A stretch of DNA of 64,000 nucleotides from the NCBI GenBank assembly GCA_009786535.1, contig WQRX01000010.1, forward strand, positions 1 through 64,000, in the 5' to 3' direction. Positions 1-64,000 of this stretch are shown piece by piece (within the stretch, counting starts at the first letter, position 1; every line of letters starts with the position of its first letter). Source of the DNA: Defluviitaleaceae bacterium. Its GTDB lineage: Bacteria > Bacillota > Clostridia > Lachnospirales > WQUN01. The notes under the pieces were generated by a model. The model was not told the origin of the DNA, searched no databases, and saw only the letters and a program-made list of their open reading frames with translations. The translations under genes were made by a program, and so were the position numbers.

Positions 1-42
1 CTCTCCGCCTTGGGCTTTGGTTTGTTTCTTTATTATACCAAA

Positions 43-80
43 AACCCCGTCCATCCGGGCAAATGGACGGGGTTTGTCTT
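43..80 (+). terminator. Intrinsic terminator-like hairpin at left edge
   Basis: A perfect 12-bp stem (AACCCCGTCCAT at 43-54 pairing with 63-74) around an 8-nt loop is followed by a short T-containing tract. It probably ends a transcript entering from the left. A gap gene would be usual before pgk, but none is visible here. Confidence 0.65.
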
Positions 81-88
81 CAAACTGA

Positions 89-165
89 CCAACCGATTAC
101 AATTTGTAATCGGTTGGTTTAGTACAAGACACAAAATAATCCCGTTATTTCGGGCTTTTTTTATT
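89..165. repeat. Second inverted repeat and weak hairpin upstream of pgk
   Basis: A 14-bp perfect inverted repeat (89-102 with 104-117) is followed at 141-154 by a short CCCG/CGGG hairpin and eight Ts. With the hairpin at 43-74 this gives three stem structures in a row before pgk. They probably insulate pgk from the upstream gene. No ORF in 1-296 looks real. Confidence 0.45.
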
Positions 166-226
166 GTCAAAAGGCAATTTTACCCCGTCAAAAACACCCG
201 CTTTTTCACCGTATATTAAATGACAT

Positions 227-255
227 TTGCGTTACACTGCCCATAATGCTAGAAT
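227..255 (+). promoter_or_regulatory. Sigma-A-type promoter of the glycolytic operon
   Basis: TTGCGT (227-232), a 17-bp spacer and TAGAAT (250-255) lie 42 nt ahead of the pgk start. The pgk ribosome-binding site AGAAGGAG is at 281-288. Assigned by motif only. Confidence 0.5.
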
Positions 256-296
256 ATACGCGATGCACAATTTTTCCATAAGAAGGAGCTGCAAAT

Positions 297-1484
297 ATGA
301 AAAAATCCATCAACGACATCCAAGTAAAGGGCAAGCGCGTTTTAGTGCGCTGCGACTTCAACGTACCGCTTATCGACGGCAAAATTTCCGACGATAACCG
401 CATTGTTGCCGCACTGCCTACATTGAAGAAGCTCATCGCCGATGGCGGGCGCCTTGTGTTGTGCTCGCACCTTGGCAAGCCAAAAAACGGACCGGAAGCA
501 AAGTTTAGCCTTGCGCCCGTAGCCCAGCGTTTAAGCGAAAAATTGGGCATTCAAGTAAAATTCCTTGAGGACGATAACGTGGTGTCTGACAAGGTACGCG
601 AGGGCGTAAACGCGCTGAAAGACGGCGAGGTTGCGTTATTGCAAAATACGCGCTTCCGCGCAGAGGAAAGCAAAAACGGCGAAGCCTTCTCAAAAGACCT
701 CGCCACCCTGGCAGACATTTTTGTAAACGATGCCTTTGGCTCGGCGCACCGTGCGCACTGCTCTACCGTGGGCGTTGCCGCGCTGGTTAGCGAATCTGCC
801 GTAGGCTATCTTATGGAAAAAGAATTGAAATTCCTTGGCGAAGCGGTGGATAAGCCCGCACGCCCCTTCGTAGCCATTCTTGGCGGCTTAAAAGTATCCG
901 ACAAAATTGGCGTAATTAACGCACTGCTTGAAAAAGTGGATAAACTCATCATCGGCGGCGCAATGGCATACACCTTCTTCCGCGCCCAGGGCTACAACAC
1001 GGGCACATCTATCGTGGAAGAGGACCGCATCGACTACGCCAAAGAAATGATTCAAAAAGCGAAGGACAAAGGCGTCGAACTGTTCCTTCCCATCGACACG
1101 ATGATAACCAAAGAATTTAAAGCCGACGCAGAATGGCAATGTGTAGACGCGGACAAAATCCCCGACGGCTGGCAAGGGCTGGACATTGGTACAAAAACAC
1201 AGGAGTTGTTTACTAACGCATTGCAAGGCGCAAAAACCGTAATTTGGAATGGTCCAATGGGCGTATTCGAATTTGAAGTGTTCGCCCAAGGCACACTTTC
1301 GCTGGCAAAAGCCATGGCGAATTTGGACGCAACCACCATTATCGGCGGCGGCGACTCGGCGGCGGCGGTAATTCAGTTGGGCTTCGCGGATAAGATGTCG
1401 CACATTTCCACAGGCGGCGGCGCTTCATTAGAATTCTTGGAAGGAAAAGCACTGCCGGGCGTTACCGCAGTGCAGGCAAAATAA
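297..1484 (+). CDS. pgk: Phosphoglycerate kinase
   Basis: Cytosolic glycolytic enzyme that transfers the acyl phosphate of 1,3-bisphosphoglycerate to ADP. The 395-residue product has the usual family length. The N-terminal substrate-binding segment [11 protein letters not shown] is at about residues 15-25, and the C-terminal nucleotide-binding glycine loop ([11 protein letters not shown], then [13 protein letters not shown]) is present. AGAAGGAG sits 8 nt before the ATG. It is first gene of a run pgk-tpiA-gpmI-eno, with one base between its stop and tpiA, so one transcript from the promoter at 227-255 is likely. Identification is secure. Confidence 0.98.
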
Positions 1485-1485
1485 T

Positions 1486-2232
1486 ATGAGAAAAAAATTA
1501 GTAGCGGGCAACTGGAAGATGTTTTTCACGCCCCCCGCGGCAAAAAAATTCGCGGAAGAAATGAAAACAAAACTCGACACCCCTGATGTGGACGCGGTAC
1601 TGTGTGTGCCCTACGTTTCGTTACAAACGGTGAAGGACGCCCTTGCAGGCTCTAACGTAAAGGTGGGTGCGCAAAACGTACATTATATGGACGAAGGCGC
1701 ATACACGGGCGAAATTTCTTGCGAAATGCTTGCTTCCATGGGCGTACCCTACGTGATTATCGGGCATAGCGAACGCCGCGAGCGCTTTGGCGAAACCGAC
1801 ACCACCGTAAATTTGAAGACATTAAAAGCCTTAAAGCACGGGATTATCCCCATCATTTGCGTGGGCGAATCGCAGCGCCAACGCCGCGAAAACCGCACAG
1901 CAAACGTGCTTCGCAAGCAAATCGCCTTCGCACTGGACGAAATTTCTCCAAAAGCGATGAAAAACGTGGTTATCGCCTACGAGCCCATTTGGGCAATCGG
2001 CACAGGCGAAGTCGCAACCCTTGAGCAAGCGGAAGAAGCCTGCGCCCTCATTCGTAAGCAAATTGAGGAACGCATGGGCAGCGAAGCCGCCGAAGATACA
2101 CGCATTTTGTACGGCGGCAGCGTAACCCCCGAAAACGCAAAAGCGCTCTTCGCCATGCCCAACATTGACGGCGGGCTGGTTGGCGGCGCAAGTGTAAAGC
2201 CATCCTTTGAGCAGGTGGTGCGCTGTGAATAA
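1486..2232 (+). CDS. tpiA: Triosephosphate isomerase
   Basis: Interconverts dihydroxyacetone phosphate and glyceraldehyde 3-phosphate. The 248-residue TIM barrel starts with the classic KLVAGNWKM (catalytic Lys), has the electrophilic His in IIGHSERRE, the catalytic Glu in AYEPIWAIGTG, and the phosphate-binding YGGSV. The ATG follows the pgk stop after one base, and the gene overlaps gpmI by 8 nt, indicating translational coupling. No unusual substitutions were seen. Confidence 0.98.
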   Translation: MRKKLVAGNWKMFFTPPAAKKFAEEMKTKLDTPDVDAVLCVPYVSLQTVKDALAGSNVKVGAQNVHYMDEGAYTGEISCEMLASMGVPYVIIGHSERRERFGETDTTVNLKTLKALKHGIIPIICVGESQRQRRENRTANVLRKQIAFALDEISPKAMKNVVIAYEPIWAIGTGEVATLEQAEEACALIRKQIEERMGSEAAEDTRILYGGSVTPENAKALFAMPNIDGGLVGGASVKPSFEQVVRCE

Positions 2233-3781
2233 AGAAACGGTCGTACTAATGATACTTGACGGGTACGGGCTTTCCAACGAGCGCGAGGGCAACGCCATTG
2301 CCCAAGCCGAAACGCCCCATTTGGACTGGCTGATGGAGAAATTCCCCAACCACCCGGGCGCGGCAAGCGGTATGGACGTTGGTTTGCCCGACGGGCAAAT
2401 GGGTAACTCCGAGGTGGGGCATACCAACATCGGCGCAGGGCGCGTGGTGTACCAAGAGCTTACGCGCATCACCAAGGCAATCGAGGACGGGGACTTCTTT
2501 GAAAATCCTGCTTTACTCGCCGCGGTGGAAAATTGCAAGAAAAATAATACTGCGCTTCATTTATATGGACTACTCTCCGACGGCGGGGTGCATAGCCATA
2601 ACACACACCTGTATGGTTTGCTGGAGCTTGCAAAGCGCAACGGCTTAACCAATGTGTACGTACATGCCTTCCTGGACGGGCGCGACACGCCCCCCACATC
2701 AGGCAAAGCATTTTTACTTGAACTTCAAGCAAAACTACTTGAATTGGGCGTGGGTAAAATCGCCAGCATTAGTGGGCGGTACTATGCCATGGACAGGGAC
2801 AACCGCTGGGAACGGGTAAAGGTCGCGTATGATGCGCTTGTACTGGGAAAGTCGGAAACCGCAGGGGAAGTAACCGTACAAACCGCCGCATCTGCAGAGG
2901 AATGCATCGACAAATCCTACGCCGCAGAGGTTAACGACGAGTTTGTTGTACCCACGGTTATTGACACACACGGGCTGATTAAAGAAAATGACTCGGTCAT
3001 CTTCTTCAATTTCCGCCCCGACCGTGCGCGAGAAATTACCCGTGCCTTCTGCGACCCCGCCTTCGACGGCTTTACCCACCCGAAGGGTCACTTCCCGCTA
3101 CATTACGTTTGCTTCACGGAGTACGATACGACCATTCCCAACAAGCATGTGGCGTTTACGGCACAAAGCATGAACAACGTGCTTGGGCAATATCTTGCCG
3201 ATAAGGGCAAAACCCAGTTGCGCCTTGCCGAGACGGAAAAATACGCCCATGTTACATTCTTCTTTAACGGTGGGCGTGAGGAAGCGTATGCCAACGAAGA
3301 CAGGATTCTTGTCCCCTCACCCAAGGTGGCGACCTATGATTTACAGCCCGAAATGAGCGCCCCCGCCGTAGCGGATAAGCTGGTGGAAGCAATAAATTCG
3401 CAGAAGTATGACCTGATTGTGGTCAACTTCGCCAACTGCGACATGGTTGGGCATACAGGCGTGATGGACGCGGCAATAAAAGCGGTGGAAACTGTAGATT
3501 CATGCGTAGCGCAAGCCATGGACGCGATGATGAAAACAGGCGCGCGCATGTTCTTCTGCGCCGACCACGGCAACGCCGACAAAATGCTGGACGAGGTAAA
3601 CGGCGGCGCATTCACCGCACACACCACCAATCCCGTGCCCTTCGCGCTTTTCAACTGCCCGCATATGGACCTAAAACCGGGCGGGCGGCTGGCGGATATT
3701 GCCCCAACCTTGCTGGATTTAATGGGCTTGGAAGTGCCGAAGGAAATGACGGGCAAGTCGCTTCTTATACGAAAGGGGTAA
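2225..3781 (+). CDS. gpmI: 2,3-bisphosphoglycerate-independent phosphoglycerate mutase
   Basis: Manganese-dependent enzyme that interconverts 3- and 2-phosphoglycerate. I place the start at GTG 2225, giving VNKETVVLMILDGYG, because AGGTGG at 2213-2218 is well spaced and an upstream start would add residues the family lacks. That gives 518 residues, close to the usual ~510. Key motifs are the first metal-site Asp in LMILDGYG, the nucleophilic Ser in GQMGNSEVGHTNIGAGR, and the C-terminal metal ligands in FCADHGNADKM and TAHTTNPVPF. It overlaps the tpiA end. Confidence 0.97.
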   Translation: MNKETVVLMILDGYGLSNEREGNAIAQAETPHLDWLMEKFPNHPGAASGMDVGLPDGQMGNSEVGHTNIGAGRVVYQELTRITKAIEDGDFFENPALLAAVENCKKNNTALHLYGLLSDGGVHSHNTHLYGLLELAKRNGLTNVYVHAFLDGRDTPPTSGKAFLLELQAKLLELGVGKIASISGRYYAMDRDNRWERVKVAYDALVLGKSETAGEVTVQTAASAEECIDKSYAAEVNDEFVVPTVIDTHGLIKENDSVIFFNFRPDRAREITRAFCDPAFDGFTHPKGHFPLHYVCFTEYDTTIPNKHVAFTAQSMNNVLGQYLADKGKTQLRLAETEKYAHVTFFFNGGREEAYANEDRILVPSPKVATYDLQPEMSAPAVADKLVEAINSQKYDLIVVNFANCDMVGHTGVMDAAIKAVETVDSCVAQAMDAMMKTGARMFFCADHGNADKMLDEVNGGAFTAHTTNPVPFALFNCPHMDLKPGGRLADIAPTLLDLMGLEVPKEMTGKSLLIRKG

Positions 3782-3786
3782 TTTTC

Positions 3787-3960
3787 ATGATGGAAACAAC
3801 GGTAATATTACGCTCAATTTTGTACCAAGCAAGAAAAGCACAATCATTGGATGAAGCTATTATTGCAATTGAAGCGATGTGTACAAAAGATGACATTGCG
3901 GCAGTTAAGGAAAAAATTGAAGAAGCTAAAAAATTAATATCCAAAGAAGGAGGCAAGTAA
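3787..3960 (+). CDS. Small AT-rich ORF of unknown function between gpmI and eno
   Basis: A 57-residue ORF beginning MMETTVILRS, preceded by AAAGGGG nine bases earlier, five bases after the gpmI stop. The product looks mainly helical and charged, with a lysine/glutamate-rich C-terminus (VKEKIEEAKKLISKEGGK) suggesting an amphipathic or coiled helix. No family is recognised. Base composition is lower in G+C than the flanking glycolytic genes (22 of 60 bases over 3841-3900), and codons are AAA/ATT/TTA-rich. It runs straight into the next microprotein, whose Shine-Dalgarno lies in this ORF's last codons. Confidence 0.6.
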   Translation: MMETTVILRSILYQARKAQSLDEAIIAIEAMCTKDDIAAVKEKIEEAKKLISKEGGK

Positions 3961-3961
3961 A

Positions 3962-4081
3962 GTGCAAATGTGTGGAGATTGTTATAAAGTCTATGATGAA
4001 TCTGAAAATGCAAAATGTCCAAAGTGTAAAAACAAAGACAAATCAATCTTCGCAAAAACCAACGACGAAGATGAAGATTAA
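3962..4081 (+). CDS. 39-residue double-CxxC (zinc-ribbon-like) microprotein
   Basis: A GTG start at 3962 is preceded by GAAGGAGG at 3946-3953 with ideal 8-nt spacing. An in-frame ATG at 3968 is less well spaced. The predicted peptide has two CxxC knuckles, MCGDC and KCPKC, eleven residues apart (Cys4/Cys7 and Cys19/Cys22), the spacing of a minimal zinc ribbon, followed by an acidic tail (DEDED). The coding potential is supported by the strong ribosome site and the cysteine pattern, but no family is recognised. It lies 35 bp upstream of eno in the same orientation. Confidence 0.6.
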   Translation: MQMCGDCYKVYDESENAKCPKCKNKDKSIFAKTNDEDED

Positions 4082-4089
4082 CAATTTAA

Positions 4090-5472
<1,383 letters not shown>

Positions 5473-5483
5473 AAGACTAAATG

Positions 5484-5643
5484 CAAAACCTTGGGGGCGC
5501 TGCCCCCAAACCCCCGCGAGCTTTTGAAAAAGCTCTGTCAAAACTTTAACAGAAAACCCACGAATGCGGGTTTTCTCGAAGTTTTTGTTGGACTTTTTTA
5601 AAAAAGTTCATGGGGTTTGGGGCAACGCCCCAAAGTTTGGAGG
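5484..5643. repeat. Long near-palindromic repeat element (terminal arms ~65 bp, central hairpin)
   Basis: The ~160-bp eno-rimM spacer reads almost the same on both strands. The left arm (from 5484: CTTGGGGGCGCTGCCCCCAA, AACCCC, GAGCTTTTGAAAAAGCTC, CAAAACTTT) is matched inverted by the right arm (GAACTTTTTTAAAAAAGTTC, GGGGTTTGGGGCAACGCCCCAAAG, to about 5640). At the centre is a perfect 9-bp hairpin AGAAAACCC/GGGTTTTCT (5551-5559, 5568-5576), which would act as a terminator in either direction. Each arm itself contains two small hairpins. A related single arm occurs at 33683-33757. It resembles MITE/REP-type elements, but no family is assigned. Confidence 0.75.
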
Positions 5644-5648
5644 CATTC

Positions 5649-6161
5649 ATGTTCGAAATTGGCATAATTGTTAAGCCGCAGGGTATTCGCGGCGAATTGC
5701 GGGTACTGCCCACAACGGACGACCCCGCACGGTTTGGTTTATTAAATGAAGTTTTTGTACGGCGCGAAAAAGGGGAACCGCAAAAATATGCCCTTACTTC
5801 TGCGCGCCAGCAGAAGGGACTTGTCATGCTTACGTTGGAGGGCGTCAACGACCGCAACGCGGCGGAAGCCCTCGTAGGCGCGGTGTTGGTGATACCCGAT
5901 ACATGGGCGCTTCCTCTGGACGAGGACGAATACTTCGTACGCGATTTAATTGGGCTAACCGCCGTTGACGAAAAGGGCGAAGCGCTGGGCGAAGTAGCGG
6001 ACGTGTTACGCACAGGCGCAAACGACGTATACGTAATACGCCCAACTCAAGGGGCGTCCTTTATGGTACCCGCAATAAAAGACGTGGTACGGGGCGTGGA
6101 TATGAATGCGGGTTGCATTACACTTCGGCTCATGGACGGGCTTCGGGAGCTAAAGGCATGA
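5649..6161 (+). CDS. rimM: Ribosome maturation factor RimM
   Basis: Assists late assembly of the 30S head domain. I start at ATG 5649 (MFEIGIIVKPQGIRGELRV), preceded by TTGGAGG at 5637-5643, giving 170 residues. The N-terminal RimM motif GIIVKPQGIRGE and the PRC-barrel half (YFVRDLIGLTAVDEKGEALGEV, then MVPAIKDVVRGVDM) are both present. Its stop overlaps the trmD start in an ATGA, so the pair is translationally coupled. The usual rpsP and rplS neighbours are absent. Confidence 0.95.
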   Translation: MFEIGIIVKPQGIRGELRVLPTTDDPARFGLLNEVFVRREKGEPQKYALTSARQQKGLVMLTLEGVNDRNAAEALVGAVLVIPDTWALPLDEDEYFVRDLIGLTAVDEKGEALGEVADVLRTGANDVYVIRPTQGASFMVPAIKDVVRGVDMNAGCITLRLMDGLRELKA

Positions 6162-6859
6162 CCTTCTACGTGCTAACACTTTTCCCCGAAATGATACAGG
6201 GCATGGCGGGGTACAGTATTCTGGGTCGGGCGGTAACGCACGGCCATATTTGTGTGAACGCAATAAATATCCGCGACTTCGCGGTAAATAAGTACGGACA
6301 GGTAGACGATGCCCCCTACGGCGGCGGCGCGGGCATGGTCATGATGGCACAGCCTGTATATGATGCGTGGGCGCATACCTGCGAAACGATGGGAGCGCTC
6401 CCATACAGTAAAAAAACCCGCACCATTTACCTCTCCCCCCAAGGGAAGCCCCTTACCCAAGCCATCGCGGAAGAACTGGCGCGGGAGCGCTCCCTTATTC
6501 TGCTTTGCGGGCATTACGAAGGCATTGACGAACGCGTAATTGAAGAAATCGTCACCGATGAAATTTCCATCGGTGATTATATACTCACGGGGGGCGAACC
6601 CGCCGCGCTGGTACTCATGGACGCGGTTTCGCGGCTTGTGCCCAATGTGCTAAACAAGGAAGCCTCCCACCAAGACGAATCTTTTGGTGTAGACCTACAG
6701 GGCGGATTAGAATACCCCCACTACACGCGCCCCCCCATTTTCCGCGGGCGGGAAGTACCCGATATTTTGTTATCCGGTCACCATGGGAAAATCGCAGAAT
6801 GGCGCAAAATACAATCTCGCCAACGCACACAGCAAAAACGCCCTGATTTGCTTGTGTAA
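6158..6859 (+). CDS. trmD: tRNA (guanine-N1)-methyltransferase
   Basis: Makes m1G37 in tRNAs, which prevents +1 frameshifting. The start is the ATG of the ATGA overlap with rimM, giving 233 residues. SPOUT-fold trefoil-knot motifs are clear: VLTLFPEMI at the N-terminus, DDAPYGGGAGMVM, LLCGHYEGIDERV, EISIGDYILTGGEPAAL and a C-terminal HYTRPPIFRGREVPDILLSGHH. Two copies of the 12-bp palindrome GGGAGCGCTCCC lie inside this gene (6391-6402 and 6483-6494) in different codon phases. Confidence 0.97.
   Translation: MTFYVLTLFPEMIQGMAGYSILGRAVTHGHICVNAINIRDFAVNKYGQVDDAPYGGGAGMVMMAQPVYDAWAHTCETMGALPYSKKTRTIYLSPQGKPLTQAIAEELARERSLILLCGHYEGIDERVIEEIVTDEISIGDYILTGGEPAALVLMDAVSRLVPNVLNKEASHQDESFGVDLQGGLEYPHYTRPPIFRGREVPDILLSGHHGKIAEWRKIQSRQRTQQKRPDLLV
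6390..6403. repeat. Palindrome TGGGAGCGCTCCCA (copy 1, in trmD)
   Basis: A perfect 14-bp palindrome inside trmD, read as codons for G-A-L-P. Its 12-bp core recurs at 6483, 15842 and 43707. The 14-mer equals the published operator of the LacI-family regulator CebR of Streptomyces. Confidence 0.7.
6483..6494. repeat. Palindrome GGGAGCGCTCCC (copy 2, in trmD)
   Basis: A perfect 12-bp palindrome 80 bp after copy 1, in another codon phase (part of R-E-R-S-L). Confidence 0.7.
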
Positions 6860-6884
6860 TACAAATTCCCTGTTGGAGGCGGAA

Positions 6885-7760
6885 ATGAACACTGATAAAA
6901 TTATTGAGAACTTCGGCAAAAAATTTCACAGTAAACTTGTAGAAATGCTGCCCATTTACACCGAGCGGTGGCAATTATCCAACCTTGTACAAATCGACTA
7001 CTATTCGCTTAGTTGCTTGTTTTCCTGCGCTTCCAAGAGGCATGGCATGTGCATTTTAAAAATCGGTACAGACGAGAAATTAACCGAAGCTGAATTTCAT
7101 ACATTGCAAGAATTTAACGGCGACGGCATGTGCAAGGTACACGAAGCAGACATTGATAACGGCGTGTTACTGCTTGAGCGCATTACACCGGGCACGCAGC
7201 TTTTCGACGAACCGGACCAAAACACGCGCATAAATGCATTCTGCGAACTGGCGAAAAATCTGCACAAAACGCCCAAAAACCCCGAGCAATACGATTCATG
7301 TATCGAAATTATCCGCTACTGCACCACCTTCATACAAACGCGCCCCGAGTACGCCGCCTTGCACGCCGAAATGGCACACGCCGAGGAAATTTTTCAACCT
7401 TTGTGGGAAAAATACACCCAACGGGAACTCCTGCACGGCGACCTATACCATGATAATATTCTGCTGGGCGTAAACGGCTACATCGCTATCGACCCGCTGG
7501 GTGTGATTGGCGACCCGATTTTTGACATTCTTTTATTTATCCTGGATGAAATTGATTGGGATATTAAAGGAAATTATGAACATATCGTTCAAACAATTTG
7601 CACAAAAATGAGCGTAAACGAACAAGATATACGTGCGTTGCTTTATGTTGAATTGTGCGCGTTAAATTGCCTGCTCATAGAGGAAGGCCACGAAGATGAA
7701 GTGGATTTGGAAGAGATTTTACTTATAAAAAGTTTAATGACAAATGAGGTGCAAACATGA
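6885..7760 (+). CDS. APH-family phosphotransferase (aminoglycoside/hydroxyurea kinase-like)
   Basis: A 291-residue protein beginning MNTDKIIENF after GGAGGCGGA. It carries the protein-kinase-like fold of the APH superfamily: a LLLERITPGTQL hinge at about residue 90, the Brenner catalytic loop LLHGDLYHDNILL, and the metal-binding AIDPLGVIGDP. The hinge and catalytic loop look most like streptomycin/hydroxyurea kinases. The substrate cannot be told from sequence, and many such kinases act on sugars or choline instead. Its stop overlaps the next gene (ATGA), and it heads a coupled four-gene set with an ABC exporter, a plausible detoxification context. Confidence 0.8.
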   Translation: MNTDKIIENFGKKFHSKLVEMLPIYTERWQLSNLVQIDYYSLSCLFSCASKRHGMCILKIGTDEKLTEAEFHTLQEFNGDGMCKVHEADIDNGVLLLERITPGTQLFDEPDQNTRINAFCELAKNLHKTPKNPEQYDSCIEIIRYCTTFIQTRPEYAALHAEMAHAEEIFQPLWEKYTQRELLHGDLYHDNILLGVNGYIAIDPLGVIGDPIFDILLFILDEIDWDIKGNYEHIVQTICTKMSVNEQDIRALLYVELCALNCLLIEEGHEDEVDLEEILLIKSLMTNEVQT

Positions 7761-8323
7761 AGTTAGGATTACCCCGCGGCGTCATTGAACTCGCGGAACC
7801 CAACCCCCAATGGAAAAATGCCGCCAATGAAACGATAGAACGACTCCGCAATATATTTGGCGCGGTTGCCGTTGACATTCAACACATTGGAAGTACCGCT
7901 ATTGATAATATTAAAGCAAAGCCAATCATTGACATAGGGGTTTTGATAACGGATTTTTCAAAAGCCGAGAAAAAATACGACGAATTAGCGCGAAGCGGCT
8001 TCTCTAACCGCGGCATGCTGCTGGACAAGCAAAGCGTTGTATTTTCTATGGGCGAAGATACCCCCGACGATAGAATTACCACGCATTATATCCATATCGT
8101 TCAATATGGAGATACCGATTGGAATGACTACATTACTTTTCGGGACTATCTAAATGCCCATCCTTCGGTTGCAAAAGAATATGAAACGATTAAAATAAAC
8201 TTGGCATCGTTATTTCCCTACGATGAAGGCAGGCTTAAATATGTAGACGGAAAAAGTGATTTTATTAATCAAACGTTAAAAGATGCACGTAAAAACACTA
8301 TTCCCAAAGGAGTTTTTCAATGA
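7757..8323 (+). CDS. GrpB-family (UPF0157) nucleotidyltransferase-like protein
   Basis: The 188-residue product belongs to the GrpB/UPF0157 family, related to the nucleotidyltransferase fold. Diagnostic stretches are the N-terminal ELAEPNPQWKNAANE, DIQHIGSTAIDNIKAKPIIDIGV (with a DxD-like acidic site), and HYIHIVQYGDTDWNDYITFRDYL. The biochemical role of this family is poorly defined. It overlaps the preceding kinase and the following ABC ATPase by ATGA junctions, so all are probably made together. Base composition is somewhat more AT-rich than that of trmD. Confidence 0.85.
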   Translation: MKLGLPRGVIELAEPNPQWKNAANETIERLRNIFGAVAVDIQHIGSTAIDNIKAKPIIDIGVLITDFSKAEKKYDELARSGFSNRGMLLDKQSVVFSMGEDTPDDRITTHYIHIVQYGDTDWNDYITFRDYLNAHPSVAKEYETIKINLASLFPYDEGRLKYVDGKSDFINQTLKDARKNTIPKGVFQ

Positions 8324-9015
8324 TAACCATGCGCAATGTCACTAAAAGCTACGCCGACAAGCCCGTACTTGCAGACGTAAACTTCGAAGTAAAGCAGGGC
8401 GAAATTTTTGGCCTGCTTGGTCCAAGCGGCGCGGGAAAAACCACGATTATTAATATTTTAACCCGGCAGATAGAACCCGACGGCGGCGAAGCCTTCATCG
8501 ACGTTACCCCCCGCGAGGTGGGTATAATGTTGGACTCGGGCGGGCTGTACAGCCATTTAAATTGCTTGGAAAATTTGGATTTGTACGCCCGCATCTACGA
8601 CCTGCCCAAGGGCACGGCGCAAAAGGTGCTGGAAAATGTAGGGCTGGGCGAGGACACAAAAAAAGCCGCGTCCCAGCTTTCCCGCGGCATGAGCCAGCGC
8701 CTTGCCCTTGCCCGCGCCATTTTGTATTCACCCAAATTACTCTTTTTGGACGAGCCAACCAGCGCATTAGACCCGGGCACGGCACGTGGTATTTGCAAGC
8801 TTCTGCGTAAGCTGTGCGACGAAGGGGCGACCATTTTCCTCACCACCCACAACATGGACGAGGCGCTAAAGCTATGCGACCGCGTTGCTTTGCTTCACGA
8901 GGGTAAAATTGTAGAGCAAGGCGCACCCGAAGCGTTGTGCAGCAACTACAACGCCATGCGCACCGTACCCGACTTAGAAGCCGTTTTCCTACAACTTACG
9001 GGGGTAGAACTATGA
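8320..9015 (+). CDS. ABC transporter ATP-binding protein
   Basis: A 231-residue nucleotide-binding domain with Walker A GPSGAGKTT (about residues 34-42), signature LSRGMSQRLALARA, Walker B LLFLDEPTSALDPG and switch-His TTHNMDEAL. The layout is that of type-2 exporters of the CcmA/DrrA kind. It pairs with the membrane protein directly downstream through an ATGA overlap. Together they probably export a small molecule or peptide, but the substrate is unknown. It follows the GrpB-like and APH-like genes in the same coupled unit. Confidence 0.93.
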   Translation: MITMRNVTKSYADKPVLADVNFEVKQGEIFGLLGPSGAGKTTIINILTRQIEPDGGEAFIDVTPREVGIMLDSGGLYSHLNCLENLDLYARIYDLPKGTAQKVLENVGLGEDTKKAASQLSRGMSQRLALARAILYSPKLLFLDEPTSALDPGTARGICKLLRKLCDEGATIFLTTHNMDEALKLCDRVALLHEGKIVEQGAPEALCSNYNAMRTVPDLEAVFLQLTGVEL

Positions 9016-9770
9016 AAAACATCCAAGCCATCTTTATCAAACAAATCCGCAGTATGATAAAAATGCCCTTGCTGATTGGGCAGGGCATCATGTTTATTAT
9101 TATGATTGTGGTCATGTCCTTCCTGTTAGGACCGGACAGGGAATGCCCCACCTATACCGACGACCGCTGCGTAGAAGCCCACGTTTGCGAAGCCTGCCTG
9201 CGGGATAATCCCATTCATAGCCTGCCCACGCCTACCATGGCGGGCTTGTTTAGCGTAATGTTTATGGGCATGGTGCTTATTTCCTGCTCGTCTGCGCTGG
9301 TACAGGAGGATAAAACCACCCACAATCTACGGTTTATGACCATGTCGGGCATGAAGCCGCACCAATACCTGATTGGTACAGGGGCGGCGTTGTTTATGGT
9401 TGCAATTGCGCTTTTGTTGTTGTATGCCCTTGCAGGGCGGCACTTTGGCATAGAAACCTTGCACTTCCTTGCCCTTACCGCCGCGGGAGCGCTGGTATCC
9501 ATACTTTTTGGCATTGCCATGGGCTTATCGAAAGCACCATGGGTTGCCACCCCCATAAGCATGGCGTTTGGTTTCGGTCCTATGTTTTCCACCTTTAACG
9601 AAAATCTGGCACGTTGGCTGCATTTCACCTACACCCAGCAAGTCAACTTGGGCATTTACCATATCCAAGACGGGCTACAACAACGCACATTTCTTATTAT
9701 CGGCATTACCGCCTTGGTAATTTTGCTTGCCTTTGTGTGGATGCACCGCAAAGGGGAACTGCGATGGTAA
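9012..9770 (+). CDS. ABC-2-type transporter permease with cysteine-rich loop
   Basis: A 252-residue membrane protein with about six hydrophobic segments: about residues 15-37, 80-100, 118-140, 146-166, 172-190 and 222-242. It is the membrane partner of the ATPase it overlaps. Between the first two membrane segments is a polar loop with four cysteines in the order CPTYTDDRC-x5-C-x2-C (about residues 45-62), unusual for this class and suggestive of a metal- or disulfide-stabilised external loop. It ends 19 bp from the convergent dapB. Confidence 0.85.
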   Translation: MKNIQAIFIKQIRSMIKMPLLIGQGIMFIIMIVVMSFLLGPDRECPTYTDDRCVEAHVCEACLRDNPIHSLPTPTMAGLFSVMFMGMVLISCSSALVQEDKTTHNLRFMTMSGMKPHQYLIGTGAALFMVAIALLLLYALAGRHFGIETLHFLALTAAGALVSILFGIAMGLSKAPWVATPISMAFGFGPMFSTFNENLARWLHFTYTQQVNLGIYHIQDGLQQRTFLIIGITALVILLAFVWMHRKGELRW

Positions 9771-9789
9771 TCGCTTGCGCCGGTAACCC

Positions 9790-10563
9790 TTACACCCCTT
9801 CAATTAAATCCTGCATGGAGTAATATCCTGCGGGATTTTCTTTTACAAACTGCGCAGCTTTTAACGCTCCTGCGGCAAATACATCACGGGATTGGGCAAT
9901 GTGGGTAAGCTCTACCACTTCGTCCAACCCTGCGTATACTACGGTATGCTCGCCAATAAATGTACCGCCGCGCAGGGCATGCAACCCAATTTCGTTGCGG
10001 TTACGCGGGGTTTTGTGCGGGCTGTGGTCAGTTGTAAGCGTCATTTTTCCGTCTAAGGCGGCGTTTGCGGTATTGGCAAGTAAATATGCCGTACCCGAAG
10101 GCGCGTCCAGCTTTTTATTGTGGTGGCGTTCAATAATTTCAATGTCAAAGTTGGCGTCGTGTAACAAGCGGGTGGCTTTGCCAATCATATAGTTAAGCAA
10201 ATTTATACCCAGCGACATATTGGCGGAAGCCAGCACCGCGATATTTTCCGCGCTTTTTTTAACGGCGTCCATTACCGCATCGGGTAACGCAGTGGTGCAT
10301 AGTACGATGGGGATTTTGCGCGCCGTACAGGTATTTACCACCGCTGCCACTTCATCGGCGGCGGAAGGCGGCATACAAATTACAACCGCGTCGGCGGGGC
10401 TTTCGCAGTCTTTAAAATTAGTAAAAACGGGGAAGCCCGCTTCGCCGGCAGGGGTAACTACGTCTATACCCGCTATCAATTCGGTTGCCGTGTCTTCCTT
10501 TGCTAATTTACATATAGCCGCGCCAAGGCGCCCAAAGCAGCCGCATACAATAATCCGCGTCAT
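9790..10563 (-). CDS. dapB: 4-hydroxy-tetrahydrodipicolinate reductase
   Basis: NAD(P)H-dependent reductase of the lysine/diaminopimelate pathway. I start at the ATG (10561-10563) that overlaps the dapA stop in ATGA, giving 257 residues and the Rossmann motif IIVCGCFGRLGAAI. The signature catalytic segment IERHHNKKLDAPSGTAYLLA and the C-terminal HTVVYAGLDEVVELTHIAQSR are intact. It is the second gene of a dapA-dapB pair supplying diaminopimelate for peptidoglycan and lysine. Confidence 0.96.
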   Translation of the reverse strand: MTRIIVCGCFGRLGAAICKLAKEDTATELIAGIDVVTPAGEAGFPVFTNFKDCESPADAVVICMPPSAADEVAAVVNTCTARKIPIVLCTTALPDAVMDAVKKSAENIAVLASANMSLGINLLNYMIGKATRLLHDANFDIEIIERHHNKKLDAPSGTAYLLANTANAALDGKMTLTTDHSPHKTPRNRNEIGLHALRGGTFIGEHTVVYAGLDEVVELTHIAQSRDVFAAGALKAAQFVKENPAGYYSMQDLIEGV

Positions 10564-11462
10564 ACCAGTCCGTACTCCTGCATGGCATTGCGTAATTTTT
10601 CCAACAATTCTGCCTCGGGGGGGACAAGGGGTGCGCGGCATTCGCCTACTTCAAAGCCCATAAGATTTAATGCCGCTTTTATTACAATGGGGTTTACGTC
10701 GGCAAACAGGCAACGCACAATAGGAAGAATACTCAATTGCATTCTTCGGCTATTCACGATATCGCCTTTTTCAAAGAAAACTACCATATCATGCACCTGC
10801 GCGGGCGCAATATTGGCAATGGTGGAAATAACGCCCTTGCCCCCCAGCGAAAGCACGGGCAAAATATAATCATCATTCCCGGAATAAATGTCCAGCCTGT
10901 CGCCGCAGCGTTCGGCAATTTCCGCCACTTGCCCAAAATCGCCGCTAGCTTCCTTTACCGCGCAAATATTGGGGATTTTTGAAAGCGTTTCCATAGTAAC
11001 GGGCGTCATATTTAACCCCGTGCGCGCGGGAATGTTGTATAACACGATGGGGACATCTACCGCGCTTGCAAGGCGCGTATAATGCGCAATTAACCCCTTC
11101 TGCGAAGTTTTGTTGTAGTACGGCGTAACATACATAAGTGCATCTGCGCCTGCCTGTACCAGCTTTTTGCCCATTTCTTCACACAGGGCGGTGTCGTTAC
11201 CGCCCGCGCCCACAATAACGGGCAGCTTGCGCCCACGTAAATTACCCGCTTTTTTTGCCGCCAATACCGCCGTGCGCACCACTTCTACCACTTCGTCCTT
11301 AGAAAGGGTAGACGCCTCGCCCGTTGTACCGCACGCAATAATCGCATCTGCGCAGCCTTCCCCTTGGAAGTCAATCAGCTTTTCATACGCTTGCGCATTA
11401 AACTTGCCTGCTGCATCAAACGGCGTGCATAGCGCCGTACCCGAACCTCTAAAAATTGCCAT
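10560..11462 (-). CDS. dapA: 4-hydroxy-tetrahydrodipicolinate synthase
   Basis: Condenses pyruvate with aspartate semialdehyde in the first committed step to diaminopimelate. The 300-residue barrel has the pyruvate-binding CGTTGEASTLS, the catalytic tyrosine in VTPYYNKTSQKG, LYNIPARTG and the Schiff-base lysine in ICAVKEASGDF. AGGGGGAA precedes the ATG. A consensus promoter lies just upstream (11504-11532), its -35 overlapping the stop codon of the preceding LytTR gene. No lysine riboswitch is visible in the short leader. Confidence 0.97.
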   Translation of the reverse strand: MAIFRGSGTALCTPFDAAGKFNAQAYEKLIDFQGEGCADAIIACGTTGEASTLSKDEVVEVVRTAVLAAKKAGNLRGRKLPVIVGAGGNDTALCEEMGKKLVQAGADALMYVTPYYNKTSQKGLIAHYTRLASAVDVPIVLYNIPARTGLNMTPVTMETLSKIPNICAVKEASGDFGQVAEIAERCGDRLDIYSGNDDYILPVLSLGGKGVISTIANIAPAQVHDMVVFFEKGDIVNSRRMQLSILPIVRCLFADVNPIVIKAALNLMGFEVGECRAPLVPPEAELLEKLRNAMQEYGLV

Positions 11463-11503
11463 AAAAATTCCCCCTAGATATTTGTTTTTCTAAACGTATG
11501 GCG

Positions 11504-11532
11504 ATAATAGAGAAAAGATACCTACGTGTCAA
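11504..11532 (-). promoter_or_regulatory. Sigma-A-type promoter of dapA-dapB
   Basis: On the minus strand, TTGACA (11527-11532), a 17-bp spacer and TATTAT (11504-11509) give a near-consensus promoter. The -35 hexamer overlaps the stop codon of the upstream LytTR gene. The resulting leader would be only ~35 nt. Confidence 0.65.
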
Positions 11533-12299
11533 ACAAAAGTATTAGGGGGAGCGTCTACACCCCTTCTGCGCTTTATAATTGCGTAGTAAGCTTCGCGTAC
11601 TTCCTTTAGCTTGCGCTGGCTAATGGGCAGTACCGCCGCATTGCCGTTTAATATAACCTCGTCATATTTAATTACTTCTATGTAGTCATAATTCACTACA
11701 TATGCTGCATGGACAAATAAGAAGTCATTTTGCCTTAACTGCTCTTCATATATATCTTTTAACGTGCCGTAAAATTCAACAGACTTTCCGTTTTTCATGT
11801 ACAGGTAATTTTTACGCTTTATGGCTTGTACATACACGATATCACTGGTTTTTACTTTGTATGTGTCGTGTCCGATTTTATAAATAAATTCGCCCGCTCT
11901 AATGTCGTTGATGCTCAAGTACGTTTGCATTACTTGTGCTACCGCTTCATACGTAAGGGGCTTAATTAAAAAATGAAACGGGCGTATGTCAAATAACGAC
12001 ATCGCGTAATTTTGCTGCCACGATATATAAATGATAGAAACGACATTTTCGTGATATGTTTCACGTATTTGCTTGCCTATGCTTACACCATTTTGTGTGC
12101 TTTGGGTAAATTCTATATCTAAGAAAATTACATTGTACTGCGTCGCTTGCTTTTCAATATTTTTTACAAAATCTTCGCCATTGTAATACACATCAATCTC
12201 GTGTTTGATTTTTATTTTCGTAAAAAAATCTATTAATATGCATTCTAAATCGGCACATACATTTTTCTCATCATCGCAGATAGCTACAAACAATGCCAT
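11529..12299 (-). CDS. LytTR-family response regulator (orphan)
   Basis: A 256-residue two-domain regulator. The N-terminal receiver starts FVAICDDEKNVCADL and has its phospho-acceptor region in VIFLDIEF (about residue 57), with the conserved Lys in FLIKPL. The C-terminal LytTR DNA-binding domain (about 138-245) includes DIVYVQAIKRKNYLYM, FYGTLKDIYEEQL and NGNAAVLPISQRKLKEV. Family members (AgrA, VirR) are usually encoded beside a histidine kinase, but none adjoins this gene. The stop overlaps the dapA -35. Targets are unknown. Confidence 0.92.
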   Translation of the reverse strand: MALFVAICDDEKNVCADLECILIDFFTKIKIKHEIDVYYNGEDFVKNIEKQATQYNVIFLDIEFTQSTQNGVSIGKQIRETYHENVVSIIYISWQQNYAMSLFDIRPFHFLIKPLTYEAVAQVMQTYLSINDIRAGEFIYKIGHDTYKVKTSDIVYVQAIKRKNYLYMKNGKSVEFYGTLKDIYEEQLRQNDFLFVHAAYVVNYDYIEVIKYDEVILNGNAAVLPISQRKLKEVREAYYAIIKRRRGVDAPPNTFV

Positions 12300-12429
12300 T
12301 TAATGCACCTCCCCCTGCATTTGTTACAGATATTTCTTACGTTATTACGGCAACTCGCACAGCGTCGAATTATTATTATAATTACACAAAATTTAGAAAA
12401 AAACAAGAAAAAAGGAGAACAACGACCCC

Positions 12430-14958
12430 ATGAAGAACCTGAAGATGAAGAGCAAGATTCTCATTCCCACAGCGGCATTGGTTGCGATACTTATGTTGGT
12501 TGTAATGGTAATCACCATTAGGGAATATAACGATTTTAATTCATACTTAATCGAGCAACGTTTGGAAGCCGCCGCAAGTGGCGTGCGCACCTTTACCGAC
12601 GATATCCGTCGCCAAGTAATTGAAGTAGGCATTAACGTAGCCAACGACCCACGTTTGGTACAAGCCGTACTTACTGCAAACACACCGCAGATTTTAAGTG
12701 TAGGTAACCAGGTAGCCGCTTACCACGGCGTTACGTACATCACCGTAGCCGGTGCAGATACCATCGTACTCGCCCGTACAGACGAGCCCCACCGCTACGG
12801 CGACGCTTTTGCAACGGTTTCCTTATTGGAAGCGTTGGACGGCATTATCTCGGTTGCTTACACCCCCGTAGGTGTACGCCGTTTGCCCATCCGTTCTTCT
12901 GTACCTATCTTCCATGAAGGGGAAATTGTTGGTGTAGCCGTTGTAGGTTTTGCGCTGGATACCCCCAAAGCCGTAGAGCAATTGGCCGCCCGTTACAACG
13001 CCGAAGTTACGATTTTATTCGAAACCTCCCCCGGCAACCACGAGCGTGTTTCTTCCACCATGTTGGACGAGCGTGGCAACAGCGTGGTTGGCACATATAT
13101 GGAAAACGAGGAAATTCTGCGTACCGTAATGCAACAACGCCGCGAATTTATGGAATATGTAAACCTGTTTGGGCGCGAGTACAGCGCGTTCTACTTCCCG
13201 TTCCAAGACCCCACCGGCGCCCCCTTGGGTGTAATCCTTGTTGCACTTCCTATGGAAGATATTCATGCGCGGCAAAATTCCACCATGCTTATGGCTATTG
13301 TTATCGCCGCCGTAGGGCTTGTGATTGCGCTGGGTATACTGTTCTATATCACGGGCACCATTGTTGCGCCCATTAAAAACCTTGTTGCTTTGGTATCTGA
13401 CGTTTCCAAAGGGCGTTTGAATGTGAATATTAACAAAGAAGATGTTTCCAAGGACGAAATTGGCGCACTTACGGGCGACGTATTAGACCTTGTAGGCGTA
13501 ATTAAAAACATCGTAGGCGATTTAGACGGCGCATACAACCAATACATGAAAGCGGGCGACATGTCGTACCAAATTGATGCAACACGGTACGAGAATTCCT
13601 ACAAAGACGTAATTAACAACGTAAATAACTTGCTTTCTTCCAACACCCGCGACATTGCTTTTATCTCAGACTCGCTGATAAAAGTAGGCGCAGGCGACTT
13701 TGACGTAAAACTAGACCTGTCCAAATTCCCCGGCGACTGGGCAAAAATGCCCAAGGCAGTACAAGAGCTTACAAGCAACCTTAACTCCGTAAGCAGCGAA
13801 ATTAACGCAATGATAGACGCCGCCGCCATGAAAGGGAACATGAGCTTCCAAATTGATGCTTCTAATTATCAAGGCGACTGGAGCGAACTCATGCAAGGGC
13901 TTAACAAAATTGCCCAAGCCGTAGATGCACCCCTTGTAGAAATTAAAAAAGTTATGGACAACCTTTCGCAAGGCGAATTTGGTGTAACCGTTAAGGGCGA
14001 TTATAAAGGCGACTTTAAAGCCATCCAAGATGCGGTAAACGCCACCATTGGCGAACTTTCGGGTTATATTAACGAAATTTCTGAGTCATTGTCACGCGTG
14101 GCAAAAGGCGATTTAACCTTCACCATTCGGCGTGAATATGTGGGTAGCTTTAACCGCATTAAAGAGGCGATTAACAACATTTCCACCACGCTTAACAAAA
14201 CTATTTCCGAAATTACGGCGGCGTCTTCCCAAGTGCTTGCGGGTGCTAAGCAAATTTCCACCAGCGCAACCGACCTTGCAAACGGCGCGCAGCAACAGGC
14301 AAGCAGTATAGAAGAATTAAACGCAAGCATAGACGTAATTAACCAACAAACCCAACAAAATGCCCAAAGCGCCAACGAAGCAAGCGAGCTTTCCCGCAAG
14401 TCTACGGAAAACGCTAACGCAGGCAGCGAAACCATGACCCAAATGCTTGACGCGATGAATCAAATTAAGGATTCGTCTAACGAAATTTCCAAGATTATCA
14501 AAGCAATCCAAGACATTACCTTCCAAACCAACCTATTGTCGCTTAACGCTTCGGTGGAAGCGGCACGAGCGGGCGAGCATGGGCGCGGCTTCGCCGTAGT
14601 AGCGGACGAGGTGCGTAACCTTGCAAGCAAGTCGCAGCAGTCTACACTGGAAAGCACCGAACTTATTAACCAATCCATTACGCGTGTAGATGCAGGCTCG
14701 TCCATTGCCGAAGCAACGAGCGAGTCCCTCTCCGTAATTGTTACCAACGCCGCAGATATATTGGAAATTATCAACAATATTTCTGCATCATCCAAGGAGC
14801 AAGCCGAATCCATTTCGCAAATCAGCATTGGCTTGTCCCAAATTTCCAGCGTAGTGCAGTCAAACTCTGCTGTATCGGAAGAAGCGGCGGCGGCTTCGCA
14901 AGAGCTTAACTCCCAAGCCGAAGTGTTGCAGCAGTTGGTATCGTTCTTTAAGGTGTAA
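12430..14958 (+). CDS. Methyl-accepting chemotaxis protein with multiple HAMP-like repeats
   Basis: An 842-residue chemoreceptor. Membrane segments are at about residues 10-29 and 283-304, enclosing a Cache-like extracytoplasmic sensor of ~250 residues. A HAMP follows (about 305-360). Then come at least four HAMP-like units recognisable as [44 protein letters not shown] and [15 protein letters not shown]. The signalling domain contains the conserved hairpin tip ([18 protein letters not shown]). No C-terminal CheR-tethering pentapeptide is seen. AAAAGGAG precedes the ATG. It is a paralogue of the receptor at 37972-40251. Confidence 0.95.
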
Positions 14959-14972
14959 TTAGCCAAACCCGC

Positions 14973-15044
14973 GGGGCATTTTGCCACCCCAATGCCATGT
15001 ACCCCTCCCCTGCTACACTCATGGCTTGCAAAATGCCCCTTTTT
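14973..15044 (+). terminator. Intrinsic terminator after chemoreceptor gene
   Basis: A perfect 12-bp stem GGGGCATTTTGC (14973-14984) pairs with 15028-15039, with an inner ATGCCAT/ATGGC extension, followed by five Ts (15040-15044). Confidence 0.85.
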
Positions 15045-15055
15045 CGTTTTATAGT
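15026..15055 (+). promoter_or_regulatory. Possible cca promoter embedded in terminator; leaderless start
   Basis: TTGCAA (15026-15031), an 18-bp spacer and TATAGT (15050-15055) lie so close to the cca ATG at 15062 that the transcript would begin at or next to the start codon. No Shine-Dalgarno is visible before that ATG. The -35 lies within the terminator's 3' arm. This is inference from motifs. Confidence 0.4.
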
Positions 15056-15061
15056 ATGTCC

Positions 15062-16285
15062 ATGAACATTCCAAAAGAAGTACAAAAAATCCTACACACC
15101 CTCGAGGCAGCCGGCTTTGAGGGTTTTGTCGTGGGCGGGTGTGTGCGTGATATGCTGCGCGGCGTTGCGCCTAAGGATTGGGACATAACCACTTCCGCAA
15201 CACCCACACAGGTGAAGGCACTCTTCCCCCGCACCTTTGATACGGGCATACAGCACGGCACAATCACCGTATTACAGGGCGGCAAACCCTTTGAAGTAAC
15301 CACCTACCGCATAGACGGCACTTACACCGACGCGCGCCGCCCCGATAGCGTCACCTTTACCGCACAAATTGAGGAAGACCTTTCCCGCCGCGACTTTACC
15401 ATAAACGCCATCGCCTACAACCCCACCCACGGCTTTGCCGACCCATTTAACGGGCGGGCAGACATTACGCGCCAAACCATTCGCTGTGTGGGCAACCCCA
15501 CGCACCGCTTTACAGAAGACGCACTGCGAATGCTGCGCGCCGTGCGCTTTGCGGGGACGCTGGGCTTCGTCATTGACCCTGCCGCCATTAACGCCATTAC
15601 AGCGCTGCGCGAAAACCTAACCCGTATTAGCGCCGAGCGCATTCGCGAGGAATTAACGCGCCTGCTGTGCGGTACACTCCCCGGCGCATTGTCGTTATTG
15701 GAAAGCACAGGCTTACTGCCCTATGTTTTACGCGGTACACCCTACCCCGCCCCATTGGCGCAAACCGTCCAATACTTAGAAAGCGCCCCCACCGATGAAA
15801 CGCTCCGCTTATCCCTATTCTTTACCCCCTTCCAACAAAACGGGAGCGCTCCCACCGTAGAAAAAATTATGCGCGATTTGCGCTACGATAATAAAACAAT
15901 CCACGCCGCAGCCTTATTTGCGCGTCTGCTTCCCCACCCCATTCCCGCCGAACGGTATGCAATAAAAAAAATCCTGCAGCAACTACCGCAGGATTTGGTG
16001 AAGGATTCGTTTGAAAAATTGCTTGCGTTGCAACAAATCACAGGCGTTTCCGATACCGCGCACAACGAATTATTGCGTCAACTCGCCGATGATGTTTTAT
16101 CCAAAAACGAGCCGTATCTGCTCAAGCACCTGGCCATAAACGGCGATGATTTACACGCGACGGGCTTCCCGCGGGGTAAGGAAATGGGTGCGGCGCTTGC
16201 GGGTTTGCTGGATGCCATACTGCGCGAGCCTGCGGCAAATGAAAAACAAATCCTGTTAAACAGGCTTCATGGTGGGGAAAAATAG
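15062..16285 (+). CDS. cca: CCA-adding tRNA nucleotidyltransferase
   Basis: Adds or repairs the 3' CCA of tRNAs. Class II polymerase-beta fold: FVVGGCVRDMLRG, then the catalytic DxD in KDWDITTSATP, RDFTINAIAYN, and the RNA-binding segment RFTEDALRMLRAVRFAGTLGF. From ATG 15062 the product is 407 residues. An in-frame ATG at 15056 is equally possible. No Shine-Dalgarno precedes either, consistent with a leaderless message. The 3' end overlaps the convergent lysS by 30 bp. One GGGAGCGCTCCC palindrome lies at 15842-15853. Confidence 0.94.
   Translation: MNIPKEVQKILHTLEAAGFEGFVVGGCVRDMLRGVAPKDWDITTSATPTQVKALFPRTFDTGIQHGTITVLQGGKPFEVTTYRIDGTYTDARRPDSVTFTAQIEEDLSRRDFTINAIAYNPTHGFADPFNGRADITRQTIRCVGNPTHRFTEDALRMLRAVRFAGTLGFVIDPAAINAITALRENLTRISAERIREELTRLLCGTLPGALSLLESTGLLPYVLRGTPYPAPLAQTVQYLESAPTDETLRLSLFFTPFQQNGSAPTVEKIMRDLRYDNKTIHAAALFARLLPHPIPAERYAIKKILQQLPQDLVKDSFEKLLALQQITGVSDTAHNELLRQLADDVLSKNEPYLLKHLAINGDDLHATGFPRGKEMGAALAGLLDAILREPAANEKQILLNRLHGGEK
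15842..15853. repeat. Palindrome GGGAGCGCTCCC (copy 3, in cca)
   Basis: A perfect 12-bp palindrome read as G-S-A-P in cca, a third codon phase. Confidence 0.7.
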
Positions 16286-17707
16286 CACGTCCCGAATGGA
16301 GGCGGAATCCGTAAGCAGCATAACAAAACGGTCAATGCCCATGCCGTAGCCACCTGTGGGCGGCATTCCGTATTCGATGGCGGTTAGGAAGTCCTCGTCT
16401 ATCATGTTTGCTTCATCGTCACCCGCGGCGCGTTGCGATTCTTGATACTCAAAGCGGGCGCGCTGGTCAACGGGGTCGTTAAGCTCGGAATAGGCGTTGC
16501 CAAATTCCTTGCCTACGATGAAAAGCTCAAACCGCTCGGTGTATTCCGGCTTGTCGGGCTTTTTCTTTGTAAGGGGCGAAATTTCTATAGGGTGGTCCAG
16601 GATAAAGGTGGGCTGTATAAGATGATGCTCCACAAATTTATCAAAAAACGCCTCCAGCACATGCCCCTTGCCGAAATGCGGCTCTACATGTACGCCATGC
16701 TCCTTTGCGGCGGCGCAGGCGTCATCCGGCGTAGAAATGGCGTAAAAATCCACACCCGTATGCTGTTTTACCGCCTCCGCCATGGAAATACGCGCAAAGG
16801 GCTTTGACAGGTCAATCTCATGCCCTTCATACGAAATGGTGGTCTTGCCCAGCACCGTTTGCGCCACATGACGGAACATTTCCTCTACCAGCGCCATAAT
16901 GCCGTGGTAGTCGGTATAGGCTTCGTATAATTCCAGCATAGTAAATTCGGGGTTATGCTTCAGCGAAATACCCTCGTTACGGAAGTTACGCCCCATTTCA
17001 TACACGCGCTCAAAGCCGCCGACAATAAGGCGCTTTAGCGGAAGCTCCAGCGCAATGCGCATATACATTTGCATATCCATCGTATTGTGGTGCGTGATAA
17101 ACGGGCGTGCGGAAGCCCCGCCGGCTATCGTCTGCAGGATAGGCGTGTCCACCTCCAAATACCCGCGTGCATCCAAAAACGCGCGTATCGCCTTCACAAT
17201 CGCGGTGCGTTTTACAAATACGTCGCGCACATCGGGGTTTACGATTAGGTCAAGATAACGCTGGCGGTAGCGGGTTTCCTTGTCGGTTAAGCCGTGGAAT
17301 TTTTCGGGCAATACGTGCAGACTCTTTGCCAGCAAATCAATGCCCGTGGCTTTTACAGACTTTTCGCCCTTCTGCGTAAGGAAAACCGTACCCTGTACGC
17401 CGATAATGTCGCCAATGTCGAAATTTTTAAAGTCTTCATAGGCGTCCTCGCCTGTATTTTCGCCCTTCACGTATACTTGAATGCGCCCGTGTTCGTCTTG
17501 CACATCAATAAAGGACGCTTTGCCCATCATGCGCTTGGTCATTAACCGCCCTGCAACGCTTACGTTTTTGCCTTCAAAGCTTTCAAAATTATTATGAATA
17601 TCCTTGCTGTGCGTATCCACCGTGTAGATGGTACGCAAAAAGGGGTCGCGCCCTTGGGCTTGCAGGGCTTGCAGTTTTTCTAAACGAACTTGTACCTGCT
17701 CGCTCAT
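16256..17707 (-). CDS. lysS: Lysyl-tRNA synthetase, class II
   Basis: Charges tRNA-Lys. The 483-residue product has an N-terminal OB-fold anticodon-binding domain (about 40-145) and the class II catalytic core: motif 2 MGRNFRNEGISLKHNPEFT and motif 3 GGYGMGIDRFVMLLT, ending in DVLFFPTMKPV. It lies 10 bp downstream of greA in the same orientation, a common arrangement in Bacillota, so it is probably co-transcribed from the greA promoter. No T-box is visible. Its 3' end overlaps cca. Confidence 0.97.
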   Translation of the reverse strand: MSEQVQVRLEKLQALQAQGRDPFLRTIYTVDTHSKDIHNNFESFEGKNVSVAGRLMTKRMMGKASFIDVQDEHGRIQVYVKGENTGEDAYEDFKNFDIGDIIGVQGTVFLTQKGEKSVKATGIDLLAKSLHVLPEKFHGLTDKETRYRQRYLDLIVNPDVRDVFVKRTAIVKAIRAFLDARGYLEVDTPILQTIAGGASARPFITHHNTMDMQMYMRIALELPLKRLIVGGFERVYEMGRNFRNEGISLKHNPEFTMLELYEAYTDYHGIMALVEEMFRHVAQTVLGKTTISYEGHEIDLSKPFARISMAEAVKQHTGVDFYAISTPDDACAAAKEHGVHVEPHFGKGHVLEAFFDKFVEHHLIQPTFILDHPIEISPLTKKKPDKPEYTERFELFIVGKEFGNAYSELNDPVDQRARFEYQESQRAAGDDEANMIDEDFLTAIEYGMPPTGGYGMGIDRFVMLLTDSASIRDVLFFPTMKPV

Positions 17708-17717
17708 TTACTACCTC

Positions 17718-18191
17718 CTACGCGATTTTTAAAATTTTATACTTAATCACGCCGTCGGGCGCATCTACGGAAATATCATCGCCTACTTTTTTATCCAAAA
17801 GTGCCATACCCAAGGGTGACTCGTTGGAAATACGCCCGCCTACGGGGTCGGCTTCCGTCGAGCCAACGATTAAGTATTCAATTTCTTCGTTATATTCCTT
17901 GTCCAAAATCGTTACCTTTGAGCCAATGCTTATCGAATCTGCGTCAAGCTCGTCCTCGTCAATTACTTCTGCGTTGCGCAGCATTTTTTCAAGCAAGCCG
18001 ATGCGGGCTTCAATCTCCGCTTGCTCTTCCTTTGCCGCATCGTATTCCGCATTTTCGGAAAGGTCGCCTTGGCTGCGCGCTTCCTTAATTTTTGCCGCTA
18101 CGTCCTTACGGCGTACCACTTTTAGTTCCTGCAATTCGTCTTCCAGCCGCTTTAACCCTTCATAGGTTAGCATAGTTTTCTTTTCGGCCAT
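17718..18191 (-). CDS. greA: Transcription elongation factor GreA
   Basis: Rescues backtracked RNA polymerase by stimulating transcript cleavage. Starting at the ATG at 18189-18191 ([20 protein letters not shown]) the product is 157 residues, the standard length, and AAAGG has 9-nt spacing. An ATG nine bases upstream abuts the Shine-Dalgarno and is unlikely. The coiled-coil N-domain carries the acidic tip in [20 protein letters not shown]. The C-domain has the FKBP-like [20 protein letters not shown]. The leader carries a terminator-like hairpin (18211-18248). Confidence 0.97.
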
Positions 18192-18210
18192 GGTTCTCAT
18201 CCTTTCGCTT

Positions 18211-18248
18211 ACAAATAAAAATAAAAGCCGGACGAAACGTTCCGACTT
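18211..18248 (-). terminator. Terminator-like hairpin in the greA leader (candidate attenuator)
   Basis: In the minus-strand transcript, AAGTCGGAACG (18238-18248) pairs with CGTCCGGCTT (18225-18234) around a UUU loop, with one G-U pair and one bulge. A U-rich run follows (TTTTATTTTTATTT, 18211-18224). It sits between the greA promoter and the greA ribosome-binding site, so it would terminate or attenuate greA transcription. Confidence 0.6.
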
Positions 18249-18273
18249 GTTATTTATGGCTTATTTGGGGGGA

Positions 18274-18302
18274 ATTATACGGCGGGCTTGCCTAAATGTC
18301 AA
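18274..18302 (-). promoter_or_regulatory. Consensus sigma-A promoter of greA-lysS
   Basis: TTGACA (18297-18302), exactly 17 bp, then TATAAT (18274-18279) on the minus strand: a perfect consensus. It overlaps the divergent promoter of the thymidine kinase gene. Confidence 0.8.
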
Positions 18303-18315
18303 CAGTGCGTATAAT
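18288..18315 (+). promoter_or_regulatory. Promoter of thymidine kinase gene
   Basis: TTGCCT (18288-18293), 16 bp and TATAAT (18310-18315), 22 nt before the ATG. It overlaps the greA -35 region on the other strand, so the two polymerases would compete. Confidence 0.6.
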
Positions 18316-18337
18316 TAAAGTATGAAGAAAGAGGGCG

Positions 18338-18952
18338 ATGACTTTGGCAAAAATGTATTTCCGTTACGGCGCAATGAACAGCGGTAAAACCGCAAACCTG
18401 CTTATGGTGGCAGACAATTACATCAAGCAGGGCAAGCGCGTGCTTATCCTAAAGCCCGCAAAAGATACGCGGTGGGAGATGGTCAAATCCCGCGCTATTG
18501 CCGAGGCATTACCCGCAGAGTTGGTATCCGACCACCAAGATTTATTCGAATTAGTTAAAATGCGCTCATTGGAAGAAGAGCGCAATATAGACGCAGTGCT
18601 GGTAGAAGAAGCGCAGTTCCTTTCTGCTGCACAGGTGCGCCAACTTGCCGTCGTTGTAGACAGAATAAGCATTCCCGTACTATGCTATGGCTTGCGCTGC
18701 TCGTACATAGACGGCGCACTCTTTGAAGGCAGTGCCGCCCTCATGTACTGGGCAGATACCATCGAAGAAATTAAAAACGTATGCCAATATTGCAAACGCA
18801 AGGCAACCAAAAACCTGCTGCGTGTCAACGGCATTCCCCAATATAAAGGGAGCGACGTAGTTATGGGCGATGTAGACGGCGAAGCAAAGGTCGTGTACAC
18901 CCCCGTATGCAGGAAGCATTATTTAAACCCGCCCGAAAGATTAAAGGACTAG
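18338..18952 (+). CDS. tdk: Thymidine kinase (type II)
   Basis: Salvages thymidine by ATP-dependent phosphorylation. The 204-residue product has the P-loop RYGAMNSGKTANLL (about residues 9-22), the Walker-B-like VLVEEAQFL (family consensus usually DEAQF; here Glu-Glu), the lasso region and a zinc site made by CQYC and a later CRKH. AGAAAGAGGG precedes the ATG. The gene ends 3 bp from the convergent oxidoreductase. Type II assignment is firm; the D-to-E change is conservative. Confidence 0.92.
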   Translation: MTLAKMYFRYGAMNSGKTANLLMVADNYIKQGKRVLILKPAKDTRWEMVKSRAIAEALPAELVSDHQDLFELVKMRSLEEERNIDAVLVEEAQFLSAAQVRQLAVVVDRISIPVLCYGLRCSYIDGALFEGSAALMYWADTIEEIKNVCQYCKRKATKNLLRVNGIPQYKGSDVVMGDVDGEAKVVYTPVCRKHYLNPPERLKD

Positions 18953-18955
18953 GTT

Positions 18956-20044
18956 TTAATCTTTTGCTCGCGTAATCCCCTTCGCTTGCTCCGCAATCAC
19001 TTGCGCTTTTACGCATAGCTCCGCCGCTTTAAAGGCATGTTCCTGCGTCATTGCGTTTTCGGTACGATTTAAGCAATCTAAAATTAACTGCCCGAAGAAA
19101 GGGAAACCTACATTGCTTTGCACATCAATGTATTCTTCGGTCTTGTGGTTGGCTAGGAATAAATGCCCGCCGCGTTTGGCGCGGGCTATATCTACATATT
19201 TTCGCAGTTCGATATACCCCTCTGTGCCTGTGATAAAGGTACGCCCGTCGCCCCACGTGGACAATCCGTCAGGGGTAAACCAGTCTACGCGGAAATAACC
19301 CGTTGTGCCGTTGTTTCCGCGCAAAGTACAATCGCCAAAATCGTCAACGCCCGGGTAAGCGGGGTTGGCGTAATTTTCTATTTGCGCTGCAAGTATTTCC
19401 GCATCGGTTGCACCTGTGAAGTACAGGAACTGCTCAATTTGGTGGCTGCCAATGTCGCATAAAATGCCGCCGTTTTCTTCGCGGCGAAAGAACCATGGCG
19501 GGCGGCTTGGCGCATTAAAACGGTGCGGACCAAGCCCAAGGGTCTGCACTACTTTTCCTATCGCGCCGTCCCGGATAAGCTGCCCCGCGTATACGGCGGC
19601 TTCGCAGTGTAAGCGCTCGGAGTAGTAGACGGCATATTTTTTACCCGTTTTTTGTACGGCGGTCTTTGCTTCTTCCAATTGTGTCGGCGTAGTTAGCGGC
19701 GTTTTGTCGGTGAAATAATCCTTGCCCGCGTTCATTACGCGTACCCCCAACGCGCACCGTTGGGAAGGGATACACGCGCCCGCTACCAGCTGTACTTCCT
19801 TGTCGTCCAGCACTTCTGCTTCGCTGCGCGCGGGTTTTGCGGCGGGATACATTTTTAAGTAATGCGCCATTTTTGACGGGTCGGGGTCATATATCCATTT
19901 TAGGGTTGCGCCCGCTTCTATTAAGCCATTGCACTGCCCGCCGATATGCCCATGGTCTAAACCAACGGCGGCAAAAATAAATTCCCCTTGGCTTACCACG
20001 GGGTTGGGTTTGCCTTGCGGGGCGTAGTTCATTCCGTCTTTCAT
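18956..20044 (-). CDS. Gfo/Idh/MocA-family oxidoreductase
   Basis: A 362-residue NAD(P)-dependent sugar or cyclitol dehydrogenase. The N-terminal Rossmann domain (about 17-140) begins FIFAAVGLDHGHIGG. The usual EKP motif is replaced by FTDKTPLTTP, with the conserved lysine retained. The C-terminal domain includes GGILCDIGSHQIEQFLYF with the catalytic-type Asp and His. The substrate is unknown. AAGGAG lies ahead of the ATG, and a promoter is visible at 20072-20100. It is divergent from pyrG and not obviously part of an operon. Confidence 0.9.
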   Translation of the reverse strand: MKDGMNYAPQGKPNPVVSQGEFIFAAVGLDHGHIGGQCNGLIEAGATLKWIYDPDPSKMAHYLKMYPAAKPARSEAEVLDDKEVQLVAGACIPSQRCALGVRVMNAGKDYFTDKTPLTTPTQLEEAKTAVQKTGKKYAVYYSERLHCEAAVYAGQLIRDGAIGKVVQTLGLGPHRFNAPSRPPWFFRREENGGILCDIGSHQIEQFLYFTGATDAEILAAQIENYANPAYPGVDDFGDCTLRGNNGTTGYFRVDWFTPDGLSTWGDGRTFITGTEGYIELRKYVDIARAKRGGHLFLANHKTEEYIDVQSNVGFPFFGQLILDCLNRTENAMTQEHAFKAAELCVKAQVIAEQAKGITRAKD

Positions 20045-20071
20045 GCGTACCGCTCCTTATACATAAAAATT

Positions 20072-20100
20072 TTTATATCTATCATCATAACATGTTGCAA
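20072..20100 (-). promoter_or_regulatory. Promoter of the Gfo/Idh/MocA gene
   Basis: Minus-strand TTGCAA (20095-20100), 17 bp and TATAAA (20072-20077), 28 nt ahead of the start codon. Confidence 0.5.
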
Positions 20101-20106
20101 TTTTCC

Positions 20107-20136
20107 TTGACACCCCCTTATATTTTTGAATATAAT
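20107..20136 (+). promoter_or_regulatory. Promoter of the CTP synthase gene
   Basis: TTGACA (20107-20112), 18 bp and TATAAT (20131-20136), about 62 nt before the start codon. There is no run of Gs at the expected start site of the kind that mediates CTP-sensitive reiterative attenuation in Bacillus pyrG. Confidence 0.7.
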
Positions 20137-20148
20137 CGCAATAAATTG

Positions 20149-20176
20149 CTCGTCCAAATTTTCCTTTTTGGGCGAG
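20149..20176 (+). promoter_or_regulatory. Leader hairpin of pyrG
   Basis: CTCGTCCAAA (20149-20158) pairs with TTTGGGCGAG (20167-20176) with one G-U, loop 8 nt, within the untranslated leader 12 nt before the GGAGGG ribosome site (20189-20194). No T-run follows, so it is not a terminator as it stands. Confidence 0.5.
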
Positions 20177-20198
20177 TTGTGTCGTTGTGGAGGGTTTT

Positions 20199-21818
20199 AT
20201 GCAGCCAGGTATGCAAACAAAGTACATTTTTATGACAGGCGGCGTGTGCTCGGGTTTGGGAAAGGGCATTACTGCAGCATCTTTGGGGCGGCTTTTGAAG
20301 GCACGCGGCTTCCGCGTAACCATTCAAAAGTTTGACCCCTATTTAAATACCGACCCGGGTCTGCTCAGCCCCTACGAACACGGCGAAGTTTATGTAACCG
20401 AGGACGGCGCAGAGGTTGACCTGGACCTAGGTCATTACGAGCGTTATATAGATGAAAACCTAAGCGTAAACAACAGCATAACCGCAGGGCAGATTTTTTG
20501 GGAAGTGCTGAGCCGCGAACGCAACGGCAATTACAGAGGCAAAACCATTCAAATTATCCCCCATATTACCGATGCGGTAAAATCGCACATTGTGTGCAAC
20601 CAAGACACGCAAATTGTTATATCTGAAATTGGCGGCACGGTAGGCGACTTTGAGAGCCTGCCCTTCATAGAAGCGATACGCCAATTTGGCGACGATATCG
20701 GCGCGGAACACATTATGTTTGTTCACGTCACCCTTGTACCGTATTTAGACTTTGCGGGCGAGGCGAAAACCAAGCCTTCCCAGCACTCGGTAAAAGAATT
20801 ATTGTCACTGGGCATTAAACCCGATGTGCTTGTTTGCCGTACACAACACCCGCTGGAAGAAGAAATGCGCGACAAACTTGCGCGGTTTTGCCACGTAAAA
20901 CACGACTGTATTATAGAAAATTTGGACGCAAAATCCCTCTACGACGTACCGCTAATGCTGGAGAAGGAACATTTTGCCGACATTGTGTGCAAGCGCCTTG
21001 GTTTAACGCCCAACATGCCGGACCTTTCGGAATGGACTGCATTAACACAAAAATCCCTTACCAAAACCATAAACGTTGCCTTAGTCGGCAAATATGCGGA
21101 ATTTAAGGACGCCTATATCTCCTCTGCCGAGGCGTTAAAGCACGCAAGTATTTTCCACGGTGTAAAAATTAACATCGACTGGATACATGCCGAGGAGATT
21201 AACGACGAAAACGCGCATATATTCTTGGCAGACAAACACGCAGTCATTATGCCGGGCGGTTACGGCGAAAGGGGTATAGGCGGGCTTATCAGCGCGGCGA
21301 AATACGCCCGCGTAAATAAAAAGCCCTTTCTCGCCATAGGGCAAGCCATGCATTGCGCCCTTATTGAATACGCACGCAATGTAGCAGGCTGCACCGATTC
21401 CGACAGTGTGGAATTTAATGCGGAAACCGTTTCGCCCATCATTATTCCTGTACACCCCCCGCAAGAAGGCAAAGGCAATAATAAAATCGTACCCATGCGC
21501 AAGGGTGCAATTCCCGTAAAGCTTACGCCCGACACATTGCTTGCTAAAGCCTATGGAGAAAACTTAATTTACGAACGCTTCCGCCATAATTATAAAATTA
21601 ACATCCAATGCCGCATACCCCTTGCTGAAAGCGGGCTTATCCTGTCCGCAAGCTCCCCCGATGATGCGTTTTGCGAAGCTATAGAATTACCGAACAAGAT
21701 GCATCCGTGGTTTGTGGGGGTACAGTTCCGCCCCGAATTTAAGTCGCGCATAACACGCCCAAGCCCCATTTTTAAGGCGTTTATTAAGGCGGCGCTGGGG
21801 GAAAATTTAAAAGATTAA
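20199..21818 (+). CDS. pyrG: CTP synthase with degenerate glutaminase domain
   Basis: Converts UTP to CTP with ATP and ammonia. I start at ATG 20199 after GGAGGG, giving 539 residues. The synthase half is intact: TGGVCSGLGKGITAASLGR, QKFDPYLNTDPG, the Mg-ligand segment TEDGAEVDLDLGHYERY, and EIGGTVGDFESLPFIEA. The GATase half is recognisable (MPGGYGERGIGG) but its catalytic triad is broken. Where the family has the nucleophile in GICLGMQ this protein has AIGQAMH (Cys to Gly), and where it has QFHPEF it has QFRPEF (His to Arg). The Glu remains. The GGTMRLG lid also appears replaced by PMRKGAI. It probably relies on free ammonia or an external glutaminase. Confidence 0.9.
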   Translation: MQPGMQTKYIFMTGGVCSGLGKGITAASLGRLLKARGFRVTIQKFDPYLNTDPGLLSPYEHGEVYVTEDGAEVDLDLGHYERYIDENLSVNNSITAGQIFWEVLSRERNGNYRGKTIQIIPHITDAVKSHIVCNQDTQIVISEIGGTVGDFESLPFIEAIRQFGDDIGAEHIMFVHVTLVPYLDFAGEAKTKPSQHSVKELLSLGIKPDVLVCRTQHPLEEEMRDKLARFCHVKHDCIIENLDAKSLYDVPLMLEKEHFADIVCKRLGLTPNMPDLSEWTALTQKSLTKTINVALVGKYAEFKDAYISSAEALKHASIFHGVKINIDWIHAEEINDENAHIFLADKHAVIMPGGYGERGIGGLISAAKYARVNKKPFLAIGQAMHCALIEYARNVAGCTDSDSVEFNAETVSPIIIPVHPPQEGKGNNKIVPMRKGAIPVKLTPDTLLAKAYGENLIYERFRHNYKINIQCRIPLAESGLILSASSPDDAFCEAIELPNKMHPWFVGVQFRPEFKSRITRPSPIFKAFIKAALGENLKD

Positions 21819-21849
21819 GGTCATGGGCAGTTGTTGTGCGTCCCTGTAC

Positions 21850-21879
21850 AAAAAATCCGCATATTTTTGCGGATTTTTT
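21850..21879. terminator. Bidirectional terminator between pyrG and lacI-type gene
   Basis: AAAAAATCCGCA (21850-21861) pairs perfectly with TGCGGATTTTTT (21868-21879). The A-run and T-run let it serve both convergent genes. Confidence 0.85.
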
Positions 21880-21954
21880 ACTTGCGTCGGCGGTTTAATT
21901 TACCCCCGTTAAGCCCTAACTTTTTCGTAATTGAATTGCAAGTTTTTTAGCATT

Positions 21955-22965
21955 TTACACCGAGCGCCGCTTCTTTATCTTGGTGGAAACGAGGATTTTC
22001 ACGGGGGGTTGGGCGGTGTCGTTGATAATTTCGTGCAGGCGTTTTACCGCCGTTTCGCCGATGTATTTCTTTGGCACGTGTACGGTGGTGAGGGAAGGCT
22101 CGATGTACGATGCCATGGGCAAATCATCAAAGCCGATGATGGCAATATCCTCGGGGATACGTAAGCCCTTGCGCTGGAAGGCCTTCATCGCACCCATTGC
22201 GATAAGGTCGCTGTCGGCAAAGTAGCAGGGGGCAAGCTCGTCCCCGCGCTCTAAAATTTCCATCATATCAACGAACGCCCCTTCCACAGAGGGCGCTAAT
22301 TTATGTACGACGGATTTTGACACCGACATGCCGTGCATCTGCACCGACTTTTGAAAACCCTCGGCGCGTTTTTCAAAATTGCCTATTAAATAGGAAGAAC
22401 GAAGATAACCCGGTTGATTTTTGGTGCGCGAAATAAGAAAGTTGGTGGCTTCGAACGCGCCTTGCACGTTGTTAATAAGCACGCAATCGTAGTCTGTAAA
22501 ATCGAGATTTACATCAAGCAACACAAGCGGGATACGCCGCCGCAAGCTGTTAAACGGGCGAAAATCCTCCAACTGCATTTCCGTACCCAGCAAAATAATG
22601 CCCGCGCTATCGCTATGGGCAAGGTCGTCAACTTTTCGCTGCACGTCTTCGTCTTTGTGTATATAGGCGATTTGCAGTTTAAAATTGTATTCGGCGCACG
22701 CGGTTTCGATACCTTCGGAGAGGGCGGAGAAAAACGGCGTTTCGCTTACCACCGCGCCTTGGCGCTTGTAAATGACAAAGGTGATGTGCCACCCCGCCGC
22801 TTTTTTCTTGTAGGGCTTTTCAAAATCATAGCCATGTAATTCTGCCGCTTCGATAATTCGTTTGCGCGTTTCGGTACTTACGCCCTGCTTGCTGCGTAAT
22901 GCCATGGAAATTGCCGCCTCCGACAAATTAAGCATTTTTGCCAACTCTTTCCCCGAAATCCCCAT
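21955..22965 (-). CDS. LacI-family transcriptional regulator
   Basis: A 336-residue repressor-type regulator. The N-terminal helix-turn-helix is ISGKELAKMLNLSEAAISMALRSKQGVSTETRKRI (given here only as landmark positions 3-37: GKELAKMLNLSEAAIS). It is followed by a periplasmic-binding-protein-like effector domain with AIIGFDDLPMASYIEPSLTTV near residue 270. It diverges from a sugar importer across a 155-bp spacer holding a perfect inverted repeat (23032-23054). It most likely senses a pectin-derived oligosaccharide or uronate and controls the importer and itself. The effector is inferred from context only. Confidence 0.93.
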   Translation of the reverse strand: MGISGKELAKMLNLSEAAISMALRSKQGVSTETRKRIIEAAELHGYDFEKPYKKKAAGWHITFVIYKRQGAVVSETPFFSALSEGIETACAEYNFKLQIAYIHKDEDVQRKVDDLAHSDSAGIILLGTEMQLEDFRPFNSLRRRIPLVLLDVNLDFTDYDCVLINNVQGAFEATNFLISRTKNQPGYLRSSYLIGNFEKRAEGFQKSVQMHGMSVSKSVVHKLAPSVEGAFVDMMEILERGDELAPCYFADSDLIAMGAMKAFQRKGLRIPEDIAIIGFDDLPMASYIEPSLTTVHVPKKYIGETAVKRLHEIINDTAQPPVKILVSTKIKKRRSV

Positions 22966-23031
22966 AACAAACCCCTCTTAAAATAAACTTTTGTAAAGAA
23001 TATCATAAATTTTAGTAAAAATTAAGTAAAT

Positions 23032-23054
23032 AATTAAGCAAAAAACGCTTAATT
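23032..23054. promoter_or_regulatory. Candidate operator for the LacI-type regulator
   Basis: A perfect inverted repeat AATTAAGC-7 nt-GCTTAATT lies directly upstream of the importer promoter -35, in the shared divergent spacer. It is the most symmetric site in that spacer. Binding is inferred. Confidence 0.5.
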
Positions 23055-23059
23055 TAATA

Positions 23060-23088
23060 TTGTAATTAATTTGTAACATTGTGATAAT
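23060..23088 (+). promoter_or_regulatory. Promoter of sugar ABC importer operon
   Basis: TTGTAA (23060-23065), 17 bp and GATAAT (23083-23088) with an upstream TGT, i.e. an extended -10. The start codon is 32 nt further on, after GAGAGGAG. Confidence 0.55.
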
Positions 23089-23120
23089 GCACACAAATCG
23101 CAATCGAGAGGAGTTCCAAA

Positions 23121-24437
23121 ATGAAAAAGTTTGTAGTTTTTATCGGTTTGCTGCTAGCCGCAATGTTTGTACTTAGTGCGTGCGGCAGCGATGATGCAGG
23201 CGGCATCCGCGTTTCCGACGGCGAAGAAGCCGAAATTACCTTCCGCTGGTGGGGCGGCGACGCCCGCCACAACGCAACGTTGGAAGCCATTGCCTTGTTC
23301 GAAGACCGCTACCCCCACATCACCGTTAATGCCGAGTTTGGTGCATTCGGCGGCTTCCTTGAGCAGTTGACCATGGACTTGGCAGGCGGAACAGAGCCCG
23401 ACATCGTGCAATCCAACTTCGCGTGGGTACACTCGCTGGGTAACGGGCAAAATGTTTTTGCCAACCACCTATACCTGCCTTATCTTGACCTTACCGAATG
23501 GAGTCCCGAGCTTCGCTCCTTTACCACCACGGCAGACGGACAATTAAGCGGTGTTTCCCATGGTATTACAGGGCGCGTAATCATTTACAGCCGCGACATG
23601 CTTGCACAGCATGGGCTTTCTGCCTTCCCTGCCACCTTTGACGAGTGGATAGCCTTGGGCGAGCGTATTTCCGCCGACAATACGGCTATTGACACAGGCG
23701 CAAACCGGTATGCATTCTTCCCGCTGGGCGACCAAACGCTGGATATTGTTTTAATGACGATTATCCTCAATGAATTTAACGTAAATCTGCAAAGCGACGG
23801 GCGGATTCTTCCCACCATTGACCAAGTGGAATACGCCTTTAACGTGCTTGGGCGTATGATTGACAGCGGTACTATCCCCACCATGCAGCAACAAGAAGCC
23901 CCCCACGACGCAACCAACCCCGTGTGGATGCAAGGGCGCGGCGGCTCTGTATTTGAATGGGTGGGCAATATCGGCTTACCCATCGGCAACTTCCTGGACG
24001 GCAACGAAGCCGACCTTGGCGTGGCATTATTGCCCGCTACCCGTGCAGGGGGCACGCAAAATTCCATGCAACGCACCTCCTTGGTACATGCGGTAACCCA
24101 AGCCAGCGTTGAACGCGGCACCCACTACATCGCGTCTTATTTCCTTAACTGGTTCTATACGGATGAAGGGGCATTGCGTTTGCTTGGCAACCAATTTGGC
24201 ATTCCCCTGTCCCGTACGGCGGCGCGTATTTCTGCCGAAGAGGGCAACACCCGTGGTTTACAGCTTGCGGGCTTGCATTTGCTGGAAGCCAACGTAGGCG
24301 ACATGTGCCATTTGTTTGAAGACCCCTCCCTGCGGGACCCACGCTTCTTCGCCATCGACGCCTTCCGCTACGGGCAAATGAACGCTCGCCAAGCCGCAGA
24401 ACATTGGGTTAACGAGCAACAAGCCGCACTCCGTTAA
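23121..24437 (+). CDS. Sugar ABC transporter substrate-binding lipoprotein
   Basis: A 438-residue family 1 extracellular solute-binding protein. It has a lipoprotein signal peptide (FIGLLLAAMFVLSAC, lipobox LSAC with Cys at residue 21), then the mature start ITFRWWGGDARHNATLEAI and the family motif FEDRYPHITVNAEF. It captures an oligosaccharide at the membrane surface for the two permeases downstream. No ATPase is encoded here, so a shared MsmX/UgpC-type ATPase elsewhere is expected, as is common for such importers. Neighbouring GH105 and uronate genes suggest a rhamnogalacturonan-derived oligosaccharide as ligand (inference). Confidence 0.93.
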   Translation: MKKFVVFIGLLLAAMFVLSACGSDDAGGIRVSDGEEAEITFRWWGGDARHNATLEAIALFEDRYPHITVNAEFGAFGGFLEQLTMDLAGGTEPDIVQSNFAWVHSLGNGQNVFANHLYLPYLDLTEWSPELRSFTTTADGQLSGVSHGITGRVIIYSRDMLAQHGLSAFPATFDEWIALGERISADNTAIDTGANRYAFFPLGDQTLDIVLMTIILNEFNVNLQSDGRILPTIDQVEYAFNVLGRMIDSGTIPTMQQQEAPHDATNPVWMQGRGGSVFEWVGNIGLPIGNFLDGNEADLGVALLPATRAGGTQNSMQRTSLVHAVTQASVERGTHYIASYFLNWFYTDEGALRLLGNQFGIPLSRTAARISAEEGNTRGLQLAGLHLLEANVGDMCHLFEDPSLRDPRFFAIDAFRYGQMNARQAAEHWVNEQQAALR

Positions 24438-24439
24438 TC

Positions 24440-25327
24440 ATGGAAAAGGGCAAACGCAATATGACGAAGTACGCCCCATTTTTCCTGCTGATACCATGGT
24501 TTATCGGTATCACCGTGTTTCGGGTGTACCCAATGATTTCGTCCTTCTATTACAGCCTCTTCGACTTCCAGCCCGTACTGCGCACCCGGGAATTTGTAGG
24601 CTTTGATAACTACGCCCGTCTATTGTTTCGCTTCCCCCATTTTTGGGATTCGGTACGGGCTACCTTGCGCTATGTGCTTTGGGGTACGCCCATGGTTCTT
24701 ATTGCGGCATTCTTCATTGCGTTTGTGTTGAATTTCAAATTAAAGGGCATTAACCTGTTTCGCACCGCCTATTACGTTCCCTCCATTTTAGGGGGGAACG
24801 TAGCGGTGGCGATTTTATGGTCGCAATTGTTTAGTGGGAACGGTCCCGTAAACCAAGTCCTTGGCATTTTTGGCGTCGAACCCATTTCATGGATACGAGA
24901 TACCACCTTCGCACCCTTCACCCTTATTTTCCTTTCTGCATGGCAGTTTGGCTCGGTTATGCTTATCTTCCTTGCGGCTTTGCAAAACGTTTCGCCCTCC
25001 TTATACGAGGCGGCGAGTATTGACGGGGCATCCAAGTGGAGGCAGTTATTCAAAATCACCCTCCCCATTATCACCCCCGTTCTGCTCTTTAACACGGTGA
25101 ATGTACTCATCCGCCACTTCCAGGAATTTAACGCACCCTATTTAATTACCAACCGCGGCCCCCTACGGGCTACGGACTTTTTAAACGTACTCATCTACGA
25201 CTATGCCTTCAGAAGGCTGGAGTTTGGCTTTGCCCTTGCCATGACATGGTTCTTGCTTGCGGCAATTGGCCTGCTAACGGTAATACTATTCTTTTCATCC
25301 AAATACTGGGTACATTACAGCGACTAG
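24440..25327 (+). CDS. Sugar ABC transporter permease, MalF/UgpA type
   Basis: A 295-residue inner-membrane protein with six hydrophobic spans, starting APFFLLIPWFIGITVFRVYP. The EAA loop that docks to the ATPase is visible as LYEAASIDGASKWRQLFKITLP. It starts 2 bp after the stop of the binding protein and pairs with the MalG-type permease that follows. Together they form the translocation channel of a CUT1-type importer for oligosaccharides. Confidence 0.94.
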   Translation: MEKGKRNMTKYAPFFLLIPWFIGITVFRVYPMISSFYYSLFDFQPVLRTREFVGFDNYARLLFRFPHFWDSVRATLRYVLWGTPMVLIAAFFIAFVLNFKLKGINLFRTAYYVPSILGGNVAVAILWSQLFSGNGPVNQVLGIFGVEPISWIRDTTFAPFTLIFLSAWQFGSVMLIFLAALQNVSPSLYEAASIDGASKWRQLFKITLPIITPVLLFNTVNVLIRHFQEFNAPYLITNRGPLRATDFLNVLIYDYAFRRLEFGFALAMTWFLLAAIGLLTVILFFSSKYWVHYSD

Positions 25328-25339
25328 GAGGGGGCTACC

Positions 25340-26203
25340 ATGAACCATCGCAGATATTTAACGCGCACAAACATTAACGCCACCATCCGCTATGTGATTC
25401 TTATCGCCGTGGGGTTTATCCTCGCGTACCCACTGTTTTGGATGATTGGCTCGTCGTTTAAGCATAACATTGACATTTTTGGCAATATGGCAATTCTACC
25501 CCCTGCGGGGCGTTGGACCTTTGAACACTTCCCCGCCGCCTGGCAGTTGACGCCACGCAATAATATGCTATTTTATTTTTTGAATACCATGCGCTTTCTC
25601 ATCCCCCGTGTAATCGGTACGGTAATTTCCTGCACGGTGACGGCCTACGCCATTGCCCGCTTCTCCTTCCCCGGCAAGAAAATCGTGTTCGGCATTGTGC
25701 TGGTAACCTTGCTCATGCCCGAGCTGGCGTTCCGCATCCCCATATTTATGCTGTACCGCGACATTGGGCTGATAGATACCTTCGCCGCCCTGTACATCCA
25801 AGACTTTTTTGGTGTAAACTCATTCTTCGTATTCATGATTATCCAGTTTATGCGTACCATTCCGCGGGAGCTGGACGAAGCCGCCCATATAGACGGCTGT
25901 GACCCATTGCGCACACTCATCTCTATTCTTGTGCCCATTTTACGCCCCATCATTATCACCGTGGGCTTACTCACCTTCATGTGGGGCATGAACGACTTCC
26001 AAGGCCCCCTCATTTTCCTGCGCAGCCCCGATAACCGCGTGCTGGCACAGGCATTGCGGGGCTTGCTCTCGGAATACGAGGTCACCCACTTTGGGCAAAT
26101 TTTCGCAGGGGCGTTTATGGGGCTTATCCCCACGCTGGCGATATTCTTCGCCTGTAGCCGATACTTCGTAGAAGGCGTGGCGCGTTCAGGGGGCAAGGAA
26201 TAG
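25340..26203 (+). CDS. Sugar ABC transporter permease, MalG/UgpE type
   Basis: A 287-residue permease with about six membrane spans, the first at about residues 17-38 (YVILIAVGFILAYPLFWMIG). The EAA motif reads ELDEAAHIDGCDPLRTLISI. AGGAGGGGG stands before the ATG. It is the last importer gene. After it the operon is interrupted by a palindromic element and the AT-rich GNAT gene before the catabolic genes begin at 27286. Confidence 0.94.
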   Translation: MNHRRYLTRTNINATIRYVILIAVGFILAYPLFWMIGSSFKHNIDIFGNMAILPPAGRWTFEHFPAAWQLTPRNNMLFYFLNTMRFLIPRVIGTVISCTVTAYAIARFSFPGKKIVFGIVLVTLLMPELAFRIPIFMLYRDIGLIDTFAALYIQDFFGVNSFFVFMIIQFMRTIPRELDEAAHIDGCDPLRTLISILVPILRPIIITVGLLTFMWGMNDFQGPLIFLRSPDNRVLAQALRGLLSEYEVTHFGQIFAGAFMGLIPTLAIFFACSRYFVEGVARSGGKE

Positions 26204-26204
26204 A

Positions 26205-26357
26205 TAGGTAAGCGGGGTACGGGGGAAAGCGCGGGAAGCGGGGTATGTTCACTCCACGCTAACGCGGATGATAACGCTTCGCGTTCTAATCCCGCATACG
26301 CGCAACGGCTAGACGCGCTCCGCGAAATACCCCTACCCGCACCGCGCTTTTCACCCC
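26205..26357. repeat. Near-palindromic element, copy 1 (before GNAT gene)
   Basis: The arms GAAAGCGCGG-GAAGCGGGGTAT (26224-26246) and its inverse ATACCCC-TACCCGCACCGCGCTTTTC (26327-26352) fold around a central AACGC-TTC-GCGTT hairpin (26273-26285). The same building blocks (AAGCGCG, GGGGTATGTT, GCTAACGCGGA, TAGACGCGC) recur in the element at 27066-27237, so the two belong to one repeat family. No ORF is supported in 26204-26463. A short CCCTT/AGGG hairpin is at 26376-26390. Confidence 0.65.
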
Positions 26358-26463
26358 ACCCTACCACTATTTCTTGCCCTTCGCGCAGGGAAAGGCAGTT
26401 AGTTGGGGGAGTAGAACTATGCTTAACTTGCTGTAGAAAATTTATATTAGGCGGTGTTATAAA

Positions 26464-26922
26464 ATGAAAATAGAATATAGAACAGCATCTTCCTGTGACA
26501 TTGATGTTTTGGTTAATTATAGATTAAAACTATTAAAAATCGAAAAAACTGATGAAAACTATGTCATCTATAAAAACAATATATATAATTATTTCTTAAA
26601 CGGTTTTGAACATGACAAATGCGATGTGATTTTAGCATATACCAATAACTTCATTGTTGGAACAGGATTGGTATATTATTTTGATTCCGTACCTTCTCTC
26701 TATAATTTGTCAGGTAAAAACGGATATATAACAAGTATGTTTGTAGATGAAAAGTACAGAAGAAATGGAATTGCATCAATTATATTAGAAAAACTTATGG
26801 AACTTGCCAAGTCAAAACATTGTGAAGCAGTACACTTATATACTTCATCGGAAGAAGCTCATTCCATTTATAAGAAGTACGGATTTAATGACAGTAAAGG
26901 CAATATGACTATTAAATTATAG
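26464..26922 (+). CDS. GNAT-family N-acetyltransferase, AT-rich, probably acquired
   Basis: A 152-residue acetyl-CoA-dependent transferase. Motif A, the CoA pyrophosphate loop, is VDEKYRRNGIASIILEKL at about residues 97-114, followed by HLYTSSEEAHSIYKKYGF, a typical motif B. The substrate is unknown. Base composition is strikingly AT-rich (12 G/C in 60 bases at 26521-26580) while the flanking sugar genes are near half G/C. It is bracketed by two related long palindromes (26205-26357 and 27066-27237), so it looks like a transferred cassette placed inside the sugar operon. The ribosome site (AGGCGG) is weak. Confidence 0.88.
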   Translation: MKIEYRTASSCDIDVLVNYRLKLLKIEKTDENYVIYKNNIYNYFLNGFEHDKCDVILAYTNNFIVGTGLVYYFDSVPSLYNLSGKNGYITSMFVDEKYRRNGIASIILEKLMELAKSKHCEAVHLYTSSEEAHSIYKKYGFNDSKGNMTIKL

Positions 26923-26970
26923 CCACCAGTGGTATAAGCATTTTCTTCACCCAGCGTATTTGTACAGTAT

Positions 26971-27061
26971 CGACAAGTAAAAACAAATCTTTTACCGCAA
27001 ACAGGGTAGCCCCGAATATTCTACCCCAACATTAATTTTTTTTATCAAGATATACTTGTCG
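26971..27061. repeat. Nested stem structure downstream of GNAT gene
   Basis: CGACAAGTA (26971-26979) pairs with TACTTGTCG (27053-27061). Inside it GGGTAG (27004-27009) pairs with CTACCC (27021-27026), followed by an eight-T stretch (27037-27043). It could be the GNAT terminator or a small structured RNA. No ORF is supported in this 363-base spacer. Confidence 0.4.
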
Positions 27062-27065
27062 TACC

Positions 27066-27237
27066 CCGTGGGTGGGGATAAATGAAAAAGCGCGTCTAGC
27101 GGATAGGGGGTATGTTGGTGCGTGGTGGGTATATGTGGTTGGCGTTTGGCATTAATGACAAACGCAACCACTTACCCAACACGTACCATAAATGCCCCAT
27201 CTCCGCGTTAGCGCGTTTCATTTATCCCCACCCACGG
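27066..27237. repeat. Near-palindromic element, copy 2 (after GNAT gene)
   Basis: Perfect 22-bp terminal inverted repeats (27066-27087 and 27216-27237; core GGGTGGGGATAAATGA) continue inward as an imperfect palindrome (for example GTGGTTGGCGTTTG against CAAACGCAACCAC) to a central ATTAAT near 27153. The whole 172 bp would fold into one long hairpin. It shares sequence blocks with the element at 26205-26357. No transposase is present, so it would be MITE-like and mobilised in trans, if mobile. Confidence 0.75.
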
Positions 27238-27285
27238 AGGAACGGTAAGTGAATATGTTATAAACTGTCTTTAGGGATGTGACCT

Positions 27286-27672
27286 ATGAAAATAATACGT
27301 CGCTTGCTGGCAAATATCGTGGATATATTCGTGTTTATTGCCATCATTGTCGTATGTTTTCAAGTGATTATCCCTCTTTTTATTCCCGCGGGGGAAGGGC
27401 TTTCCCTACCGTGGGCGGGGGTGGTAATGGTGGGCGTATGCGGGGCGACATTTCTCGCCCAGTATCCCTTTATGCTGGTAAACCAAACCATTGGCAAGGC
27501 ATTATTTGGGTTGCGTGTAATTTCTACCAACGACGCACGCCCTATGGCGGCGGGAATTATTTTTCAGCGGGAATTATTTGCCAAAGTAATGACCTGTTAT
27601 TTTATGTGCCTTCCCGTTTTATTTGGGCAGGAAGGCAAGCACGACGAAGTATGCGAAACCGAGGTGGTATGA
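27286..27672 (+). CDS. RDD-family membrane protein
   Basis: A 128-residue protein with hydrophobic spans at about residues 9-30, 40-62 and 98-112. It has the RDD hallmarks: Arg and Asp in RRLLANIVDIFVF, QTIGKALFGLRVIST and the RE of FQRELFAK. The function of RDD proteins is mostly unknown; some are transporters. It is one base ahead of the GH105 gene and probably its co-transcribed partner. A second frame over this span also lacks stops but resembles nothing. Confidence 0.82.
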   Translation: MKIIRRLLANIVDIFVFIAIIVVCFQVIIPLFIPAGEGLSLPWAGVVMVGVCGATFLAQYPFMLVNQTIGKALFGLRVISTNDARPMAAGIIFQRELFAKVMTCYFMCLPVLFGQEGKHDEVCETEVV

Positions 27673-27673
27673 C

Positions 27674-28861
27674 ATGAAGGAAATTAACAGCTTTGTAAAT
27701 CATCTGCTGGAAACTTCCACCCCAAGTAAACCTGCGTGGAATATTGAACACACCCTGCAAAAGAAAGAACCGAAATGGAATTACGTAGACGGCTGTATGA
27801 TGAAAGCCGTCTTCGATTTGTACGATGTAACCCGCGATAAAAAATACTTCGCCTTTGCCAAAAATTATATGGACGAATACATCGGCACGGACGGCTCGCT
27901 AAAGGGCTACGAAGTGGAAGAATATAATTGCGACCACATTAATATGGGAAAAATGCTCTTTCGCCTGTACCACGCAAGCACAAACGAAAAGGAAAAATAC
28001 CAACGCGCAATTGCGCTGCAATATTCCCAGCTAAAAACCCATCCGCGCATTGACGCGGGCAATTTTTGGCACAAAAAAATTTACCCCCATCAAGTATGGC
28101 TGGACGGGCTTTACATGGTACAGCCGTTTTATTTGGAATATGAAACAACATTTAATAACAACAAAAACATAAATGATATTTTCACGCAGTTTAAAAACGT
28201 GTACGATATTATGCGCGACCCCAAAACGGGTCTATACTTCCATGGTTATGACGAAAGCCGCGAAATATTTTGGGCGGATAAAGTAAGCGGGCTAAGCCCC
28301 AACTTTTGGACGCGCTCCATCGGCTGGTTTGCCATGGCGTTGGTGGACACGCTGGAGAAAATGGAAAACGCTCCCGAACGCGTGTTTATGCAAAAAATAT
28401 TACACGAATTAATGGATGCATCGTGGGCGTTTAAAGATGCGGAAACAAACCTGTTCTTCCAAGTTACCGACCAAGGTACGCGCAAGGGCAATTACTTGGA
28501 AACCAGCGGCTCGTGCGCCATTGCCTACGCACTTATGAAGGGCGCACGGCTGGGTCTTTTGCCCGAATTTTACTACGATAGAGGCGAGGCGGTTTTTGAT
28601 TCCGTAGTTTTTCACAAATTAACGCAGCCGCAAATTTCTTCAAAATCCGCTATGCATAGCAATTTTGTGTTAAAAGATGTATGCTTAGTGGCAGGACTTG
28701 GCGGAATGCCGGGGCACGGCGATTACAAGCCGCGCGACGGCACGTATGAATACTATATTTCCGAGCCGCGGGTAAACAACGACGCAAAGGGCGTTGCGCC
28801 CTTCCTATATGCGTATGCGGAAACGCTGCATCATTCACATCATTTGAAAGGGGAGTTTTAA
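27674..28861 (+). CDS. Unsaturated rhamnogalacturonyl hydrolase, GH105
   Basis: Removes the unsaturated galacturonic residue from lyase products of rhamnogalacturonan I. I start at ATG 27674 after GAGGTGG, giving 395 residues. The (alpha/alpha)6-barrel family features include YVDGCMMKAVFDLY, EEYNCDHINMGKML and the catalytic-Asp segment HQVWLDGLYMVQPF, then FWTRSIGWFAMALVDTLE. No signal peptide is seen, so it acts in the cytosol on imported oligosaccharides. It belongs to a tightly packed run ending in uronate catabolism. Confidence 0.92.
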   Translation: MKEINSFVNHLLETSTPSKPAWNIEHTLQKKEPKWNYVDGCMMKAVFDLYDVTRDKKYFAFAKNYMDEYIGTDGSLKGYEVEEYNCDHINMGKMLFRLYHASTNEKEKYQRAIALQYSQLKTHPRIDAGNFWHKKIYPHQVWLDGLYMVQPFYLEYETTFNNNKNINDIFTQFKNVYDIMRDPKTGLYFHGYDESREIFWADKVSGLSPNFWTRSIGWFAMALVDTLEKMENAPERVFMQKILHELMDASWAFKDAETNLFFQVTDQGTRKGNYLETSGSCAIAYALMKGARLGLLPEFYYDRGEAVFDSVVFHKLTQPQISSKSAMHSNFVLKDVCLVAGLGGMPGHGDYKPRDGTYEYYISEPRVNNDAKGVAPFLYAYAETLHHSHHLKGEF

Positions 28862-29956
28862 ATGTTATCTGTAAAACCTAAAGAACAGTGCCGTTTTGAT
28901 GAGGTATCGCTGGGCGAGGTGATGCTAAGGCTGGACCCGGGCGAAGGACGCGTGCGTACAGCGCGTAATTTCCGCGCGTGGGAGGGCGGCGGTGAATATA
29001 ATGTAGCCCGTGGGCTTCGCAAGTGCTTTAAGCTGGATACCGCCATTATCACGGCGTTTGCGGACAATGATATAGGTTATCTCATCGAAGATTTTATTCA
29101 GCAAGGCGGCGTGGACACGCGTTACATTAAATGGATGCCCTACGACGGCATTGGGCGCAATGTGCGCAACGGCTTGAATTTTACCGAGCGTGGGTATGGC
29201 GTGCGGGGTGCGCTGGGCATTAGCGACCGCGCCAACACCGCAGCGGCGGCACTTAAACCCGGCGATATCAACTGGGAAGAAATTTTTGGCAAACAAGGGG
29301 CTAGATGGTTCCATACAGGCGGCATTTTTGCCGCGTTATCTGAAACGGCGGCAGAAGTAGCGCTGGAAGCCGCCAAATGCGCCAAAAAACACGGCACGAT
29401 TGTTTCCTACGACCTTAATTACCGCCCTTCCCTGTGGAAGGCAATTGGCGGCAAGGCAAAGGCGCAGGAGGTTAACAAGGAAATTGCAAAATATGTGGAC
29501 GTAATGATAGGCAACGAAGAAGACTTTGAAGCCTGCCTTGGCTTGCATATTGAAGGTAATAGCGAAAATTTAAGCGAACTTAACCTTGATGGCTATATAA
29601 AAATGATAAACGCGGCATCCGCGGCGTATCCCAATTTTAAAGCCATCGGCACAACCCTGCGCGAGGTAAAATCCGCAACCATAAACGATTGGTCGGCAAT
29701 TTGCTGGGCAGAAGGCAAGGTATACGAAGGCATGAAGTTCGATGGGCTGGAAATTTTGGACCGCGTAGGCGGCGGCGACAGCTTTGCGTCGGGGCTTATT
29801 TACGGCTTGATGAACGGCTTCGACTACCAGACCGCCCTTAACTACGGCGTGTGCCACGGCGCGCTTGCCATGACAACTGCCGGCGATACCACTACGGCAC
29901 GCCTAAAAGAAGTAGAAGGCTTGATGAAAGGCGCAGGCGCGCGGGTACAACGATGA
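28862..29956 (+). CDS. kdgK: 2-dehydro-3-deoxygluconokinase (PfkB family)
   Basis: Phosphorylates 2-keto-3-deoxygluconate, the joint product of the hexuronate branches. The 364-residue ribokinase-fold protein begins FDEVSLGEVMLRLDPG, has WEGGGEYNVARGL as the substrate-binding region and the anion-hole/catalytic motif DRVGGGDSFASGLIYG. It starts immediately after the GH105 stop and overlaps uxaB (ATGA). PfkB kinases vary in substrate. The uxaA/uxaB context supports KDG. Confidence 0.9.
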   Translation: MLSVKPKEQCRFDEVSLGEVMLRLDPGEGRVRTARNFRAWEGGGEYNVARGLRKCFKLDTAIITAFADNDIGYLIEDFIQQGGVDTRYIKWMPYDGIGRNVRNGLNFTERGYGVRGALGISDRANTAAAALKPGDINWEEIFGKQGARWFHTGGIFAALSETAAEVALEAAKCAKKHGTIVSYDLNYRPSLWKAIGGKAKAQEVNKEIAKYVDVMIGNEEDFEACLGLHIEGNSENLSELNLDGYIKMINAASAAYPNFKAIGTTLREVKSATINDWSAICWAEGKVYEGMKFDGLEILDRVGGGDSFASGLIYGLMNGFDYQTALNYGVCHGALAMTTAGDTTTARLKEVEGLMKGAGARVQR

Positions 29957-31365
29957 GCGAGCGACCTATAAAAATCTTACAGTTCGGCGAAGGCAATTTT
30001 TTACGTGCCTTCGCCGATTATTTCATTGATATCGCTAACGAAGCGGGGGTTTTTAACGGCAATGTGCAAATCGTAAAGGCGATAAAAGCGGGCGACCTTG
30101 CCCCTTTACTTGCACAAAATTGTGAATATACCGTGCTGCTGCGCGGCATACGCAACGGCGCACAGTACGTAGAAAAGCGCAAAATCACCGCGATTGCGGG
30201 CGCAACCGACGCCTACGCAGATTATGAAGAATACGCAACGCTCATTCAAAACCCCGACTTGCAGTTTATCATTTCCAACACAACGGAGGCGGGTATCGTC
30301 TACGACGAAACCGACCGCCGCGCGCTTACGCCGCCTAATTCCTTCCCGGGCAAGCTAACAAAGCTGCTTTTCGAACGCTATGTCTATTTCAACGGGGACA
30401 GGGACAAGGGGTTAATTATCCTTCCTGTGGAATTGATTGAGCAAAACGGCGAAAAGCTGCGCTCCTGCTGTATGAAATTGGCGGCGCTGTGGGGGCTTTC
30501 CGACGATTTTACGGCATGGCTAACGGAGTGCAATATATTTTGTAATACGCTGGTTGACCGCATTGTAACGGGCTACCCAAAAGAAGAAGCGGCAGCGCTG
30601 GAGCAGGAATTAGGCTACCGCGACAAAATGCTGGTAGCGGGCGAGCCCTTTGCGCTGTGGGTTATCGCCCATGAAAAAATTGCGGAGGTTGCAGAAAAAT
30701 TTCCGCTGGATAAGACAGATTTACCCGTGATTTTTACCCAAGATTTAACCCCCTACCGTGAGCGCAAAGTACGTATTTTAAACGGTGCGCATACATCCGG
30801 CGTACTTGCGGCATACCTTGCGGGGGTAAATACCGTGGGCGAAATGATGAATGATGCGGTAATGCGCCCATTCATAGAACGGGCGATTTTCGATGAGCTT
30901 TCCCCTTGCGTTCCATTACCCGCAGACGAGGTAAAAGCCTTTGCCCGGTCGGTCATTGAGCGCTTCGAAAATCCGTTTATACAGCACAATTTGCTCTCGA
31001 TTGCGTTAAATTCCGTTTCGAAATTTAAAGTACGTGTATTGCCCACGATTTTGGAAACCCAAGCAAAAACCGGGACGTTACCGCAGTTGCTTTGCTTCTC
31101 GTTTGCCGCACTTGCACAATTTTACTGCACGGGGGAACGTGACGGCAAAGCATATGATTTAAAGGACGACAGCGCCGTGCTTGCGTTTTTCGCAAAGAAT
31201 AAGGCACTATCCGCACAGGAATTAACGAGCACCCTGCTCAAACGCGAGGATTTTTGGGGACAAAACCTAACGCAAATTAGCGGACTGGAAAGCCTTGTAG
31301 CACAGCATTTAGATGACATTCGCACGCATGATATGCGCGACGCGGTAAAGGCGTTAGTACAATGA
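29953..31365 (+). CDS. uxaB: Tagaturonate reductase
   Basis: NADH-dependent reduction of D-tagaturonate to D-altronate in galacturonate breakdown. I take the ATGA-overlap start (MSERPIKILQFGEGNFLRAF), giving 470 residues, the family length. It is a mannitol-dehydrogenase-superfamily protein with QFGEGNFLRAFADYFID at the nucleotide end, FIISNTTEAGI, and the catalytic-helix region VRILNGAHTSGVLAAYLAG containing the conserved Lys/Asn/His pattern nearby. Coupled to uxaA by a further ATGA. Confidence 0.93.
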   Translation: MSERPIKILQFGEGNFLRAFADYFIDIANEAGVFNGNVQIVKAIKAGDLAPLLAQNCEYTVLLRGIRNGAQYVEKRKITAIAGATDAYADYEEYATLIQNPDLQFIISNTTEAGIVYDETDRRALTPPNSFPGKLTKLLFERYVYFNGDRDKGLIILPVELIEQNGEKLRSCCMKLAALWGLSDDFTAWLTECNIFCNTLVDRIVTGYPKEEAAALEQELGYRDKMLVAGEPFALWVIAHEKIAEVAEKFPLDKTDLPVIFTQDLTPYRERKVRILNGAHTSGVLAAYLAGVNTVGEMMNDAVMRPFIERAIFDELSPCVPLPADEVKAFARSVIERFENPFIQHNLLSIALNSVSKFKVRVLPTILETQAKTGTLPQLLCFSFAALAQFYCTGERDGKAYDLKDDSAVLAFFAKNKALSAQELTSTLLKREDFWGQNLTQISGLESLVAQHLDDIRTHDMRDAVKALVQ

Positions 31366-32837
31366 GCGCCCCTATGCGCGGCGATGTGATAAAAATTCAC
31401 CCATCGGATACAGTAATCGTGGCGTTGCGTGCATTGAAAAAAGGCGAACGCGTGGTAGTTGACGACGCGGAAATTGAAGCTTGTTGCGCGGTTAATTTTG
31501 GGCATAAGGTTGCCCTTCGCGCTATAAAAACGGGCGAAGTGGTGATTAAATACGGCTACCCCATTGGCACGGCAACGGCGGATATTCCCGCCGGGGCGCA
31601 TGTGCATACGCACAATGTGCGCACGAGCTTAACAGACCATGTTGTATATTCCTACGCGCCCGTTGCACCCGCGCTAACGCACCGCGCACCGCGCACCTTC
31701 ATGGGGTATAGGCGTAAAAACGGCAAGGCGGGCATTCGCAACGAGGTTTGGATTATCCCCACCGTGGGCTGCGTAAACCCAACGGGCGATGCGATTGCAC
31801 GGCAATTTGACGGCGTGTACAGCTTCCCCCACCCTTTTGGCTGCTCGCAATTGGGCGACGACCATGAAAATACAAAAAAAATCCTATGCGGCTTGGCGCA
31901 CCACCCCAACGCGGGGGGTGTACTTATCCTTGGGCTGGGCTGCGAGAATAACAGCATCGCCGAAATGCGTGAAATGCTGGGCGAGGTGGACGAAACGCGC
32001 GTAAAATTTTTAAATTGCCAAGATGTAGACGATGAAGTTACCGCCGCCGTAGATTTAGTGAAGGAAATACTCGCGGAAATGCAGCACGATAAACGCGAGG
32101 AAATTCCGACTTCTGAACTTATTATCGGGCTAAAATGCGGCGGAAGCGACGGGCTTTCGGGGCTTACGGCAAACCCGCTGGTTGGCGCTTTTTCGGATAT
32201 GCTAATCAGCGAGGGCGGCTCAACCATTCTCACCGAAGTGCCTGAAATGTTTGGCGCAGAGGAAATTCTAATGAACCGCTGTAAGGACGAAGCAACCTTC
32301 GAAAAAACCGTGCGGCTCATCAACGATTTTAAGCAATATTTCACCGACAATAAGCAGCCGATTTATGAAAATCCTTCCCCCGGCAACAAGGCGGGCGGCA
32401 TTTCTACGCTGGAGGACAAGGCGCTTGGCTGTACGCAAAAGGCGGGTATGGCAACGGTCATTGACGTGCTTGCCTACGGCGAAATACTGCGCGAAAAAGG
32501 GCTAAATCTGCTTAATTCCCCGGGAAATGACCTTGTGGCTTCTACCGCGCTTGCGGCAAGCGGGGCGCATATTGTGCTGTTTACCACGGGGCGCGGAACG
32601 CCCTTTGGTGCGCCTGTGCCTACGGTTAAAATTTCCAGCAACACGGCGTTATACGAAAAAAAACGCCACTGGATTGATTTTAACGCCGAGCCATTACTTG
32701 GCGAAACGACGCAGGAAGCCTTGGCAGAAGACTTTTACGCCTACATTTTGCGTCTTGCTTCGGGTACAAAACGCACAAAAACGGAGCAGCACGGCATACG
32801 CGATTTAGCGATTTTTAAAACGGGAGTGACTCTATGA
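31362..32837 (+). CDS. uxaA: Altronate dehydratase
   Basis: Dehydrates D-altronate to 2-keto-3-deoxygluconate. The 491-residue protein has an N-terminal SAF domain (about 8-85, GAHVHTHNVRT at its end), then the GD_AH dehydratase core: RKNGKAGIRNEVWIIPTVGC, FPHPFGCSQLGDD with an iron-type Cys, GLGCENNS, IGLKCGGSDGLSGLTANP and TTGRGTPFGAPVPT. It overlaps its neighbours on both sides by ATGA, so uxaB-uxaA-isomerase are translated together. Confidence 0.95.
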   Translation: MSAPMRGDVIKIHPSDTVIVALRALKKGERVVVDDAEIEACCAVNFGHKVALRAIKTGEVVIKYGYPIGTATADIPAGAHVHTHNVRTSLTDHVVYSYAPVAPALTHRAPRTFMGYRRKNGKAGIRNEVWIIPTVGCVNPTGDAIARQFDGVYSFPHPFGCSQLGDDHENTKKILCGLAHHPNAGGVLILGLGCENNSIAEMREMLGEVDETRVKFLNCQDVDDEVTAAVDLVKEILAEMQHDKREEIPTSELIIGLKCGGSDGLSGLTANPLVGAFSDMLISEGGSTILTEVPEMFGAEEILMNRCKDEATFEKTVRLINDFKQYFTDNKQPIYENPSPGNKAGGISTLEDKALGCTQKAGMATVIDVLAYGEILREKGLNLLNSPGNDLVASTALAASGAHIVLFTTGRGTPFGAPVPTVKISSNTALYEKKRHWIDFNAEPLLGETTQEALAEDFYAYILRLASGTKRTKTEQHGIRDLAIFKTGVTL

Positions 32838-33670
32838 AAAACACAAAATTCGTTTTAGGCGCGCGCGCCCACGATTTTGGGCGGCACACAGCGGACGCGC
32901 TGGCATCGCTCATTAAAAAGAACGGCTTCGACTGTGTACAGCTTGCCCCAGCCAAGGCGATAGAGGGCATTAACGCAATTGGCGAGATAAACGACCGCCA
33001 CTTGGAAGAAATTCGCACCGCGTTTACCAAGCACGATTTGGAAATTGCGGTGTTGGGCTGCTACATCGACCCCGCCCTAACGGACGAAACTCAGCGGCTG
33101 GCGAATGTACGCCTTTTCTGCGATAATTTGCACCATGCGCAAAAATTGGGCGTAAAATACGTAGGCACGGAAACGACGGGCTTCCCCGCGGACGGCACAC
33201 ACGAAGCACGGGAAAAGCAGTACGCTTTGCTCAAGGACAGCGTATTACGCATGGCGGAAGTCGCGGAAAAAACGGGCGTAAGCATCGGCATCGAACCCGT
33301 TGCTGACCATACCCTCAACTCGCCCGAGCTTACCCGCCGTTTGCTGGATGAGGTAAATTCGCCCCGTTTAAAACTTATTTTTGACCCCGCAAATATGCTG
33401 CTGCCCGCCACGGTGGATAAGTATGATGCTATTTTCGATGAAATGATTCGCTTAAACGGCGAAGAAATTTCCGTCATGCATATCAAGGGTATTACCATAG
33501 AAGACGGCAAGAAGGTGTGGGCAAATATACACCGCAGCGCATTTAGCTATGAGAATATTTTTACGTGGCTGAAGGCGGAGAAGTCGGGCATTCGCTTGCT
33601 TTGTGATGAGGTGCGCATGGACAGCTTTATGGAGGATTTAAATAGCTTGAAGGAATTGGCGGGGATATAA
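32834..33670 (+). CDS. Sugar phosphate isomerase/epimerase-like TIM-barrel protein
   Basis: A 278-residue xylose-isomerase-like barrel. Predicted metal ligands are the Glu of GIEPVADH, the Asp of LIFDPANML, the His of VMHIKGI and the Glu of LLCDEVRMD. This is the pattern of sugar epimerases such as tagatose epimerase. Overlap with uxaA by ATGA implies a role in the same uronate pathway, perhaps isomerising a uronate or ketose. The exact substrate is unknown. A repeat element follows its stop. Confidence 0.82.
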   Translation: MKNTKFVLGARAHDFGRHTADALASLIKKNGFDCVQLAPAKAIEGINAIGEINDRHLEEIRTAFTKHDLEIAVLGCYIDPALTDETQRLANVRLFCDNLHHAQKLGVKYVGTETTGFPADGTHEAREKQYALLKDSVLRMAEVAEKTGVSIGIEPVADHTLNSPELTRRLLDEVNSPRLKLIFDPANMLLPATVDKYDAIFDEMIRLNGEEISVMHIKGITIEDGKKVWANIHRSAFSYENIFTWLKAEKSGIRLLCDEVRMDSFMEDLNSLKELAGI

Positions 33671-33682
33671 AAATAAAAGATG

Positions 33683-33757
33683 AAAACCGTGGGACGCTGT
33701 CCCACACCCTACAACCTTTTAAAAAGGGTTGACCAAAACTTTATTTTTTGGAGGTTT
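33683..33757. repeat. Related half-copy of the eno-rimM palindromic element
   Basis: Two consecutive hairpins, GTGGGAC-GCT-GTCCCAC (33689-33695/33699-33705) and CAACC...GGGTTG around TTTTAAAAA (33712-33731), are followed by CAAAACTTTATTTTTTGGAGG. The order and linker (hairpin, ACCC, hairpin, CAAAACTTT) match one arm of the element at 5484-5643, though the stem sequences differ. It lies between two genes of the uronate operon, and its right end holds the next gene's TTGGAGG. Confidence 0.6.
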
Positions 33758-33762
33758 TTTGC

Positions 33763-34554
33763 ATGGTTAATTTTAGATTGGACGGTAAAATTGCGCTGGT
33801 CACGGGCGCGTCGTATGGAATTGGCATGGGTATGGCGTTGGCGCTGGCGGACGCGGGTGCTAAGATTGTTTTTAACGATATTAATGCGGAGCTGGTAGAG
33901 AAAGGACTTGCAGAGTATAAGGCGCAGGGCGTTGACGCCCACGGCTATGTGTGCGACGTAACGGACGAAGCGGGCGTAAATGCCATGTTTAAGCAAATCC
34001 GCACCGATGTGGGTATTGTGGATATTTTGATTAATAACGCGGGCATTATTAAGCGCATTCCCATGCTGGAAATGACGGCGGACGACTTCCGCAAAGTGGT
34101 GGACATTCACCTGAGCGGGTCGTTTTTAATGGCGAAGGCGGCACTGCCGGGCATGTTGGAAAAAGGTCACGGTAAGATTATCAATATCTGCTCTATGATG
34201 AGCGAGCTGGGGCGCGAAACCGTTTCGGGTTACGCGGCTGCCAAGGGCGGGCTTAAGATGCTTACGAAGAATATCTGCTCGGAATTTGGACACGCCAACA
34301 TCCAATGTAACGGCATTGGACCGGGCTACATCGCCACGCCGCAAACTGCGCCCCTTCGTGAGAAGGACGCAGACGGCAACCCCCACCCCTTCGACAAGTT
34401 TATTCTTTCCAAAACACCCGCAGGGCGCTGGGGCGTACCCGAAGACCTGGCAGGACCTGCGGTTTTCCTCGCCGGCGATGCGTCTAACTTTGTAAATGGG
34501 CATATTTTATATGTGGACGGCGGCATTTTGGCGTATATTGGGAAGCAACCGTAA
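33763..34554 (+). CDS. Short-chain dehydrogenase, gluconate 5-dehydrogenase/KduD type
   Basis: A 263-residue SDR from ATG 33763, which follows TTGGAGG. The cofactor loop is LVTGASYGIGMGMALALA, the structural NNAG is in ILINNAGIIKRIPM, and the catalytic Ser and Tyr-x3-Lys are in NICSMMSELGRE and SGYAAAKGG. The segment NGIGPGYIATPQTAPLR is typical of gluconate 5-dehydrogenases and the related 2-dehydro-3-deoxygluconate dehydrogenases. In this locus it probably interconverts a keto-deoxy-uronate intermediate (inference). Ends 2 bp from a convergent gene. Confidence 0.88.
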   Translation: MVNFRLDGKIALVTGASYGIGMGMALALADAGAKIVFNDINAELVEKGLAEYKAQGVDAHGYVCDVTDEAGVNAMFKQIRTDVGIVDILINNAGIIKRIPMLEMTADDFRKVVDIHLSGSFLMAKAALPGMLEKGHGKIINICSMMSELGRETVSGYAAAKGGLKMLTKNICSEFGHANIQCNGIGPGYIATPQTAPLREKDADGNPHPFDKFILSKTPAGRWGVPEDLAGPAVFLAGDASNFVNGHILYVDGGILAYIGKQP

Positions 34555-34556
34555 AC

Positions 34557-35696
34557 TTACCTAAACAATCCATTCTGGTTGAGTATCGTTGTGCTGAAAA
34601 GGAATAAAATATCTTGGTCGGTAATTTCAATAAAGGTAGGCAACAGGTGGGTGGAGATATAGCGAATATCCACCAATATTATCTTTGCGTAGCCGCCGAG
34701 GAGTAGCGGCGTTATGCTGCTGCCGAATGAATCGCGGAAGATGATGAGTTCGCGGTTGGTGGTTGCGTTGGGAATTTCGATAGTCATAACCGCCTGGGCA
34801 CCGGCTAAAAAAACATCATAACCGTCCATGCCGCCGAATAGTTCGGGCATGTACACCCTCAGGGGCAGACGTTCCCCGTCCACGGTTATATAGCGCGAAA
34901 AAAGTATCTGCCCGCCTTCTTCCAGCAGGGTGTATACGATGGCGTTTTCCGTATATTCGTTGGTTAAGAAAGTTAATTCATCGGGGCGGACGGGCAAAGC
35001 GGCATGGCCGTGGAAGCTACCCCGAAAGGGAAACAAGGTATGGGCGGTATATGTGTTTGGCGGCGGCAAATCAACCCCCATATACCGCGTTAATTGCTCG
35101 GCGACGGGTAATAAATTTTCCTGCCGCCAATGAATATCCGTGCGGTAGAAATCTTCTATGGATAAAAGGCTGAATAAATCAATATAAGTATGTGCCCCCA
35201 TGCGGTGGTGCATAATGCGCATCATTTCGGCATAATCCAGTGCAGGGAAGCCATTTTGCGCGGCAAGAAAATAATTTTTGTCGGGTATTACGGCGTAAAA
35301 TACATTCAACCCCTCAAAGAGCCATTGGCTGATGGCATTCAAATGGGCGGCGTTTCGGTGAACCGCTTCGGCGTTTAGGGGAAATTCCAAGCTCGATAAA
35401 TGGCCCGCTACGAAATAATAGCCGTTGGTATCGCGCCTGCCTAAGGCAAGGCGCTTCACGGCGTTTACGGTGCGGAAGGCTTCCCGCAGGGGAAACTGGT
35501 CTTGCATGTATTCATCAAGGGCGTACATATAGGTGCCGTTTAAAATAGCCGCTGTGCTTCGTTGGGGCGCTTGGGCAAGCAACCGCCGCTCGGCTTGGGA
35601 GCGGGGCACATCTGGCATAACAAAAAATGCAATGCACAGCCCAAACAGGACAGCGACAAAGACGGCGAGGGTTGCTATGTTCCGCATTTTTTCCAA
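34557..35696 (-). CDS. DHHW-family protein (AlgX/AlgJ-like)
   Basis: A 379-residue secreted or membrane-anchored protein with one N-terminal hydrophobic segment (about residues 8-27). DHHW proteins are relatives of AlgJ/AlgX-type SGNH acetyl-transfer proteins. Visible motifs are the family signature as YRTDIHWRQEN and a C-terminal catalytic-Ser-like IIFRDSFGSSITPL. Also present is DQFPLREAFR, common to these proteins. It is the last gene of a DUF4358-MBOAT-DHHW set. It probably finishes the acylation of an exported polysaccharide or wall polymer. The polymer is unknown. Confidence 0.85.
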   Translation of the reverse strand: MEKMRNIATLAVFVAVLFGLCIAFFVMPDVPRSQAERRLLAQAPQRSTAAILNGTYMYALDEYMQDQFPLREAFRTVNAVKRLALGRRDTNGYYFVAGHLSSLEFPLNAEAVHRNAAHLNAISQWLFEGLNVFYAVIPDKNYFLAAQNGFPALDYAEMMRIMHHRMGAHTYIDLFSLLSIEDFYRTDIHWRQENLLPVAEQLTRYMGVDLPPPNTYTAHTLFPFRGSFHGHAALPVRPDELTFLTNEYTENAIVYTLLEEGGQILFSRYITVDGERLPLRVYMPELFGGMDGYDVFLAGAQAVMTIEIPNATTNRELIIFRDSFGSSITPLLLGGYAKIILVDIRYISTHLLPTFIEITDQDILFLFSTTILNQNGLFR

Positions 35697-35720
35697 TTCA
35701 ACTCACCCCTTAGAACTTAT

Positions 35721-37115
35721 TTAAAACCTGAAATATATAAAAGGATTAAAGGAACCATCCACTAAATTTGCGGTAACAAGAATTAAACCAACGGCTACCA
35801 AAATCGGTTCCAGCAACGTCAGCTTAGATTTATTTTCCAATAGTTTATCTCCCGCCTTTTTCACCACAGGCGTAGACAAAAACGCGGCAATAATAAACAT
35901 CGGCGCGAAGCTACGCAGATAATACAAGGACAAAGTGCCCGCAAGGGGCAAACCCCCAACGCCAAACATGCCCGACACATCCGCCCATGCGCCACTCATG
36001 CCTTCGCCGTTGAAAATGACGAAGCTGATGATGATAACGAGCATGGTATACACATGGGCGACAAACCGCCATGCACGATTAAGCAGTTTCGCCAAAAAGA
36101 ATTTTTCGGCTACCAGCAACACCGCCATCATCAAGCCCCACACAATAAAATTCCAATCGGCGCCGTGCCAAAACCCTGTCAGCATCCATACGGCGGCGAT
36201 GTTAAAAATCCACCGTGATTGCTTTACGCGGTTACCCCCCATGGGAATATACACATAATCACGAAACCAATTCCCCAGTGTCATATGCCAACGTCGCCAA
36301 AATTCTGTAATTGACCGCGAGACATAGGGATAATTGAAATTTTCGGGAAAGGTGAAGCCGAACATTTTACCCAAGCCAATTGCCATATCGCTGTACCCCG
36401 AGAAATCAAAATATATTTGAAAAGTAAAGGCCAAGGCGTACATCCAATAGAACAGCACCGTGCGTTCATCGGCGTAGCGGAAATATTCCGTTAGTTCAGC
36501 CATCGAATTGGCGATGATTACTTTCTTCATTAAACCTATGCAAAATCGTCTAATCCCCGCCGAAATTTCTGCCAGCCGTTCCTTGCGGTTTTCCAATTCT
36601 TCGGCAATATCGGAGTACCGCACAATGGGCCCTGCCACCAACTGGGGGAACAGGCAAACGAAGGTGGCAAAAGTGACAATATTCGCCTGTGCCCGTACCC
36701 GCCCGCGGTAAACGTCGATAGTGTAGCTCATGGTTTGGAAGGTGAAGAAGCTGATGCCGATGGGCAAGCGCACGTTCAACACCGCGATGTCACTGCCGAA
36801 TACGGCGTTTGCCGTAGTGATGAAAAAATCAATGTACTTAAAAAACCCCAGCATAACCAAGCTTACAACGATGGCAGAAATTAAGAATATTTTCGCCTTT
36901 GCCGTGCCGCGGTATTTTTCAATGAGCAAGCTAAATACAAAATCAGATACTGAAGAAATTAAAAGCAATATCGTATAAAACTGCTCGCCGAAAAAATAAA
37001 ACGCCAGGCTGAATACCAACAGCACGGCGTTTCTGTATTTTTTCGGCGCTGCAAAATAAGCCACCAAAACCGCAGGCATAAACAAATATAAAAACGGTAA
37101 ACCTGAAAATACCAT
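35721..37115 (-). CDS. MBOAT-family O-acyltransferase (AlgI/DltB-like)
   Basis: A 464-residue polytopic membrane enzyme that transfers acyl groups across the membrane. The MBOAT signature is clear: SITEFWRRWHMTLGNWFRDY, then YIPMGGNR, and the active-site His in MLTGFWHGADWNFIVWG. About ten hydrophobic spans are present. It pairs with the DHHW protein downstream as AlgI does with AlgJ/AlgX. The 24-bp spacing points to one transcript. Confidence 0.93.
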   Translation of the reverse strand: MVFSGLPFLYLFMPAVLVAYFAAPKKYRNAVLLVFSLAFYFFGEQFYTILLLISSVSDFVFSLLIEKYRGTAKAKIFLISAIVVSLVMLGFFKYIDFFITTANAVFGSDIAVLNVRLPIGISFFTFQTMSYTIDVYRGRVRAQANIVTFATFVCLFPQLVAGPIVRYSDIAEELENRKERLAEISAGIRRFCIGLMKKVIIANSMAELTEYFRYADERTVLFYWMYALAFTFQIYFDFSGYSDMAIGLGKMFGFTFPENFNYPYVSRSITEFWRRWHMTLGNWFRDYVYIPMGGNRVKQSRWIFNIAAVWMLTGFWHGADWNFIVWGLMMAVLLVAEKFFLAKLLNRAWRFVAHVYTMLVIIISFVIFNGEGMSGAWADVSGMFGVGGLPLAGTLSLYYLRSFAPMFIIAAFLSTPVVKKAGDKLLENKSKLTLLEPILVAVGLILVTANLVDGSFNPFIYFRF

Positions 37116-37140
37116 TGGCTAATAAATTTGTTGGTTACCC

Positions 37141-37749
37141 TTAGGCAAGCACGGTGGGGATATTGCCCACAACACCTGTAACCACATCTGCCCAGGACAT
37201 GACAAATACAATATAGTTCCCGTAGGCAACCACTTCAAATGCTTCTGCGGTTACGCAAATCCATCTTGACGGGTCAGCCGCCGCTTCAATTTGTGCGGCA
37301 ATGGCGGAAGCGTCCATGCCCTCCGAGACTTCCATCAAAACCACCACATGGGGGTGAACATTAATTACCGCTTCCGATATAACCCCTGTTATGCCCTCAA
37401 TATATTCAATCATTAAATAACGCTCAAAATTTTGGGCGGTTAATTCAACGTCAAAGCGCATGGGAATAAAAGCGGCATCAAAGTTATCGTGCAACTGTGA
37501 TACAAGGGATACCAGCGTTGCATCGGGGTTGCCCTCGTTAAATACCCAGTCATCGCCGCCAAAGCCAAAGCCGCCGTCAAGGTCGAAGTCGAGGTCGCTG
37601 TCATAATCGAAATCATTATCGAAGCTATAATCATCGCCATCGACTATCACACCCACGCCGTTGCTTCCATTACTGCCATTGCCACCGCAAGCGGTCAAAC
37701 CTACCCCAAGCAAAGCCGCCATGCCAAACATCAGTAAAAATTTTTTCAT
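37141..37749 (-). CDS. DUF4358-type lipoprotein with acidic repeat segment
   Basis: A 202-residue predicted lipoprotein: signal MFGMAALLGVGLTAC with lipobox LTAC. A low-complexity acidic/Gly stretch (DGDDYSFDNDFDYDSDLDFD onward, about residues 38-68) follows, and then a folded domain resembling DUF4358. Such proteins are known from Lachnospiraceae beside MBOAT and DHHW genes, matching the context here. No catalytic role is known. It is first gene of the three-gene set. Confidence 0.75.
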   Translation of the reverse strand: MKKFLLMFGMAALLGVGLTACGGNGSNGSNGVGVIVDGDDYSFDNDFDYDSDLDFDLDGGFGFGGDDWVFNEGNPDATLVSLVSQLHDNFDAAFIPMRFDVELTAQNFERYLMIEYIEGITGVISEAVINVHPHVVVLMEVSEGMDASAIAAQIEAAADPSRWICVTAEAFEVVAYGNYIVFVMSWADVVTGVVGNIPTVLA

Positions 37750-37880
37750 TTCAATGCACCTCGTTTTTTATTTTTTTCTCTCACATATCATGACGGATAA
37801 ACATCGAATAAGTTCCATTACATAAATATATCCCGCCAAGGGCTTCTTATACATAACGCCCCCCGTAAGGAAAAATAAAA

Positions 37881-37963
37881 AACCTCAAACACGGGGTGAT
37901 TGTGTTTGAGATTTTTTTACGCATAATTTACCTATAATTTTTAAGGGGATGATTGTATGCGTG
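37881..37963. repeat. Direct repeat copy 1, downstream of chemoreceptor gene
   Basis: About 82 bp nearly identical to 40425-40508. It includes a hairpin CTCAAACAC...GTGTTTGAG, the tract ACGCATAATTTACCTATAATT, TTAAGGGGATG and ATGCGT. It places a copy of the upstream region and first codons of the gene at 40503 on the far side of the chemoreceptor gene. The remaining 37750-37880 stretch shows no ORF. Confidence 0.85.
37884..37910. terminator. Terminator of the second chemoreceptor gene (within repeat copy 1)
   Basis: A perfect 9-bp stem CTCAAACAC/GTGTTTGAG with a 9-nt loop, a T-run on the plus side (37911-37918) and an A-rich tract on the other, so usable in both directions. The minus-strand gene ends at 37972. 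Confidence 0.75.
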
Positions 37964-37971
37964 AATTGCTG

Positions 37972-40251
37972 TTATAATTTAAAGAATTGGATGGATTCCC
38001 GCAGTACTTCTACTTGGGAGTTTAATTCTTGGCTGGTGGCGGCGGTTTCCTGGGAAACAGCCGAGTTGCTTTGCACCACCCGGGATATTTGTGACAAATT
38101 CCCTACCAAGTGGGCGATGGCTTCTGCTTGTTCTTTTGATGCGGCAGAAATGTTGCCAATTACGGCAAGCAATTCATCCGCACTGGTTACGATTGCATCT
38201 AACGCAGTTGCGGTACTTTGTGCAATGTTTGAGCCAATATCTACCCGGGTTATCGAGTTTTCGATAAGTTCGGTGGTTTCTGTTGCGGCGATTTGGCTTC
38301 TGCCTGCTAAGTTACGCACTTCGTCGGCAACTACGCTAAAACCTTTACCGTGTTCCCCGGCCCGTGCGGCTTCTACCGAAGCATTAAGGGAAAGCAAGTT
38401 GGTTTGGAAGGCAATATCCTGTATCGTTTTTACAATTTTTGCAATGTTTTTGGAAGAATTTTTAATTTCCAGCATGGCCGCTTCCATTTGCTTCATGGCA
38501 GCATTGCCCTGCCCTGCGTAACCTGTGGACTTGATAGACATTTCGTTGGCCGTATTTGCATTTTCGGCGTTTTGCCGGGTTTGTTGGTGGATTCTTTCGA
38601 TGGTGGCATTGAGTTTTTCAACAGAAGTTGCTTGCTCTTGTGCGCCGGTGGCCAGGCTGGTGGCGGTATTGGAAATTTGATGCGCCCCTGCCAAAACTTG
38701 TTCGCATGCACCTGTAATCCCTGCCATGGTTTTATGCAAATTATCCCGAATGCCATTAACCGAGCGTCGGATACCGTCAAAGGAACCCACGTATTCATGC
38801 TTTATGGTTGTGCGCAAGTCACCTTCTGCCATTTGCGCCAAGGTTTTATTTATTTCATTGATATAGGAAGCGATTTTTGTAATGCTTGTGTTAAGGGATT
38901 CCAAAATATTTTTAAACGCACCATGGTAGTTTTTTGTATTTGTATCATATCCCGCATTTGTTATTATTTTATTTATTTTGTCAATATCAAAATTGCCGTC
39001 CTTCATTTCAACAATGCCCATTTCAATCACTTGCAACGGGTCGTTTATGGCTTTGCTAATGCGGTTAAGCCCTGCCATAAGGATGCACCAGTCCCCTTTG
39101 TAGCCGCCGTCTTTTATTTGGTGGGTGGTGTTGCCGTTTACCATTGCATCTATCATGGTGGTCATTTCTGTTTTTACATTTTCTAAATTGCCTGTAACGG
39201 CTTGCAAGGTGCGGGTTATTATTTGTTTTTCCCCGGGTAGTTCTTCTATATAAGTGTTGAAGTTACCGCTGCCAATATCGTCTAATGCGTTTAGCATCAT
39301 GGCTTCGTCTTTCATTAAACCGCGGGTTACTTTGCCAATGCCGTCTATCATTAATTTGTAATCATTTTGGTATTTTTTGGGGTCTATTTGATATTTTGTG
39401 TTACCCACTACGTTAAATTGATGCTCCATTTCCAATAGGTCATCTTCCACGGATTTAATCACATCTACAATGTCGGCAATAGAATTTGAAAGTTCCCCCA
39501 TTTCTGTGGTTTCGCTGGTACGCAGGGGAACAGATAAGTTACCCCTTGCCGCTGCTTTGGATGCAATTTTAATTTTTTCGATGGACTTGCTTATTATTTT
39601 TATAATCCACAGTGCCATCATTAAGGACGCTAAAACAGAAATTGCCGATATTATGCCTATCCAAAGTATAGACTGCCGGCTGTCGTTTATGCTGCGGGTA
39701 AGGTCGGTGTCGGCACGGGTTACGGCGTCGTCAAACAAGGCAAGTAAACTATTGTTAATGTCTGTAGTAGATGCCGCCGCAACGGGGTTAATAACATTAA
39801 GGGATAAGTCCTGTGTTGCAAGTATATGGGTATATAAATCATTATAAATTGTGCGGTAAGCTAACATGGCGGTCTGTGCTCCGCTCATGTCGGAGAGTAA
39901 GCGGGTCCGCTCCCATTCGGATAGGCTTGTGTCATTCATTACGTTTTGGTTAAAGCGGGTAATTAATTCCTCTACGGTTGGATAGCGGCCCAGCATTTCG
40001 TTAAGACGGGTTTGTATTACGTTAAAATCGGATGAAATTAACATTTGGAACGCATTAATACGTATTTGTGCAAACTCAAATTTCAACTCGGTAACTATCT
40101 TTCTGCGTTCCAGGGATTGGCCTGCTAAGTGTTGATATTGCTTGTCTACAAGGTTTGCGCGATACACGGCAAATAACCCTAATCCGACAGTCATCAGAAT
40201 AACCAGTCCAAATGATATAATGAGCCATGTCTTGATTTTTACATTTTTCAT
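37972..40251 (-). CDS. Methyl-accepting chemotaxis protein with four-helix sensor and poly-HAMP
   Basis: A 759-residue chemoreceptor. Membrane spans are at about residues 8-29 and 196-218, enclosing a helical, four-helix-bundle-type sensor. HAMP and HAMP-like repeats follow, recognisable as [32 protein letters not shown] and [15 protein letters not shown]. The signalling tip is [18 protein letters not shown]. The C-terminal [19 protein letters not shown] closely parallels the receptor at 12430-14958. The gene is flanked by ~80-bp direct repeats (37881-37963 and 40425-40508). AAAGGAGG precedes the ATG. Confidence 0.95.
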
Positions 40252-40389
40252 GCAAAACGCCTCCTTTTATTGCTATGAGCTATTAAATTGAAAACAAGGA
40301 TTCGTAATTACTCTTTTTGCTTTAACATATGACGCAGCTTTTTTTTGCTACTTCCTCGAAACGGGGAAAACCCGCTTTTTAATTGTGTT

Positions 40390-40404
40390 TTAACCATCGG
40401 TTAA
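40390..40404. promoter_or_regulatory. Perfect palindrome upstream of XRE-methyltransferase gene
   Basis: TTAACC-ATC-GGTTAA, between two divergent genes, about 100 bp before the XRE-type regulator. It is outside the direct repeat. A regulator-binding site is possible but unproven. Confidence 0.35.
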
Positions 40405-40424
40405 CCTAAGAAGCGAATTTTAAA

Positions 40425-40508
40425 AAATCTCAAACACAAGGTTATTGTGTTTGGGATTTTTTTTACGCATAATTTACTTATAATTTTTAAGGGGATGGTT
40501 GTATGCGT
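40425..40508. repeat. Direct repeat copy 2, upstream of XRE-methyltransferase gene
   Basis: Matches 37881-37963 with few changes: hairpin CTCAAACAC/GTGTTTGGG, T-run, ACGCATAATTTACTTATAAT (-10 TATAAT at 40479-40484), the TTAAGGGGATG ribosome site and the ATGCGT start. This copy is the functional 5' region of the gene at 40503. Confidence 0.85.
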
Positions 40509-41324
40509 AGTGTGTTGGCGGGTAATATCGCACGGTACCGCAAGCAACTGGGGCTTACACAAGAGGCGCTGGCGGGGCAATTAAATATTAGCTTTCAAGC
40601 GGTGAGCAAGTGGGAAACGGGGCAAACCGTACCCGATACGTTACTCCTTCCCGCCATTGCGCGGGCGTTGCAGGTGAGCATTGATACGTTGCTGGGTTAT
40701 GCGGCGTTTCGGGACGATACGACCTTCTATGAAACGGCGTATAAAAACGAGGGGTATTACTGGGGTGTTGCACCCAACCGCGGGTGCTTTCGGGTGCTGG
40801 AGCTTATGCCGCCTACGCGGCGGGTCAAACTGCTGGACATAGGCTGCGGCGAGGGTAAGGACGCGGTATTTTTCGCGCGGTGCGGTTATGATGTGACGGC
40901 CTTTGACATTTCCGAGGCGGGGGTGGAGAAAACCCGACGACTTGCGGAAGCGGCACGGGTACAGGTGCAGGCCTTTCGCGCAAATATTTTGGATTATCGA
41001 CTGGACGCGCACTTTGATGTATTATACTCCAGCGGGGTGCTGCATTACGTAAAGCCCACGCTGCGGGACGAAATTATGGCGAATTACAAAGCCCATGTAA
41101 ACGAAAACGGTCTGGTCGCCTTTAATGTTTTCGTAGAAAAGCCCTTCATTCCCCCACCCCCCGAGGACGAGGAGCGCCACGCTTTTTTATGGCAGTCGGG
41201 GGAATTGCTTGCCCATTTTGCGGGCTGGCTTACCGAAGGTTTCGGAGAGTATGTATTCGATTGTGATTCTTCGGGCATACCCCACAAACATGCCATGAAT
41301 GTGTTGTATTCCAGGAAAGTATAG
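40503..41324 (+). CDS. XRE-type HTH fused to a SAM-dependent methyltransferase (TehB-like)
   Basis: A 273-residue fusion. Residues 1-65 are a Cro/C1 helix-turn-helix ([28 protein letters not shown]). Residues ~85-250 are a class I methyltransferase with the SAM-binding [17 protein letters not shown], the acidic loop [10 protein letters not shown], and SSGVLHYV, most like TehB tellurite/chalcogen methyltransferases. It may sense and methylate a toxic small molecule while regulating its own promoter. Substrate and regulon are unknown. It precedes pflB by 14 bp. Confidence 0.85.
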
Positions 41325-41338
41325 AAAGGATAATTCTC

Positions 41339-43585
41339 ATGCACCCAGCTTGGAACGGCTTTACCACAGGCGCGTGGACGACAGAGGTCAACCTGCGCGA
41401 CTTTATTCAAAAAAACATAACCCCCTACGAGGGGGACGCGGCATTCCTTTCCCCCGCCACCCCGCGTACGGGCAAATTGTGGGAAGAGGTATGCGTACTG
41501 CTTAAAGAAGAAAACGCCAAGGGCATTTTGGACGTGGAAACGAAGAAGCCTTCTACGGTCGTGTCTCACGGCGCGGGGTATATTAACCGCGAGCTGGAGC
41601 AAATTGTGGGCTTGCAAACGGACAAGCCCTTAAAGCGTGGCATTATGCCCAAGGGCGGTGTGCGCGTGATAAAGAATGCGCTTAAAACCTACGGCTACGA
41701 GTTAGACCCCGCCATTGAGGAAATATACTCGAAGCACCGCAAAACCCACAATGACGGCGTTTTTGACGCTTATACCGACGATATGCGCGCGGCGCGTAAT
41801 TCTGGCATTATTACGGGATTGCCCGACGCCTATGGCCGCGGGCGCATTATCGGCGATTATCGCCGCGTGGCGTTGTACGGCACGGAATTTCTCATTGCGG
41901 ATAAAAAGCAACAGTTGATGCACGAAAATTTGATGCGCCTTGCGGGCAAGCTCATTGGCATACGGGAGGAGATTCAACTGCGCGAGGAGATAAACGAGCA
42001 AATCCGCGCCTTGAAGCAGTTGGAGGAAATGGCGCAGATGTACGGCTTTGACGTTTCCCAACCTGCACAAACGGCAAAGGAAGCGGTGCAGTGGACGTAT
42101 TTCGCCTTCCTTGCGGCGGCGAAGCAACAAGACGGCGCAGCTACTTCGCTGGGACGTGTGGCTACGTTCTTGGATATTTACTTCGAGCGGGATTTGAAAA
42201 ACGGCGTACTTACAGAGGAAGAAGCCCAAGAAATTATCGACCATTTTGCGATTAAACTGCGCATTATCCGCTTCTTGCGCACGCCCGAATACAATGCCCT
42301 GTTCTCCGGCGACCCGACCTGGGTAACGGAGGCCATCGGCGGCATGAGCGAAAGCGGGAAAACGCTGGTTACGAAGAACAGCTACCGCATTATTCACACT
42401 CTTACTACGCTGGGTCCTGCCCCCGAGCCGAATTTGACCGTGCTGTGGAGCAACCAACTGCCCAAGCATTTTAAGCATTATTGCGCAAAAATGAGCATCG
42501 AAACCAGCTCCCTGCAATATGAAAATGACGACCTGATGCGCGGTTATTGGGGGGACGATTACGCCATTGCGTGCTGTGTTTCCGCCATGCGTATCGGCAA
42601 GCAGATGCAGTTTTTCGGCGCGCGGGCAAATTTGGCGAAAGCCCTCACCTATGCTATCAACGGCGGGCGGGACGAGAAAAGCGGCATCCAAGTCGCCCCG
42701 GAATACGCTCCCGTAATGGGGGAATATCTGGACTTCGAAGAGGTGTACCGCAAGCTAAACCAGATGCTGGATTGGCTTGCGCAATTGTATATTTCTACAC
42801 TCAACATCATTCATTACATGCACGATAAGTATAACTACGAAAGCCTGCAAATGGCATTGCACGATATGGAGGTACTGCGTACCCATGCCTGTGGTATTGC
42901 GGGCTTGTCTGTTGTGGTGGATTCGCTCTCTGCCATCAAGCACGCAAAAGTAAAAGCTGTCCGCAATGAAACAGGTCTGGTGGTGGACTATAAAATCGAA
43001 GGCGAGTACCCCACCTTCGGCAATAATGATGAGCGGGTGGACAAAATCGCCAACGACCTGATTCGCCTGTTTATGGAAAAGCTGGAGAAGCACCGCGCCT
43101 ACCGCAACGCCGTGCCGACCCTTTCCGTGCTAACCATTACATCGAATGTGGTATATGGCAAAGCCACGGGCGCAACCCCCGACGGGCGCGAAGCGGGGCA
43201 GCCCTTCGCCCCGGGTGCTAACCCCATGCACGGGCGCGAACATAAAGGCGCGATTGCGTCCATGTCCAGCGTGGCAAAGCTGCCCTATGAATATTCCCAG
43301 GACGGTATTTCCTACACCTTCTCCGTTGTGCCAAAGGCGTTAGGGCGGGACGAAAGCGACCGCATTACCAACCTATCCAATTTACTGGACGGCTTCTTCC
43401 ACGATAACGGGCACCACATTAATATTAACGTGTTCGACAAGGCAACCCTATTGGATGCGATGGAAAAACCCGAGCTGTACCCGCAGCTTACTGTGCGCGT
43501 AAGCGGCTATGCGGTAAATTTTGTGAAGCTAACCCGTGACCAGCAGCTGGAGGTTATCCACCGCACCTTCCACGAAAGTATGTAG
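41339..43585 (+). CDS. pflB: Formate C-acetyltransferase (pyruvate formate-lyase)
   Basis: Anaerobic glycyl-radical enzyme that splits pyruvate with CoA into acetyl-CoA and formate. The 748-residue product has typical length. It includes the adjacent active-site cysteines in [15 protein letters not shown] (about residues 405-406) and the C-terminal glycyl-radical motif [29 protein letters not shown] and [12 protein letters not shown] match true PFL rather than diol-dehydratase relatives. AGAAAGGA precedes the ATG. The activase gene follows directly. Confidence 0.98.
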
Positions 43586-44296
43586 ATGACAGGCAGCGTA
43601 CACTCCATTTACACAGGCGGTATGGTGGACGGGCCTGGCATACGCACCGTGGTTTTTTTCGCGGGTTGTTCTTTGCGTTGTTTGTATTGCCATAATCCCG
43701 ACACATGGGAGCGCTCCCACGGTACGTTTAAAACGGTGGACGACGTAATGGGCGAAGTATGCAAATACCGCTCGTATTACAAATTTTCGGGCGGGGGGAT
43801 TACCGTTTCGGGGGGGGAAGCCACCGAGCAGCCCAACTTCCTGCGCGCGTTGCTTACAGCCTGCCGCGCAGAGGGCATACACACAGTGTTAGACACCTCA
43901 GGCTTCCCCACAGAAAACCTGGCAAATGAAATACTGCCGCTGGTGGATTTATTGCTGCTGGACGTTAAAGCCTTCCGCAAGGATACGTACAAACGGCTTA
44001 CAGGCTCGCGGATTGAACGCCCGATACAAACCCTGCACGCGGCAAAACGACTGCGCATTCCCGTGCAAATTAACTATGTGCTTGTGCCTAATTTAACCGA
44101 CAACCGCGAAGAAATTACCGAAATGGGGACATTTTTCCGCGGTTTTGATAATATACAGAAAATTGAAGTACTTCCCTTTCACAAACACGGCGAACATAAA
44201 TGGGCAGAACTTAACCTGGACTATCAATTGTCCGATGTATTGCCCCCCACAAAAGAAGATACGGCGAATGTTTTGCACATGCTTACACATTCGTAA
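43586..44296 (+). CDS. pflA: Pyruvate formate-lyase activating enzyme
   Basis: Radical-SAM enzyme that installs the glycyl radical on PFL. The 236-residue protein has the 4Fe-4S motif CSLRCLYC (CxxxCxxC, about residues 29-36), preceded by VDGPGIRTVVFFAGC, and the SAM-binding GGGITVSGGEA. The ATG abuts the pflB stop. One TGGGAGCGCTCCCA palindrome lies at 43706-43719, just after the cysteine cluster. Confidence 0.97.
   Translation: MTGSVHSIYTGGMVDGPGIRTVVFFAGCSLRCLYCHNPDTWERSHGTFKTVDDVMGEVCKYRSYYKFSGGGITVSGGEATEQPNFLRALLTACRAEGIHTVLDTSGFPTENLANEILPLVDLLLLDVKAFRKDTYKRLTGSRIERPIQTLHAAKRLRIPVQINYVLVPNLTDNREEITEMGTFFRGFDNIQKIEVLPFHKHGEHKWAELNLDYQLSDVLPPTKEDTANVLHMLTHS
43706..43719. repeat. Palindrome TGGGAGCGCTCCCA (copy 4, in pflA)
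   Basis: A perfect 14-bp palindrome read as W-E-R-S-H in pflA. A one-mismatch relative, GGGAACGCTCCC, is in fliK at 60324-60335. Confidence 0.7.
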
Positions 44297-44309
44297 AAAA
44301 GGAGCAATT

Positions 44310-47306
44310 ATGATTAAAAATCGTTTATTCCGCAGCCGTTTATCGGGGCGCATTATGACATTAAATTTAGGCGTACTCTTATTGGTGCTTATCATCGTGG
44401 TTGCGCTTTCGCTGGTATCGGTGACAGAAATTACAGACACCGCTTCGCGGCGTATTGCGCAGCTGCATTCGCAGGAATCGCTGGGCAGGCTTATGATGCA
44501 TTTAAACAACGACCTTGCGCTGCTGCGTATGGTTGCCAATTCCGGCGCGGTGCAAGAATGGTTTGCCGACGAGCATAACGAAGAAAAAAAATACCATGCC
44601 CTAAACGAACTCATTGCCGCCGCCCCTTTTTTGCAAATACCCGAATTTTACATGGGCGTCGCCAACTCGTTAAACGAATATATTATTGGACTAGATACAA
44701 CGGTCGCCACCTTTACCGCCCACGGCACAATGTCGCCCGATGTGCCGATGGACGAATGGTTTTTTAATATGATGGGAACGGATTTGCCCTTTACCTTTAA
44801 CGTGGATATAGACAAATACACCCATACATGGAACGTTTGGATACTGCACCGCGTGGTACATAACGGACAGGACGTAGGGCTTTTGTGTATCCCCTTCCGT
44901 ATCGAGTACGTGCTTGGCGACGTTTTTGGTCAATACGATGATGAATTTATCAGCGGCTATTTTGTGGACGGCAACGGCTTTATCCACATGGAAAGCGACG
45001 CTTTTGACCATTACGCGCTATGGGAATACGAGAGCATTCATATTAGCACTCTTGATACGGGGCTTGGCGTGGTTGTGCATGATTTTAGCGCAAGGTATGA
45101 ACTGTTTTTCTCGGAATATACGGAAATTGAGGTGGTGCGCCTGCGTGACGGCGACCACGATTACGCCGCTATTGCACCAATCCCCCACTCGTCGTGGATG
45201 ATTATTACCCTCTTCGACAGCCGTATGCTGTTTAGCATAGCCGATATTTTGCCTATTGTGATTATTCTTGTTTCCGCATTTGTTGGGTTTGCTTTTTTAA
45301 GTTTATTTATTATTCGCCGCGGCGTGCTTACGCCTATCGAAAATCTTACCCTTAGCGTTGCCCTTGTTACGGACGAAAATAAAAGCAACACCGCCGTATA
45401 CGGCGAAAATAGACCCGACGAAATTGGCGACCTTTCCCGCACCATTACCGAAATGCTTAAAAAAATGAGCGATGCCGCCGCCAAGGAGCAAGAGCTGCTG
45501 GAGCGCGTATACGAGGAACGCAAACGTATAGACGTAGCCGAGGAATCTAACCAAGCCAAGAGTCGCTTCCTTGCCCGTATGAGCCACGAGATACGCACCC
45601 CCATCAACGCGGTTATGGGCATTTCTACCATTCACTTGCAAGACCCCACTCTCTCTCCCGAATTGGAAGAATCCCTTGTAAAAATACACAATTCCTCTAA
45701 CCTGCTGCTTAGCATTGTAAACGATATACTTGACATTTCCCGCATAGAATCGGGAAAAATGACGATTGTAGAAGAGGCATACGACGTCGCATCCATGATA
45801 CACGACGTGGCGTCCGTTTATATGGCAACCTTAGAAAATGAAAACGTGCAATACCTCATGCATGTAGACGAAAACCTGCCCACGTCCCTTATCGGCGACA
45901 CATTACGTATAGAGCAAATTGTTAGCAATTTGCTTTCCAACGCCATAAAATATACGGAATCGGGTACGGTTACACTGTCCTTCCTTTGTGAAAAAAATAC
46001 AGAAGATTCAATTATGCTGGTTATTGACATTAACGACACAGGCTTGGGTATGACGCCCGAGCAGGTAGAAGCGCTCTCCAGCCAAAGCGATTACACCCGC
46101 TTCCATGAAAATGAGAACCGCTTTATTAGCGGTACGGGCTTGGGTATGCCTATTACGTACAGCATAGCCGAGTTGATGGAAGCAAAGCTTTCTATTAAAA
46201 GCGAGGTAGGTAAGGGCACAAATGTTGTGGCGCGTATACCCCAAAAGATAGAAAACGCTATCCCCCTGGGGGCGGAAACGGTAAGAAATCTTGAACAATT
46301 CCACGCAAATATCCGTATAGACAGAAAGCGGTTCGAATTTACGCCCAAGCCTATGCCCTATGGCAAGGTACTTGTCGTAGACGATACGGAAGCCAATTTA
46401 TACGTAGCGCAAAAAATGCTTGCTTTCTACCACCTTAATACAGAAACCTGCATCAACGGCTACGAAGCCATTGAAAAAATTAAAAACGGCAAGGTATATG
46501 ACGTTATTCTAATGGATAATATGATGCCCGGCATAAGCGGAACTGAAGCCATGCAACAGCTGCGCGACCTGGGTTACCACAGTCCCATTGTAGCGTTTAC
46601 CGCAAGCGCGTTGTTAGGGCAAGTAGAGGAATTAATTAAAAGCGGCTTCGATGGTTTTATTTCCAAGCCTATTCAACCCAAAATTTTAGACAGAATACTG
46701 CACAAATTTATTAGAGATAAACAAACCCCCGAAGTAATTTCCGAGGCAATAAGCAATACAACCATTAAAAAAACTGATATAATAAACTTTCAACAAAGCG
46801 ATACGTTAAAGATTCAATTAAAAAATGACTTCCTGCGAATGTATAGCAACATAGATGCAGAGATAAACGACGCATTACAAGCCAACGATACAAGCACAGC
46901 GCACCGTTTAGCACATACGCTTAAAACCGTAGCGGCACTAATCAATGAAACCGTACTGGAAAATGCCGCAGAAAGTATGGAGCAAACCTTTCGGGAAGGG
47001 AAGCTGCCCGGCGATTTACAGTGTGATAATTTGCAAAAAGCCTTGCGCTTTGTTCTTAACAATATCAGCGGCGAAGCGCTTCCCCCGCCAATTAATAATG
47101 CGTACATTTCTAACGAAGAGGCCGTTGCATTGTTAGACGAGGTCGCCCCGTTGCTGGCGTCCCAAAACGGCACCTGCGTAGACAGGATTGACGATTTGCG
47201 CAAAATTCCTAACGCCTCCATGCTTTGCACAAAAATTGAAGAATATGATTTTAGCACTGCGTTTATATTGCTTACGGAGTTAAAAACACGATTAAAGGGT
47301 GAATAA
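44310..47306 (+). CDS. Hybrid sensor histidine kinase (Cache-HAMP-HisKA-HATPase-REC-HPt)
   Basis: From ATG 44310 (after AAAAAGGAGC) the product is 998 residues. Order: membrane span about 15-37; a ~265-residue extracytoplasmic sensor; span about 305-333; HAMP-like linker; HisKA with His426 in FLARMSHEIRTPINAVMG; HATPase with QIVSNLLSNAIKYT and DINDTGLGM; receiver from ~684 (KVLVVDDTEANLY, phospho-Asp in VILMDNMMPG, Lys in ISKPI); and a C-terminal HPt with AHRLAHTLKTVAAL. It is a full phosphorelay in one chain. It lies one base before a REC-GGDEF gene, its likely output partner. Confidence 0.95.
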   Translation: MIKNRLFRSRLSGRIMTLNLGVLLLVLIIVVALSLVSVTEITDTASRRIAQLHSQESLGRLMMHLNNDLALLRMVANSGAVQEWFADEHNEEKKYHALNELIAAAPFLQIPEFYMGVANSLNEYIIGLDTTVATFTAHGTMSPDVPMDEWFFNMMGTDLPFTFNVDIDKYTHTWNVWILHRVVHNGQDVGLLCIPFRIEYVLGDVFGQYDDEFISGYFVDGNGFIHMESDAFDHYALWEYESIHISTLDTGLGVVVHDFSARYELFFSEYTEIEVVRLRDGDHDYAAIAPIPHSSWMIITLFDSRMLFSIADILPIVIILVSAFVGFAFLSLFIIRRGVLTPIENLTLSVALVTDENKSNTAVYGENRPDEIGDLSRTITEMLKKMSDAAAKEQELLERVYEERKRIDVAEESNQAKSRFLARMSHEIRTPINAVMGISTIHLQDPTLSPELEESLVKIHNSSNLLLSIVNDILDISRIESGKMTIVEEAYDVASMIHDVASVYMATLENENVQYLMHVDENLPTSLIGDTLRIEQIVSNLLSNAIKYTESGTVTLSFLCEKNTEDSIMLVIDINDTGLGMTPEQVEALSSQSDYTRFHENENRFISGTGLGMPITYSIAELMEAKLSIKSEVGKGTNVVARIPQKIENAIPLGAETVRNLEQFHANIRIDRKRFEFTPKPMPYGKVLVVDDTEANLYVAQKMLAFYHLNTETCINGYEAIEKIKNGKVYDVILMDNMMPGISGTEAMQQLRDLGYHSPIVAFTASALLGQVEELIKSGFDGFISKPIQPKILDRILHKFIRDKQTPEVISEAISNTTIKKTDIINFQQSDTLKIQLKNDFLRMYSNIDAEINDALQANDTSTAHRLAHTLKTVAALINETVLENAAESMEQTFREGKLPGDLQCDNLQKALRFVLNNISGEALPPPINNAYISNEEAVALLDEVAPLLASQNGTCVDRIDDLRKIPNASMLCTKIEEYDFSTAFILLTELKTRLKGE

Positions 47307-47307
47307 T

Positions 47308-48225
47308 ATGGCAGCGACAAACAGTGTATTAATTATAGACGACGAGGTAATGCATCTACGCGCATTAGTAGACATGCTGCGTGACGAATACACCGTATAT
47401 GCAGAACGCGACGGCACCCATTCCCTTGAATCGGCATTAAAACTAAAGCCCGATTTAATTTTGTTAGATATATTAATGCCGGGCACAAACGGCTTTGATG
47501 AAATTAAGCGCCTAAAAAATGACGAGCATACCAAAAATATACCCATCATATTTTTAACGGGATTAAATGCCCCCGAGGACGAAGTGCGCGGTTTTTTACA
47601 CGGCGCAGTGGACTATATAACCAAACCCTTTAACGCACACGCGGTAAAAATGCGCGTCCAGCACCAAATTCAAATCGTTAATCTGTTGCGCGAGGTGCGG
47701 CACAACAGCGTTACCGACACGCTAACAAACATAGGCAACCGCCGCTATTTTAACGACTTACTTAACCAAGAATGGGAGCGCGCAAAACGCCAGCAAAGCC
47801 CCATCGGCTTGCTCATTTTGGATATAGATTATTTTAAAACATTTAACGATAGGTACGGGCATTTAAACGGCGATGTTGTATTAAAAACCGTTGCCCATAT
47901 CATTAGCGCACAAACGGTACGCGCAAGCGATAGAGTGGCACGCTGGGGCGGCGAGGAATTTGCCGTTATCCTTCCCAATACGGCAATTGCAGGCGCAAAA
48001 AAAGTCGCCAACGCTATCCTCGCGGCAATAAAAAGCACCAATATTGTATTAAACGATAACCAAACCATTCGCGTATCGGCAAGCATTGGCGTACATTGCT
48101 ATATCCCCGAACGCGACGGCGTATACAGCGAGCTTGAATTTATCGCCGATGCCGACGAAGCGCTACTTCTTGCCAAAAAAAAGGGCAGAGATTGTATCTG
48201 CACCTTTGAGGAAATAGAAAAATAA
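47308..48225 (+). CDS. Response regulator with GGDEF domain (diguanylate cyclase)
   Basis: A 305-residue PleD/WspR-type protein starting at ATG 47308; AAAGGG at 47294-47299 is 8 nt before. The receiver (about 6-120) has IIDDEVMHLR, phospho-Asp in ILLDILMPG and TKPFN. The cyclase domain (about 140-300) has an active GGEEF in RWGGEEFAVIL and an inhibitory RxxD (RASD) exactly five residues upstream. It therefore should make c-di-GMP when phosphorylated, probably by the adjacent hybrid kinase. Ends one base from convergent flhB. Confidence 0.95.
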   Translation: MAATNSVLIIDDEVMHLRALVDMLRDEYTVYAERDGTHSLESALKLKPDLILLDILMPGTNGFDEIKRLKNDEHTKNIPIIFLTGLNAPEDEVRGFLHGAVDYITKPFNAHAVKMRVQHQIQIVNLLREVRHNSVTDTLTNIGNRRYFNDLLNQEWERAKRQQSPIGLLILDIDYFKTFNDRYGHLNGDVVLKTVAHIISAQTVRASDRVARWGGEEFAVILPNTAIAGAKKVANAILAAIKSTNIVLNDNQTIRVSASIGVHCYIPERDGVYSELEFIADADEALLLAKKKGRDCICTFEEIEK

Positions 48226-48226
48226 C

Positions 48227-49342
48227 TTACACCTTATTTTTTAGCTGGAACACGTATGCCATAATTTCGGCTACGGCTACATATAGCTCCTCGGGGATTT
48301 CCTTGTCCACTTCTACATCGTTGTAAATCGCACGTGCAAGCGGAGGGTTTTCTACAATGGTAATGTCATGCTCTATGGCGGCGTCGCGTATGCGCTTTGC
48401 CATAAAATCTACGCCCTTTGCTACCAAAATGGGCGCAGTTAAAGGTCCTAACAAATCATATTTTAACGCAACGGCATAATGTGTGGGGTTGGTGATAATT
48501 ACATCAGCCTGCGGTACGTTTTGCATCATACGGCGCATACTTACTTCGCGCATTTTTTGGCGTATTTTCCCTTTAATTTGCGGGTTACCGTCCATTTGCT
48601 TCCATTCTTCTTTTACTTCGTGCTTGGTCATGCGCAGGTCTTTATTATGCTTCCAACGGGTATAACCAAAGTCTAACGCCGCGATAAATAGGTAAAATGC
48701 GCCGATAGCCAAGCCCATGTTTGCAATAAGGTTGCCAATAATAATCATGCCGCGCAAGGGCTCCATACCCAACAAAATGGGAAGCGTAGTTTCTACCGCG
48801 CCCATGACCATTATATATACGACCGAGCCAATAATGGCAAGCTTAAGCAATGACTTGACTAAATTCATTAAGCTTTGCAATGAAACGATTTTTTTAAACC
48901 CTTTAAGCGGGTTTAACTTCGAAAACTTAGGCATTAATGGCTTGGATGTTACCTTCCAGCCCACTTGAATCACATTAGTTATTACACCAATAACAACGGC
49001 AACCAAAAACATAGGCGCAGCCATTAATAAAATTTGCCCAAATACCCACGCAACGTGACGAGCAATTTGCACATCATCAATCGCCCGCGTACCCAGAAAA
49101 ATATACTGTCCATGGAAATCAAACATGGCTACAATCCCGTCCAGCAAACCCCCGGCAAACATACGCAGCGTAAAAAACGCCACCAATAGCATAAATGCAG
49201 TGCTTACCTCTTGGCTTTTGGCGACTTGCCCTTCTTCCCGCGCTTTTTGGCGTTTTTTTGGCGTGGCTTCCTCGGTTTTTTCACTGCCCCCGTCATCGGC
49301 AAAAAATTGCAGGTTAAGGGGCATATATAATCTACCATTCAT
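48227..49342 (-). CDS. flhB: Flagellar export apparatus protein FlhB
   Basis: Substrate-specificity switch of the flagellar type III export gate. The 371-residue product has a charged N-terminus (GSEKTEEATPKKRQKAREEG), four membrane spans (about 40-205) and the cytoplasmic autocleavage site NPTHYAVALKYD near residue 275. I keep the ATG at 49340-49342, with GGGGG upstream; it overlaps fliR by 11 nt. An internal ATG at 49324 is the alternative. Last gene of the flagellar operon in this window. Confidence 0.97.
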   Translation of the reverse strand: MNGRLYMPLNLQFFADDGGSEKTEEATPKKRQKAREEGQVAKSQEVSTAFMLLVAFFTLRMFAGGLLDGIVAMFDFHGQYIFLGTRAIDDVQIARHVAWVFGQILLMAAPMFLVAVVIGVITNVIQVGWKVTSKPLMPKFSKLNPLKGFKKIVSLQSLMNLVKSLLKLAIIGSVVYIMVMGAVETTLPILLGMEPLRGMIIIGNLIANMGLAIGAFYLFIAALDFGYTRWKHNKDLRMTKHEVKEEWKQMDGNPQIKGKIRQKMREVSMRRMMQNVPQADVIITNPTHYAVALKYDLLGPLTAPILVAKGVDFMAKRIRDAAIEHDITIVENPPLARAIYNDVEVDKEIPEELYVAVAEIMAYVFQLKNKV

Positions 49343-50141
49343 ACGGTCGCAACCCCCATATCATTTCTGTTAGTGCGTATAGGGCATGTTCAAATAACGA
49401 ATTATATATACTGCCCAGTGGCCCGGCCATGGTTGGCATCAACAAGAAAAGTCCTACCAAAATTTTTAACGGCATACCAATAACAAATACATTCATCTGC
49501 GGCGATGCCTTAACCATAATCCCCAGCGCTACATTAATGACCGTAAGTGCGCCCATTATAGGCAGCGCAATTTGCACCCCAATGATTAAAAACGCCGTCA
49601 TTTGCCCAACCACAAATACCGCAATGTCTTGGTTGTCCAATATATTGGCAGCACCAAGGGGGAGCACCATAAAGCTTGCTACAAATGCTTCAATAAAATT
49701 GGCAAGCCCGCCCGTAACTATCATTAACGCCATCACTGCCATAAAGAAGAAGTTACCCACAATAGGTACTTGAATTTGCAACAAAGGGTCTACCATATTT
49801 ACCATGGCAAACCCCATCATAAAGTCTAGTATATGCCCGACAAACAAGATAATACTGAATACAAAAAATACCATATAGCCCAGCATAAAGCCCGCGGCAA
49901 ATTCCATTACCACCATCATGGTAAAACCGCCGATAGTGGGCGCATACACCGCTTCGCTTACCAAGCCCGATGAAAAAATAGCCGCGCCTATAATTACGCT
50001 CACATTTATGCGCACAATCATAGGTATGCTCATACCCGAAACGATGGGCAGGATAATAAAAAATGCCAGCGTTCGTACCAAGACCAGCATAAAAACGTCT
50101 ATCTGCTCATAAAACGCGGCAATAATTGGCAATGAACCCAT
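49332..50141 (-). CDS. fliR: Flagellar biosynthesis protein FliR
   Basis: Export-gate membrane protein. The 269-residue product has six hydrophobic spans, beginning with VLVRTLAFFIILPIV and including MVVMEFAAGFMLGYMVFFVF. It lies between fliQ (3-bp gap) and flhB (overlap), the invariant order in Bacillota. Complex partner of FliP and FliQ at the basal body core. Confidence 0.96.
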   Translation of the reverse strand: MGSLPIIAAFYEQIDVFMLVLVRTLAFFIILPIVSGMSIPMIVRINVSVIIGAAIFSSGLVSEAVYAPTIGGFTMMVVMEFAAGFMLGYMVFFVFSIILFVGHILDFMMGFAMVNMVDPLLQIQVPIVGNFFFMAVMALMIVTGGLANFIEAFVASFMVLPLGAANILDNQDIAVFVVGQMTAFLIIGVQIALPIMGALTVINVALGIMVKASPQMNVFVIGMPLKILVGLFLLMPTMAGPLGSIYNSLFEHALYALTEMIWGLRPYEW

Positions 50142-50144
50142 AAG

Positions 50145-50420
50145 CTACCCCGCGAAATGCGTGATGAGATACGTCATCATAAATTCCAAATATTCCCGAA
50201 GCCTGCCCACCATAAAGGGTCCAAACAAAGCAATTGCGCCAAGCACCGCCACAATTTTCGGGATAAAAGCAAGCGTTTGCTCCTGTATACTTGTTACCGT
50301 TTGGAAAATAGACATAATCAAACCCGCCGCCAACCCTATAACCAAGGGCGGCGCTGCCACTGTTAAAATGGTAAATAACCCACGTGTAATAACCGTTACA
50401 ATTGTTGCGTCTGTAATCAC
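50145..50420 (-). CDS. fliQ: Flagellar biosynthesis protein FliQ
   Basis: Small two-span export-gate subunit. I prefer GTG at 50418-50420 (VITDATIVTVITRGLF), which gives 91 residues, close to the family's ~89, with GGGGGGT just upstream. An ATG at 50436-50438 would overlap fliP by 17 nt and add six residues. Hallmarks are PPLVIGLAAGLIMSIFQTVT and SIQEQTLAFIPKIVAV. Confidence 0.95.
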   Translation of the reverse strand: MITDATIVTVITRGLFTILTVAAPPLVIGLAAGLIMSIFQTVTSIQEQTLAFIPKIVAVLGAIALFGPFMVGRLREYLEFMMTYLITHFAG

Positions 50421-50421
50421 G

Positions 50422-51345
50422 CTAATACCCCCCTGCAAATGTTAGCATTACCAAGCTAATAAAACGTCCCCATCCACCCGCAACAAGGAACAGCATAATT
50501 TTAAAGGGCATCGAAATCATTGCGGGGGGTAGCATCATCATACCCATTGCCATCAGTACACTCGCCGTTACCATGTCAATAACAATAAACGGCAGGAACA
50601 TAAAGAAGCCAATCATAAAGCCCCAAGCAAGTTCCCCTACTACAAAGGCAGGAATAAGCACATAGTTGGGTATGCCGTCGCCCCACTGGTAGCCGTCCTC
50701 TTCATCGCCCGGCACATAATCCATGCCTGTCATATCCATAAATAATTGCAAATACCGTCCGCTTTCGTTGCGGCTTAACTGGTCAAGCATAAAATGGCGG
50801 ATAGGGCGCAAGCCTTCTTCCCATGCCTCGTCAAAGCTAATTTCGCCTTGGCTAAAGGGCTGTAATGCGTTGTTGTTTATATCGCGGAAGACGGGCGTCA
50901 TAAGAAAAAGCGTAAGAAAAAGCGCAAGCCCGATTAACACTTGGTTGGGCGGCATTTGCTGCGTTGCCATGGCCTGCCTCATAAATGAAAGGGCTATCAT
51001 AATGCGCGTAAAGCCCGTCATTAGAAGCAACAACGACGGCGCAAGCGCAATTAAACTCATTAAAAATAGAATTTGTAAGGTTGCGGCAACCTCGTGTGGG
51101 TCGTCGCTGCCGTCCCATATTACATTAAGCCCGGGGAATACCCCGTCCGGCATTACTTGCTCTATATTCCAGCCTTCGGGGGCTACGGGAGCGGGGTCGG
51201 GTATTGGCGTTGGCGTGGGAACGGGTTCTGCCGCGCCCGCCATTACATTTAACGGAAAAAAAACCGCCACTAAAAAAATTAGCAGCAGTGAAAAAGTCAT
51301 TATGCGCGTAATTTTATTCCGGGTCGGTTTTATTTTCGCCGTCAT
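50422..51345 (-). CDS. fliP: Flagellar biosynthesis protein FliP
   Basis: Main export-gate subunit. Starting at the ATG at 51343-51345 (MTAKIKPTRNK), which has AAGG nine bases ahead, the product is 307 residues with a signal-like first span (FSLLLIFLVAVFFPLNVMA). A Pro-rich, non-conserved segment (PVPTPTPIPDPAPV) follows. Core family motifs are FTRIMIALSFMRQAMATQQMPPNQVLIGLALFLT (landmarks FTRIMIALSF and PPNQVLIGLALFLT) and PFIVIDMVTASVLMAMGMMM. An acidic insert DEEDGYQWGDG lies before the last spans. Overlaps fliO. Confidence 0.96.
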   Translation of the reverse strand: MTAKIKPTRNKITRIMTFSLLLIFLVAVFFPLNVMAGAAEPVPTPTPIPDPAPVAPEGWNIEQVMPDGVFPGLNVIWDGSDDPHEVAATLQILFLMSLIALAPSLLLLMTGFTRIMIALSFMRQAMATQQMPPNQVLIGLALFLTLFLMTPVFRDINNNALQPFSQGEISFDEAWEEGLRPIRHFMLDQLSRNESGRYLQLFMDMTGMDYVPGDEEDGYQWGDGIPNYVLIPAFVVGELAWGFMIGFFMFLPFIVIDMVTASVLMAMGMMMLPPAMISMPFKIMLFLVAGGWGRFISLVMLTFAGGY

Positions 51346-51736
51346 TTGCCTCATCCTTGGGAGGTAAAAATCGTTCAAGTACCTTTCCGAAGGTCACGCC
51401 CATGGGCGGCGTTTCTTCGGCTTCCTTAATTTGTTTTTCGTCCAATTCGGCTAATAAGGTTACACGTTCCTTGCTCACGCCAAGCACAAGGTACTTATCC
51501 CCTGCGCGCACCAGCTGTATCATGTTTTGCGAAGCAACGAAAATGCTTTCCTTTAATTCCAAATTGCCCGAAGTCGTGCCGCGCCGTTTTACCGCACCCG
51601 TTAGCCGCAAAATAAACCAGCACAGCGCAATAATAAACAGCAGCACCACAAGCATATACAAAAACGGGCCAACCGACGCCAGCACTCCGCCGCCGCCTAT
51701 TGTCCCGTCCGTGGGAAATAACAAAGAATACCCCAT
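51314..51736 (-). CDS. fliO: Flagellar protein FliO/FliZ-like
   Basis: A 140-residue bitopic protein with one membrane span at about residues 24-44 (FLYMLVVLLFIIALCWFIL). A cytoplasmic domain follows, with LKESIFVASQNMIQLVRAGDKYLVLGVS, the FliO landmark being QLVRAGDKYLVLGV. It helps FliP assemble. It sits directly before fliP and overlaps it by about 32 nt. Confidence 0.88.
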   Translation of the reverse strand: MGYSLLFPTDGTIGGGGVLASVGPFLYMLVVLLFIIALCWFILRLTGAVKRRGTTSGNLELKESIFVASQNMIQLVRAGDKYLVLGVSKERVTLLAELDEKQIKEAEETPPMGVTFGKVLERFLPPKDEANDGENKTDPE

Positions 51737-51749
51737 AACGCTCGGCGCG

Positions 51750-52115
51750 CTATCCGATAACTTTTTTGACCGCTTCCAGTACCCTATCCGGCTGGAAGGG
51801 CTTAACTATAAAGTCCCTTGCGCCCGCCTGTATGGACTCGATAACCATCGCCTGCTGCCCCATGGCCGAACACATGACAATTAACGCGCCGGGGTCAGCG
51901 GCTTTTATACCCTTCGCCGCGGCGATACCGTCCATTTCTGGCATCGTAATGTCCAGTATGCACAGCATAGGCTTCAGTTCCTTGAATTTTTCAATGGCCT
52001 TTACGCCATTTTCCGCCTCGCCAATTACGTTGTAGCCATTCTTGGTGAGGATATCCTTCAGCATCATACGCATGAAAGCCGCATCGTCCACCAATAGAAT
52101 CGTCTTGTCAGCCAT
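51750..52115 (-). CDS. cheY: Chemotaxis response regulator CheY
   Basis: A 121-residue single receiver domain: LLVDDAAFMRMMLKDIL at the acidic pocket, phospho-Asp in LCILDITMPEMDG (about residue 54), Thr/Ser-type switch in IVMCSAMGQQ and Lys in FIVKPFQP. Placement between fliY and fliO matches Bacillus and Clostridium flagellar operons. Phosphorylated CheY binds FliM, and FliY dephosphorylates it. Confidence 0.96.
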   Translation of the reverse strand: MADKTILLVDDAAFMRMMLKDILTKNGYNVIGEAENGVKAIEKFKELKPMLCILDITMPEMDGIAAAKGIKAADPGALIVMCSAMGQQAMVIESIQAGARDFIVKPFQPDRVLEAVKKVIG

Positions 52116-52144
52116 TTACGTTCACTCCTTAGCCTTTTATCAGG

Positions 52145-53419
52145 TTAAATCCTTTTTTCTACACTTACAATATCTGTGATGCGGATGCCAAAGTTTTCGT
52201 CTATTACTACAACTTCGCCTTTGGCTACAAACTTGCCGTTTACCAGTATATCTATGGGTTCGCCCGCGAGCCTATCCAGCTCTATTACTACACCGGGCGA
52301 AAACTCCAATATTTCCGAAATTTTCTTGTGCGTGCGCCCTAGCTCCACCGTTATTTCCAGCGGCACATCCATGATGATGCCCATATTTTCCTTCTGCTGG
52401 AATACTGTGTTGTAATCCAACGGCTGGAAAGAAACGGACTGCACGTTGGGCCCTGCTACGGGCGGCATTTGTTGTTGTGGGGGCGGGTAGTACATCGGTT
52501 GTTGTGGGGGGTAGGGTTGCTGTGCATAAGGGTCTGCTCCCGGGTGTGGCGCATATTGTTGGGGCGGGGGCGCCATTTGCTGCGGCGGTGCCATAGGCGG
52601 TGGAGCTGCGGCGGGTGGCGGTGCAGCAGGTGCCGCTGCCGGGGGGGGTGCTGCCGCGGGTGCCGGGTCTGCCGTACCTGTCATCTCGCCCTGCAATTTT
52701 ACTACCATTGCTTTTGCAAAATCAATGGGCAGGATTTGCATAATTTCGCTGTCTATTAAATCACCAATTTCCATTCGGAAAGAGATACAAGCCAGCAGTT
52801 CATCAGGTTCGAAGTCAACGCTGTCTAAAAATTCATTACGTTGAAAGTCGAGATGGAACGGTATTGGGGTGTTTATGTCTACCTTCTCTTTTATCATAGA
52901 AGACAGCGATGTAGCCGACGAGCCAACCATTTGGTTCATCGCTTCCCCAATGGCGGACATGTCAATATCGTTGAGTTCTATGGGGTCGGGCACTGCGCCC
53001 GTGCCGCCCATCATCAAGTCCGCGATGATTTTAACATCACGGTCCTTTAAAATCAATATATTTGAACCTTTTAACCCAACACGGTAATCTACACGTATTC
53101 CTACGCAGGGTCTGTCATAGCTATTTGCAAGGGATTGCCAGTCCATCACCTTTACACTGGGGATAGTGATGTTTACCTTTTGGTTCAACAATGCAAACAA
53201 AGTAGTTGACGCCGTACCCATGCTAATGTTGCCTATTTCGCCCAGCGCATCGCACTGGTCGGGAGTGAAGACTTCTGCCGTTCGGTCTACAACCTCGCCG
53301 CCGTCGGCAGGTGCTGCGGGTGCTTCAGCCGCGGGTGCACCGGCTTCTGCGCCGTCGCCTTCATTTAACATTCCGCCAAGTAACGCGTCCAGTTCAGCTT
53401 GAGAAAGCATGTCGCCCAT
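52145..53419 (-). CDS. fliY: Flagellar motor switch phosphatase FliY
   Basis: A 424-residue switch protein. It has the N-terminal CheY-P-binding peptide MLSQAELDALLGGM and a CheC-like phosphatase core with both E-x2-N centres (ALGEIGNISMGTA and AIGEAMNQMVGSS). A ~110-residue Pro/Ala/Gln-rich linker follows (about 250-335), then a FliN domain (IIMDVPLEITVELGRTHKKI, IELDRLAGEPIDILVNG). The linker is long and low in complexity. It replaces FliN in the C-ring and clears CheY-P. Its ATG shares one base with the fliM stop. Confidence 0.96.
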   Translation of the reverse strand: MGDMLSQAELDALLGGMLNEGDGAEAGAPAAEAPAAPADGGEVVDRTAEVFTPDQCDALGEIGNISMGTASTTLFALLNQKVNITIPSVKVMDWQSLANSYDRPCVGIRVDYRVGLKGSNILILKDRDVKIIADLMMGGTGAVPDPIELNDIDMSAIGEAMNQMVGSSATSLSSMIKEKVDINTPIPFHLDFQRNEFLDSVDFEPDELLACISFRMEIGDLIDSEIMQILPIDFAKAMVVKLQGEMTGTADPAPAAAPPPAAAPAAPPPAAAPPPMAPPQQMAPPPQQYAPHPGADPYAQQPYPPQQPMYYPPPQQQMPPVAGPNVQSVSFQPLDYNTVFQQKENMGIIMDVPLEITVELGRTHKKISEILEFSPGVVIELDRLAGEPIDILVNGKFVAKGEVVVIDENFGIRITDIVSVEKRI

Positions 53420-54414
53420 TACGATTGTTCCTCCTTCTCAATTAAAGCTGTAATCTGTACTGCATACCTGCCGCGGTTAATGCCCGGCTTTGCGTGGAAT
53501 TTGTTCATGGTACCCACCTTGATAATTAAATCCGAATCTGTATAACTATCAAGCGGGATAACATCCCCCACTTGAAGATTCACAAAATCACTTACCATTA
53601 CCGTAGTTTTACCCACAACGGCAGAAATAGGCACGCGTGCGCGCTCCAGTTCTTCACCCAGCTTTTCGCGGTAAACGGCGGTGTCGTCTTGCTTCCTGCG
53701 TTTGTCGTAAGAAAAACGGGAATACAGCCTGTCCATAATCGGTTCCAGCATTAAGTGAGGCAAACAGAAAGATATCGTACCTTCTGCCGAACCAATTTTA
53801 ACATTTAACAATACTAATACAATTATATCCTGCGGTGCAATAATTTGTGCAAATTGGGGGTTGGTTTCAATTTTTTCCAACCGCGGACGTATGGGCAGAA
53901 TATTTTCCCATGGCTCGGGCAGGAAGTTAAGCATTTGCAGCATTACACGCTCCAAGAGGATTTTTTCCACCTCAGAGAATTCGCGCATACGGCGCAGTCC
54001 AAAGCCCGGTCCGCCAAGTATTCGGTCTATTATAGCATAACCGACGTTACTCGACATTTCTACAATTATAGACCCACCCGTCAAGGGTTGCAACTCTACG
54101 ATAGCAAGAATACATGGGCTGGACAATGCAACATTAAAATCGCGGTACATAATCGCTTCCGAGTTTACCACATCTATGGTAGCGGAAGTACGTAAATAAC
54201 CTGTCATAAACGAGGTTACACTGCGGGCAAAGTTTTCGAAAATATTTTCAAGGGTGCGCAATTGCTCGCGGTTAAAACGCTGCGGGCTTCTAAAGTCATA
54301 TAGGCGGGCGTCTTTAACAACCGCCTCGGGCGTTGCTACAATATCTGCCGCCTCGCCACTATTCATTGCCGCTAATAATGCATCTATCTCTGATTGGGAA
54401 AGTATGTCACCCAC
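53419..54414 (-). CDS. fliM: Flagellar motor switch protein FliM
   Basis: C-ring protein that binds CheY-P and sets rotation direction. The 331-residue product starts MGDILSQSEIDALLAAM (CheY-binding helix). It continues with YDFRSPQRFNREQLRTLENIFENF, VEMSSNVGYAIIDRILGGPGFG (landmark IIDRILGGPG) and ends in a SpoA/FliN-like domain (LQVGDVIPLDSYTDSD). It resembles FliY only in the N-terminal peptide. Confidence 0.97.
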   Translation of the reverse strand: MGDILSQSEIDALLAAMNSGEAADIVATPEAVVKDARLYDFRSPQRFNREQLRTLENIFENFARSVTSFMTGYLRTSATIDVVNSEAIMYRDFNVALSSPCILAIVELQPLTGGSIIVEMSSNVGYAIIDRILGGPGFGLRRMREFSEVEKILLERVMLQMLNFLPEPWENILPIRPRLEKIETNPQFAQIIAPQDIIVLVLLNVKIGSAEGTISFCLPHLMLEPIMDRLYSRFSYDKRRKQDDTAVYREKLGEELERARVPISAVVGKTTVMVSDFVNLQVGDVIPLDSYTDSDLIIKVGTMNKFHAKPGINRGRYAVQITALIEKEEQS

Positions 54415-54448
54415 GTGCGTTCACCTGCCTTTTGTTTAAAACCCTGTA

Positions 54449-54937
54449 TTAATTTACTATCCACTCGTTGGAGCTTACGGCGACGATTAAATGCCCGTAT
54501 TCCAACTGCAGGCGGGTAAGGATGCGCTCCTCTATTGCGGCGCGCCCTTCGGGGCTTTTGGCTTCTGTATACGTTGTAGCGAAGAGAACTTCATTAGCAA
54601 TGGTACGCGCACGTTGGAAGTTAAAGGCTAATTCAAGGGCTTGCGCTTCTGCACGGGGCACACCCGATGAATTGTTAGTGCCCACCATCAAGGAAACGAT
54701 GATATGGGCGGGGCGGTTTGGTCCATCTAATAAATTTGTTCGAATTTCCTCCAACTCACGCCAGTAGATATCGCCGGGAGCTAGGATTGGGGACGGCGTA
54801 ACCATGGGACCTTGCTCGTTTATTGTACCGTCGTTGCCAAACGACGTAATGAGAAATATCGTTACCGCAACTACCGTACCCAATAACAGTACCAGCAGCG
54901 CGATAATAATTATCATCATAGGCTTGCTTTTATCCAT
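54449..54937 (-). CDS. fliL: Flagellar basal body-associated protein FliL
   Basis: A 162-residue single-pass protein: span at about residues 7-30 (MMIIIIALLVLLLGTVVAVT), then an extracytoplasmic stomatin-like domain ending QLEYGHLIVAVSSNEWIVN. FliL proteins ring the stator and support motor output. The gene is placed between motB and fliM as usual. Sequence conservation in this family is weak, so position carries much of the call. Confidence 0.88.
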   Translation of the reverse strand: MDKSKPMMIIIIALLVLLLGTVVAVTIFLITSFGNDGTINEQGPMVTPSPILAPGDIYWRELEEIRTNLLDGPNRPAHIIVSLMVGTNNSSGVPRAEAQALELAFNFQRARTIANEVLFATTYTEAKSPEGRAAIEERILTRLQLEYGHLIVAVSSNEWIVN

Positions 54938-54975
54938 ACTACCACTTCCTTAGTTAGTGCTATATTGTGTAAAGC

Positions 54976-55854
54976 TTATAAACCGGGGATTATAAATGCC
55001 GGGGGCGGTGCAGGGCGGTTAGGTCGCCCTTCGGGGGCGGTGGGTGTCATTTCGGTATAGATGCGTATTTCCACACGGCGGTTATTGGCGCGACCTTCGG
55101 GGGTTTCGTTTGTGTCGATTGGGAAGGTGTCACCCACACCGCTGGCAGCAATCATTTCTGGCGGCATACCCCATTCTTCTACTAAACGCCTTACTACCGA
55201 CGCCGCGCGCGCCGCAGAAAGCCCCCAGTTACATACAAACGGGCTATTACGCGCCATGGGTACATTATCTGCGTGACCCTCTACCACTATACGGTGACCC
55301 TGCTCAGCAAAAGTCAAAAGTCCGGGCGCAAGCCTATCTACCATTTCAACCGCAGCAGGCAACAAAAGCACCTGTCCCGGCTGGAAAAACATTCGCTCAT
55401 ACATAACAATTTGCAAAAAAGAAGCGTCTTCGGGGATAAAATATCCACCATCTACACCTTCGCCGGGCGCTTGCCCCGGAATTATTTCCTGCATAACATA
55501 CGGCGCCAAATAGGTACGGAACGCATTTGCCATTGCCGCAGCTACATCGGCAGGTTCCGGTGTGGGCTCGGCGGGTACGCCTTCAACTTCGGGGGAAATC
55601 GGTTCTTCAGGCATATATTCGGGCGGGAGGGGATTCTCCATAATGCCGGGTTGCCCAAATATGGTATCGCCGCCGCCTTCTCCTGCGCGTTCGCCTCGGA
55701 AACTCGCCAACAGCTCAGCAAAACGCGCTTCGTCGATACTGGACATAGAAAAAAGCAAAATGAAGAATACCATCAATACCGTCATCATGTCGGCATAGCT
55801 GGCAAACCAACCGGGCAATACCATTTTTAAGCCCTCTTTTTTCTTCTTTTCCAT
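54976..55854 (-). CDS. motB: Flagellar motor protein MotB
   Basis: Stator subunit. The 292-residue product has the proton/sodium-path Asp in SYADMMTVLMVFFILLFS (about residue 20). A long Pro/Glu-rich plug and linker (about 60-105, EPTPEPADVAAAMANAF) follows, then an OmpA-like peptidoglycan-binding domain: VEGHADNVPM, WGLSAARAASVVRRLVE and NRRVEIRIY. Shares one base with the motA stop. Which ion is used cannot be told. Confidence 0.96.
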   Translation of the reverse strand: MEKKKKEGLKMVLPGWFASYADMMTVLMVFFILLFSMSSIDEARFAELLASFRGERAGEGGGDTIFGQPGIMENPLPPEYMPEEPISPEVEGVPAEPTPEPADVAAAMANAFRTYLAPYVMQEIIPGQAPGEGVDGGYFIPEDASFLQIVMYERMFFQPGQVLLLPAAVEMVDRLAPGLLTFAEQGHRIVVEGHADNVPMARNSPFVCNWGLSAARAASVVRRLVEEWGMPPEMIAASGVGDTFPIDTNETPEGRANNRRVEIRIYTEMTPTAPEGRPNRPAPPPAFIIPGL

Positions 55855-56672
55855 TATTCGTCGCCGCCTCCACCGCCGCCCGCGCCGGCTTCTTTCGCGC
55901 CTACGCCGCTACGTAATGCGGGTGCGAGGAAAGATTTAAGTTTCTCTTCAATAATACGAGGGTTTTCGCCCGCTTGTATCGAGAGCATTCCCTCAATAAG
56001 TACCGTTTTTAACAGAATTTCTTCACCGCTAATTTGTTTCAGCTTCGAAGCAATGGGGTTACACAAGAAGTTTGCCAAAATACAACCGTAGAATGTTGTT
56101 ACCAACGCTACCGAAAGCATAGGTCCCATCGCGCCCGGGTCGTCCAACTGCAGTAGCATTAGAATAAGTCCTACCATTGTACCCAACATACCCCACGAGG
56201 GGGCGTAGGTTGCCAACATCTCCCACACGCCTGCAATCATACCGTGGCGGTCTTCTGTCCAAGAGCGTTCGGTTTCCATAATATCTTTAACCAGCTCGGG
56301 GTCGGTACCGTCAACGATAAGCATTACGCCCTTCTTTAAAAAGGCGTCGTCCATATTATTTGCAGATTCCTCCAAGGCGAGTACGCCCTCTTTACGTGCG
56401 GTGTTTGCAAGAGTAACAATCGAATCAATTGCCGCGGCAGGGTCGGTCGAAGGGGGCTTAAATATAATGCCGATGGCCTTCATCGCCGTCACAAAGGTAC
56501 TTAATTTAACGGCAATAAAGGCGGACATTGTCGTACCGCCCAATACTACCATAACAGAGGGGGCATCGCCAAACTCACCAATCATGGCAGGGTTCCAGTC
56601 CCCTGTGATGAGAATTGCCACCAAAATAAGTACTACGCCTACTACCAAACCTATAAGTGAACCTAGTTCCAA
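55854..56672 (-). CDS. motA: Flagellar motor protein MotA
   Basis: Stator partner of MotB. The 272-residue product has four membrane spans, including VVLGGTTMSAFIAV and the conserved proline segment TYAPSWGMLGTMVGLILML. The cytoplasmic loop between spans two and three, which contacts FliG, contains RKEGVLALEESANN and ELVKDIMETE. The C-terminus is Gly-rich. It is the second gene after the internal promoter, downstream of flbD. Confidence 0.96.
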   Translation of the reverse strand: MELGSLIGLVVGVVLILVAILITGDWNPAMIGEFGDAPSVMVVLGGTTMSAFIAVKLSTFVTAMKAIGIIFKPPSTDPAAAIDSIVTLANTARKEGVLALEESANNMDDAFLKKGVMLIVDGTDPELVKDIMETERSWTEDRHGMIAGVWEMLATYAPSWGMLGTMVGLILMLLQLDDPGAMGPMLSVALVTTFYGCILANFLCNPIASKLKQISGEEILLKTVLIEGMLSIQAGENPRIIEEKLKSFLAPALRSGVGAKEAGAGGGGGGDE

Positions 56673-56711
56673 ACTCTACATCCCCTTTCGGGTTTTTATC
56701 ATATTCTAGCC

Positions 56712-56897
56712 TTACGCTTTATTTATGCGGCGTTTAAAAGCCACAATTTTTTCCATAATTTCTTCCGGCGTTTCACGCACAATTACTTTTTTGCCCGTAA
56801 TTGTGGTAATCGTGGTGTCGGGTGCTTCTTCAATCAGTTCAATTTGCTCGCTGTTGACCAGCACATCGCGGTCATTAATTCGGGTGAGGCTTATCAT
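56712..56897 (-). CDS. flbD: Flagellar protein FlbD
   Basis: A 61-residue protein: MISLTRINDRDVLVNSEQIELIEEAPDTTI at the N-terminus, with the family landmark NSEQIELIEE, then TGKKVIVRETPEEI. FlbD-family proteins sit beside motA in clostridial and spirochaete operons, and their role is unclear. GGGGGAAATT precedes the ATG. It is first gene of the downstream flagellar transcript (promoter 56928-56956). Confidence 0.92.
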   Translation of the reverse strand: MISLTRINDRDVLVNSEQIELIEEAPDTTITTITGKKVIVRETPEEIMEKIVAFKRRINKA

Positions 56898-56927
56898 AAT
56901 TTCCCCCTGTTCTATATACTGCCGAGT

Positions 56928-56956
56928 AGTCTAGCATAACCTAGTCCACGTGACAA
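56928..56956 (-). promoter_or_regulatory. Internal promoter for flbD-motA-...-flhB
   Basis: Minus-strand TTGTCA (56951-56956), 17 bp and TAGACT (56928-56933) with a TGC extension before the -10. It lies downstream of two terminators that end the flgE transcript. Confidence 0.55.
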
Positions 56957-56969
56957 TGGAAAATACAAA

Positions 56970-57012
56970 AAAAAACGTAAAAAAAAGTGCCTTGGGGGAA
57001 ATTGCCAAGGCA
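56970..57012 (-). terminator. Second terminator downstream of flgE
   Basis: Minus-strand TGCCTTGG (57005-57012 complement) pairs with CCAAGGCA (56988-56995 complement) around 9 nt. A long T-run (complement of 56970-56986) follows. Strong intrinsic terminator. Confidence 0.8.
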
Positions 57013-57039
57013 GATGGGGCATTTTATATTAATTTTGCA

Positions 57040-57076
57040 AATAAAAAAGCGGACTGGCATTATACCAATCCGCTTT
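57040..57076 (-). terminator. First terminator downstream of flgE
   Basis: AAAGCGGA-CT-GG (57046-57057) pairs with CC-AA-TCCGCTTT (57065-57076) with a 2-nt internal mismatch. On the minus strand it is followed by TTTTTTATTT. Confidence 0.8.
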
Positions 57077-57101
57077 AAAACTTCTAATCTACTGCCTGCG
57101 C

Positions 57102-58727
57102 TTAGCGCCGCAGGTTTACTAATTCTTGTATCATTTCGTCGGAAACGGAGATTAAACGGCTGCTGGCTTGGAAACCACGCTGCGTAACAATCATGCCCGT
57201 AAACTCTTCGGCAAGGTCTACGTTACTCATTTCCAGCGCACCCGAGCGGATATCGCCAATTTCGCCTATGCCGTCAAACGAGCCCGAGTTGGCGGTTGCT
57301 GCCCATAGGTTGCTGCCCATACGCTGCAAGCCCGCAGGGTTAGCAAACATGGCAACGGGGATTTGCCCCAGTGTACGAATGCGCCCGTTGGTAAACATAC
57401 CCGTAATTGTGCCGTCCGAACCAATGGAGATATCGCGCAGGGTACCGGGCGGGTTACCGTTAATGGGTTCAAAGCCTGCGTTTGTGCCCATACCGCCTTG
57501 ATTAAACAGTGTACTCATGTCGAAGGTCATTGTACCTACGGGGATTTGGGTTACAGGAGCTGTGGTTGCTACATGGTCGCCCGTTAGGTCGCCATAAACA
57601 ATTGTACTACCGTCTACATCACCAAAGGTAGAGCGGGGGTTAAATCCGCGTACAGGTACAAGATGCATGGTTAGCGTGCCCGTGGTACGCTGCCATACGT
57701 CACCCGTTGCGGGCGCAGTGGCTACAAAAGGCGTTGTAGGACCGGGCCTATCCAGCGGTGCAGTACCTACCCGTGCGCCCGTGGGACCCATACCAACCAA
57801 TTGACCGTTAGAGTCGAACGCCAGCGTACCGCTTGGGCGCATGGTTGCCGCCGCTACTACACCCGACGCTACCGTGCCGCCGCCTACACCCAACTCACCC
57901 GCGTGCATACGCAACATACCGGGCTGTACAGGGTTTTGGTTAGTGGAACGTATGCCGTCTTGCCATGCGTGTACAACAAAACCACCGCCCTGTGCAGCCG
58001 GCAACTCTTCACCCAAAAACTCAAAGGTCCAGTAGTTGGGCGCACCGTCTACTTGGTGGTAGGTGAAACGCACGTCAATTTCGTAATTATGCCCAAGACT
58101 GTCGTAGACGGACATTCTGCGCATAATATCGCCGCGCAGCAGGTTGCCGTCTGCATCATACTGGCGATTTACCAAGTCGCGAATGTTTAAGTTGCCCGAA
58201 AGCTCCATAAACGTAGTAGATTCGCTTGGCATATTCGCTTTAGGACCGCTCATGGAAAGGGGGCGCAAATTACTGCGGTTTACTACCCATACGCCGTCCA
58301 CTTCTTCTGTATCCCAGCCCATAAGTTGCATACCGTTAATACCAAGATTACCGCGTGCGTCTTGCGTAATATTGCCCGCACGGGTAAAGAAACGACCGCT
58401 GTTATCTTCTACAATAAACATACCGTCGTTTTGTATCATAATGTCCATACCAAAGTCGGTACGCTGTGCAGCGCCTTGGGTCATAATATTGTCAATGGAA
58501 CCCATGGACAAACCAAGACCAATTTGCTGTGGGTTAGTACCCGTGCGCCCTACCGCGGGGTTAGCCGCCGTAGCACCCGATAAATTTTGGTAAAACGCGT
58601 CTTGGAAAGTAGCGCGTGCGGTTTTAAAACCAATTGTGTTAACATTTGCCACGTTGTTTGCAATAACGTCCATACGGGTTTGGTGTACCCTTAAACCGGA
58701 TACCCCCGTGAACATTGAACGCATCAT
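57102..58727 (-). CDS. flgE: Flagellar hook protein FlgE
   Basis: Structural subunit of the hook. The 541-residue product has the rod-hook N-terminal signature MRSMFTGVSGLRVHQTRMDVIANNVANVNTIGFK (landmarks SGLRVHQTRMDVIANN and VNTIGFK). A long variable, Gly/Thr-rich centre follows, and then the C-terminal helix (SNVDLAEEFTGMIVTQRGFQ, RLISVSDEMIQELVNLRR). It ends the first flagellar transcript, followed by two terminators. It is preceded by a structured 113-nt spacer. The start is one of two adjacent ATGs after AAAGGAG. Confidence 0.95.
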   Translation of the reverse strand: MMRSMFTGVSGLRVHQTRMDVIANNVANVNTIGFKTARATFQDAFYQNLSGATAANPAVGRTGTNPQQIGLGLSMGSIDNIMTQGAAQRTDFGMDIMIQNDGMFIVEDNSGRFFTRAGNITQDARGNLGINGMQLMGWDTEEVDGVWVVNRSNLRPLSMSGPKANMPSESTTFMELSGNLNIRDLVNRQYDADGNLLRGDIMRRMSVYDSLGHNYEIDVRFTYHQVDGAPNYWTFEFLGEELPAAQGGGFVVHAWQDGIRSTNQNPVQPGMLRMHAGELGVGGGTVASGVVAAATMRPSGTLAFDSNGQLVGMGPTGARVGTAPLDRPGPTTPFVATAPATGDVWQRTTGTLTMHLVPVRGFNPRSTFGDVDGSTIVYGDLTGDHVATTAPVTQIPVGTMTFDMSTLFNQGGMGTNAGFEPINGNPPGTLRDISIGSDGTITGMFTNGRIRTLGQIPVAMFANPAGLQRMGSNLWAATANSGSFDGIGEIGDIRSGALEMSNVDLAEEFTGMIVTQRGFQASSRLISVSDEMIQELVNLRR

Positions 58728-58747
58728 ATATAATTACTCCTTTCATT

Positions 58748-58821
58748 GCAGTGAAGGGGCTTCGTCTGTCGGTCGGAAGTCCAAGATTCTCTTCTAAGAG
58801 TCCAATCTATACATTCACTGC
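58748..58821 (-). promoter_or_regulatory. Structured RNA region ahead of flgE
   Basis: In the minus-strand transcript GCAGTGAA (58814-58821) pairs with TTCACTGC (58748-58755), closing a junction. It encloses hairpin AGATT-GGA-CTCT-TAGA-AGAG-AATCT (58783-58808) and a weaker CTTC/GAAG stem (58760-58779). The closing stem ends about five bases before the flgE ribosome site. It could control hook translation or processing. No known riboswitch class was recognised. Confidence 0.45.
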
Positions 58822-58840
58822 TGTCATATTTTCACTTCGC

Positions 58841-59188
58841 TTAAATAATGACTGTGCCGTCGATATTGGAAAAAACATTTCCGCTTGCTTGCTGTTCCAT
58901 GGCCGTAATTACCGTGCGCGAGCGTACATTTACTACCAGCGCCACATCATCCATGAGTACCAGCGAATCGCGTATGCCTTTTTCCTGTGCCTTAACAATT
59001 GCTGTGCCCAGCCGTTGCATTTGGTCGTCGGAAAGTTGAATGTCCCGCGAGTCTAGCCTTAGCGCCGCGTGCTTTGAAAATAATACATCGCGGAAGCTAA
59101 CGGCGGGGGCTTGTACGGGCTGTGCCGTAATCTGCCGTACGGCTTGCTCAATTCCAACGGGGGTTGTGCGCATATTGTTGGGTATCAT
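58841..59188 (-). CDS. Flagellar operon protein, TIGR02530 type
   Basis: A 115-residue protein between flgD and flgE. Landmarks are SFRDVLFSKHAALRLDSRDI (FSKHAALRLDSRDI is the family core), LSDDQMQRLGTAIVKAQEKGI and SLVLMDDVALVVNVRSRTVITA. These proteins are typical of this position in Bacillota. Their function is not established and may concern hook assembly. Shine-Dalgarno GGAGGTG lies immediately upstream. Confidence 0.9.
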   Translation of the reverse strand: MIPNNMRTTPVGIEQAVRQITAQPVQAPAVSFRDVLFSKHAALRLDSRDIQLSDDQMQRLGTAIVKAQEKGIRDSLVLMDDVALVVNVRSRTVITAMEQQASGNVFSNIDGTVII

Positions 59189-59199
59189 GTACGCACCTC

Positions 59200-60258
59200 C
59201 TAGTCGTTGTTGCTTGTGTCGTTGTTATTTGTGTTATTGTTTGTGTTGTTGGAAGAAGAATTACCGCCGCCTTGGCGCGCCACACGTGCCGCAAGGTATT
59301 GCAGGTATGCAATTTCACCCATTTCGTATGTGCCGTCTTCATTTTCCATACGCACATTAAAGAAGGGTACGCCGTTACGGATGGTAACGCTTACAACATC
59401 ACCCGCTACAGGACCGTCTTGGATAAAGCGCCCTACAAATTGCAAGGCCTCCATTGCGTAGTTAATCCGCTCTACCTCTACGCTTACTTCTTCGCCATTG
59501 GCATTTGCAAATACAAGGAATGCGCGGTTGTTGCGAATGTCTACCCTTGCCAAGCGGTCGCCGTTTGTAAAGTACGTGGAGTTAAGCAGAATATAATCGT
59601 TACCTACGGTGGCTACTTCCCATGGGAATACTTCGCGGTTGCCCACCACAAGAATCGACTGGTTACCGCTTATCTTAACGTAGTCTACCACGCCTTCTAC
59701 AAAGTCGGTCACCTCGCCCTGCGCGTTGTGAATAAGCGCTTGAATGGTACGCCCTACCATGTCCTGTATGCGGGCTTGGTTTACGGCGCTAAGCACTTCA
59801 TTCACGGGGTTTTGCGGGCTTTGGCTCACTACCTGTACGGCAGCAAGGGGTACATCTATGCCGTTTACCAGCACGTAAATGTCGCTGCCTTGGGCGTTTA
59901 CCGCTTGCACAATGCCGTGCCCTTCAACCCATTCGCCCGATACGGGGTGGCGGAAGGCGTAATCCACTTCCATGCCGATATGACCAAAGGCTTGCGTGCG
60001 CTCAAAGGTGTGGTTCAAATTCATCATTTGCTCCAACGCCGAGAATTGCGCCATTTGCGCCATAAAGTCACGGTCATCCATTGGGTCCAGCGGGTCTTGG
60101 AATTTTAACTGCGTCATAAGGAGATTAAGAAATTCCTGCCGCCCCAGTTCGCTGTTGGGTACGCGGGAGTTGTGCGCCCAGTTGTGGGCGTTACCCATTT
60201 CTTGTGCAACGGGGATTTGGTTCATGCTTGCCCACAATGCACTGTTTTGGTTTGCCAT
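59200..60258 (-). CDS. flgD: Flagellar hook-capping protein FlgD, extended
   Basis: Scaffold at the growing hook tip. The conserved N-terminal part is present as LGRQEFLNLLMTQLKFQDPLDP and FMAQMAQFSALEQMMNLN. Family members are often 140-240 residues. This one has 352, with an extra domain at about 160-320 (IQDMVGRTIQALIHNAQGEV, LVVGNREVFPWEVATVG) and an Asn/Ser-rich tail (NSSSNNTNNNTNNN). The order fliK-flgD-TIGR02530-flgE fits a hook module. Confidence 0.93.
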   Translation of the reverse strand: MANQNSALWASMNQIPVAQEMGNAHNWAHNSRVPNSELGRQEFLNLLMTQLKFQDPLDPMDDRDFMAQMAQFSALEQMMNLNHTFERTQAFGHIGMEVDYAFRHPVSGEWVEGHGIVQAVNAQGSDIYVLVNGIDVPLAAVQVVSQSPQNPVNEVLSAVNQARIQDMVGRTIQALIHNAQGEVTDFVEGVVDYVKISGNQSILVVGNREVFPWEVATVGNDYILLNSTYFTNGDRLARVDIRNNRAFLVFANANGEEVSVEVERINYAMEALQFVGRFIQDGPVAGDVVSVTIRNGVPFFNVRMENEDGTYEMGEIAYLQYLAARVARQGGGNSSSNNTNNNTNNNDTSNND

Positions 60259-60272
60259 GTTATTGCTCCTTT

Positions 60273-61727
60273 CTACGCCGTGAGGTTGATAGTCGTATTG
60301 TCGAAGTCGATGTTTTGTGCTTCGGGAACGCTCCCATCCTCTTCTAATGCGGCGTTAATGTTTTGTGCGCGGTTGCGGGTGGATTGCCGCCCCTGCTCAA
60401 AAAGCTGCTGCGGGTCTTCGCCGTCTTGCTTCACGGATACGCTTAATTCCGAGAATTGAATGCCCTGCTCGCGCAGTGCGTCGCGTAATTGGTTGAAGCT
60501 GGATTCCAACGCTTCACGCACACGTTGGTTTTCGGCGATGAATTGTGCGGTAACAATGCCGTTTTGCGTCATTACCCGAAGTACGATGTCGCCCAGGCTT
60601 TCCGGACGCAGGGTCATACGCATTTCGGTCACTTGCTCGCCTGTGTGAACGCGGATTTGCGACATAATTTGGTTGATTACGTCTGTCGGGTTCACGTGCT
60701 GCGCGGTTTGCGCCTGCTGTGTTACCTGCACGGCTTGCATACGGTCGGCAACCATGCTTGTAAGGGGTTGCACATTTACGGCGGTGGTGTCCACGGGCAT
60801 TTCTTCCACGGGTGCCAAGGTAGTGTCGTCTACTGCTGCGGGTTGCACGGCGGAAGCAGCCTGCGTCGATGCCGTTTGCGCGCCGGTCTGTGATGCGCTT
60901 TGTGCCTGTGCCGTTGCGCGTTGTGCCAGCAAGTCAATTTCTTCTTCCGCGTCTGCATCGGTGATTACCAGTTCACCATTTTCGGTGGTGTACGTCAGCC
61001 CTTCGGTAACGGTTACACGCGCGGTGTTAGCGGCTTGGGTTTCGGCATTAGCATTGAGGGCGGTTTGCGTTGCGGTGTAGGTCTGTACAGCGGGTTTGCT
61101 TTCGCCCGTTTCTGCCATTTGTTTCATCGCTTCGTTGATGGCTTTGTAGTTGGCGGGGAATTCGGGTTCGCTGAGCAGCGCCGCGGGAGATTCCGCCTCG
61201 TACACCATTTGCAACAGCGCGGCAACTGCCTTGGGCTCTGCCAAATCCTTCACGGGCATGTCGAGTTGCTCTAACATTGCCAGTAGCGCTTCGGGTGAGA
61301 TTTGTAAAATTTCGGCGATGGCGGCGAGAATATCTTCATCGGGGATTTGGTCAATGGGCGCGGTTTCGTAGGTTACTTCGGTTGGGGCTTCGGCGCTTTC
61401 GGTGTATTGCGTTGCGTATTCGGCTTGCGTGTAGTGTGTATTGTCGTTTTCATTTACGGGTACGGCTTCGTTTGGCTGGGAAGCTTGTTGCGTTTGGGCA
61501 TCGTCACGCCGTTCATTACGGTTGCGCTCGGGGGCTTCGGCACGGGGTGCGCGGTCGGGGGTGCGGTTTGCACGCTCTGCCGCATTTGATACTTGCGCAC
61601 TTTCCCTGCGCCTTGCGTCTGCGAAGATAAGTTCAAACCCGCCTGCGTTTGCGCGGTTACCGCGCTCCCCACTAAAGAAACTGCGGGGCGCTTCCTGCTG
61701 TGCCGCGATACTTTCTAACGGTCGCAT
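60273..61727 (-). CDS. fliK: Flagellar hook-length control protein FliK
   Basis: A secreted molecular ruler, 484 residues. The N-terminal three quarters are low-complexity, rich in Ala/Gln/Thr/Glu, as usual for rulers. The C-terminal Flg_hook domain (about 370-450) has EMRMTLRPESLGDIVLRV, GIVTAQFIAENQRVREAL and FSELSVSVKQDGED, which contacts FlhB to switch export specificity. GGAAAGGAGG lies ahead of the ATG. Confidence 0.92.
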   Translation of the reverse strand: MRPLESIAAQQEAPRSFFSGERGNRANAGGFELIFADARRRESAQVSNAAERANRTPDRAPRAEAPERNRNERRDDAQTQQASQPNEAVPVNENDNTHYTQAEYATQYTESAEAPTEVTYETAPIDQIPDEDILAAIAEILQISPEALLAMLEQLDMPVKDLAEPKAVAALLQMVYEAESPAALLSEPEFPANYKAINEAMKQMAETGESKPAVQTYTATQTALNANAETQAANTARVTVTEGLTYTTENGELVITDADAEEEIDLLAQRATAQAQSASQTGAQTASTQAASAVQPAAVDDTTLAPVEEMPVDTTAVNVQPLTSMVADRMQAVQVTQQAQTAQHVNPTDVINQIMSQIRVHTGEQVTEMRMTLRPESLGDIVLRVMTQNGIVTAQFIAENQRVREALESSFNQLRDALREQGIQFSELSVSVKQDGEDPQQLFEQGRQSTRNRAQNINAALEEDGSVPEAQNIDFDNTTINLTA

Positions 61728-61786
61728 AGTTTTCCTCCTTTCCTTTAGATTCGTGTTGCTTCATATATAATCACACGGCTGTGTGG

Positions 61787-62776
61787 TTATACCTCATCGT
61801 CGTTTTCCTCTTCTTCGTAGCCATTATCATCTACATCGTCATATTCGTCGTATTCATCAACATCTTCTTCATCATCTCCGTATTCTTCTTCGTCCTCATC
61901 TTCGGGGATATAGGCGGGCGGCGGCGTTGGGGTTGGCGTGGGTTCCGGCTCTTCCTCGTATTCTTCTTCGGGCTGCAATTCGTCATAGGTATCGGGCAGC
62001 AGCGGCGTAAAGAGTGCGGGCGCTAATGGCACGAGGTTGGGTTCGGGTACGGAAATAAATCGCACCATAATTGCCGCGATGTTAGGCTCTAACTGCTCTA
62101 GTATCGCACCGCGCAATGAATTGCCCATCGCGTTTAACACGTTAATAAGCAACGGGGTGTCGGTACGCAGTAAATCTTCCAATATTGCTGCGGCGTGACC
62201 TTCCTGCATATTGTTGAGCGTGCCGACTACCATGCGCACAGATTCATCATGCAGATGAAGCTGCATGGCATCACGTGCCAACTGCTCCCAAAATTCGGGA
62301 TGCACATATTCGATAAAATGCAAAAATGCTTCGGGGTCGCCGCGGGCTATCATTGCGTTAAACTCCGCACTTACGCGCTGGTATTCCACCCAGTATTCAT
62401 GGAAGGGTAATAACCGCGCAATGCGCAGTGCATCGGACCGGCGTTGGGCTTCGTACTCTTCAATTACACCGCGCAGGTATTCGTTTTCGCCTTGCAGCTC
62501 GCGTATCATGCGGGCGAGCTGCTGGGGTGTCATATCTTCTAACCGAACGTTCGCGTCCTCTTCCTCCGCCGGGGGAATAAGTCGCCCAATTAACGGCGCG
62601 TTACGCAAATACGGCATAAGCACATCTTCGCGCAGTCCAAATAGGTCAAACGCCAAAATAACCATAAAGCCGCCGATGATTAACACCAGCACGATAATGA
62701 CAATAAGCCCCCCTTTACCCTTTGCGGGGGGGTCTTGACCTTTTTTACCACGAGCGGGCTTCTTATCCTCGTTCAT
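61787..62776 (-). CDS. MotE-like membrane protein (MgtE_N-type domain) with acidic tail
   Basis: From the ATG at 62774-62776 (MNEDKKPARGKKGQD), preceded by AAAGGAGTG, the product is 329 residues. It has one membrane span (about 24-44, LIVIIVLVLIIGGFMVILAF) and a coiled-coil (about 75-115, QQLARMIRELQGENEYLRGV). An MgtE-N/FliG-like helical domain (about 150-240, MQEGHAAAILEDLLRTD) follows. The last ~75 residues are Pro-Thr repeats, then an extreme Glu/Asp/Tyr-rich tail. Position between fliJ and fliK fits MotE/FlbB-type flagellar proteins that stabilise the stator. The exact role is inferred. Confidence 0.82.
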   Translation of the reverse strand: MNEDKKPARGKKGQDPPAKGKGGLIVIIVLVLIIGGFMVILAFDLFGLREDVLMPYLRNAPLIGRLIPPAEEEDANVRLEDMTPQQLARMIRELQGENEYLRGVIEEYEAQRRSDALRIARLLPFHEYWVEYQRVSAEFNAMIARGDPEAFLHFIEYVHPEFWEQLARDAMQLHLHDESVRMVVGTLNNMQEGHAAAILEDLLRTDTPLLINVLNAMGNSLRGAILEQLEPNIAAIMVRFISVPEPNLVPLAPALFTPLLPDTYDELQPEEEYEEEPEPTPTPTPPPAYIPEDEDEEEYGDDEEDVDEYDEYDDVDDNGYEEEENDDEV

Positions 62777-62780
62777 GTTT

Positions 62781-63239
62781 TCACCCACTCCTTTGCGCTT
62801 GCGCATTTTTATATTTAAAGCTTACTAATTCGTCTACTTGCTTTTGCTCCACTAGGTTTTGCTCTAGGTTAAAGGCTTCACGTGCGTTGTCGCGTACAAT
62901 TTCCAGCGCTTTGCGCTCCTTCATTGCCTCTACCAGTTCTTGCCGTTTTATTTCGGCAAACTCTTCCGCCGCTTTTACACGTTCCTCTTGCTTCTTGATA
63001 TACTGCTTTAGCCGCTCAATTGAGTCGTTAAGCAATTTTATCTCAATCGTGTCAATGTTGTTAAGGACTTTTTGCTGGAAATCGGCGATTTGCGCCTCGC
63101 GGTTTGCGTGCAACTCGCGCAGAAGCTGCTTTTCTTCTTCCACTTTGCGCAGGGCTTTGGCATATTCGAGTTCCTTCTGCGTTTCCATTTGCTCTTTTAC
63201 GCCCAAATACTGCTGCAGGCGAAAATTAAAGCGCGCCAT
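62781..63239 (-). CDS. fliJ: Flagellar export chaperone FliJ
   Basis: A 152-residue, almost wholly helical coiled-coil protein (FRLQQYLGVKEQMETQKELEYAKAL at the start). FliJ proteins form the central stalk of the FliI ATPase ring. Position directly after fliI, sharing one base with its stop, and length support the call. Sequence motifs are weak, as is normal for the family. Confidence 0.92.
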   Translation of the reverse strand: MARFNFRLQQYLGVKEQMETQKELEYAKALRKVEEEKQLLRELHANREAQIADFQQKVLNNIDTIEIKLLNDSIERLKQYIKKQEERVKAAEEFAEIKRQELVEAMKERKALEIVRDNAREAFNLEQNLVEQKQVDELVSFKYKNAQAQRSG

Positions 63240-64000
63240 TAGGTTAAAATCTCACTCATTATTTGCAATGATTCATGGAAGTCAAATTTTTCGTCGGTGC
63301 TTTGTGTTAGGAAGTCATTTATTGGCGGGTGTTTTGTAATTGCTTCATCAATTTCCTCGCTGGAGCCTTTTACATATGCGCCAATGTTAATCAAGTCCTC
63401 GGAATTTGCGTACACCGCCATGGATTTTTTGATGTTGTTTGCGTTTGCCTTATGCTCCTTGTCCACGATATCGGACATACAGCGCGAAACGCTTCCCAAT
63501 ACATCTATAGCGGGATAGTGGTTGCGGTTAGCAATTTTGCGCGAGAGCATGATATGCCCGTCCAGCACCGAACGCGCCGTGTCGGTTACGGGCTCAGTAA
63601 TATCGTCACCATCTACAAGCACAGTATACAGCCCTGTAATAGAACCGTGTGCGTCGTTGCCCGCACGTTCCAACAAATGCGGAATTTTTGCAAAAACGGA
63701 CGGCGTATACCCGCGTGATACGGGCGGCTCACCTATGGCAAGCCCCACTTCGCGCTGTGCCATTGCGTAACGGGTTAGCGAGTCCATTAATAGCATTACA
63801 TCCTTGCCTTGGCTACGGAAATATTCCGCAATGCTTGTTGCAACCTCTGCGCATTTTAGACGCACCAGTGCGGGCTTGTCGGAAGTTGCAATAACAAGAA
63901 TCGAACGTGCAAGTCCTTCTTCTCCCAGGTCCTTTTCGATGAACTCGCGTACTTCCCTACCCCGCTCGCCCACCAGCGAAATTACGTTTATATCCGCTTT
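63239..64000 (-). CDS. fliI: Flagellum-specific ATPase FliI (5' part beyond window)
   Basis: The C-terminal ~253 residues of the flagellar type III export ATPase, open to the window edge with no stop in frame. Present are LVGERGREVREFIE, Walker B LLMDSLTRYAMAQREVGLA, GEPPVSRGYTPSVFAKIPHLLERAG (landmark GYTPSVFAKIPHLLERAG) and the DGHIMLSRKIANRNHYPAIDVLGSVSR segment (DVLGSVSR) conserved in F1-type and T3SS ATPases. Walker A lies beyond position 64000. Upstream operon genes such as fliH, fliG and fliF would be expected there. Confidence 0.96.
   Translation of the reverse strand, partial: KADINVISLVGERGREVREFIEKDLGEEGLARSILVIATSDKPALVRLKCAEVATSIAEYFRSQGKDVMLLMDSLTRYAMAQREVGLAIGEPPVSRGYTPSVFAKIPHLLERAGNDAHGSITGLYTVLVDGDDITEPVTDTARSVLDGHIMLSRKIANRNHYPAIDVLGSVSRCMSDIVDKEHKANANNIKKSMAVYANSEDLINIGAYVKGSSEEIDEAITKHPPINDFLTQSTDEKFDFHESLQIMSEILT

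Follow-up and report, generated by a model that had tools for sequence, protein, structure and literature searches.

The Cys-less CTP synthase gene

CTP synthase is regarded as a universally glutamine-dependent, GTP-activated enzyme, its use of exogenous NH3 being known mainly from the test tube. The stretch of DNA analysed here (the window: 64,000 nucleotides of contig WQRX01000010.1 from a Defluviitaleaceae bacterium) encodes a CTP synthase whose glutaminase half lacks the catalytic cysteine and histidine. A first-pass annotation had described a full-length intact frame at this locus, and profile searches bear this out: the 539-aa protein starts at an ATG with a GGAGG close upstream and matches the PyrG profile TIGR00337 with 682 bits (cut-off 462.75) over residues 6-531, which places it in the PyrG family. 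PF06418 matched over the full length of the domain with 397 bits, and PF00117 scored 78 bits, against 139 bits in the canonical paralogue described below. The promoter that had also been annotated agrees with TTGACA-18-TATAAT at all 12 positions, a match to the consensus only, and several weaker matches to this pattern are expected by chance in the scan. An AlphaFold model of the protein (pLDDT 83) folds like an ordinary CTP synthase, with TM scores of 0.80-0.86 against solved bacterial CTP synthases; its pLDDT falls below 50 at residues 421-435, in the L13 segment, and residues 50-75 are also poorly defined. Coordinates are collected in Table 1.

Table 1. Features of the Cys-less pyrG locus in the window, and AsnB-like loci of related genomes
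Feature	Position	Strand	Basis
Predicted sigma-70-type promoter, TTGACA-18-TATAAT	20107..20136	+	12/12 match, consensus only
pyrG, Cys-less CTP synthase, 539 aa	20199..21818	+	ORF and profile matches
Synthase (amidoligase) domain	20220..21005	+	PF06418 full length and residue audit against E. coli
L4 loop (E. coli R105/D107/L109), unconserved: N109/N111/R113	20520..20540	+	Alignment
Class-I GATase domain, nucleophile lost, scaffold kept	21036..21815	+	PF00117
Codon GGG, Gly381, in place of catalytic Cys379 of E. coli	21339..21341	+	Alignment
L13 wing/beta18, GGTMRLG replaced by VPMRKGA	21459..21512	+	Alignment and model pLDDT
His463-Asn464, Asn464 corresponding to E. coli Arg470	21585..21590	+	Alignment
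Codon CGC, Arg511, in place of catalytic His515 of E. coli	21729..21731	+	Alignment
AsnB-like Cys1-less locus L254	G000:C12:84529-84813		
AsnB-like Cys1-less loci L256, L257, L258, L259, L261, L263, L265, L267, L269, L271			

Residues of the glutaminase and synthase halves

We collected homologues from the whole genomes of one GTDB family, all clade genomes being draft assemblies, and numbered residues by alignment to E. coli PyrG from MG1655. Position 379 is Gly in 20/20 full-length close homologues and in G014, a deeper and more degraded member of the clade (motif GIGSGIH), and Cys in 53/53 tree references. The alignment thus upholds both substitutions annotated in the window protein, which has Gly, Arg and Glu (Glu513, E. 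coli Glu517) in place of the Cys-His-Glu triad. It was further suggested that homologues might share the Gly/Arg pair as a clade; the Gly is indeed clade-wide, but position 515 in the 20 members is His in 13, Arg in six and Cys in one, so the two residues form no joint signature. As read from the alignment, loss of His515 is secondary, later and repeated. Two further candidates were rejected: a nucleophile moved to the Cys of the neighbouring MQC, since this Cys occurs widely in canonical PyrG and G032 has Tyr there, and selenocysteine or another recoding at position 381, where the codons are GGN.

Beyond the triad, Arg470 is absent from 20/20 clade members and G014, Gly357 is lost in half of the members, and Leu109 of the L4 loop is kept in 1/20 versus 47/53 references. 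The claim that the "GGTMRLG lid" had been replaced holds for GGT, which is lost; MR.G is retained, and the motif belongs to the L13 wing/beta18, the true lid L11 being E. coli residues 354-362 (PMC9138612), with its Arg356 still in place. Glu149, Arg356, Glu403 and Glu517 are kept in the 20 clade members, as is the pinch of the ammonia tunnel, Pro54/His57/Val60 (Val or Ile), which in the window protein is P58/H61/V64. The synthase half, annotated as intact, proved so in the residue audit against E. coli: its ATP, UTP and Mg sites are whole, and K18, K40, D72, E140, K187, K189, K223 and other active-site residues are invariant in 20/20 members and G014.

Published variants at sites of this set spare NH3-dependent CTP formation. 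Those at R105, L109, G352 and R429 of the E. coli enzyme lose glutamine-dependent activity and keep the NH3-dependent reaction, and those at R359 and T431 of the L. lactis enzyme harm glutamine-dependent CTP formation while affecting the NH3-dependent one little or not at all (PMC9138612). The erosion therefore tracks glutamine use and leaves the ammonia route intact. On the aligned sequences, the loss is selective, falling on glutamine-specific residues (Cys379, Arg470, Leu109, GGT) and sparing the synthase site and the tunnel pinch.

Sequencing error or a decaying pseudogene has nothing in its favor except the draft status of the assembly. The same Gly recurs in 21 genomes in all four codon spellings (GGG, GGC, GGA and GGT), which excludes a read error. 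The frame is open, and dN/dS of the GATase half in clade pairs is 0.07-0.13 (0.07-0.09 in canonical relatives), which indicates purifying selection and supports the first-pass annotation in holding that the window gene is not decaying. We give this explanation a negligible chance.

Phylogeny and distribution of the two PyrG types

In a tree of the synthase domain alone, whose grouping GATase decay cannot shape, all 21 Gly sequences form one clade (support 95/94) nested among the ordinary PyrG sequences of their order. The simplest account of these sequences is a single loss of the Cys nucleophile in the clade's ancestor, from the vertically inherited PyrG of the family. Among 80 canonical loci of named relatives, none from the clade, the Cys is present wherever the gene is readable. 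A search of 398 genomes of the phylum with the pattern GIGLGM[QH], which misses other motif variants, returned four matches, three of them unrelated and one an isolated PyrG (G756) from another family. The latter (L276, G756:C34, ~34442-34461) is otherwise fully canonical and has GIGLGMH for GICLGMH, which would represent either an assembly error or a separate loss of recent date.

A search for a second pyrG, as the first-pass annotation had proposed, found a canonical copy in the genome of the window (G000:C2:101546-103123), with PFLGICMGMQ and QYHPEF at the catalytic positions. In the tree, 15/16 canonical copies of the GTDB family make up a clade of their own, close to a Ruminococcus MAG, and are thus most simply read as xenologues; by the same reading, the canonical copy in the window's genome would most simply be a distant, horizontally acquired one. 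Both types were found together in six clade genomes, and the Cys-less type alone in 15 genomes and G014 (in G036 from a fragment only). When restricted to high-quality clade genomes, the Cys-less enzyme is the only PF06418 protein found in 9/15. Across the order, 22/299 high-quality genomes (7%) have no PyrG match at all, and the binomial chance that incompleteness would cause at least nine misses is about 1e-7 (computed with n = 14).

Nitrogen metabolism and AsnB-like paralogues of the clade genomes

Glutamine synthetase (PF00120) was found in 4/16 genomes with the Cys-less type only versus 16/16 genomes with a canonical copy, the latter comprising 6/6 two-copy and 10/10 canonical-only genomes (Fisher p 1.6e-5, counted over genomes that are not independent because of kinship). 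Among high-quality genomes the counts are 2/9 versus 11/11 (p 4.6e-4), and a tree-paired test of the second copy against glutamine synthetase gave 3.6 pairs in the same direction and 0 in the opposite one (p = 0.125). The four glutamine synthetases of Cys-less-only genomes are GlnN-like type III by frame length and score, the frame in G031 being partial. Glutamine synthetase competes with NadE for ammonia, a competition relieved by glnA mutation (PMC3376133), and its loss accordingly fits ammonia use. Amt was found mainly in canonical-only genomes and, among Cys-less genomes, only in G005, so that ammonia uptake in the others would need diffusion or another route. Enzymes that use glutamine (PurF, HisH and AsnB with Cys1) persist in some clade genomes, which shows that it is still present; judged from gene content, glutamine use in the clade is reduced rather than abolished.

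In 11 clade genomes we found AsnB-like paralogues in which the Cys1 position, or one close to it, holds S, N, G, E or R (Table 1). Their N-termini read MSGIGG, MNGIGG, MEGIGG, MGGIGG, MSAIGG or MSGFCG, and D replaces the Asn of the NGE motif (FNGE to FDGE or CDGE). The copy in the window's genome is shortened to 467 aa, and where the G002 copy starts is uncertain. Cys is retained in the normal AsnB, PurF and GlmS copies examined in clade genomes. From these residues, the Cys1-less proteins are probably either ammonia-dependent asparagine synthetases or dead paralogues.

Predicted activity and alternative explanations

Of the three roles that the first-pass annotation had left open (ammonia-dependent enzyme, synthase served by an external glutaminase, and regulatory or filament-forming paralogue), the comparisons favor the first, as the glutamine-specific residues are gone, the synthase half is intact, the Cys-less enzyme is the only CTP synthase found in many good genomes, and glutamine synthetase tends to be missing where the canonical copy is. 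We consider it likely, judging from sequence comparison, that the window protein is a CTP synthase dedicated to ammonia. Exogenous NH3 is a substrate that ordinary CTP synthases accept as well. In the proposed mechanism, UTP would be phosphorylated by ATP as in the usual enzyme, and free NH3 would enter through the catalytically dead GATase/vestibule region, the GATase domain remaining as scaffold and NH3 conduit. The setting would be ammonia-rich surroundings, in a lineage that appears to have mostly dispensed with glutamine synthetase, Amt and many of its glutamine amidotransferases, and in the window's genome the acquired canonical PyrG would probably supply the glutamine route. That coexisting copy argues against a dedicated ammonia role in this particular genome, and the persistence in the clade of Glu403, R356 and, in 13/20 members, His515 also weighs against it, as not every residue of the glutamine site has been lost. 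With confidence only a little above even, we propose more broadly that this bacterial family is converting amidotransferases to ammonia, its sole CTP synthase and, separately, AsnB having lost their nucleophiles while the lineage dropped glutamine synthetase, Amt and most class-I GATases.

The synthase could instead receive its ammonia in trans, either from a stand-alone glutaminase or from the GATase of some other enzyme, an arrangement common in other amidotransferases and for which small class-I GATases of some clade genomes might be candidates. Yet of five additional small class-I GATases inspected in genomes with only the Cys-less type, four are HisH, the fifth (G004) resembles a gamma-glutamyl-CDP-amidate hydrolase, and G001, G019, G030 and G034 have no PF00117 protein besides the Cys-less PyrG. 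A search of 38 genomes for glutaminases of the GlsA family found none, no free PyrG-type GATase was found in the genomes searched, and the neighborhood of Cys-less pyrG holds no obvious glutaminase or transporter gene. Moreover, the docking position of the Cys-less enzyme is still occupied by its own GATase domain. We therefore regard feeding in trans as unlikely.

A non-catalytic paralogue that regulates canonical PyrG or caps its filaments would accord with the canonical copy in the window's genome and with the known filament formation of CTP synthases. This role, which fits poorly with the sole-copy genomes and with the invariance across the clade of all catalytic synthase residues checked, seems to us very unlikely. 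Residual or altered hydrolysis of glutamine or another amide, by a different nucleophile or by water, would make use of Glu403, Glu517 and the often present His515; no new conserved Cys, Ser or Thr stands in for the nucleophile, however, Arg470 is gone in 20/20 members, and the window protein lacks His515 as well, which leaves this explanation highly improbable.

Relation to known enzymes

The dedicated ammonia-dependent enzyme proposed here shares with bacterial PyrG (TIGR00337, EC 6.3.4.2) its two-domain architecture, length, synthase site, tunnel pinch and predicted fold, and differs in that the clade lacks Cys379, Arg470 and the L4 and L13 GTP-coupling elements, with a variable His515. By family the window protein is thus a CTP synthase, but given the lost triad it should not be filed as glutamine-hydrolysing. 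Human carbamoyl-phosphate synthetase I (CPS1), with Ser294 for Cys, likewise keeps a dead class-I GATase as scaffold and uses free ammonia (PMC4655335), and the window protein resembles it in that its GATase domain is still present with the nucleophile replaced. CPS1 is a different enzyme in a different pathway, disposing of ammonia into urea, and its ammonia use is biochemically shown, whereas that of Cys-less PyrG is inferred. The single-domain NAD synthetase NadE is also an ATP-dependent amidoligase that acts on free ammonia in vivo and competes for it with glutamine synthetase (PMC3376133), but it has no GATase domain, whereas Cys-less PyrG keeps one without the nucleophile. The CTP synthase C-terminal region-related (seleno)protein PRK06186 (NF004836) has a PyrG-type GATase-like domain; it is a stand-alone domain, and the window protein, which has a synthase half, scores 110 bits, far under the 260-bit cut-off.

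To our knowledge, no natural ammonia-only CTP synthase was known before, and none was found in a literature search conducted mostly outside subscription journals. If the prediction is true, the window protein would be the first, and a natural case of largely glutamine-independent nucleotide amination. Cys-less PyrG would join a small group of ATP-dependent amidoligases believed to draw on free ammonia in the living cell, among them glutamine synthetase and NadE (PMC3376133) and CPS1 (PMC4655335), and the clade would offer naturally evolved GTP-uncoupled enzymes for work on the tunnel and on how NH3 gets in. With the nucleophile of AsnB and glutamine synthetase lost in parallel, it also becomes testable whether glutamine is dispensable as nitrogen donor where ammonia abounds.

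Genomic neighborhoods of the pyrG copies

The neighborhood of Cys-less pyrG is conserved within subclades and comprises secA, prfB, a rluD-like gene and a nucleotidyltransferase gene, named by reading the sequences. In nine clade genomes (L129-L140), Cys-less pyrG has a gene for a LicC-like nucleotidyltransferase immediately or a short way upstream, usually preceded by secA, prfB and the rluD-like gene. Where readable, the neighbors of the canonical copies are glutamine synthetase, GuaA/CarA-sized GATases, purA, purB or dapF. Contigs with canonical pyrG often carry glutamine synthetase, GuaA and CarA-sized GATases, possibly as a transferable glutamine-use cluster. In the window's genome, a 250-aa truncated glutamine synthetase lies between purA and dapF, not far from canonical pyrG (L003:10465-11217, on G000:C2), and its counterpart on G003:C15 appears to be in two pieces, at 15615-16178 and 16188-16433.
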